A stretch of 33,556 nucleotides of DNA, taken from Betaproteobacteria bacterium. GTDB lineage: Bacteria; Pseudomonadota; Gammaproteobacteria; Burkholderiales; Nitrosomonadaceae. Position numbers and translations under genes: made by a program. How positions within the stretch are numbered: position 1 is the first letter of the stretch; each line of letters opens with the position of its first letter. The notes under the pieces were generated by a model. That model was not told where the DNA came from. It was given only the letters and a program-made list of their open reading frames with translations, and did no database searches. Of the stretch, positions 1 through 33,556 are shown in pieces. The stretch spans positions 1 through 33,556 of the forward strand of contig SMXG01000032.1 in NCBI GenBank assembly GCA_004356775.1, in the 5' to 3' direction.

Positions 1-19
1 TAAATAGTACATTATGATG

Positions 20-44
20 TGGCCAATAGAATTTATATTGGCCA
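20..44. repeat. Inverted repeat (9-bp arms)
   Basis: TGGCCAATA, a 7-base spacer and TATTGGCCA form a perfect 9-bp stem. No T-run follows on either strand, so it is not a standard intrinsic terminator. It lies about 180 bases beyond the stop of the DUF3501 gene and could protect or end that transcript. The remainder of 1-223 shows no gene. Confidence 0.5.
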
Positions 45-223
45 TGACATTTTAGATAGTCCGGTTAATTTTGTTTTGTTTATGTAAGGTACAATTGGGT
101 AAGCTTTACAATCAAAGAACTATAGAACAGTTGGTCTAGGCATCCATACCATTAATCTTTACTCTAATCTCATGATTAACCGGCGGGCTATATGATAAGG
201 ATACGGGCATGCTTATCTCCACA

Positions 224-811
224 TCATATGGTCAGATCATTAATCAGTGAGCTACACACCATTGTATCCACTTGTTCAATCAGTGCGTGATAAACAGAGT
301 GATCAATACCCATACTCAGGAAAGCACCATTATACAGGCCTTGAATCATATCCTGAGTGAGCTCAAAGCGCAGAAAATGTACTGAGGATGTCTTTTCCTC
401 TGTTTCTCGTTCCAAATCTTCATCGGCAATAGCATAAACTGGGTTATGCCCCTGCACTCTGACCCATACATTGTCTTCAATGCCAATCAGTTTTGTTAGT
501 TTATCAGCACGTTCTACAGGATCTGGATATTCTATCAGCATGGTTGCTTTCCAGTTGCTGCCATCGGGAATAAGTGCACCATATACGCTCATTTCGTCAA
601 GTATGCCCTTTTCTTCGAAAATCTTTTCCACTCGCAGCATCTCTTGGATTTGATAACGTACCGTCAATTCATCCTCAAAAATGAGCGTAATATCTTCCCC
701 TATAGAAACTTTTCGGTTTTTTTTATGTGTCATCACCTCAGTACGAAATTTCTGACGCACTTTAGCATAAGCTTCTAGAGTCATGATACTGTCGCGATTA
801 ATTTGAGGCAT
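224..811 (-). CDS. DUF3501 family protein
   Basis: A protein of about 195 residues matching DUF3501, a family of unknown function that recurs beside rubrerythrin and a GlpC-like Fe-S protein, exactly as here. I recognise the N-terminal pattern (INRDSIMTLEAYAKVR), the LIFED/RYQIQEMLR segment, and the conserved end of the family (HFLRFEL, then GIDHSVY). No signal peptide or membrane segment is visible, so it is probably cytoplasmic. An upstream ATG at 844 is possible, but the ATG at 811 is preceded by GGAA at a normal distance and gives the usual family N-terminus, so I prefer it. It is last in a three-gene minus-strand set, 58 bases after the Fe-S protein. Its biochemical role is unknown; a part in peroxide or redox defence is inferred only from its neighbours. 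Confidence 0.85.
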   Translation of the reverse strand: MPQINRDSIMTLEAYAKVRQKFRTEVMTHKKNRKVSIGEDITLIFEDELTVRYQIQEMLRVEKIFEEKGILDEMSVYGALIPDGSNWKATMLIEYPDPVERADKLTKLIGIEDNVWVRVQGHNPVYAIADEDLERETEEKTSSVHFLRFELTQDMIQGLYNGAFLSMGIDHSVYHALIEQVDTMVCSSLINDLTI

Positions 812-869
812 AATATTTCCAGGTATGATGTTGGAAGAGTACATCGTGTCTAATATTTAGCTCGATTTT

Positions 870-2198
870 TTAGTCTAATCCGTAAGCAATTCGAATCAGC
901 GTTAACGGATGCAGTTTCTGCGCTTTACTCTTACCTATTCCCTGATAAATATGGCGTCCAGCGATGGCACAATCAGAACTTATGTAATCAGGATTAGATG
1001 CAGCCATTTGCTTGAATACTGGCTTACCAATTTTCATAGAATCAGAGAAGTGCTCACTTTTAACACCCCAAGTTCCATCATGGCCAGAACAACGTTCCAC
1101 TACGCTAACCGTGGTTCCTGGAATCATTTGCAACATGTCCTTAGTTTTCTGTCCGATGTTCTGTACCCGTAAGTGACAGGGAATATGGTAGGACACATTA
1201 CCCAAAGGTTGTTTAAAATCGGTCTTAAGTAGTCCGTCACGATTGCGTAGCATCAGGTATTCAAACGGATCAAACATTGCCTTTGCTACCGCTTTTACAT
1301 CTTCATCATCTGGAAACATGAGTGGTAATTCCTTTTTATACATGAGTGTACAAGAAGGTACCGACGTGAGTATGGCATAACCTTCTTTCGCTAGTTTCGC
1401 TAGATAAAGAATATTCACATTTTTTAGTTCTTCCACTGCTTCCAAATCGCCCAATTCTAATTTTGGCATACCACAACAAGCCTCTTTTTCTACCAAGCAT
1501 GTCGGAATCTCATTGTATTTGAGTATTTTTAATAGATCATGTCCAATATCAGGCTCATTGTTATTCACATAACAAGTAGAATAAATTGCAACTCTACCAG
1601 ACGTACTATTACCATTTTTTACAATGAATGATTCATCAGTCTTAGCATTTGGACGAAACTTATTAATAGCATATTCAGCTAGCTTTCGCTCAGCATGAAC
1701 GCCAAACATGCTATCCATCAACTTTCGAGTTGTAGGTGTATTAATTGCGGAATTTACAGCCTGTACTACCACCGGGATACTAGCAAGCTTACCCATAAGA
1801 TCTGTGCTGGATAACAACTTGTCGCGAATATTAGTCTTTCCCTTCTTGTATTTAACTGCTTTAGCGCGCAACATTAAGTGTGGAAAATCGACATTCCATG
1901 GATGTGGTGGCACGTATGGACACTTAGTAAAACACATGTCGCAAAGATAACAACGATCCACTACTTCCCAGAGTTTTTCCTTTTTCACTCCATCCAGTTC
2001 TCCGGATGTTCCCTCGTCAATGAGATCAAACAGTCTAGGGAACGCTGTACAAAGGTTAACGCAACGACGGCAACCATGACAGATATCAAAAATACGATCC
2101 AGCTCGCCGAATAGGTTTTCTTCGTTATAAAAATCAGGATTTTTCCAGTCTATCGGGTGACGCTTGGGCGCCTCTAGACTGCCTTCATAGGTGGTCAT
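870..2198 (-). CDS. GlpC/HdrD-like (Fe-S)-binding protein, 2x 4Fe-4S and CCG domains
   Basis: A soluble Fe-S electron-transfer protein of 442 residues. Two ferredoxin motifs are seen, C40-x2-C43-x2-C46-x3-C50 and C83-x2-C86-x2-C89-x3-C93, each able to bind a 4Fe-4S cluster. The C-terminal half carries two cysteine-rich (CCG-type) segments, one around ACCGMP and one around RCSGHDGTWG, as in GlpC and HdrB/HdrD. These usually bind a further cluster or act in disulfide or quinone redox chemistry. The frame is open to a TTG at 2246, but the ATG at 2198 gives the family N-terminus (MTTYEGSLEAP) and is the better start, although neither has a clear ribosome site. It sits between rubrerythrin and DUF3501. 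A likely role, by inference, is delivering electrons to rubrerythrin. It is not glpC itself, since no glpA or glpB is present. Confidence 0.85.
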   Translation of the reverse strand: MTTYEGSLEAPKRHPIDWKNPDFYNEENLFGELDRIFDICHGCRRCVNLCTAFPRLFDLIDEGTSGELDGVKKEKLWEVVDRCYLCDMCFTKCPYVPPHPWNVDFPHLMLRAKAVKYKKGKTNIRDKLLSSTDLMGKLASIPVVVQAVNSAINTPTTRKLMDSMFGVHAERKLAEYAINKFRPNAKTDESFIVKNGNSTSGRVAIYSTCYVNNNEPDIGHDLLKILKYNEIPTCLVEKEACCGMPKLELGDLEAVEELKNVNILYLAKLAKEGYAILTSVPSCTLMYKKELPLMFPDDEDVKAVAKAMFDPFEYLMLRNRDGLLKTDFKQPLGNVSYHIPCHLRVQNIGQKTKDMLQMIPGTTVSVVERCSGHDGTWGVKSEHFSDSMKIGKPVFKQMAASNPDYISSDCAIAGRHIYQGIGKSKAQKLHPLTLIRIAYGLD

Positions 2199-2297
2199 GG
2201 GAATGAGAAATAAACATCCAGAAATTACAAAGTTGGTGTGGACCAACCGGGTTAAGCTTAGAAAGCTCTACTCAGTTAATCTACTGCTATGACTCTA

Positions 2298-2717
2298 TCA
2301 ATCAGAAAACACATCTAAAGCTTTTTGGAAACGGTTAGCATGTGAGCGTTCGGCCTTGGCTAAAGTTTCAAACCAATCGGCAATTTCATCAAAACCTTCA
2401 GTACGTGCAGACTTGGCCATGCCTGGATACATGTCAGTATATTCATGGGTTTCACCAGCGATAGCCGCTTTTAGGTTGTCACGAGAAGCACCGAAAGGTA
2501 ACCCAGTAGCTGGATCGCCACAAACTTCTAGATATTCAAGATGACCATGAGCATGGCCAGTTTCGCCTTCAGCTGTAGAACGAAACACTGCTGCCACATC
2601 GTTTTGTCCTTCTACATCTGCTTTGGCTGCAAAATAGAGATAGCGACGATTAGCCTGGGACTCACCTGCAAAGGCGTCTTTCAAGTTTACTTCCGTCTTA
2701 GATCCTTTGAGTTGCAT
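2298..2717 (-). CDS. Rubrerythrin (short form, no rubredoxin domain)
   Basis: A 139-residue ferritin-like diiron protein. It shows the repeated ExxH signatures of the four-helix bundle, E52-x2-H55 and E123-x2-H126, with further carboxylates at E19, E89 and E92. Classical rubrerythrin (about 190 residues) has a C-terminal rubredoxin with CxxC pairs. This protein stops after the bundle and has one cysteine, so it is the short erythrin/sulerythrin type and needs an outside electron donor. Family members reduce hydrogen peroxide in the cytoplasm. The start is well supported by AGGAG eight bases before the ATG. It is first in the set with the Fe-S protein (99 bases downstream) and DUF3501. Confidence 0.93.
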
Positions 2718-3071
2718 AATTTTCTCCTATCTAACCAACGTATTAATAACTAAAATAACATAGCCTGTCAAAATATTCTGTTCGGTATGCCTAAGTTGTT
2801 AGTTCTTGATATTGTTGCTAGAAATAATTTTAATCTATCTGACAAAATTAACAAAAACTAAACCATATCGAAAGACTATCGGAGGGCTCTTTGCTTGTCA
2901 ACTAAGCTTGTCAATATAGTTCATCAATCAGGGGAGATAATACGATAATTTGCGACCTTCCCATAAAACTTTTTAAACATATTGCTAGAGATTGATTAAA
3001 TTAGAATTTCAAAAACACCTCAAATAGAAGAACTTATTCAGCTTACCTTACTCGTATTATAGATGAAAAAA
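2718..3071. other. Intergenic, promoter side of rubrerythrin
   Basis: AT-rich spacer of about 350 bases. It should hold the promoter of the rubrerythrin set, but I see no convincing -35/-10 pair or operator and no gene. Confidence 0.4.
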
Positions 3072-3495
3072 CTAGATGTTACCGGTCAGTCCTGCCCCGT
3101 CGAAATAGCCTGTTCCCAGCAAACTTTGTGGCCCTATTTGATTAGGCCTGCTGTTAAAACGGTTGCACTCTGAAGTTTGAAATGGTCGGACTCAACATTC
3201 GGGTTGGCATTGTTGCTGAAAAAACTACCCAGATTGGAGTGATAAGAACCAACTAACCAATATTTGGAGACTATTCCATTCGGATTAACTGCACCACTGT
3301 GAGCGCCATAGTCAAGATTAAAGTAGTCACCTGCTGAAAACCATCCGTTACCAGTAGCTGGGACCATTCCTTATCAGAAAAAGAATTCAATTCTGAGTTA
3401 TTATAAACGATTAGAGTTACATTGTTTTCGTCCTTAATCCAACTTAACTCCAAAGAAATCAGAGATACCACTCAGTCAAACGACAACAATAACAT
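3072..3495 (-). pseudogene. Decayed gene for a secreted or surface-type protein
   Basis: Three reading frames join into one protein-like sequence. The first runs from the ATG at 3495 through an in-frame TGA (3472-3474) into WIKDENNVTLIVYNNSEL and KEWSQL. The second is GNGWFSAGDYFNLDYGAH through YWLVGSYHSNLGSFFSNN. The third ends in QIGPQSLLGTGYFDGAGLTG before a TAG at 3072. Two frameshifts and one stop therefore separate continuous-looking segments. The Asn/Ser/Gly-rich, aromatic composition suggests an exported beta-rich protein, but I do not recognise a family. No PEP-CTERM or LPXTG tail is visible. Confidence 0.4.
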
Positions 3496-3507
3496 GCTGT
3501 AATCAAT

Positions 3508-3807
3508 TTAATACACATCTTTGGTACGGATTGTTGATGCTTTTTTAACAATTTTTAGACCATTTAGGTTGCTAACCAAAACCTGTTTAATATTGGAATT
3601 TATAGGAGATTTACACGACCAGCCAATGATATAAAGATTTAACCCGTTTTTTGCATAACTGTATTGATTAACCTCCATGTCATTAATAGTGTTAAGTTGT
3701 AAATCAAAGTGGCGTGTCAAATCTAACCTAATAATGTTCGAATGGTTTATATTAATCAGGCTGGTGAGTACACGTAATCCAACAGTAACGTTTTTCATCA
3801 ACGGCAT
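3508..3807 (-). CDS. Hypothetical protein, possibly part of a decayed gene
   Basis: An open frame of 99 codons starting at ATG 3807 (an upstream GTG at 3825 is in frame). No ribosome site is evident. The product is Asn/Ile-rich with no recognisable motif. It ends just before the remnant at 3072-3495 on the same strand and could be the front part of the same broken gene. The function is unknown and coding status uncertain. Confidence 0.28.
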   Translation of the reverse strand: MPLMKNVTVGLRVLTSLININHSNIIRLDLTRHFDLQLNTINDMEVNQYSYAKNGLNLYIIGWSCKSPINSNIKQVLVSNLNGLKIVKKASTIRTKDVY

Positions 3808-3864
3808 GGTAATATTTAAATCCACTTGGTATAATAATGAACAAAGAAAGTTAGATTATTATTT

Positions 3865-3884
3865 CAGTCCTTTCCAGTCCTTTC
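3865..3884. repeat. Perfect 10-bp tandem duplication
   Basis: CAGTCCTTTC occurs twice, head to tail. It lies in the 300-base stretch 3826-4142, which otherwise shows no gene that I can support. Confidence 0.6.
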
Positions 3885-4142
3885 GTGAAAACGTGGCATA
3901 TTTATTTTGGCTTACCCTGGTTGTCTCGTAGGTTTCGGCAAAGGGCTGCCCTCTTGTAATACAATTTTGAGAACAACCTGATCACCGTTTCATAGTAATC
4001 ATTCTAGGTAAAATCTTCTGTAATTAAACGCACGTAATCAGACAATCATGTTGTTCTATATTCAACAAAATTAATTCATGTCTACCCATACTAATTTTTA
4101 GTATAAGATACATTTGCACGCGATTTGATTGGAGGTGATGTT

Positions 4143-4442
4143 ATGAAAGGATTAATTTTGATTGCTCTAGCAATGGCTTTATTTTCATCTTTGATTCATG
4201 CATATGATTACGATGATCAAAGACGTCGCCAGGCTAGGGACTCCGAACAGCAGGTGCTAAAAGAATCCAAACCAAAACAAACCCAAAGCATAAAACAGAA
4301 AAATAAGATAGCGAAACAGAAAACTGAGCAGCGCAGACAAAATAGGGAAAAGCTTAGACTCAGGAGCAAAATGGGGCGTGGAAATTATCCGGGTCACGTT
4401 GCTCCTCCAATATCGTCGCGCCCTTTCTATGCGCATCCCTAA
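4143..4442 (+). CDS. Small basic secreted protein
   Basis: A 99-residue product. The ATG at 4143 follows a strong ribosome site (GGAGGTGAT), which decides it over the TTG at 4125. Residues 1-20 (MKGLILIALAMALFSSLIHA) form a typical Sec signal peptide. The mature part starts YDYDDQRRRQ and is a run of Lys, Arg and Gln with little hydrophobic content, then a Gly/Pro-rich end (GRGNYPGHVAPP). It is likely periplasmic and disordered. It could bind nucleic acid, polyanions or the envelope; no family is recognised. It is isolated, between two decayed regions, with a good translation signal, which argues that it is alive. Confidence 0.65.
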   Translation: MKGLILIALAMALFSSLIHAYDYDDQRRRQARDSEQQVLKESKPKQTQSIKQKNKIAKQKTEQRRQNREKLRLRSKMGRGNYPGHVAPPISSRPFYAHP

Positions 4443-4545
4443 AAATCACAGAGGAACGTCCAACTACCTCTAGTCTCATTATGGTTGCAAGTAACAAGAA
4501 TAGTGACCCAGTTGATTATTTTTAAGTAATTGCCCTTGGCGTCCT

Positions 4546-5150
4546 CTAATTACCATCCTTATAATTGTCATTCTTACAATCTTCTGCCATTTTCTGCGCC
4601 TCAGTTGTTTGGGAAAGAGACATCTTTTTAGCCAGCAAATTTCACCCATGTTTTGCCAGATTGATTCCTTTTGAGGTAACTAGGCTAACCACATATGCGC
4701 AAGAACGTCGTCTTGGGCTATGCCCTGCCCTTGACCGCACATTATGCCAAGACTGGTATAGTGCCATTAGCATACCCCTGCGCAGAGGCCCAGCGACAAT
4801 ATTTAACTGCTTCCTGATAATTTTGAGGTACACTTTCGCCTTGGTCATACATCACACCAAGTCTAAATTGGGCATCTACATATCCCTACTCGGCAGTCGG
4901 CCAATACCACTTTGCAGCTTCTTGAGAGTCTTAAATTATACCTCGTTCATCAACATACATAACACCGAGATTATATTGAGCAAGTACATTCCCTTACTCT
5001 GCCAAGGAACGAACTAATTCGGCTGCTTTTGCTTAATCTCCTTGAAGATAGGCCTGTTGCGCATCGGATAGGGGATCTGCCTTTACTTGACCAACTATTG
5101 TAATTAAGAATAGACAATCTAAAAACATGTGTTTTAGTGACAGGATTCAT
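4546..5150 (-). pseudogene. Sel1-repeat (SLR/TPR-like) protein, decayed
   Basis: Read on minus from ATG 5150, the translation begins MNPVTKTHVFRLSIL (signal-like). It then needs a frame change to continue as VKADPLSDAQQAYLQGD. Sel1 repeats follow: AQYNLGVMYVDERG, AQFRLGVMYDQGESVPQNY with EAVKYCRWASAQGYA, and, after another frame change, YTSLGIMCGQGQGIAQDD with VLAHMWLA. After a final frame change the usual SLR tail appears (AKKMSLSQTTEAQKMAED). In-frame stops interrupt it at five or more places. Three of them fall where the repeat consensus has Gln, so CAA/CAG has become TAA/TAG. Intact relatives are periplasmic or secreted scaffold proteins. Multiple stops plus three shifts make this dead. 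Confidence 0.85.
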
Positions 5151-5360
5151 TCTCGTTATCTTTTTCTGATTCTGCATCCTGAACTCAAAGTTAATGAAAT
5201 TCCATGTGGTTATTTAATGGTAGGTTTGAGGTATTCAGATATGATTTGCGAACCTTGTCATCATTCTTCATGCGGCTTTAATATTTTAATAATATACCCA
5301 CAATAAAACATCATCGATTAATAAAAACAAGAAAGCTAACTTGGCCTCGACCAATCTTAA

Positions 5361-6320
5361 CTATTGATAAACTACCTTCTGAAGTTTCAATTCTACTTCG
5401 CCAAGGCCTTTATAATCACCTTTTAATTGGACCGGAATTCTGGTTTCGGGATCAATATATATTTTAATATTCCCCTGTAAACCAACAAATGTAAAATCGC
5501 TTATGAGTCTATTTGTAGTTGTTGAGCGTGCCTTGAGAGAAAGTACATATGTAGAAATTAATGTGTTCCTTTGAGTCTCTTGATCTCCCTTTTTCCTAAT
5601 ATAGTCTAGCTGAATAGATTCCATAGATTCTTTCCGAATATCAAGATAGATAACTTCTTTTTTGTTAAACACACATATTGTCACGGTTTTCTCGAAATCG
5701 GAAATTTTTGATGCTGAAATAAAATAGACAACAGGCATGGGTACAGTTATGTCTAAGCAACCAATTTTGTCTGGGACATATGGATAAAACCTCTCTTTAA
5801 CAGCTGACCATTTTTCTGGAATTTGTAAAGATTCTTTTTTATCGATCGGTTGCCTAGTAAATTTAAAAACACCTTTATCTGTAAATCGGTATGTTTTTTT
5901 AGCATCTTTTAAACCAGTTCGCTGACGTACGTACTGCATCGCAGATAGTGTTACGGGGTTAAACCAAGCAACATTTTGCAATTTTATTTTAGGTAAAAAT
6001 ACCGATTTAACAGAAGTCTTAGTGTTAATAATGAATATCCCTGATTCCGTTGCACCTATGGGAGCCCCTTGAGGAGAAGAAATAAGAGCAGCATCAAGTT
6101 CAGTTTTCGATGGGGATATTAATTCAATTTCAACCGCAAGTTTGACGAAAAGTTTTTTTCCTTTAAACGATAAGTACTTCCAGGGTACATTTATTTTATC
6201 AATACTTAGAGAGTGAATTTTGTCATCTGCTACTGAAGCAAATGGGGAAAGTAATGCTATGAGCAAGATTGGAAAAAATATTAACCAATGTTTACATGAT
6301 GGTTTCTCTACCATATACAT
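5361..6320 (-). CDS. Periplasmic protein, DUF3108-like
   Basis: A 319-residue protein with an N-terminal hydrophobic segment (HWLIFFPILLIALLSPFASV, roughly residues 11-30) ending at a plausible signal-peptidase site before DDKIHSL. The C-terminal region, with IYIDPETRIPVQLKGDYKG and then a last beta strand, resembles the DUF3108 fold, a periplasmic beta-rich domain of unknown function. The DUF3108 assignment is from motif memory only. No catalytic residues stand out. The start is uncertain: ATG at 6320 and ATG at 6314 are two codons apart and neither has a Shine-Dalgarno. A perfect inverted repeat covers both. It is a single gene flanked by decayed or empty DNA. Confidence 0.6.
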   Translation of the reverse strand: MYMVEKPSCKHWLIFFPILLIALLSPFASVADDKIHSLSIDKINVPWKYLSFKGKKLFVKLAVEIELISPSKTELDAALISSPQGAPIGATESGIFIINTKTSVKSVFLPKIKLQNVAWFNPVTLSAMQYVRQRTGLKDAKKTYRFTDKGVFKFTRQPIDKKESLQIPEKWSAVKERFYPYVPDKIGCLDITVPMPVVYFISASKISDFEKTVTICVFNKKEVIYLDIRKESMESIQLDYIRKKGDQETQRNTLISTYVLSLKARSTTTNRLISDFTFVGLQGNIKIYIDPETRIPVQLKGDYKGLGEVELKLQKVVYQ

Positions 6321-6327
6321 GGTAGAG
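6306..6327. promoter_or_regulatory. Inverted repeat covering a start codon
   Basis: CTCTACCAT-ATAC-ATGGTAGAG, a perfect 9-bp stem with a 4-base loop. It includes both possible ATG codons of the DUF3108-like gene. In mRNA it would hide the start in a hairpin; in DNA it could be an operator. Which of these applies is not shown by the sequence. Confidence 0.5.
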
Positions 6328-6728
6328 CTGTAGTAGAGATACGTGTATTCATTTGCTGTTTTGGTAATAGGCTTTTAATGCTGAATTTAAATGGAAAGTA
6401 TCTGCATAGTCATCCTGGACTTATGCGGCACTCGCTTAAGATAATAGCAGGGATATTAACCTTTCTGATGTAACTCCTGCTAATAAAAACCATTAAAATA
6501 GTTGGACTAATCACGACAAGAAGCCTTCAAAACTAACGCATTATAAACTACATAAAAATACGTATAGACTATATATTGTCAGGCGCTAGATTATTGCAAC
6601 TAGGGACATCAATGCTTCCATCCTGACACTATTTGCCACTACGTTGAACACTCGGCATCCATGTGTCAATATGCCAAGTATTCCTAGTTACTTAAAGAAT
6701 GAAGATGTACTAACTAATTTTAATATCC
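6328..6728. other. Intergenic, no gene seen
   Basis: About 400 AT-rich bases between the divergent DUF3108-like gene and rmuC. Promoters of both should be here. I see no clear box pair, RNA gene or remnant. Confidence 0.4.
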
Positions 6729-8078
6729 GTGGAACAATCAATCTATCTTTTCGTTGCACTTGTCGTTGGACTATTTGTTGGTGCGGGTACTATTTGGTTG
6801 ATTCTACGTGCCCTTACGATTCGTCTCACCGAGCAATTAACCGCATCTGAACAAAACGTAAAGAGACTGACGTCTGAGCATGATGCTCTTTCTATTTTGC
6901 GCAACCAATTAACTATTGAAAAACAAGAATTGAGCACAGAAATTGTTAAACTGGCTACAACTTTAGATTTAGAGCGCTCCCAGACAGAGGAAAAACTGGA
7001 ATTTCAGAAAAATGCCGAGGAACAACTTTCCAATCGCTTCAAAACGTTAGCTAACGAAATTTTGGATGATAAGTCTAGAAAATTTACCGACCAAAACAAG
7101 ATTAATCTTGACCAGCTATTGGAACCACTCAAGGTAAAAATCACCGAATTTCAAGGAAAAATACAAGAGGTTTATATGCAGGAGGGCAAAGATCGCTCAG
7201 CGTTGTCCGAACAAGTAAAGCAATTAATGGCGCTAAACAATCAACTGTCTGAGGATGCTCACAACCTCACTCGAGCTCTCAAAGGTCAGGTCAAGACACA
7301 GGGTAATTGGGGAGAGCTGATCTTGGAACGTGTACTAGAGGCTTCTGGACTGCGTAAAGGTCATGAATATAACGTGCAAGAAAGCCATGATCGTGAGGAC
7401 GGTACTCGCGCCCAGCCGGATGTGGTCATCCATCTTCCGGAAGATCGTCATCTGATCGTCGATGCTAAGATGTCGCTCACAGCATATGAAGAACATACTA
7501 ATGCTGAGACGGAACTTGAACGTAATAGCGCCATAAAACGTCATCTAGAGTCAGTTCGTTCCCATATAAGGGAACTTTCCGAGAAAAATTACCAACAACT
7601 TTATGGACTACGATCTTTTGATTTTGTTTTAATGTTCATACCAGTTGAACCAGCCTTTATGCTTGCCATATCGCATGACAATAATTTGTGGCTGGACTCA
7701 TGGAAGAAAAATATCCTACTTGCTAGCCCTAGCACCCTGCTATTTGTAGTTCGTACTGTTGCGCATCTTTGGAAACAGGAGCAACAAAACCGTAATGCTC
7801 AAGAAATTGCTAGTCGTGGAGCAGAACTCTACAACAAACTAGCTAGCTTTGTAGATGACCTCAATATGTTAGGAAAGCGTTTGCAGCAAGCACAAATTGC
7901 TTATGATGCAGCCTACAGCAAACTTACGAAAGGTAAAGGTAACGTTATTCGCCAGGCAGAAATGCTAAAACAACTGGGCGTAAAACCTGCTAAGCCACTT
8001 TCGCAGACCCTAACCAATTCGGCTTTGGATGAGCCAGCCACCTCTCTCCCGTCCATCTCTTCATTAAAGGACGAATAA
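6729..8078 (+). CDS. rmuC: DNA recombination protein RmuC
   Basis: A 449-residue protein of the RmuC family, which limits inversions and other rearrangements at short inverted repeats. An N-terminal membrane segment (about residues 4-27, LFVALVVGLFVGAGTIWLIL) is followed by a long coiled coil to about residue 190. The conserved core then appears: TQGNWGELILERVLEASGL, a restriction-like nuclease fold with PDVVIHLPED and LIVDAKMSLTAY, then PVEPAF and a later helix-rich region. The start is a GTG at 6729; no ATG lies near, and the membrane segment begins right after. The length is normal. The PD-(D/E)XK gene follows 53 bases later on the same strand, so they probably share a transcript. Confidence 0.95.
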   Translation: MEQSIYLFVALVVGLFVGAGTIWLILRALTIRLTEQLTASEQNVKRLTSEHDALSILRNQLTIEKQELSTEIVKLATTLDLERSQTEEKLEFQKNAEEQLSNRFKTLANEILDDKSRKFTDQNKINLDQLLEPLKVKITEFQGKIQEVYMQEGKDRSALSEQVKQLMALNNQLSEDAHNLTRALKGQVKTQGNWGELILERVLEASGLRKGHEYNVQESHDREDGTRAQPDVVIHLPEDRHLIVDAKMSLTAYEEHTNAETELERNSAIKRHLESVRSHIRELSEKNYQQLYGLRSFDFVLMFIPVEPAFMLAISHDNNLWLDSWKKNILLASPSTLLFVVRTVAHLWKQEQQNRNAQEIASRGAELYNKLASFVDDLNMLGKRLQQAQIAYDAAYSKLTKGKGNVIRQAEMLKQLGVKPAKPLSQTLTNSALDEPATSLPSISSLKDE

Positions 8079-8131
8079 GCATTATCCCGTTAACTTTATC
8101 CCTATGATGATCCTCAAACAATCTTCTACCC

Positions 8132-8908
8132 ATGGCTAAACGAATACTCTACGTACCAGGATTGAAGCATTACTACCGGATCAGCCGCACTAAGATAGAT
8201 CTATTTATGACCTGTCCGCGCTGCTTTTATTTGGATGTTCGCCTCGGGATAAAACGCCCTCCTGGCTTTCCCTTTAGTCTCAATAGTGCGGTTGATACAC
8301 TGCTGAAGGCGGAGTTCGACCAATATCGAAAAATACAACTACCCCACCCCTACATAAAAAAATCTGGATTAAACGCTGTTCCGTACAACCATCCACAACT
8401 CGATATTTGGCGCAATAATTTCAAGGGTGTTTCTTTTGCGCATGAAGAAACAGGATTTGAGGCTTTTGGCGCAATAGATGACCTCTGGATTGACCTATTA
8501 ACTCAAGAAATAATCGTGGTTGATTACAAATCTACATCTAAATCAGATGCTGTTTCTCTGGATGCAGACTGGCAAATTGGATACAAACGACAAATGGAAT
8601 TCTACCAATGGCTTTTAAGGAAGAATGGACTAAACGTAGCAAACCAGGGATGGTTTGTTTACTGCAACGGAATTAAAGACAAGCCAGAATTCAATGATCG
8701 TCTAGATTTTACGGTTTCTATGCTGCCTTATGTGGGTAACGACAACTGGGTTGAACCGACGCTAGTTGAAGTCAAAAAATGTTTGGATTTAAAACTCATA
8801 CCGCCTGCTACTGGGAATTGCGACTATTGCCAATACGCTTTGCAATACGCAACAGCTAACGATCAGATTCTGTTTCAGGAAAAGATGGCGAGTTTTGTAT
8901 TAAAATAA
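8132..8908 (+). CDS. PD-(D/E)XK nuclease family protein, Cas4/RecB-like with four cysteines
   Basis: A 258-residue protein with the RecB/Cas4-type nuclease signature: D116 (FGAIDDLWID), the D131-Y-K133 triad in IIVVDYKST, and the Q154-x3-Y158 motif (QMEFYQWL). Cysteines pair at both ends, C28-x2-C31 (TCPRC) and C230-x2-C233 (CDYC). This is the layout by which Cas4 and AddB hold a 4Fe-4S cluster, so a cluster is likely but inferred. No CRISPR array or cas gene is present, so it is not a CRISPR Cas4. It follows rmuC closely, and both are nuclease-fold proteins, which suggests a joint DNA repair role. Substrate unknown. Confidence 0.8.
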   Translation: MAKRILYVPGLKHYYRISRTKIDLFMTCPRCFYLDVRLGIKRPPGFPFSLNSAVDTLLKAEFDQYRKIQLPHPYIKKSGLNAVPYNHPQLDIWRNNFKGVSFAHEETGFEAFGAIDDLWIDLLTQEIIVVDYKSTSKSDAVSLDADWQIGYKRQMEFYQWLLRKNGLNVANQGWFVYCNGIKDKPEFNDRLDFTVSMLPYVGNDNWVEPTLVEVKKCLDLKLIPPATGNCDYCQYALQYATANDQILFQEKMASFVLK

Positions 8909-8925
8909 AGCAAGAAAAAACTTGC
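8898..8925 (-). terminator. Possible weak terminator after brkB
   Basis: On minus, GCAAG-TTTTTT-CTTGC is followed by TTTATTTTA. The stem has only 5 bp. It lies about 70 bases past the brkB stop. Confidence 0.3.
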
Positions 8926-8993
8926 ACCTAGTTAAAAAAGGGATTGAATTTTTTTACTTAGATCCTCCTGCGTCGTTACGATGCTTACCAGTC

Positions 8994-10367
8994 TTACATC
9001 ACTACCGGCTTATGCATCAGACTTTCAGTGCCCTGTGTAGCTAAATCACGAAGCGTGATATCACCGATGGACGACTCCACAGCCTGTTGCATGCGGTCTA
9101 ACACTTCCTCAACCGGCCGTGGTGCCGGCAATCTCTCGGGTGATAGAAGACGTTCCTCTCCGGCAATGCGTACGGTATTGAGTACCTGTGTCACCGAGAC
9201 CAACGAGGGATCGCGTGCTGGCAGATAAGCCGGCGGATCATCTGCGTTTTGTACAACGAGCTCCTGGCGTTCCAGTGCATCAAGCACTGTCTGCAGCACG
9301 TGCATTGGCACGCCAAGTAAGCGTTTAAACTCCAATATCGAAGGCATACGCTCACCATCAAGAAACCTACCTGCGACTAAACACATAATTGAGAGTGCAA
9401 GGCGTTCGCGCATCCGATTGCTCAGTCGGTCGCTCAGCCGCGGCCCCCCGTCTCTAAAATACAGGTATTCCGGGTGCTGAGCGTAGAATGCAACACTCGC
9501 GCCAAACAGTAGGATCAGCCAGCATAAGTAGAGCCAAACCATGAAAAGGATCAGAATCGCCAAACTGGAATAGACGGCTGCATAATTATTTGAAGCCGCC
9601 ACAAAGCTCGCAAATATCCATCCTGCGGTTTGCCAAGCAATTCCACTGACCGTGCCGCCAACCAGCGCAGGCCTGAATCGTACCCGTGTGTTTGGAATGA
9701 ACATGTAAACGAAAGTAAAAAACGAGATTACGAGTAGGTAGGGCATAAGCCGGCTAAGTACCTGCACAGTCTCACCCAATACTCCGATTGCTAGCAGGCC
9801 ACGCATCGCCTCATGGTTCATCACAGTCGCAGTAATGCCAAGTGCCGAGAACACCAAAACTGGACCGACCATTAGCACACTCAGATAGCGAACGACTCTC
9901 TCTCCAATGCGTCTGGGTTGTGGAATATGCCAAATATAATTTAACGACTGCTCAATCTTTTGCATTAACGAAATCGCAGTATAGAAAAGCAGCACCAATC
10001 CAACTGCACCGAGCACACCAACGTTCATATTCTCGATGAATTGCACGATATTGAACGTTACTTCCTCGCCCTTTTCACCAAGCGGCTCAAGAAAATTTAG
10101 TAGCATCGGCTGGATCTGGTTATGAACACCGAATGCTTTCAATACTGAGAAACTCAGCGCGAGCAGAGGCACGATCGACAGCAATGTCGTATACACTAGG
10201 CTCATTGCGCGAAGAGTGAGCTGACCTCTAACAAGATCTTGTACGAGAATCAATACGGTGCGCACGATCCTTAATCCATTCGTCTTCCAAGGTGTCATGG
10301 GCTTCTCCTGTTCCTCCCAAATAATTCTTTCAAGTCGATTCAGGAGACCTGAGGCAATAGGCTTCAC
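8994..10367 (-). CDS. YihY/BrkB family inner-membrane protein
   Basis: A 457-residue polytopic membrane protein of the YihY/BrkB family (once misnamed RNase BN). Conserved features: GQLTLRAMSLVYTTLLSIVP near residue 50, an LLFYTAISLMQKIEQSLNYIW stretch near 125-145, and several later helices up to the FMVWLYLCWLILLFGASVAF region near 290. After residue about 310 there is a soluble tail of roughly 150 residues with a winged-helix look (LEFKRLLGVPMHVLQTVLDALE, then a dimer-like end), as in the longer betaproteobacterial members; E. coli YihY lacks it. The start is GTG at 10367, with GGGGA seven bases upstream. Transport or envelope roles are proposed for the family but not settled. The GTG overlaps the stop of a small upstream frame. 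Confidence 0.9.
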   Translation of the reverse strand: MKPIASGLLNRLERIIWEEQEKPMTPWKTNGLRIVRTVLILVQDLVRGQLTLRAMSLVYTTLLSIVPLLALSFSVLKAFGVHNQIQPMLLNFLEPLGEKGEEVTFNIVQFIENMNVGVLGAVGLVLLFYTAISLMQKIEQSLNYIWHIPQPRRIGERVVRYLSVLMVGPVLVFSALGITATVMNHEAMRGLLAIGVLGETVQVLSRLMPYLLVISFFTFVYMFIPNTRVRFRPALVGGTVSGIAWQTAGWIFASFVAASNNYAAVYSSLAILILFMVWLYLCWLILLFGASVAFYAQHPEYLYFRDGGPRLSDRLSNRMRERLALSIMCLVAGRFLDGERMPSILEFKRLLGVPMHVLQTVLDALERQELVVQNADDPPAYLPARDPSLVSVTQVLNTVRIAGEERLLSPERLPAPRPVEEVLDRMQQAVESSIGDITLRDLATQGTESLMHKPVVM

Positions 10368-10612
10368 TTGGCAATCCCCAATTTCAGTTGGAACATAGCT
10401 ATTTTTTCGTTTGCGTCGATCACATTACACGTTTCTTCGAACACGACAGGTGGAGCAGCAGCTACGCAGATTACAGTATGCTGATGATGGCAACCGGCCT
10501 GCCCTCTTTTGTTAGCTGTGCAGATCAGAGACTGGTCAAAAAAGACACTAAAAAGCACCGCCAGGTCTCTCGGTAGTTGATTGATCTTATAAAAACATTC
10601 AATGCAGTCCAT
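10364..10612 (-). CDS. Small ORF overlapping brkB start, doubtful
   Basis: An 82-codon frame that ends in a GTGA overlap with the start of the BrkB gene, the arrangement seen in coupled genes. The ATG at 10612 has only a poor purine-rich stretch before it. The product is Cys- and His-containing (CHHQHTVICVAAA) with no known domain. It may be a short leader gene or a remnant; the overlap is the only support. Confidence 0.25.
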   Translation of the reverse strand: MDCIECFYKINQLPRDLAVLFSVFFDQSLICTANKRGQAGCHHQHTVICVAAAPPVVFEETCNVIDANEKIAMFQLKLGIAK

Positions 10613-10727
10613 AGCTTATCTTATAGATCCATTTTGGCTCATGCCATAGATCGGATGATAGCATCCTGGTAGACAAGCTGAGCACCGACTAGCCATAGCA
10701 ACCTAGGATGAGTTTGTATCTAATTGC

Positions 10728-10973
10728 TTACTTAGTACCAGTAATTTCTTGCAGGCAATGGGGGCAAACCGGTGAGGCTTTGTAAATTAGTTTGTCGCAA
10801 AACGGGCACGCTACTCTTTTGCCCTTGCTAATGTGCACAAGAATAACTCCCAGCGGACCGAGTATCAGGCCGAAAAAAAATGAGCTGGCCCCTGTTCCTT
10901 TGCGAAATCCCAGAATTGAGGCGGTAATTACACAGACCACCCACACTAGAATCCATACTTGAATCCATTCCAC
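10728..10973 (-). CDS. Small membrane protein with C-terminal zinc ribbon
   Basis: An 81-residue protein. The frame opens at GTG 10979, but AAGGAGG sits five bases before the next in-frame GTG at 10973, which I take as the start (MEWIQVWILV). Two hydrophobic segments (IQVWILVWVVCVITASILGF and SFFFGLILGPLGVILVHI) are separated by a short basic loop with GTGASS. A CPFCDKLIYKASPVCPHC motif follows: two CxxC knuckles that would bind zinc on the cytoplasmic side. Similar small proteins are widespread and unnamed. It is a single gene. Confidence 0.75.
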   Translation of the reverse strand: MEWIQVWILVWVVCVITASILGFRKGTGASSFFFGLILGPLGVILVHISKGKRVACPFCDKLIYKASPVCPHCLQEITGTK

Positions 10974-11196
10974 AGGCACCTCCTTGATTCTTCTTCACCT
11001 AACAGTATTATTTTGATACAACATCTCTATATTGTTTATGATAATTCTGCAAATGTTTAGTAATTATCCAGCTTGATTATCTGTGCTTAAGTGAATCCCA
11101 TTAATTAAAAACATAATTGCAGAACAAACATTTAGTTTCAATAATACAACTTTAGGCGAATATTTTGTTATTGGTTTTATAAAGCCTTGTATTAAG

Positions 11197-11223
11197 TGTA
11201 ACCAATCTCTCCAAGATACGTAT
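11197..11223 (+). promoter_or_regulatory. Candidate ECF-sigma promoter upstream of arsS
   Basis: TGTAAC, 16 bases, CGTAT. This is the same pair of boxes found in both directions in the sigma/bufA spacer at 27939-28017. The AAC and CGT cores are typical of ECF-type promoters. Transcription would start near 11230 and give a leader of about 210 bases before arsS. Confidence 0.55.
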
Positions 11224-11255
11224 TACTGGCTACACCATCAACATTTACTATGGTA

Positions 11256-11282
11256 GTTGCAAAATTGGCAGTTGCAAGATTG
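11256..11282. repeat. Direct repeat in the arsS leader
   Basis: GTTGCAAAATTG and GTTGCAAGATTG, 15 bases apart start to start and one mismatch. They lie between the candidate promoter and arsS and could be paired sites for a regulator. The rest of 10980-11438 shows no gene. Confidence 0.5.
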
Positions 11283-11438
11283 TAACTTCTTACATAAGGT
11301 TAAGGCTATGGCACATAACGACAAAACTGATAAAAATGTGTAAGAACCTAAGACTCTGCTACGAACATAGCTATAAGGAATCGATTCCAACTCACTGAAT
11401 TGCTCTATACCTAGTCTTTATAACTATCGAGGAGAGGC

Positions 11439-12422
11439 ATGCACGCTACCCTACCATTGCTTCAGACGACCAAGTTCCCGAGCCTAAGTCGCCACCAACT
11501 TACGACTCTTCAGATTAACCTTGGCTATCGATGTAATTTGGCCTGCGTACATTGCCATGTCAATGCTGGACCAAACCGAAAAGAAATGATGGGCAGTGAA
11601 ACCCTTGCCCTAATCCCTCTTGTGCTCACGGCCCGTAACATCACCACACTTGACCTCACTGGGGGCGCCCCTGAACTGCACAATGGATTCAGACAGTTGG
11701 TAAGAGAGGCAGGTACCTTAGGCGTAAAAGTCATCGATCGCTGCAATCTAACTATCCTGTTTGAACCCGGCCAGGACGGACTAGCTGAATTTCTGGCAAC
11801 ACAGCAGGTCGAGATTGTTGCCTCGCTTCCTTGTTATTCGCTTGCAAATGTGGATAAGCAGCGCGGGGAAGGCGTTTTTGACAAAAGCATTTTAGCCTTG
11901 CAAAAGCTTAATGCACTCGGTTATGGCCATAATGGTTCTGGATTGACGCTCAATCTAGTCTATAACCCACAAGGTGCTTCATTGCCTCCTGATCAAGCCA
12001 AACTGCAAGCCACTTATAAAAGGGAGTTGTATGAGAATTTCGGCATCTTGTTCAACGAGCTATTTACATTAACTAATATGCCCATACAGCGCTTTGGCTC
12101 AACCTTAATTTCAAATGGACAATTCAACGATTACATGCGACTGCTAAAGGAAAATTTCGCTGCAGCCAATCTTGTGAACGTGATGTGCCGCAATCTAATC
12201 AGTGTTGATTGGAAAGGCTTTCTCTATGACTGCGATTTTAATCAGCAATTGGGATTAGAGTTAGGTCTTGCTGCACAATCATTGCAAGGGCACAAAAGAA
12301 AACCTCATTTACGCGATTTGATCAACGAAGACCCGACGGGACGAGCAATCCGTGTGGCTGATCATTGCTACGGTTGTACCGCTGCACAAGGCAGCAGTTG
12401 TAGCGGTGCATTACATGAGTAA
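11439..12422 (+). CDS. arsS: Arsenosugar biosynthesis radical SAM protein ArsS
   Basis: A 327-residue radical SAM enzyme. C32-x3-C36-x2-C39 (CNLACVHCH) binds the 4Fe-4S cluster that cleaves SAM. LDLTGGAPEL is the usual GGE-type SAM motif in its ArsS variant. The C-terminal half (formerly DUF3641) has CRNLISVDWKG with CDFNQQLGLEL and a Cys cluster at the end (HCYGC, SSCSG), expected to hold auxiliary iron-sulfur chemistry. ArsS is proposed to add the 5'-deoxyadenosyl group to dimethylarsenite on the way to arsenosugars. The start has a strong site (GAGGAGAGGC before ATG). It heads an operon with two arsenosugar-type glycosyltransferases and arsM. Confidence 0.94.
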   Translation: MHATLPLLQTTKFPSLSRHQLTTLQINLGYRCNLACVHCHVNAGPNRKEMMGSETLALIPLVLTARNITTLDLTGGAPELHNGFRQLVREAGTLGVKVIDRCNLTILFEPGQDGLAEFLATQQVEIVASLPCYSLANVDKQRGEGVFDKSILALQKLNALGYGHNGSGLTLNLVYNPQGASLPPDQAKLQATYKRELYENFGILFNELFTLTNMPIQRFGSTLISNGQFNDYMRLLKENFAAANLVNVMCRNLISVDWKGFLYDCDFNQQLGLELGLAAQSLQGHKRKPHLRDLINEDPTGRAIRVADHCYGCTAAQGSSCSGALHE

Positions 12423-12431
12423 AACTAAATA

Positions 12432-14606
12432 ATGAGAAAAATATCGATTGTTGTTGCGGCAATATTTTTGGTGCTAATTTTTTTTGCGCTGGATTTAAAC
12501 TCCTATCTATCTCTCCATAGTCTTAAGACTAGCCTAGGACAATTCGAGGTATGGAGAGCAGCCTCACCAGTACTTGTTGGGTTCAGCTTCTTCTTGTTTT
12601 ATGTGGCAGTTGCTGCACTTTCCTTACCGGGTGCCACGGTGATGACGCTCGCCGCTGGCGCTTTGTTTGGCCTACTGTGGGGCACAATAATTGTGTCATT
12701 TGCCTCCAGCATCGGCGCGATACTTGCCTTTTTAGTCTCACGTTATCTATTTCGTGAAGCCATTCAGAGCCGCTTCGGAGACCGACTTAAGTCTATCAAT
12801 GATGGTATCGCTAGGGACGGTTTATTCTATCTGTTCACACTACGTATGGTGCCGCTGTTTCCATTCTTTCTTGTCAATCTGCTGATGGGGCTAACTCTGA
12901 TACGCGGTAGCAGCTATTATTGGGTGAGTCAGATGGGTATGCTTGCCGGCACTCTTGTTTATGTTAATGCAGGTACACAACTAGCGAAGATATCGGGACT
13001 TTCCAGCATCGTCTCGCCTGGGCTGCTAATTTCGTTCACGTTATTAGGAGTATTTCCGATACTTGCCAAATGGTTTCTAAATTTCCTGCAACGTCGCCGC
13101 GTCTATGCCAAATGGCAACGCCCGCAGAAGTTTGACCGTAATCTGATAGTAATCGGCGCCGGAGCAGCCGGTTTGGTTACTGCCTATATCGGTGCCACCG
13201 TTAAGGCCAAGGTGACATTGATCGAAGCACACAAGATGGGCGGCGATTGCCTAAACTATGGCTGTGTACCTAGCAAGACATTGATCAAGTCGGCCCGTCT
13301 CTCCCATCAGATGAGCCATGGTGATAACTACGGACTTAAAGCTATAGTACCCGAATTCAGTTTTCGCAAGGTGATGGCGCGAGTACATGAGGTTATCCGC
13401 ACCGTAGCACCACATGACAGCGTTGAACGCTACACTAAATTAGGCGTAGAAGTACTTGAGGGTTACGCCCGTATCAAAGATCCTTGGACTGTAGAAGTCA
13501 AGCTCCTTAACGGCGACATACAACGCCTAACCACCCGAAACATTGTAATAGCCACAGGCGCTCGACCAATCGTGCCCCCTTTATCCGGTTTGAATGATGT
13601 CGGCTACGTTACCAGCGACACACTGTGGGATGAATTTGCTAAAGAGGATATGCCGCCGTCTCGATTGATTGTACTGGGTGGTGGGCCGATTGGCTGTGAG
13701 CTAGCTCAGAGTCTTGCCCGGTTGGGTTCCAAAGTCATTCAAATCGAAATGGCGTCTCGGATTATGACCCGCGAAGACGAAGAGATATCGGAATTGGTAC
13801 AGATCTCGCTTGAGCGGGACGGCGTAGACGTGCTCACCTCCCATAAAGCCATTCGCTGTGAGCGCGAAGATGAGCACAAGTTCATTGTCGTAGAACACGA
13901 CGGAGTGGAGCAACGCATCGAGTTCGACACACTGTTATGTGCCGTGGGTCGCGCGGCGCGGCTAACAGATTATGGCCTGGAAGAGCTGGGTATTAAAACC
14001 CAAAGCACAGTGATAACGAACGAATATCTGGAAACACTGTATCCAAACATCTTCGCCGCTGGGGACGTGGCAGGCCCTTACCAATTCACCCATACCGCTG
14101 CACATCAAGCTTGGTATGCAGCAGTCAACGCGCTCTTTGGGGATTTTAAGAAATTCAAGGTGGATTATTCAGTGATTCCCTGGGCTACATTCATTGACCC
14201 AGAGGTCGCCCGTGTAGGACTCAATGAACAAGAAGCTAGAAACAAGGGTGTGCCATTCGAGGTTACAAGGTATGAATTCGACGACCTTGATCGCGCTATT
14301 ACAGATAGTACGACGCACGGCTTCGTCAAAGTACTAACGGTACCGGGCAAGGATCGCATTCTGGGTGCAACCATCGTGGGCGAGCACGCAGGGGATTTGC
14401 TCGCCGAATTTGTATTGGCGATGAAGCATGGATTGGGGCTTTCAAAGATTCTCGGCACAATCCACACTTACCCAACTTTGGCAGAAGCAAATAAATACGT
14501 AGCAAGCAAATGGAAAAAAACTCATTCACCGCAACGTGTATTGACGTGGTTGTTTCGTTATCACGCCTGGAAACGAGAACGGACTGCATGGTTCGAATCA
14601 TCATGA
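12432..14606 (+). CDS. TVP38/TMEM64 (VTT) membrane domain fused to FAD-dependent disulfide oxidoreductase
   Basis: A 724-residue fusion. Residues 1 to about 225 form a VTT/DedA-like membrane domain (ALSLPGATVMTLAAGALFG, then FLVNLLMGLT). Residues about 237-710 form a mercuric reductase/lipoamide dehydrogenase-like flavoenzyme. It has an FAD site (GAGAAGL), the redox-active pair C273 and C278 in GGDCLNYGCVPSK, an NAD(P) site (GGGPIGCELAQSLARLG), the second FAD motif (FAAGDVAG) and a HTYPTLAE end (H678) that supplies the catalytic base. The NmerA domain and terminal Cys pair of true MerA are absent, so mercury reduction is unlikely. In this operon it may handle thiol redox state for arsenic enzymes or drive transport; both are inference. 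It starts 9 bases after arsS and its TGA overlaps the next ATG. Confidence 0.92.
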   Translation: MRKISIVVAAIFLVLIFFALDLNSYLSLHSLKTSLGQFEVWRAASPVLVGFSFFLFYVAVAALSLPGATVMTLAAGALFGLLWGTIIVSFASSIGAILAFLVSRYLFREAIQSRFGDRLKSINDGIARDGLFYLFTLRMVPLFPFFLVNLLMGLTLIRGSSYYWVSQMGMLAGTLVYVNAGTQLAKISGLSSIVSPGLLISFTLLGVFPILAKWFLNFLQRRRVYAKWQRPQKFDRNLIVIGAGAAGLVTAYIGATVKAKVTLIEAHKMGGDCLNYGCVPSKTLIKSARLSHQMSHGDNYGLKAIVPEFSFRKVMARVHEVIRTVAPHDSVERYTKLGVEVLEGYARIKDPWTVEVKLLNGDIQRLTTRNIVIATGARPIVPPLSGLNDVGYVTSDTLWDEFAKEDMPPSRLIVLGGGPIGCELAQSLARLGSKVIQIEMASRIMTREDEEISELVQISLERDGVDVLTSHKAIRCEREDEHKFIVVEHDGVEQRIEFDTLLCAVGRAARLTDYGLEELGIKTQSTVITNEYLETLYPNIFAAGDVAGPYQFTHTAAHQAWYAAVNALFGDFKKFKVDYSVIPWATFIDPEVARVGLNEQEARNKGVPFEVTRYEFDDLDRAITDSTTHGFVKVLTVPGKDRILGATIVGEHAGDLLAEFVLAMKHGLGLSKILGTIHTYPTLAEANKYVASKWKKTHSPQRVLTWLFRYHAWKRERTAWFESS

Positions 14607-15280
14607 AGCTGTCCATAATCATACCAATACTAAACGAAGCACGTGGGATTCCTCAGTTACTTGAAAAACTGACACCACTGGTTCGAAACGACTGCGAGAT
14701 TATCATCGTCGACGGCGGTAGTGAGGATGGTTCGGCTGATATAGTCGAACACGCCGGCTTTATGGTAAAACGGGCGCCCCGCGGCCGCGCTCGTCAAATG
14801 AATGCTGGTGCGGCGCATGCTACCGGAACGGTATTATTGTTCCTACATGCTGATACACAACTGCCGGATAAGGCTGATTTGTTAGTCAAACAAGCACTTT
14901 CAAATAGCTCATCATCCTGCTGGGGTTGCTTTGATGTTTGCATAGCCGGACGCCCAATAATGCTTCGTGTGGTTGGATATATGATGAATCTGCGCTCACG
15001 TCTAACCAGCATTGTCACTGGTGATCAAGCTATGTTTGTCCTACAAACAGCTTTTACGGAGGCGGGTTGCTTTCCAGATCAACCATTGATGGAAGACGTT
15101 GAGCTGTCAAAACGACTGCGCTCAATCTCGCCGCCTGCCCGTATCACCTCCTGTGTCATTACTTCAGGTCGGCGCTGGGAGATGCATGGTGTCTGGCGCA
15201 CAATTTTTCTTATGTGGCGACTGCGTTGGGATTACTGGCGGGGGATCCCGGCAAGCCAACTGGCAAAGACATATCAGTGA
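14603..15280 (+). CDS. Family 2 glycosyltransferase, arsenosugar type (TIGR04283)
   Basis: A 225-residue GT-A fold glycosyltransferase. The N-terminal pattern MKLSIIIPILNEARGI, the VDGGSEDGS nucleotide-binding segment, RGRARQMNAGAA, the metal-site region LFLHADTQLP and the acceptor-side GDQAMFV with PLMEDVELSKRL match the TIGR04283 subgroup tied to arsenosugar clusters. Expected role: transfer of a sugar in the late steps of arsenosugar or arsenolipid synthesis, at the cytoplasmic face. The ATG at 14603 overlaps the stop of the previous gene (ATGA); the frame opens earlier at 14510, but that part lacks family sequence. The end overlaps the next gene by GTGA. Confidence 0.9.
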   Translation: MKLSIIIPILNEARGIPQLLEKLTPLVRNDCEIIIVDGGSEDGSADIVEHAGFMVKRAPRGRARQMNAGAAHATGTVLLFLHADTQLPDKADLLVKQALSNSSSSCWGCFDVCIAGRPIMLRVVGYMMNLRSRLTSIVTGDQAMFVLQTAFTEAGCFPDQPLMEDVELSKRLRSISPPARITSCVITSGRRWEMHGVWRTIFLMWRLRWDYWRGIPASQLAKTYQ

Positions 15281-15900
15281 AAACTATCCGTATCGTGATT
15301 TTCGCCAAAGCAGCGCAACCAGGATTTGCTAAGACACGTCTGATTCCTGCACTTGGGGAACAAGGTGCAGCTGAACTCGCACAACGCATGTTAACGCACA
15401 CGCTGAATGAAGCCCTAGTCGCTAAAATAGGCCCGATTGAATTATGTGTAACTCCATCTTCAACAGACACAATGTGGCAGACACTTGCTATATCGGATGA
15501 AGTGGAATATTCAGATCAGGGTGAGGGAGATTTAGGAGAACGACTGGCACGTGTAACACGGCGCGTGATCGCTGATGACGAATCAGTCTTACTTATTGGG
15601 ACCGATTGCTTTGAACTCACTGCATTTCACCTGCAGCAAGCCGCTAACGCGCTACGTCACTTTGACTCAACACTCATTCCTGTTACTGACGGTGGTTATG
15701 CGTTGCTTGGCCTAAATTTTTTTCATCCCTCTTTGTTCAAATCTATCGAATGGAGTACCAACGCTGTTTTCTTTGAAACCATGTATCGCTTGGAACAATT
15801 AGGCTGCTCTGTACAAAATTTTCCCCGTTTACACGATATTGACGAGCCGAGCGATCTAAGGTGGCTTCCCAAAACCTGCGAGGAAGAAGGATATGCATAG
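15277..15900 (+). CDS. DUF2064/TIGR04282 glycosyltransferase, arsenosugar type
   Basis: A 207-residue nucleotidyl/glycosyl transferase-like protein. It shows IVIFAKAAQPGFAKTRLIP (the basic FxKxPxPGxxKTRL-like loop), GDLGERLARV, LLIGTDCFELT and PVTDGGYALLGL, with HDIDEPSDL near the end. These match the DUF2064 family, subgroup TIGR04282, which co-occurs with TIGR04283 and arsS. The start is GTG 15277, inside a GTGA overlap with the previous stop. The frame extends upstream to 15214, but that stretch lacks family sequence. It probably makes or handles the activated sugar used by its partner. The stop overlaps the next ATG by 8 bases. Confidence 0.9.
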   Translation: MKTIRIVIFAKAAQPGFAKTRLIPALGEQGAAELAQRMLTHTLNEALVAKIGPIELCVTPSSTDTMWQTLAISDEVEYSDQGEGDLGERLARVTRRVIADDESVLLIGTDCFELTAFHLQQAANALRHFDSTLIPVTDGGYALLGLNFFHPSLFKSIEWSTNAVFFETMYRLEQLGCSVQNFPRLHDIDEPSDLRWLPKTCEEEGYA

Positions 15901-16648
15901 TAAATGGATAGCAGCAGTGTTGAGCCTACTGAGCACGAATGTCTTAGCGCAAGATACGGTAAATCATGTAGGCCACTTCGTTGCGGCTGTTAGTACAACA
16001 CCTCCCGCCCCCTGGCAGGTGATTCGATTCGACAAACGGATACCTCCCACTCAGTACCAAGTAATTTCTTGGGATGGCGTAATTGCTGTAGAGGCTAAGG
16101 CTAACGCCAGTATGGCATTGCTAGCGCGACCGCTTTCGGTCGATCTTACGCTTACCCCTGTTTTGTGCTGGCGATGGCGGGTCGATGCCCCACTTAAAAC
16201 TGCAGATATGGCAACTAAGCAAGGTGATGATTACGCGGCACGGGTTTACCTTGCTTTCAGCCTACCCACAGAAAATATCGATTTCATCACTAAGGCCAAG
16301 CTCAAACTAGTACGTAGCCTTTATGGAAACCATGTTCCGGACGCAGCGCTCAATTATGTTTGGGATAACCGCTATCCTGTTGGTACTCAGCGCCCTAACG
16401 CCTACACGGATCGCACACAGATGATAGTGCTGCGCTCTGGGCCTGAATATGCCGGAGTATGGGTGACAGAACGACGTAACATACTGGCTGATGCCATGCT
16501 AGCCTTCGATACCGATCGTGTCAGCCCAACTCTGCTAGCCGTAGCAGCCGATACTGATAACACTGGTGAGCGTGCCCATTCTGGTTTCGCCGATTTACAC
16601 TTTGTGCCAATCGATACAAAGTGTGATTTTCCCTTAGCCAAACAATGA
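15893..16648 (+). CDS. DUF3047 periplasmic protein
   Basis: A 251-residue exported protein. The signal peptide is about residues 1-19 (KWIAAVLSLLSTNVLA) before QDTVNHV. The body matches DUF3047: IRFDKRIPPTQYQVISWDG, then VLCWRWRVDAPLKTADM, DDYAARVYLAFSLP, LNYVWDNRYPVGTQRPNAY, and a GPEYAGVWVTERRNILAD segment. This is a beta-sandwich-like fold with unknown ligand. It overlaps the TIGR04282 gene by 8 bases, so it is translated with it. DUF3047 genes are frequent in arsenosugar-type clusters, but no activity has been assigned that I know of. Confidence 0.85.
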   Translation: MHSKWIAAVLSLLSTNVLAQDTVNHVGHFVAAVSTTPPAPWQVIRFDKRIPPTQYQVISWDGVIAVEAKANASMALLARPLSVDLTLTPVLCWRWRVDAPLKTADMATKQGDDYAARVYLAFSLPTENIDFITKAKLKLVRSLYGNHVPDAALNYVWDNRYPVGTQRPNAYTDRTQMIVLRSGPEYAGVWVTERRNILADAMLAFDTDRVSPTLLAVAADTDNTGERAHSGFADLHFVPIDTKCDFPLAKQ

Positions 16649-16805
16649 GATGAATCGATGACATCAGTCTGATTTTTGATGAAATGAATTTGTTGTTCAA
16701 AAACTTACACAAGGTCACTGCAAAATCTTCTCATGGATTGTAAGAACTGCATTCGTTATAACGACCAATTTACGACGTCATTTTGCAAAAATTAGGAGTT
16801 CAACC

Positions 16806-17846
16806 ATGCATGAGATTGTTCAAGATTACTATGGCCGCCAATTGCAGCATACTGACGACCTAAAAACTAACGCTTGCTGCGACACCAACCAAATTCCAGC
16901 ATGGTTAAAACCGCTTCTCTCGCGAATCCATCCAGAGGTGCTCTCGCGCTACTACGGTTGTGGGCTGGTCTGCCCACCCCTGCTTGACGGTTGCCGGGTC
17001 TTAGACCTTGGTTGCGGCTCGGGACGTGATGTTTACCTGTTGTCCCAACTCGTAGGGCCGACGGGAGAAGTGGTGGGCGTTGATATGACGCATGAACAAC
17101 TCACTGTTGCCAAAAAACATCAAGAGCACCACTCGGATACCTTTGGTTACTCCAATGTACATTTCCTCCAAGGCTATATCGAACATCTTGATGAAATAGG
17201 TCTGGAACCAGACAGTTTTGATGTGATCGTATCCAATTGTGTGATCAACCTTTCGCCCGATAAAGACACAGTACTAAGCGGTATACACCGCCTACTCAAA
17301 GATGGAGGCGAATTCTACTTCTCAGATGTATACGCGGATCGACGCGTGCCGGATGCAGTGCGTAACGATCCAGTGCTCTATGGTGAATGCTTAGGCGGCG
17401 CACTCTACTGGAATGACTTCATGCGTCTTGCACATCGACAAGGTTTTACAGACCCACGTTTAGTCACTGACCAATCGTTGTTGATCACGAACTCCGATCT
17501 GGCATCACGTATTGGGAGTCTGCGTTTTTTCTCGGCTACTTACCGGTTGTTCAAACTTAAAGAGTTGGAAATCTCATGTGAGGACTATGGTCAAGCAGTA
17601 ATGTATTGTGGCAACATCCCTGATCATACTGACCGATTTGTACTCGATAAACACCACGATATCGAGACCGATAGGTTTTTTCCAGTGTGTGGCAACACTT
17701 GGCGTATGTTACATGACACACGCTTCGCAGCACATTTCAAATTCATTGGTGATTTTAGTCGTCACTTTGGACTTTTTGCCGGTTGCGGCGGTGGCTTGCC
17801 GTTCGACACAGTTCTAGATACGAAAGTAACTTCTACATGTTGCTGA
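16806..17846 (+). CDS. arsM: Arsenite SAM methyltransferase ArsM, arsenosugar-cluster type
   Basis: A 346-residue class I methyltransferase. The SAM motif DLGCGSGRD is at 67-75 and GVDMTHEQL at 91-99. Four cysteines match the ArsM arsenic site by spacing: C24, C52, C145 (SNCVINLS) and C195 (GECLGG). The last two are 50 apart, as in characterised ArsM. It should methylate trivalent arsenic to the mono- and dimethyl forms used by ArsS. It has a C-terminal extension rich in Cys: CGGG near residue 327 and a CC pair at the very end. The start has AGGAG seven bases upstream. A gap of 157 bases separates it from DUF3047, so a second promoter is possible. Confidence 0.93.
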   Translation: MHEIVQDYYGRQLQHTDDLKTNACCDTNQIPAWLKPLLSRIHPEVLSRYYGCGLVCPPLLDGCRVLDLGCGSGRDVYLLSQLVGPTGEVVGVDMTHEQLTVAKKHQEHHSDTFGYSNVHFLQGYIEHLDEIGLEPDSFDVIVSNCVINLSPDKDTVLSGIHRLLKDGGEFYFSDVYADRRVPDAVRNDPVLYGECLGGALYWNDFMRLAHRQGFTDPRLVTDQSLLITNSDLASRIGSLRFFSATYRLFKLKELEISCEDYGQAVMYCGNIPDHTDRFVLDKHHDIETDRFFPVCGNTWRMLHDTRFAAHFKFIGDFSRHFGLFAGCGGGLPFDTVLDTKVTSTCC

Positions 17847-17886
17847 CCTCTTATCGAACCAGCTTAGCTAAACAAGCAAGGACTGA

Positions 17887-18975
17887 ATGATGGAATGGCT
17901 ACTGATCGCATCTGCACTTTTTATTGCTTTTAGCAATGGTGCAAACGATAACTTCAAAGGTTTTGCCACCGTTTGGGGGACTAATACTCTAAACTATCGT
18001 CAGGCGCTTATCTTGGCCACCCTTGCGACAGTAGCCGGGAGTTTGGCTTCACTAACACTTGCCGGGGATCTCGTTCAGCAGTTTTCCGGAAAAGGGCTGG
18101 TGCCAGATGTGGTTGCCAGTGCACCACTATTCATTTTGAGTGTTGCTACTGGCGCTGCCGTTACTGTTTTTCTAGCCACACAACTGGGCTTCCCGGTTTC
18201 CACCACTCACGCCCTCATTGGCGGACTGGTTGGAGCTGGGTTGGCGCAAAGTGAAGGTGTGGTACATTTCGACAAGTTGGCTGGCACGTTTATGTTGCCC
18301 CTTTTAGTCAGCCCGATAATCGCAGTCGTGCTCGGCATGCTAGCCTACAAAGTGTTTCGTATGCATCCGATTGAAATTGCGAAAGATTGTGCCTGCCTAG
18401 TAGCACCAACACAATCACTGATACCAATGATGGATGGCACTCTAGTTAGTCGGTTTTCTACCCCAGGCATTTTATTGGCCCCCGATGCGATGTGTGAGCG
18501 CCTAGAAACACCAGTTCGGTTTTCTGTATCGAACAACATGGATCGTTTACATATTTTATCGGCGATGGCGATCTGTTTTGCACGCGGCGTAAATGACACG
18601 CCGAAGCTGACGGCGCTGTTCCTCGCCGCACACTTACTACAACCTTCTGCCTCCGTAGCAATGATCAGTTTCGCGATGGCCATGGGAGGATTACTATTTG
18701 CTAGACAGGTTGCAAAAACGATGAGTCAACGTATTACACGAATGGATCACGCACAGGGGCTTGCCGCTAATTTAATTACAGCATCCTTAGTGCTGATTGC
18801 GAGCAAGTTTGGCCTACCGGTTTCGACAACCCATGTCTCTGTTGGCTCTATCGCTGGAGTAGGTGCCAGTGCGAAAACACTTGATTGGCAGACACTACGT
18901 AACGTCTTGTTGTCCTGGATAGTGACACTGCCATTTGCAGCTGGAATTGCTTGGCTCTTGGCCGCAGTCAGTTGA
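17887..18975 (+). CDS. PiT family inorganic phosphate permease
   Basis: A 362-residue polytopic inner-membrane transporter. The two PiT signature repeats are seen: FSNGANDNFKGFATVWG near residue 15 and FARGVNDTPKLTALFLA near 235. The paired LGFPVSTTHALIGG (about 100) and FGLPVSTTHVSVGS (about 315) segments carry substrate-site residues. PiT proteins import phosphate with a cation and often accept arsenate. It sits 40 bases after arsM in the same direction, with AAGGA before the ATG, so it is probably the last gene of the operon. It could supply phosphate under arsenic stress or bring in arsenate; the sequence does not decide. Confidence 0.92.
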   Translation: MMEWLLIASALFIAFSNGANDNFKGFATVWGTNTLNYRQALILATLATVAGSLASLTLAGDLVQQFSGKGLVPDVVASAPLFILSVATGAAVTVFLATQLGFPVSTTHALIGGLVGAGLAQSEGVVHFDKLAGTFMLPLLVSPIIAVVLGMLAYKVFRMHPIEIAKDCACLVAPTQSLIPMMDGTLVSRFSTPGILLAPDAMCERLETPVRFSVSNNMDRLHILSAMAICFARGVNDTPKLTALFLAAHLLQPSASVAMISFAMAMGGLLFARQVAKTMSQRITRMDHAQGLAANLITASLVLIASKFGLPVSTTHVSVGSIAGVGASAKTLDWQTLRNVLLSWIVTLPFAAGIAWLLAAVS

Positions 18976-19230
18976 TGTGGTGGTTTAATTAAACGGCAAA
19001 TAAGCTAGCTTGCGCTTTATATAAATAACGGTTAATAAGCTCGCTAAAATAAAATCCTATAAGTCAATAGGGGAAAATGAGGACTGTTCTAGATATTTTT
19101 TATAACGCATTGTGTGACCTGCTCCATTGTAAGGATAACAAATGATGCTGATGCAAATTAGTAGTCGTGGCAAGATGTATTGGAAGAGCTTTACAATGGT
19201 CCCTTTGGGAATACAACCCGGAAATCATTT

Positions 19231-19611
19231 ATGGCAATAACACTGAACCATACAATTGTACCTTCATGTGACAAGGTTGAGTCTGCCAAGTTTTATTCTA
19301 GAATTTTCGGATTCGAGTATGTTGGCGAATTTGCACGTTTTATTGTGGTAAGAGTGAACGAAACTTTATGTTTAGATTTTGCAAATAGTGAGAAATTTGA
19401 GTCTCATCACTATGCTTTTAAAGTTTCTGAGCAAGAATTTGACGAGATATTTGGGCGCTTAAAAGTAGAAAATGTTAAGCATGGTAGCGGACCATCTAAC
19501 TCAGAAAACATGAAAATAAACTATGATAATGACGGACGTGGAGTCTATTTTCGCGATACGAATGGTCATCTTTTAGAAATATTAACCACCGACTATAAAA
19601 TAGCATTATAA
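19231..19611 (+). CDS. VOC superfamily (glyoxalase-fold) protein
   Basis: A 126-residue single-domain VOC protein. The pattern MAITLNHTIVPSCDKVESAKFY with H7, the middle HHYAFKVSEQEFDEIF and the end VYFRDTNGHLLEILT, with its Glu, give the H...E metal ligand arrangement typical of glyoxalase, dioxygenase or fosfomycin-resistance folds. The exact reaction cannot be told. The ATG at 19231 has GGAA at proper distance; the frame extends to a TTG at 19180 that adds no family sequence. Some VOC proteins (ArsI) cleave C-As bonds using a Cys pair, but that CC-type site is not visible here, so ArsI is unlikely. It is about 250 bases after the PiT gene. Confidence 0.8.
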   Translation: MAITLNHTIVPSCDKVESAKFYSRIFGFEYVGEFARFIVVRVNETLCLDFANSEKFESHHYAFKVSEQEFDEIFGRLKVENVKHGSGPSNSENMKINYDNDGRGVYFRDTNGHLLEILTTDYKIAL

Positions 19612-19672
19612 GTAAATCGGTATTTCCCTCTGAGCATCTTGGTGAACATTCAAGCATCATGATCTAATCAAA

Positions 19673-19912
19673 TCATTTTTTCAAGGCAATGTAGGGTACG
19701 AGATTTAAAATATAGATAGATAGCTTGTATTGCCCTATAAATTGAAAGTATGAGCGCGACAAATCTGCCTCACTTAACTCAAACAGTTTGACATGAATTT
19801 TTGAAATGGGGACACGAGTTAGAACTACGACAATTATTACAACTAGAAGTATTCCTATGTTGATAATAGTGCACCACCCGAAAGATTCTCTTATCATATG
19901 AATTGAAACCAT
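19673..19912 (-). CDS. DUF6868 family small membrane protein
   Basis: A 79-residue protein with two membrane segments, INIGILLVVIIVVVL near 17-31 and YKLSIYILNLVPYIAL near 62-77. The RESFGWCTIINIG start and the NLVPYIAL end match the DUF6868 family of unknown function; KLFELSEADL in the middle loop also fits. GAGAGG lies eight bases before ATG 19912. It is a single gene, convergent with the VOC gene. Confidence 0.75.
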   Translation of the reverse strand: MVSIHMIRESFGWCTIINIGILLVVIIVVVLTRVPISKIHVKLFELSEADLSRSYFQFIGQYKLSIYILNLVPYIALKK

Positions 19913-20162
19913 TTGATTGCCTCTCTATTTGGTGAATTAATTAACTTTTAGTGCTGCACTTTACTTGCTATTACAGACATCTATCAGCCTTTAATCTACA
20001 AACGTACCAATATAGGGCATCCAGTAAGATTAATAAGCATAAAATAACCATACAAATGGTTTCGATAGTAAAATATTTCAATAAAACATGGTACAGTTTA
20101 TATATTGCTTAGCTTTTACTTCGCAACCATGATCTTTCAAAAATTTATACGAAGGATTAGAT

Positions 20163-20356
20163 TTGTGTAAAGAACTGATTACGCTTCGTGATAACATGCG
20201 CTTTTTTCTAAAGTACGAGACGGAGATCAACCCCATTCACCAAAGAATTTTTCCATGTCCTTAGTCGTAGAGACTGCTGAGTTGGTTAAGCACTTTCAAT
20301 GGCTTAATGAGAAACAAAGTTTCAATCTCCCCACCAACAAATACCCAGCACATTAG
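20163..20356 (+). pseudogene. MazG-like nucleotide pyrophosphohydrolase remnant
   Basis: CKELITLRDNMRFFLKY in one frame continues in another as RDGDQPHSPKNFSMSLVVET and AELVKHFQWLNEKQS, ending at TAG 20354. This is the N-terminal half of the small MazG/RS21-C6-type (dCTP pyrophosphatase-like) family, including the metal-binding ExxE-like helix (VETAELVKHFQWL). One frameshift and loss of the C-terminal half make it nonfunctional. The rest of 19913-20405 shows no gene. Confidence 0.7.
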
Positions 20357-20405
20357 ACCAAGAATAACTCTAGAAAGAATTCAGTATCTTAGCTAGAGTA
20401 ATTGC

Positions 20406-20729
20406 ATGAAAAATAAATTAAACTATTTATTAGTACGTTTTCTTACTCGTAGTTTCAGAATTGCGATTGGTATAGCTATTCTCATTTTAGTTTTTTATTC
20501 TGCTGCGAATGCTCGCGAGATAGCGACATCATCTATATCTTTCGGTTCCTTATCAACCGCAGAAATCCTTTCCTGTATTTTTTTTAGTATTTTGGCCTAT
20601 TTATTTTTTTTCTTGGCTTGGCCTGTTGCATTTGGCAAGGGTACGATCAATTTAGCAAAAGTTAAGTCGAAGGGAAAGGAGATAAAAAAACAGGTTCTTG
20701 GATTTATGAAGATGTGGATGAGGGGTTAA
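20406..20729 (+). CDS. Hypothetical small membrane protein
   Basis: A 107-residue protein with two hydrophobic segments, about 17-34 (FRIAIGIAILILVFYSAA) and 53-74 (AEILSCIFFSILAYLFFFLA), and a basic tail (KVKSKGKEIKKQ). Positive charges at both ends suggest both face the cytoplasm. AGAG before the ATG is a weak ribosome site. No family recognised. It starts 50 bases after the MazG-like remnant, with no evident functional link. Confidence 0.5.
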   Translation: MKNKLNYLLVRFLTRSFRIAIGIAILILVFYSAANAREIATSSISFGSLSTAEILSCIFFSILAYLFFFLAWPVAFGKGTINLAKVKSKGKEIKKQVLGFMKMWMRG

Positions 20730-20942
20730 AAGCACAACAACGATTCGTGGATATCCAAAATTTATGCAGACACACGAAAATAAAAAACAGTACCTAAAAA
20801 CTAAGTGGGCTATTGAAGATCTTGATTAGAAAAACTAAAATCGTATAGGTCAAAACGTCGCTTACAATATAGTGAAAAAGTTTTTCCTAAATTTAATTAG
20901 GATCACTCTTTAAAAATAATCTAATAAGTCAACATCATAAAG

Positions 20943-21662
20943 CTACACTGTGAAACGGATACTTAGCATCACTACACTAAACAAGTAGCCATCGGGCCAA
21001 ATAGAAACCTTTTTGATTCTTCGGTCACGGTCGGCGTGGTATTGCGCAGCTCCCTTTTCATACGCGCGGATGATCGCTCGGCGCGTTGCATGCTGATCGA
21101 GCTAACGTTTCAAGTAGGGAAAATCATCAAGCTGTGGCTCTAAAAAGGATGCTTCAACCCATGGGTAACAAGCCATATCGGCAATAGAGCACTCTTCAGA
21201 GATGTACCGGAAATTAGCCAGTCTGCCGTTGAGAACCTTTAATAATCGCCTAGTTTCATTTACCTAACGCTCAATGGCATGAGGGATATTCTCCGGAGCA
21301 TACTGATTAAAGTGCTGGTTTTGTCCGAGCATTGGCCCAAGACCACCCACCTGCCAAAATAACCACTTCAAGACTTCCGTGCGTGCAGAAAAGTCCGTGG
21401 GGATAAACCGAGCAGTCTTTTCTGCAAGATATAAAAGAATCGCTCCTGATTCAAAGAACGCAATTGACCCGCTGGCGACTTCAGGATCACGATCAACCAC
21501 CACCGGTATCTTGTTATTTGGTGAAATCTGTAGGAATTTTGGGTCGAACTGCTCGCTTTTACTAATGTTGATGGGAATTATGCGCTAAGGGATACCAGTC
21601 TCTTCCAGAAGCACTAGTACTTTATAACCATTTGGAGTTGTCCAGGAATAATAGTCAAACAT
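20943..21662 (-). pseudogene. Glutathione S-transferase (YfcG/YghU type) with three TAG stops
   Basis: From ATG 21662 one single frame runs about 240 codons and is clearly a YfcG-like GST: MFDYYSWTTPNGYKVLVLLE, then FDPKFLQISPNNKIPVVVD, SGAILLYLAEKTARF, WLFWQVGGLGPMLGQNQHF, YISEECSIADMACYPWVEA. It is broken only by three in-frame TAG codons: in GIP*RI (normally Tyr), in IER*VNETRRL (normally Tyr) and in YLKR*LDQ (normally Trp). No frameshift is needed. The intact enzyme would be a glutathione-dependent disulfide-bond oxidoreductase. TAG ends other genes here, so readthrough is unlikely and this is a recent pseudogene. Confidence 0.88.
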
Positions 21663-21819
21663 TATTGCTTTCTCGGTTTTAAGTGCATTTTTTATTCCTT
21701 CTGTTCGCAGGCGTGAATCTATATTACGACCTCATCACCGTTACCCAGCTGTTGGTACATACTTCAACTATAACAACATAAGTATTCTACAGCTTACTAT
21801 TTTTTATACTATTATCTTG

Positions 21820-22605
21820 TCAGGTTACCAGCTCCTGCTTTCGATTTTTTGTTATCAAATCATAAGCGACTTGCACTTCCTGTGCTTGCTCCGTTGCTAC
21901 CGCAATCATATCTTTTGGAAGACCTTGGCCTATTAATTTATCCGGGTGATATTGGCTTATTAACTTGCGATAAGCATATTTGATCTCTTGGTCGCTACTT
22001 TCCTTACTAACGCCTATCGCTTTATATGCATCGTCCAAAGCTGCGACAGAGGTTACTTGACCACCTGCAAAGTGCGACCGGTTTAAAACCATATCCAATA
22101 TATGCCTGAATGCAGTCTCGTCATAACCAAGATGACGAGCAATATCGATTAACAGGCGCTCTTCAGATGAGTCAATGCGTCCATCAGATAAGGCCATTAC
22201 GATGAGATAGACCAACAACATTTGTCTTAAGCTATGCGTATGGCCACAAACAGCCATAAATTCCCTTAGGCTTGGTTCAAAATCAAAGCTTGGGTCAGCT
22301 CCTTGATTAAAAAGAGCGATTGCATTCTGTCTATACTCAGTTGGCATGCCCAGTTTTTGAATAAACTGTTCGACATGTGCAATTTCATGTTTCGATATAT
22401 GACCGTCTGCTTTAGCTAGTTTTCCTTTTAAAATAAAAACAGTTTCGAGAAAAACTTTCTGGCGACGACTACTGCTGAGTGGGTTGATACCGCCAATGCC
22501 ATAAGCTCTAGAACGGTCGACAACACCCCCTAAAAAATAACCAAGAAATGCCCCAAAAAAACCGAAGAAGTAAATCCCTACTAAGGCACAAACAAGTTTA
22601 AACAC
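21820..22605 (-). CDS. djlA: Co-chaperone DjlA (TerB-like and J domain)
   Basis: A 261-residue membrane-anchored J protein. The N-terminal segment (LVCALVGIYFFGFFGAFLGYFLGG) carries the Gly-patterned dimerising helix. A TerB-like central domain spans about 50-175 (FILKGKLAKADGHISKHE and MALSDGRIDSSEERLL). The C-terminal J domain has the HPDK loop (QYHPDKLIGQGLP) near 228. It stimulates DnaK at the inner membrane. Start is GTG 22605, five bases after AGGAG. Length is normal. It lies alone, upstream of nothing related. Confidence 0.93.
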   Translation of the reverse strand: MFKLVCALVGIYFFGFFGAFLGYFLGGVVDRSRAYGIGGINPLSSSRRQKVFLETVFILKGKLAKADGHISKHEIAHVEQFIQKLGMPTEYRQNAIALFNQGADPSFDFEPSLREFMAVCGHTHSLRQMLLVYLIVMALSDGRIDSSEERLLIDIARHLGYDETAFRHILDMVLNRSHFAGGQVTSVAALDDAYKAIGVSKESSDQEIKYAYRKLISQYHPDKLIGQGLPKDMIAVATEQAQEVQVAYDLITKNRKQELVT

Positions 22606-22841
22606 GGCAACTCCTCTGATTTCATGTGAAAAAGCGGATTATAAACGTATGGACCACAAACTATATGGCAAACTTGGTTTTGAATAGACTCAGGTTTCTG
22701 AAGTACGACTAACTTGCTATTTTTGAAAGGACAAAATTGAGATGTTATATTGATACTTGCTCTTTACTAGCTACCACTCAAATCATTATGAATGGGGCAG
22801 TAACTATAATCGCGCTTCTAAAGGTACGCAAATTTCTTTTT

Positions 22842-22859
22842 TCCGTATTATTATACGGA
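22842..22859. promoter_or_regulatory. Short inverted repeat upstream of the GGDEF gene
   Basis: TCCGTAT-TATT-ATACGGA, 7-bp arms, ends 29 bases before the ATG of the diguanylate cyclase. It could be an operator or an mRNA hairpin just before the ribosome site GGAG. Confidence 0.35.
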
Positions 22860-22888
22860 TACTGAAAGAATAATCTACGGAGTTATTA

Positions 22889-24241
22889 ATGGATTTTCTT
22901 AAGAATGCCAGTATAAAAAAACGGCTCTGGGTAATCATGTGTACCATGGCATTAATGATGCTGTTCGGTGGAGGCGTCGGACTGGTCGGCATTGCAATGA
23001 CGGACGACGCACTGGAGAGCACCTATAAAGACAGTCTCGAACCCACCAGTATGATTAGCAAAATGATGCTGCTAATGGGTGAAAACCGTATCCATATCAT
23101 ACTTGGAATACAAGATGACTCAGCGAATCCTTATTTTGATGTGCAAAGCAACTCGGATTCTGTACATGTCGCTTCCGTAATCAAGAACCGCGACATAATC
23201 ACCAGTATTATCAGGGAATTCCAAAAACGTAATCTTACAAAAGAAGAAAAATTCCTGGCAGAAGAATATACGAAAGCACGCATGTTGTATGTTAACGATG
23301 GATTGATGCCTGCTGTTGCAGCTCTGCAAGAAAAAGATTATCAAAAAACTAATAAAATTCTCCTGAACAAAATTAATCCATATTACAAAACTGCTAGTCT
23401 TCGAGCGGATATCTTGTTACGAAAAATCCATGAAACCGCCAGAACTAATTATGAGGAGGCCTCAGATCGGTTTATTCTGATTCGAAACATTCTCATTTGC
23501 AGCACATTGCTAGGTATATTGTTTGCTTCCATCTCGGCGACGTTGTTGATCCGCTCGATCGTGCGGCCGCTCAATAAAGCAGTCATCCACTTCAAGCGTA
23601 TTGCTAATGGCAACCTGGACGAAAATATCTCAGTTTCTAGACAGGATGAAATTGGCCAAGTACTGAGCGAGCTAGCAGCAATGCAAGGAAAACTGAAAAT
23701 CATGATCGGTGAACTCGATCGCCTAGCCAGTACCGACAAACTCACTGGCGCATGGAACCGAAGACGATTTGAGGAAATTATTGAAACCGAAATGGATCGC
23801 CTGAGGCGATATGGTAATCGGCTGAGTCTCATGATTTTAGACGTAGATCATTTCAAGAAAATAAATGATCATTATGGTCATGCCACTGGTGATCAGGTAC
23901 TTGTTGATTTGTCGAATACAATCCGGTCATCTCTCCGCTCCTCTGACTCCCTTACGCGCTGGGGAGGGGAAGAATTTGTCATATTGTGCCCTAATACGAC
24001 ACTCTCAATCGTATCAAAGCTTGCAGAAAGGCTTCGTAAAAAAATTGCAACAATAAACTTTCAGCAGGTGGAAAGCATCACAGTAAGTTTTGGTGTAGCT
24101 GAATGTGGGCCGAGTGAAACTTGGGAGCAGTGGCTTCATCGAGCCGATGAAGCGCTTTATTTGGCCAAATCAGGTGGTCGAGACCAGGTTAAAGCTGTCA
24201 AAAAACTCTCTGACCTCATCGAGGACGTAACTACCAAATAA
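22889..24241 (+). CDS. Diguanylate cyclase with periplasmic four-helix sensor, HAMP and GGDEF
   Basis: A 450-residue membrane signalling enzyme making cyclic di-GMP. The order is: membrane helix about 12-35 (LWVIMCTMALMMLFGGGVGL), a helical periplasmic part to about 195 resembling the 4HB_MCP sensor, a second membrane helix about 196-220 (FILIRNILICSTLLGILFA), HAMP about 220-275 (RSIVRPLNKAV), and GGDEF from about 285. The active loop is G359-G-E-E-F363. The product-inhibition I-site R350-x2-D353 lies the usual five residues before it, so feedback is probably intact. GGAG precedes the ATG. The ligand sensed is unknown. Its 3' end abuts a converging flavoprotein remnant. Confidence 0.94.
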   Translation: MDFLKNASIKKRLWVIMCTMALMMLFGGGVGLVGIAMTDDALESTYKDSLEPTSMISKMMLLMGENRIHIILGIQDDSANPYFDVQSNSDSVHVASVIKNRDIITSIIREFQKRNLTKEEKFLAEEYTKARMLYVNDGLMPAVAALQEKDYQKTNKILLNKINPYYKTASLRADILLRKIHETARTNYEEASDRFILIRNILICSTLLGILFASISATLLIRSIVRPLNKAVIHFKRIANGNLDENISVSRQDEIGQVLSELAAMQGKLKIMIGELDRLASTDKLTGAWNRRRFEEIIETEMDRLRRYGNRLSLMILDVDHFKKINDHYGHATGDQVLVDLSNTIRSSLRSSDSLTRWGGEEFVILCPNTTLSIVSKLAERLRKKIATINFQQVESITVSFGVAECGPSETWEQWLHRADEALYLAKSGGRDQVKAVKKLSDLIEDVTTK

Positions 24242-24359
24242 TAAGCAAGATTAATGGATTGTCCAGTTGGTGTTGTGTCATCAAATACTCAAAAGCGCCC
24301 AATGCGGCATTAGCACCTGCGCTGGCAGCAATCATGATTTTCATATTCTGCTGATGGAT
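24231..24359 (-). pseudogene. C-terminal fragment of a thioredoxin-reductase-like flavoprotein
   Basis: Directly after the TAG of the DCC gene and in the same frame, 42 codons read IHQQNMKIMIAASAGANAAL then GAFEYLMTQHQL, ending at a TAG at 24231-24233. The IAAxxGANAALxAFEYL pattern is the last helix of thioredoxin-reductase/AhpF-like FAD enzymes. All upstream domains are missing. It is either the tail left by a deletion or, less likely, a readthrough extension of DCC. The homology call is from pattern memory. Confidence 0.45.
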
Positions 24360-24722
24360 CTATATTCGTTGACTGCGTTGAAGTCGCCGAATAACCTGCC
24401 AATGGTACAATCTCGCAATACTAGGTCGAATAAGCGGCAAGCTGATCAGCCAAGCAAGCGGCCTTAGTCTTGGCACCCTTCTCATCAGAAGTATGTAAGC
24501 ATCGAGTTCCGTCAGGATACGATGGGTCTCGTCTCTGACATGCAGCTCCGTTAATGCTTTATGCGGATCAATACCCATTTCACGCAATTGCTCTTCTTGT
24601 CCAGTTATATCAAACCAATCTACATTTGCAGCTGCTGAGCCCGAAAGTTTTTCATACCAGCACCTGTCTTTGACGCACTCAGGACAGGCACCATCATAAT
24701 AAACGACAACCTTCTCATTCAT
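24360..24722 (-). CDS. DCC family thiol-disulfide protein (DUF393)
   Basis: A 120-residue thioredoxin-fold protein of the DUF393/DCC family. The N-terminal YYDGACPECVKDRCWYEKL carries the DGxCPxC redox motif, followed by NVDWFDITGQEEQLREMGID and the usual central ELHVRDETHRILTELDAYILL. A hydrophobic C-terminal part (RPLAWLISLPLIRPS) may contact the membrane. It starts 6 bases after the stop of the frameshifted GST, so both are in one transcript. It lies on the same strand as the buf genes and may be part of that unit, with a thiol-handling role inferred. Confidence 0.85.
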   Translation of the reverse strand: MNEKVVVYYDGACPECVKDRCWYEKLSGSAAANVDWFDITGQEEQLREMGIDPHKALTELHVRDETHRILTELDAYILLMRRVPRLRPLAWLISLPLIRPSIARLYHWQVIRRLQRSQRI

Positions 24723-24728
24723 AGTATT

Positions 24729-25321
24729 TCAACCTGGCATGGGGGCATACCAGTCTTGTGCCTCTATGCGTTTGACCCATGACTCAACTTTTAGGTACTT
24801 GCTTAAACTAATCGTAGTATCTTTTGTTAGCATCACGAGCGGAAACACTGCTAGATCGGCGATTGTGATGCCATCTCCAGCCAACCAGTCACGCCCAGAT
24901 AACTGGCTATTTAAGAAGATCAAATGGGTATGGGAGGCTTCCACCAACACACCATAATCATACGGTGCCCCAAACAGCTTCACCGCTCGCACCTTACACT
25001 TAGGCTATGCTGTATCTCATTGGCTGCAAAAGACAACCAAAATGCAACACGTAACTGACTCAGTGGGTCTGTCGGAACATGTGCATTATCCGCATATTTT
25101 GCATTCAGATAGACCAGAATACCTTGTGAGTCATAGGCATATTCTGCTCCATCTTCCAACGCCGGCACCTGCCCTAGCGGGTGTTTAGCTAAAAAGGTGG
25201 GTGTTTTATGCTCGCCTGCTGGTAGATCGACTGTCACTTCTTCATACTCTTTTCCAATCAGCACTAGCATCATCCGTATTTTATGGGAATTACCCGATAA
25301 AGGGTCAGTCTGGAGTCTCAT
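24729..25321 (-). pseudogene. Glutathione S-transferase with one frameshift
   Basis: The N-terminal thioredoxin-fold half (MRLQTDPLSGNSHKIRMMLV, LAKHPLGQVPALEDG, YDSQGILVYLNAKY) ends at a TGA near 24980. The C-terminal helical half continues in another frame from about 24992 (AVKLFGAPYDYG, SGRDWLAGDGITIADLAVFP, WVKRIEAQDWYAPMPG). Joined, they make a full-length GST of about 196 residues. One indel in the GTAAGGTGCGAG area explains the break. All else is well conserved, so the lesion is recent, a sequencing error, or a recoding site. AAGGAG lies seven bases before ATG 25321. It sits between the DoxX gene (167 bases away) and DCC. Confidence 0.8.
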
Positions 25322-25488
25322 CGCCTTTCTCCTTATGGCAGAGTGCTGTCAATAACAAAAACGAATACAAGTAGGATGATATAGGGTAATTATAAAACGT
25401 GCACTTGAACAGATATCCATGTAGGCATTTATGCAAATAAAGTTAAAAACAGGCGGGAAGGAGCATTTTTATATGATTCACCATTTTA

Positions 25489-25947
25489 CTATGCGCAACT
25501 TTTCAGGCTGGAGCATTTTCCAAAACACTTCATCAACCAATGATCTAGTCCAAATTTTCCGCCACCATGCGTCAACAAAATACCCATCAGCAAAAACCAG
25601 TAATAGTGCTCGGTAGTGTCAGGATAAACGAAAAGCTCAATCACCAGTGTCATGCCCATCAGGCCAAGCGCGCTCAGCGGCGTCATTAGGCCTAGGACGA
25701 GCAGCGTAGGTAAAAATAGCTCGGCGGTAGTGGCTATATAGGCTGCGATCTCCGGCGAAAGGATCGGAACCTTATATTCATCGGCAAAGAGAGCGACCGT
25801 CGTGTTCCAGCTCTTGATCTTCGTCAGCCCTGACATAAAGAAAACCTCGGCGATCCACAATCGAACCACTAGTAACGAAACGGCCTGAAACCAACTTGCG
25901 TTGCCAATAAGTTTATTCCCCATGGAGCACACATATTTGATCAACAT
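25489..25947 (-). CDS. bufD: DoxX family membrane protein (bufferin operon)
   Basis: A 152-residue four-helix membrane protein of the DoxX family. Conserved signs: LLVVRLWIAEVFFMSGLTKI near 27-46, IATTAELFLPTLLVLGLMTP near 70-90, LGLMGMTLVIELFVYPD, and a C-terminal LTHGGGKFGLDHWL. Its ATG overlaps the previous stop in TAATG, so it is translationally coupled to bufC. DoxX members are the usual last gene of bufABCD/hvf sets. The role there is not settled; a part in membrane redox or export is inferred. The symbol is assigned by position in the set. Confidence 0.85.
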   Translation of the reverse strand: MLIKYVCSMGNKLIGNASWFQAVSLLVVRLWIAEVFFMSGLTKIKSWNTTVALFADEYKVPILSPEIAAYIATTAELFLPTLLVLGLMTPLSALGLMGMTLVIELFVYPDTTEHYYWFLLMGILLTHGGGKFGLDHWLMKCFGKCSSLKSCA

Positions 25948-26714
25948 TAGTTTCCATCCTTATTAATAAACACACCCATAGATACGGCCTGAGCAAATTC
26001 CTGTTGAAACGCCTGGACGTCTTGCAGTCTATCTCCCACATGAAGCATTGCTTTGGCAAAGCTTTCGCCTTCCTGGCAGGATACAAGTAATTTTTTCAAG
26101 GATGTCGATACTTTTTTAAGAAGAACGACATCCTCCTGATCACGCCAGACGAGGACAGTTTGTGGGTTTTCAAAGAGCGTAATGGATTCAATCTCCTTTT
26201 TCTGATGTCCTTGCCAAATCTCAAGAGCATTAAAACGCAGGTCAACAAAATGAACACCAGGATGAAGCAACAATACAAAATTAGGTCGTTCAGATATTAG
26301 ATTTGTTAAGCTATTGAAATCTGTTACTAAAGCATCAGCAGCGATTGCTGCTTGAAAATATGCCCACTCAATTGCGGCCATATCGGAAAGATAAGGCCAT
26401 GGTGCGGCGGGCTGGAATAAGCTTAAAAACGCACCAAGTTCTCCTCCAAATGTATGACGATTGCCAGTAGACTGTGAATGTATCTCAATATAATGGTGTG
26501 CGATTGTTCTGAAAAAGCCTTTCCCAACGATTTTCTGTAGAATAGGGTATGCACCCGCCAAAATGTCTGTCAGGCCGAGCAAAGTGTTGTTGTAATAAAT
26601 ATTAAGCCTTTCCGATGAGTTGGATTTGCTTTTGTCCAGATAAACGGCACTGGTGTGTTCGCCTGAATAAACATCGTGCATAAAAGCAGCCTGAATGCTA
26701 TGCAGTGCAGGCAT
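25947..26714 (-). CDS. bufC: BufC/HvfC-like partner protein (DUF2063)
   Basis: A 255-residue protein with an N-terminal DUF2063 domain: LHSIQAAFMHDVYSGEH, then RLNIYYNNTLLGLTDILAGA and YPILQKIVGKGFF. FRTIAHHYIEIHSQSTGNRH and then FLSLFQPAAPWPYLSDMAAI follow. This is the partner that binds the DUF692 enzyme and presents the peptide substrate in bufferin, HvfA and methanobactin-type systems. AAGGGGGGA before ATG 26714 decides the start over an upstream frame start at 26747. It overlaps the end of bufB by 17 bases and touches bufD. Confidence 0.88.
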   Translation of the reverse strand: MPALHSIQAAFMHDVYSGEHTSAVYLDKSKSNSSERLNIYYNNTLLGLTDILAGAYPILQKIVGKGFFRTIAHHYIEIHSQSTGNRHTFGGELGAFLSLFQPAAPWPYLSDMAAIEWAYFQAAIAADALVTDFNSLTNLISERPNFVLLLHPGVHFVDLRFNALEIWQGHQKKEIESITLFENPQTVLVWRDQEDVVLLKKVSTSLKKLLVSCQEGESFAKAMLHVGDRLQDVQAFQQEFAQAVSMGVFINKDGN

Positions 26715-27558
26715 CGAATCCCCCCTTAACGCGCTGATGTACCACATTGGCTTTGTTTGCTTCCATGATCAAAACATCTAGCGCAGGGATGTCTATATCC
26801 CATTCGACTAGAGTCAGCACGTCTCTGAAGCGACCTAGCGCATATTCATACAGACTCCAAACTTCAGGATAAATAGGCGCGCCATGAGTATCAAGGTAGA
26901 TTTTCTCACCATTTTCGAGCGTGTTAATTTGATATCCAGCAAGATGAAACTGCCTAACTCGGCCATCGACTAGAATACTGTCGATATAGGCTTGCGGATC
27001 GTAGTCAAGATTATATGCACTGATGCAAATATTATTAATATCGAGTAGAAGCCCACATCCACTTCGATCTACTAGCTCATTTAGAAATTCAGGTTCGGTA
27101 TAATCTAGATCGTCAAAAGCGAGGTAGTTCGATGGATTTTCAACCAATACCTGCCGCCCAATTTTATCCTGAAATTCTTTAACATGATCTACAAAAACAT
27201 CCATGGCCTCGTTAATAAAAGGGATCGGCAACAGATCAGGGACGTGAATATGGTTGTATGCACTCCAAGTCAGATGCTCAGATACAAAAACGGGTTTAAT
27301 TTCATCAATAAGCGACTTGATTTGCCTGATATGTTCTGGGTCGAGACCATCTGCACGCCCAAGGGAGAGCCCCACCCCATGAAGGGAAACAGGATACATC
27401 TCGGCAATCTGTTTGAGTAGCTTACGAGATTGCCCGCCACCAAAGTAATTCTCAGAATGAGCTTCTAAAAACCCGACACTCGCTTTAGATGTTAAAAGTT
27501 CCCGCACATGCGGCGCACGCAATCCAATACCGGTCAATTCAAGCGTTTGACGCTGCAT
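26698..27558 (-). CDS. bufB: DUF692 multinuclear iron enzyme (BufB/MbnB family)
   Basis: A 286-residue TIM-barrel iron enzyme of the MNIO (DUF692) family. Expected metal ligands are present: H60 (SLHGVGLSLG), H95 (SEHLTW), E140 (LVENPSNY), D173 (LLDINNI), H205 (FHLAGY), D223 and H225 (LDTHGAP) and E252 (LVEWD). MNIO enzymes rework cysteine residues in a precursor peptide; in bufferins they make thiooxazole groups that bind copper. The substrate is the bufA product encoded 27 bases upstream. It overlaps bufC by 17 bases. Length is normal. Confidence 0.94.
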   Translation of the reverse strand: MQRQTLELTGIGLRAPHVRELLTSKASVGFLEAHSENYFGGGQSRKLLKQIAEMYPVSLHGVGLSLGRADGLDPEHIRQIKSLIDEIKPVFVSEHLTWSAYNHIHVPDLLPIPFINEAMDVFVDHVKEFQDKIGRQVLVENPSNYLAFDDLDYTEPEFLNELVDRSGCGLLLDINNICISAYNLDYDPQAYIDSILVDGRVRQFHLAGYQINTLENGEKIYLDTHGAPIYPEVWSLYEYALGRFRDVLTLVEWDIDIPALDVLIMEANKANVVHQRVKGGFDACTA

Positions 27559-27585
27559 AGCATAAATCCCGGAGTTTGCAGGATA

Positions 27586-27846
27586 TTACTTTTTGGCAAC
27601 TCTACCACCGACGATCTTATCGCAAGTGCCAGTTGGAACATATAGCCATTCCTTTGAATCGCCATCTTTCTTCGCTTTACCAGCACAGCTGTGTCCTTTA
27701 GCAGCACAGTCGTTTTGACTCGCTTTTGCTATGCCGGCACATTTTTCAAAGCCTTCTTTAGCTTGCACATCAGGGGCTATCATCGCAGCACCTGCGACAA
27801 AAATTGCAAGAGCGGTTACAGTATGAAAAGATTTTGAGGGTTGCAT
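27586..27846 (-). CDS. bufA: Bufferin precursor peptide (DUF2282)
   Basis: An 86-residue exported precursor. The signal peptide is about residues 1-29 ([20 protein letters not shown] then QA). The core has four cysteines, C36, C47, C54 and C75, in the DUF2282 arrangement: [43 protein letters not shown]. Such peptides are modified on Cys by the DUF692 enzyme and then bind copper in the periplasm. AAGGAAG lies seven bases before the ATG. A candidate ECF promoter lies about 95 bases upstream. It heads the buf operon and faces the sigma gene. Confidence 0.93.
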
Positions 27847-27938
27847 GATTAAGCTTCCTTTTCAGTTGGTTTTACATAAATAGAAAGAAGACTACTCGCT
27901 AAATTGACTACAAATAAGTCCCCCTTTCATCAGTATGA

Positions 27939-27965
27939 ATACGTGCCGTGAATAAATTAGTTACA
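27939..27965 (-). promoter_or_regulatory. Candidate ECF-sigma promoter of the buf operon
   Basis: On minus: TGTAAC (27965-27960), 16 bases, CGTAT (27943-27939). A start near 27932 would give a leader of about 85 bases before bufA. It has the same boxes as the sigma and arsS promoters. Confidence 0.7.
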
Positions 27966-27989
27966 TTCTATATATAATTTTTATGCAAA

Positions 27990-28017
27990 TGTAACATTGA
28001 GACTGATGACAACGTAT
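27990..28017 (+). promoter_or_regulatory. Candidate autoregulatory ECF-sigma promoter
   Basis: On plus: TGTAAC (27990-27995), 17 bases, CGTAT (28013-28017). Transcription would begin about 28024, only some seven bases before the sigma ATG, so the mRNA would be nearly leaderless. It is divergent from the buf promoter. Confidence 0.65.
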
Positions 28018-28030
28018 AACATAGGGATTA

Positions 28031-28567
28031 ATGACGAAGTATAACAGTGATAGATGGGATGAATGGATGCGCGCCGCTCTAAAGGGCGATCAGAATGCCT
28101 ACCACTTACTATTAACCAGCTTACGTTTCTGGCTTGCGGCCTATTTTGCAAAACGTGTCCATTACAATGCCGCTGAGGATTTGGTGCAGGATACATTATT
28201 AACATTGCATGCTAAACGCCAAACATTTGATCCCCGCTATCCCTTCGGGCCGTGGATGGCAGCAGTTGCACGTCATCGCTGGATTGACCACTTGCGCGCA
28301 ACATTAAAATATGTCGAAACTCAGTTGGAAGATGATTTCCCATCTCAGAAAACGGGCCGGGATGCTTGTGCGAAGCACGATGTCAAAGCTTTGCTAAAGT
28401 TGATCCCTCCCCCTCAAGCAAAGGTGATTGAGTTAGCTAAACTTAGAGAAATGTCCATTGAAGAAGTATCTAAACAAACGGGTCATAGCCCATCTTCGGT
28501 CAAGGTTATGATTCATCGGGGTATGAAAAAAATGATGGCAGCAGTCGAAAAAGTCCAAGATGACTGA
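28031..28567 (+). CDS. sigF: ECF-type RNA polymerase sigma factor (SigF-like)
   Basis: A 178-residue group 4 sigma factor. Region 2 shows HYNAAEDLVQDTLLTLHAKR and then FGPWMAAVARHRWIDHLRA; region 4 shows LAKLREMSIEEVSKQTGHSP and SSVKVMIHRGMKKM, the helix-turn-helix that reads the -35 box. Region 3 is absent, as in ECF factors. It is followed by a DUF1109 (NrsF) anti-sigma gene in TGATG overlap. This is the SigF/NrsF pair known from Caulobacter, where it drives metal-responsive bufferin-type genes. AGGGA precedes the ATG. It faces bufA. The symbol is by analogy. Confidence 0.92.
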   Translation: MTKYNSDRWDEWMRAALKGDQNAYHLLLTSLRFWLAAYFAKRVHYNAAEDLVQDTLLTLHAKRQTFDPRYPFGPWMAAVARHRWIDHLRATLKYVETQLEDDFPSQKTGRDACAKHDVKALLKLIPPPQAKVIELAKLREMSIEEVSKQTGHSPSSVKVMIHRGMKKMMAAVEKVQDD

Positions 28568-29223
28568 TGAGTGCGTCCAAAATGACTGACCAGCTGATCG
28601 CGCGTTTGGTGAGTGACCTCAAGCCACAAGAGCCGATTATAGATTCTAAGCTTTGGCTGCACTGCACCGTGTGCCTCTTAATAGTGGCGAGTGTTGTCAT
28701 AGCAATGATGGGACTGCGTACCGACTTTCCAACTGCCTTACAGGATGGGGCTATGCTTTGGAAACCTGGTATATTTTTGTTCGCCTGGATCAGCAGCATA
28801 CTTCTCATATTGGACCTTTCCAGGCCAATTAAAAGAGTCGAAAAAAGGCACTTCGTTCCCTTCTTTCTGGCAGGAACCATTCTGCTGTGGCAACTGATTG
28901 TTCAGCTACCGTTTCTTTCCACATCCGATGCAGCATTAAGCCTTCGTGACCCCAGTGCCATTTATTGCCTATCCGTTATCATTGGCGGAGGAGGAATAGT
29001 GATGGTGGTGTCTTGGAAATTCTGGTTTTCTAGAACAGCTTCTCCAAATCCCACGGCCCTGGGTGCGCTAGCTGGTTTTAGCGCAGGATGCCTTGCTGCA
29101 ACGGCATATGCCTTGCATTGTGACAAGGACGGAATCTTGTATATCTTTATCTATTATGGAATATCTGTGGTGACACTATCTTTCCTTGGCAGCTTATTGA
29201 GCAAAAAATTATTAAAGTGGTAG
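28567..29223 (+). CDS. nrsF: NrsF/DUF1109 membrane anti-sigma factor
   Basis: A 218-residue membrane protein with six hydrophobic segments, starting about 31-49 (LHCTVCLLIVASVVIAMM) and ending about 189-215. The short cytoplasmic N-terminus (KMTDQLIARLVSDLKP) is where the family binds the sigma factor. Two cysteines, C134 (AIYCLS) and C185 (ALHCDK), lie in the positions where this family has conserved periplasmic-side cysteines thought to sense metals. C33, C36 and C175 are also present. The ATG overlaps the sigma stop (TGATG), so it is cotranslated. Metal binding to the Cys would release the sigma factor; that is family knowledge. Confidence 0.9.
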   Translation: MSASKMTDQLIARLVSDLKPQEPIIDSKLWLHCTVCLLIVASVVIAMMGLRTDFPTALQDGAMLWKPGIFLFAWISSILLILDLSRPIKRVEKRHFVPFFLAGTILLWQLIVQLPFLSTSDAALSLRDPSAIYCLSVIIGGGGIVMVVSWKFWFSRTASPNPTALGALAGFSAGCLAATAYALHCDKDGILYIFIYYGISVVTLSFLGSLLSKKLLKW

Positions 29224-29502
29224 ATTTAAATCACTTTCAGGTACTACCAATTCAAATTTTGATGTGGGAATTATATGGCCTGTCACCGAGATATGAATTA
29301 AAGTTAGATAAATTTTATAAGAGGCTCTAATCCGTCCCCGCCTTCGTTCTGCAGACAAGATCTAGTTCTCGATCAGTAGTTTCTACCGTTTCACTATCTT
29401 GGCCGGTACTATCCTGATAAAAGTGTCCTGATTCATTCAAATGGACGTTTTACAGAGCTCCGCCATACGTTAGCAAGTAATAGTAGGTTCTTATCAAATC
29501 AC

Positions 29503-30060
29503 TCAATAATAATGCTGACTATGATTGCTACCGTGCATGCCATGATCCATTTTCATGGTTTTAAGCTGATCCCTTTGATCAGCTGACAGAATGGCATGCA
29601 CTACATTACGGTTTCTGATGTGCTGTTCAAGCATAGCTTTAAATACCTCTACATAATCGTTGCCAAGTTTACGTAAAGTGGCTTCATCGGTACTAGGCTT
29701 CATACTTTCGTGATGCAACTGCATCATACTTTTACGAATTCTTTTCTTGAATTGCTTGTGTTCTTGTGCATGTTTTAAGTGCAGACGGACAATCCTACCG
29801 AGTTGAGCATCGGAAAGCTCCAATTCGTCCGCATGAGTGGCAATCATATGTGCATAACTACGGCCGCCATGCCTCATCCTACCTCTCATATTCCCCATCA
29901 TGCTGGCACTACTTTGGAGAGCTTTCGCTACCATAAAGCCGTTATCCGCGGATTGCCCAGCAGGGGAGTTGTCTGCCGCTGAAGCAATCGGTACAGTACC
30001 AAGGATAAAAGCAAAGGCAAAGGCAATAAAAATAGAAATCATGGATTTTTTGTAGAGCAT
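29503..30060 (-). CDS. Spy/CpxP-like periplasmic metal-response protein, His-rich tail
   Basis: A 185-residue exported protein. The signal peptide is about residues 1-28 (MISIFIAFAFAFILGTVPIA then SA). The mature all-helical part shows the LTxxQ-type motifs: LELSDAQLGRIVRLHLKHA near 80-98 and ILSADQRDQLKTMKM near 157-171. The end (MDHGMHGSNHSQHYY) is rich in His and Met, suggesting copper or nickel binding. Relatives (Spy, CpxP, CnrX, ZraP) chaperone periplasmic proteins or sense metal. AGGAG lies eight bases before ATG 30060. It is convergent with nrsF and may be part of the same metal response, although no ECF box precedes it. The 279-base gap 29224-29502 shows no gene. Confidence 0.8.
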   Translation of the reverse strand: MLYKKSMISIFIAFAFAFILGTVPIASAADNSPAGQSADNGFMVAKALQSSASMMGNMRGRMRHGGRSYAHMIATHADELELSDAQLGRIVRLHLKHAQEHKQFKKRIRKSMMQLHHESMKPSTDEATLRKLGNDYVEVFKAMLEQHIRNRNVVHAILSADQRDQLKTMKMDHGMHGSNHSQHYY

Positions 30061-30105
30061 AGTAGTTTCTCCTGAATATTTGAAAGAATTATACGTAACA
30101 ATCTA

Positions 30106-30160
30106 CCGGGAAACCCGGCGCACCTTCATTACCGAAAACCTATGCGCCAGGTTTTCTTTT
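30106..30160. other. Structured element with two hairpins and a possible pseudoknot
   Basis: CCGGG-AAA-CCCGG (30106-30118) is followed by GAAAACCT-7-AGGTTTTC (30134-30156). On plus the latter ends in TTTT (terminator-like). The loop TGCGCC (30143-30148) can pair with GGCGCA (30117-30122), giving a pseudoknot. On minus it is the leader or promoter region of the Spy-like gene. The remaining 30161-30526 shows no gene. Confidence 0.45.
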
Positions 30161-30526
30161 AATACGAACAATCTGTTGCCGCACATATCATACGTAGGAA
30201 TATACGTGCTCTAACGAATTAGGAAGCACTAAAATCAAAAAAAGCACTGAATGTAACTCATGGCCTACGAGCCTAGCGCGCTTCTTTGAAGTAAATATCG
30301 CTCGAAAGTTCCCTTACAAATAGGTTGCTTGCAATGACTTTCCATCTCCAGTTCTCATTATCCTGATTTAAAAAGGATTGCCTTGGTTTTTGAGCTGAAC
30401 AGGTTAAGATAATAAAGCTTACAAGTAAAATTACAAATCACATTAATGTAATGTTGTCACTCGCCTATTCTCAATGATACTAACAGTATCTCCATTTAAT
30501 AACTGCTATATACATAGGGCTAGAAC

Positions 30527-31063
30527 ATGTACGCAGAAATCCTGAGATTTTGGTTCGAAGAGATCGACCCATTACAATGGTGGAGAAAAAATGATGACTT
30601 TGACAATTTAATTATTGAGCGATTTTCAGAGGTTCATGCCTTGGCTACACATTGTGAACTTTCCGAATGGAGAGTAAATGCCAAGGGTAGACTAGCAGAA
30701 ATCATCGTCTTGGATCAGTTTTCAAGAAACATATTCAGAAATTCCCATTTAGCCTTCGCCAATGATTCCCTGGCTCTGGCCTTGTCGCAAGAAGCAATTT
30801 CAGCTAAGGTAGACAAGGTATTAAGTTCGATAGAACTAAATTTCCTCTATATGCCTTTTATGCACAGCGAGTCTCTCAGAATGCATGAGGTCGCCATGGA
30901 TTTGTATCGGAGGAATGGAATCCGGAAAAGTCTTGATTTTGAAATAAAACACAAACAAATCATAGAAAAATTTAATCGGTACCCACATAGAAATAGTATT
31001 TTAGGCAGGAAGTCTACATCAGAAGAAATCGAGTTTTTGAAAAAAACGAACTCGGAATTTTAA
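30527..31063 (+). CDS. DUF924 family protein
   Basis: A 178-residue helical soluble protein of DUF924. Recognised are MYAEILRFWFEEIDPLQWWR at the start, GRLAEIIVLDQFSRNIFRNS near 54-73, and LNFLYMPFMHSESLRMHEVA near 104-123, with YPHRNSILGRKSTSEEIEFL near the end. DUF924 is TPR-like and widespread; its role is unknown. It is a single gene of normal length, with no strong ribosome site visible. Confidence 0.9.
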   Translation: MYAEILRFWFEEIDPLQWWRKNDDFDNLIIERFSEVHALATHCELSEWRVNAKGRLAEIIVLDQFSRNIFRNSHLAFANDSLALALSQEAISAKVDKVLSSIELNFLYMPFMHSESLRMHEVAMDLYRRNGIRKSLDFEIKHKQIIEKFNRYPHRNSILGRKSTSEEIEFLKKTNSEF

Positions 31064-31400
31064 TGAAAATTAAATTCAAATAATACCTAGTTGCAAGTGC
31101 ACCAAAAGCACTGCACCGCTAAAAGCGAGCGGCAGGTACTCATTTTATGCATGGTTAGCACAAATTTAATGCTTTTCCATCAATACAGACACGCCCATCA
31201 CGATGCAATCCATTCATAGATTGGAAAAAGAAGTAAACACTTTTACCTACATGTTTCGGTAACAATCATCAATAACCGCAACGACTTTTACAGCAACCAA
31301 CTTAATCCTACCATCTAAACAATATAATGACTGCAAGATCTATTTATGTGATTAAGAGCACACTAGATGGTAGACACTAGATTAATTTTGATTAATTATG

Positions 31401-31426
31401 GATTCTGTGATTTTACTCACAGAATC
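31401..31426. repeat. Perfect 10-bp hairpin
   Basis: GATTCTGTGA-TTTTAC-TCACAGAATC. No T-run follows. It lies 94 bases before the small ORF at 31520. The surrounding stretch 31064-31519 shows no gene; a short tandem GATTAATT repeat lies just before the hairpin. Confidence 0.5.
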
Positions 31427-31519
31427 TATTTACAGATCCGAATACCATAATTTTTGTATTCCCTTAAAGGTGGTAATAGCAATACCAATTTTAGTATCTT
31501 ATAAGGAAAAAGATCAATT

Positions 31520-31762
31520 ATGCATAAAAGAATTGCATCTAATGACGTACCTGTAGCTCGCAAAACCCGGAAGCGCAACACATCTAATGAGGAAAAGAAG
31601 CAAGGAAAGAAAAATAAAGAAGGATCAAGTCTGTTCTACAGTTTACATAAATGGGGAGAAGATTATTATGGGGCGGAAGATTATTATGAAAAAACAGTCT
31701 ATAGCGGCATGTCAAAACCACATAATTACAATGATTGCCAAAAAAAGGCCAGAAAACAATAA
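31520..31762 (+). CDS. Hypothetical small basic protein
   Basis: An 80-residue, Lys/Arg-rich protein (RKTRKRNTSNEEKKQGKKNK) with a Tyr-rich middle (GEDYYGAEDYYEK). The middle comes from a 13-base direct repeat, GAAGATTATTATG at 31658 and 31676. An AGGA is seen before the ATG but is too far for a good ribosome site. No family recognised. It may be a small nucleic-acid-binding protein, or not a gene. Confidence 0.4.
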   Translation: MHKRIASNDVPVARKTRKRNTSNEEKKQGKKNKEGSSLFYSLHKWGEDYYGAEDYYEKTVYSGMSKPHNYNDCQKKARKQ

Positions 31763-31978
31763 TTTTTATCAATAATCTAGGTTTACCATAAATATTACAA
31801 AATTTCCGCAGGAATAAGCACCCATCCGTATATCGAAGGCGATCCTTCCGTAAAAATTAAAATCTTTGTATGTCAGTATAGAACAGCAATATCCCTATTC
31901 TGATGATTACTAGCAATATATTTCTCGACAAAAGTGTCCGGTTATTAAATTGTTAGTTTTTCTGCTGGACAGCTCCTT

Positions 31979-32617
31979 ATGCACCAATACATTGTCGAAA
32001 CCGAAGACACTATTCGTAGTCTTTTCGAATTAGTTAATCAAGAGGACTCTTTGGTTCAGGAGCAGACCTCGAAACTACGAGAAATAATAGCCGAGTTCAA
32101 AGCCCGAGGTTGGAATTCCCATACCAGTGATTTAAATGACGATTTCTCTGATACGTATGTTATGGCCGCATTCTTTCGCCTGGCAAATTCCACATCAGGA
32201 ACAGATAAGTTGAAGTTAAAAGTTGCAAGATTTCAAGCCCAGCTGGGGGTGCACCAGTTAACAACTCAAACTATATGTGGATCTATTTTACAAATTGCAA
32301 AGCAAGGAATTTCCTCAGTTCATGGAAGTTTCTTAGCCCCTGATAGTTATATAATTGGTAGCCTGCCCGGAAGAATACTCGCCCCATTAACTTTACGTGA
32401 CATCATCTGGCAGGCTTGTAATCAAGCGATCCATTGTAAAGGAGGAAACTATCGGCGGCCTGTGATTGATCTCTTTGCTGAGCTTGAGGTATTGCACGGT
32501 TCTCAATTTTCATTGAGTCGGCACCCTCGACAAAGTCGCGCAAAACAAATTATCCAGTTATTAGGATGGTTGAGCTATGGGGCCTATGTTGCTGATATGA
32601 GATTACTTTTGCCATAA
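31979..32617 (+). CDS. Hypothetical protein, possible degenerate HEPN-like motif
   Basis: A 212-residue soluble, helical protein. The N-terminal half is amphipathic helix (TIRSLFELVNQEDSLVQEQT). After residue 135 it reads LTLRDIIWQACNQAIHCKGG. In proteins I recall with this shape the segment is ARNxxIHW, an Rx4H arrangement like the HEPN RNase motif. Here the Arg is C147, with N148 and H152 kept. The end (AKQIIQLLGWLSYGAYVADM) resembles the same group. I cannot name a family, and the HEPN link is a weak inference. GGA precedes the ATG loosely. It is a single gene. Confidence 0.6.
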   Translation: MHQYIVETEDTIRSLFELVNQEDSLVQEQTSKLREIIAEFKARGWNSHTSDLNDDFSDTYVMAAFFRLANSTSGTDKLKLKVARFQAQLGVHQLTTQTICGSILQIAKQGISSVHGSFLAPDSYIIGSLPGRILAPLTLRDIIWQACNQAIHCKGGNYRRPVIDLFAELEVLHGSQFSLSRHPRQSRAKQIIQLLGWLSYGAYVADMRLLLP

Positions 32618-32986
32618 ATTAACTTAGCCTCTGCTAACCAAGCTGCCTGCAACAAGTACTCTAGTAATTATTAACCAGGTCACTACACAGAACCTAGGTT
32701 CAGATAAATCTAATTAAGACAAGAATCTTGTGTATCTGATTTGTCGGAAAACCCTATTTCATCCGCTACAATAGCAATTTTCTTATCGTATATGCACCCC
32801 TGAGGACATTACTGTAAGTTATCGAGTCTGGAGCGTTGGATCTTTGTTGAATATCAAAGATTTGGGGGCAACACGGATGAACTAAGGAAATCGTAGCTAT
32901 CCATAACAAATAATTTTAGTAACATGATCAAGTTAAATAAAGTAACTCCTGAACTCACATGTTAAGAAATCGATTTTATCGAGGCC
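32618..32986. other. Intergenic, no gene seen
   Basis: About 370 bases. A small CTTTG-8-CAAAG hairpin near 32850 is the only structure seen; no tRNA or ncRNA is recognised. Confidence 0.35.
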
Positions 32987-33247
32987 ATGAAAAAGTTAAA
33001 AAATGAAGGCGCATTGTTTAAAGAAGCGTTACTTGCAGGAGTGAAATATGCAGAGGGGCGCGGTGTGGTTGAGTTTGAAGCAACGGATTCGGCAAGTGAG
33101 AAACTGTTATACATATACAGGCTATTGGTCCACGATAAAGTCATGCAACCTTTACCAGAAGATCAAGTCGCCGAAAAATCCTTGCGGCATAAACTTGCAA
33201 TCTGGTATTCAAAACAATTACCTAAAGATCATCCTCTTCTAAAGTAA
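32987..33247 (+). CDS. DUF5062 family protein
   Basis: An 86-residue soluble protein matching DUF5062: MKKLKNEGALFKEALLAGVK, then KLLYIYRLLVHDKVMQPLPE and LRHKLAIWYSKQLPKDHPLL. The function is unknown. The ATG gives the canonical family start; GAGG lies only two bases upstream, so translation may be weak. It is a single gene. Confidence 0.85.
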   Translation: MKKLKNEGALFKEALLAGVKYAEGRGVVEFEATDSASEKLLYIYRLLVHDKVMQPLPEDQVAEKSLRHKLAIWYSKQLPKDHPLLK

Positions 33248-33424
33248 AAAAGTTACTGACAACGACCACTAAAAGCACGCGTGGAAAGTTACCTTTACAT
33301 GTTGCACACTTTTCAAGTTTCCATGCACTCCTAAGCCTATCCCGCCCTTTTTCACCCTCTAGAGTAAATAATTATATATTTCTGATAGTTAGTTATTAGT
33401 TATTGTCATGCAACTCGTTTTTGG

Positions 33425-33453
33425 CTAAATACGGCAGTTTTTGCCGTATTTAG
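33425..33453. repeat. Perfect 12-bp hairpin
   Basis: CTAAATACGGCA-GTTTT-TGCCGTATTTAG, about 180 bases after DUF5062. It lacks a T-run on either side, so it is not a standard terminator. The remaining 33248-33556 has no gene. Confidence 0.6.
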
Positions 33454-33496
33454 GTTGAAATATCGTAAAGATATCCCGTAAAGGTGCCGATAAAGG

Positions 33497-33513
33497 TTGG
33501 CATGAAATATGCT
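33497..33513 (+). promoter_or_regulatory. Candidate sigma-54 promoter facing out of the window
   Basis: TTGGCATGAAATATGCT has the GG and GC dinucleotides at the sigma-54 spacing (-24/-12) and matches most of the TTGGCACG-N4-TTGCT consensus. Its gene would lie beyond the right end. Confidence 0.35.
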
Positions 33514-33556
33514 TTCTATGTAAACAGCAAGAAAGAATAGTGGGATTGCCTCGTAA

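Follow-up and report, generated by a model that had tools for sequence, protein, structure and literature searches.

A probable SigF/NrsF-controlled bufferin locus with a lineage-specific GST-DCC tail in an apparently ammonia-oxidising genus

Overview of the locus

The locus described here is quite probably a Buf1-type bufferin locus under the control of SigF/NrsF, which carries a lineage-specific tail of GST and DCC genes and has a Spy-like gene lying outside it. The window, i.e. the whole stretch of DNA that was analysed, corresponds to an entire contig (C89, 33,556 bp) from a draft genome (1.76 Mb, 88% complete). Gene identities were judged by curated Pfam cut-offs plus equivalog models (e.g. 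NF050167), and the corresponding locus of a sister genome of the same genus (G003, locus L032) served for comparison. The following features were assigned (position, strand, identity):

24267-24346, minus: 80-bp remnant, 3' end of a glutaredoxin-thioredoxin reductase gene (complete in G003; blastn)
24360-24722, minus: DCC (DUF393) thioredoxin-like protein with a CPEC motif, intact (PF04134, 69.2 bits, cut-off 27.8)
24729-24992, minus: C-terminal half of GST, in a different frame (GST_C; 82% identical to residues 107-196 of the G003 GST)
24980-25321, minus: N-terminal half of GST (GST_N families; 85% identical to residues 1-109 of the intact G003 GST)
25489-25947, minus: DoxX-family membrane protein (PF07681, 65.7 bits, cut-off 23.6)
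25947-26747, minus: bufC, DUF2063 partner protein (PF09836, 56.3 bits, cut-off 27.2)
26698-27558, minus: bufB, MNIO-family bufferin maturase (NF050167 MNIO_BufB, 328.7 bits, cut-off 310; PF05114, 306 bits)
27586-27846, minus: bufA, Buf1-type bufferin precursor (DUF2282; PF10048, 81 bits, cut-off 22.4)
27940-27964, minus: SigF-like promoter of the buf genes, GTAAC-N16-CGTA (pattern match; conserved in G003 and L103)
27991-28016, plus: SigF-like promoter of sigF-nrsF, GTAAC-N17-CGTA (pattern match; conserved in G003 and L103)
28031-28567, plus: sigF, ECF sigma factor (Sigma70_r2 and Sigma70_r4_2 above cut-off)
28567-29223, plus: nrsF, anti-sigma factor (PF06532, 97.1 bits, cut-off 26.8)
29503-30060, minus: LTXXQ/Spy-like periplasmic protein (PF07813, 34.9 bits, cut-off 24.3)

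Core bufferin genes

Four genes, bufA-bufB-bufC-doxX, make up the core, a Buf1-type bufferin cluster of an already known kind, with the SigF/NrsF genes diverging from it. The preliminary description had placed bufA, bufB, bufC and a DoxX gene on one strand with the sigma/anti-sigma pair opposite, which the family matches confirmed, and had correctly recognised them as a known system. The locus was conserved gene for gene in G003, which argues that the arrangement is not due to chance. The N-terminus of BufA, as read from the sequence, is hydrophobic and precedes four Cys residues (contexts EKC, NDC, HSC and GTC), all of which were invariant in six homologues. BufB is related to PDB entry 3bww. 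The likely start of bufC, aligned with that of its G003 counterpart, is MPALH, such that the gene overlaps the end of bufB. tRNA and Rfam scans gave no matches.

Buf1 clusters with SigF/NrsF, as represented by Caulobacter CC3252-CC3257 and surveyed in a published landscape (PMC12452194), likewise contain a four-Cys DUF2282 precursor, an MNIO, a DUF2063 protein and DoxX, as well as divergent sigF-nrsF genes with SigF-type promoters (putative ones in the window) on both sides. Unlike these clusters, the window has CGTA instead of CGAA as its -10 element and a GST-DCC pair after DoxX. The same four core genes (DoxX, DUF2063, DUF692 and DUF2282) form the gig operons of Cupriavidus metallidurans and Legionella pneumophila, for which a copper/gold response has been reported (PMC10304878, PMC5413113) but, unlike in the window, no GST or DCC. 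HvfABCX/oxazolin-captophorin clusters employ MNIO, DUF2063 and DoxX enzymes from the same superfamilies; their precursor, however, is of the EGKCG type, whereas that of the window belongs to DUF2282. The Hvf equivalogs remained below cut-off in the window (HvfB 209.7 versus 360, HvfC 45.1 versus 142 and HvfX 53.7 versus 80 bits).

Paired SigF-like sites between bufA and sigF

SigF-like sites in the gap between bufA and sigF face both genes, and both were kept in G003. The published SigF site is GTAACC-N16-CGAA (PMC3511200), a sequence that is also present ahead of bufA or sigF in further buf loci with a SigF gene. In a contig from an uncultured alphaproteobacterial metagenome-assembled genome (L103; BufB identity 65%), NrsF-SigF is divergent from bufA-bufA-bufB-bufC-DoxX, again with sites facing both ways: one GTAAC-type site faces sigF, and another lies between the two bufA genes, facing bufA2-bufB. 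Two matches were found on this contig, with a chance expectation of 0.10 per locus, and none of 200 shuffles reached two. L103 differs from the window in that bufA is present in two copies and the contig stops inside DoxX, before any tail position. Since the pattern was not enriched genome-wide (47 matches versus 99 in the reversed control), only conserved paired sites were used.

The GST-DCC tail within the lineage

GST and DCC lie downstream of doxX, on the same strand and in the same order, in the window and in G003, with a doxX-GST gap of 167 bp and about 88 bp, respectively. DCC was 84% identical between the two genomes; a PDB sequence search with it gave nothing significant. Comparison of the window with G003 yielded dN/dS values of 0.10 and 0.19 for the two GST halves and 0.16 for DCC, next to 0.18 for BufA, 0.14 for BufB, 0.22 for BufC and 0.15 for DoxX. 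GST and DCC are thus under purifying selection like the buf genes; the pair was therefore functional and, as judged from sequence conservation, probably part of the buf gene string. The tail is common to the window and only one sister species, and it is lineage-specific, apparently dispensable and apparently decaying.

No SigF-type site was found upstream of GST in the window genome or in G003. The preliminary description had regarded an unrelated promoter of GST and DCC as evidence against an accessory tail; between doxX and GST, sigma-70 promoter and terminator scans gave signals at chance level. A hidden promoter could be present in this gap.

Distribution of GST and DCC among other buf loci

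Outside the genus, GST-DCC does not generally accompany buf genes. The order was represented by 399 genomes, of which 126 contained DCC and 197 an MNIO gene; among the matches listed, the two were found together only in the window and in none of the other 398 genomes. Similarly, DUF2282 was detected in 78 and DCC of this type in 15 of 284 genomes of the class, again together only in the window (0/283 others). About 94 other bufB loci contained one case of a same-strand DCC (Colwellia, bufA-doxX-DCC) and one of a same-strand GST within 1 kb (G040). The lack of co-occurrence that the preliminary description had named as speaking against its proposal was thus nearly complete outside the genus; the accessory tail is supported within this lineage only, where order and strand are shared with G003, the pair is intact in that genome and both genes are under purifying selection. 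A literature search retrieved no paper combining DUF393 and DoxX.

The closest DCC found outside the genus among named records (55% identity) was that of Colwellia sp. DT_18 (L119, 3132-4609), whose gene directly follows bufA-doxX on the same strand. This locus differs from the window in that the MNIO and DUF2063 genes belong to a second bufABC group about 5 kb away and GST is missing.

Other redox genes were thinly represented among the approximately 94 bufB loci (same-strand PNPOx-type flavoprotein in five, DUF1348 in four, MsrPQ in two and P460 in one), in line with a published account in which bufferin clusters very rarely include additional genes (PMC12452194). Methylomonas koyamae (L147, 5705-9970) has an independent buf-P460 neighbourhood, with genes for cytochrome P460 and MsrPQ located after bufABC-doxX on the same strand. 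In another genome of the order (L041, 5378-10163) and in Colwellia (L119, 7770-11715), the genes immediately ahead of bufABC encode a PNPOx-type flavoprotein and DUF1348; in L041, a GST lies between them.

GST and DCC may alternatively be an unrelated pair that lies beside the buf operon in a local patch of stress genes (thioredoxin reductase-glutaredoxin, P460 and DUF488) and has its own transcription. This reading, which we consider possible though rather doubtful, draws on the near absence of co-occurrence outside the genus, on the lack of a SigF-type site upstream of GST in either genome and on close DCC relatives in Photobacterium, Halomonas and G551 that have no buf genes nearby. It is opposed by the shared strand, gene order and tight spacing in two species whose dS is about 0.3-0.7, the near contiguity of GST and DCC, the independent bufA-doxX-DCC string of Colwellia and the absence of a promoter signal above chance.

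Rearrangement of the adjoining segment

G003 has extra genes between a GGDEF gene and DCC, encoding a glutaredoxin-thioredoxin reductase fusion, two cytochromes P460 and DUF488. In a blastn comparison with L032, the window matched up to position 24346 (L032 3299), and the match resumed at 24360 (L032 6682). As only 80 bp are left at the site and the 5' part of the reductase gene lies on another contig (C93), the reductase/P460/DUF488 segment is lost or moved from the window site, a rearrangement relative to G003. On C93, which belongs to the same genome (L217, 4599-5266), the 5' part of the reductase gene and a P460 fragment lie at the end of the contig, next to a gene for glutamate dehydrogenase. 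This placement weakens the idea that the thioredoxin reductase part was simply deleted. Likewise, a simple scenario in which an island was inserted next to Spy is weakened by an apparent thioredoxin reductase C-terminal remnant (IVIAASAGANAAL) beside GGDEF in G001 and G005, both of which lack buf; loss of an older island is therefore also possible.

The Spy-like neighbour

The Spy-like gene is present beyond the sigma/anti-sigma pair, as first described; its LTXXQ-matching product is rich in His and Met and scored below the cut-off of the Spy equivalog model (21.3 versus 174), and a PDB sequence search with it found no match. The suggestion that it is a partner of the buf genes was not supported. 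In three congeners without buf (G005, G001 and G002), the Spy gene comes immediately after this same GGDEF gene, with DjlA beyond (GGDEF-Spy distance about 190 bp in G005), and eight further contexts in the family showed a Spy gene without buf or sigF nearby. None of the approximately 94 other bufB loci contained Spy, and the main text of PMC12452194 mentions neither Spy nor LTXXQ. The Spy-like gene is a long-standing resident of this neighbourhood and does not belong to the buf locus.

It is accordingly very unlikely that bufferin loci possess a dedicated accessory module for copper and thiols made up of GST, DCC and Spy, as the preliminary description had proposed in full. In its favour, all three lie within 6 kb in two genomes, and Spy is rich in His and Met. 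These points are set against the buf-free Spy genes in the three congeners and eight other family contexts, the broken GST of the window and the frequencies elsewhere (about 1 in 94 each for GST and DCC, none for Spy).

The first ~50 residues of the Spy-like protein (29503-30060; L051, 6184-6546; L070-L073), comprising the signal peptide plus 'ADNPFxxQSLDKGYMvA', are common to EGKCG/HvfA-type RiPP precursors, which are encoded directly upstream of the other MNIO type throughout the family of the host. Copies from the sister genus keep a degraded 'HGEGNCCGGMM' stretch. Given this common leader and the degraded stretch, the Spy gene looks like a RiPP-leader/LTXXQ chimaera.

The split GST gene

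An intact GST gene, as initially reported, was not confirmed. DNA alignment with G003 revealed a 2-bp GT insertion at about 24998-24999, which splits the gene into two frames. GST_N and GST_C thus do not share a frame in the window, as they do in the G003 orthologue, where GST is a single intact frame of 196 amino acids at the same place, with DCC almost directly after it. In view of the low dN/dS of both halves, which is like that of the buf genes, the frameshift looks recent, or else an assembly error in the 88%-complete draft. Programmed frameshifting of an unbroken gene would accord with the good conservation of the rest of GST and the low dN/dS in both halves, but it is highly improbable and was rejected, since G003 lacks the GT duplication and encodes its entire GST in a single plain frame, and a slippery sequence was not noticed.

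Elsewhere on C89, another GST-like gene (21150-21635 and around) contains three in-frame TAG stops, at positions occupied by Tyr, Tyr and Trp in the intact G003 copy. TAG recoding, prompted by these stops, was rejected because DCC, DoxX, BufB and NrsF all end in TAG; the stops speak for real gene decay.

Proposed working of the locus

Bufferins are peptides that bind excess Cu and whose central Cys residues are modified by BufB-BufC prior to export through Sec. The model proposed for the window builds on the genes, Cys pattern and pair of SigF-like sites seen here and otherwise follows characterised bufferins. Upon metal stress, NrsF would release SigF, which would then transcribe its own gene and, divergently, bufABC-doxX. 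By analogy, BufB together with BufC would act in the cytoplasm on the BufA precursor, modifying its two central Cys, after which Sec would export modified BufA, and the mature peptide may chelate excess Cu in the periplasm. GST and DCC are most likely read through from the buf promoter. Judging from their family names, they would constitute a cytosolic thiol-redox tail, which plausibly helps to maintain thiol or GSH balance under thiol oxidation by Cu(I). Copper resistance in C. metallidurans draws on the gig (bufferin) operon as well as on glutathione (PMC10304878), which makes the thiol link plausible by analogy. A more far-reaching idea, which we regard as unlikely, is that some bufferin operons include a SigF-driven cytosolic GSH/thiol module, consisting of GST and DCC and in G003 also of the glutaredoxin-thioredoxin reductase fusion, which would keep the Cys of BufA reduced for the MNIO or handle Cu(I)-GSH before export.

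Host context and significance

The amoA gene was found in three of the eight genomes of the genus, which appears to be ammonia-oxidising; none was detected in the window's own draft genome (88% complete). Elsewhere, the window contains an arsenic gene cluster (11439-18975) with ArsS radical SAM and two arsenosugar glycosyltransferases (all above cut-off), an ArsM-like methyltransferase, a fused membrane/FAD oxidoreductase and a PiT-like transporter.

The analysis documents a SigF-type bufferin locus in an apparently ammonia-oxidising genus, and ammonia oxidisers as a group rely on copper enzymes. Comparison with relatives distinguishes the true parts of the locus, namely the buf core and the putative promoter pair, from a lineage-specific redox tail and a bystander Spy gene. 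If the tail is copper-induced, bufferin maturation would be linked to cytosolic thiol control, as the genetics of gig and glutathione in Cupriavidus hints.
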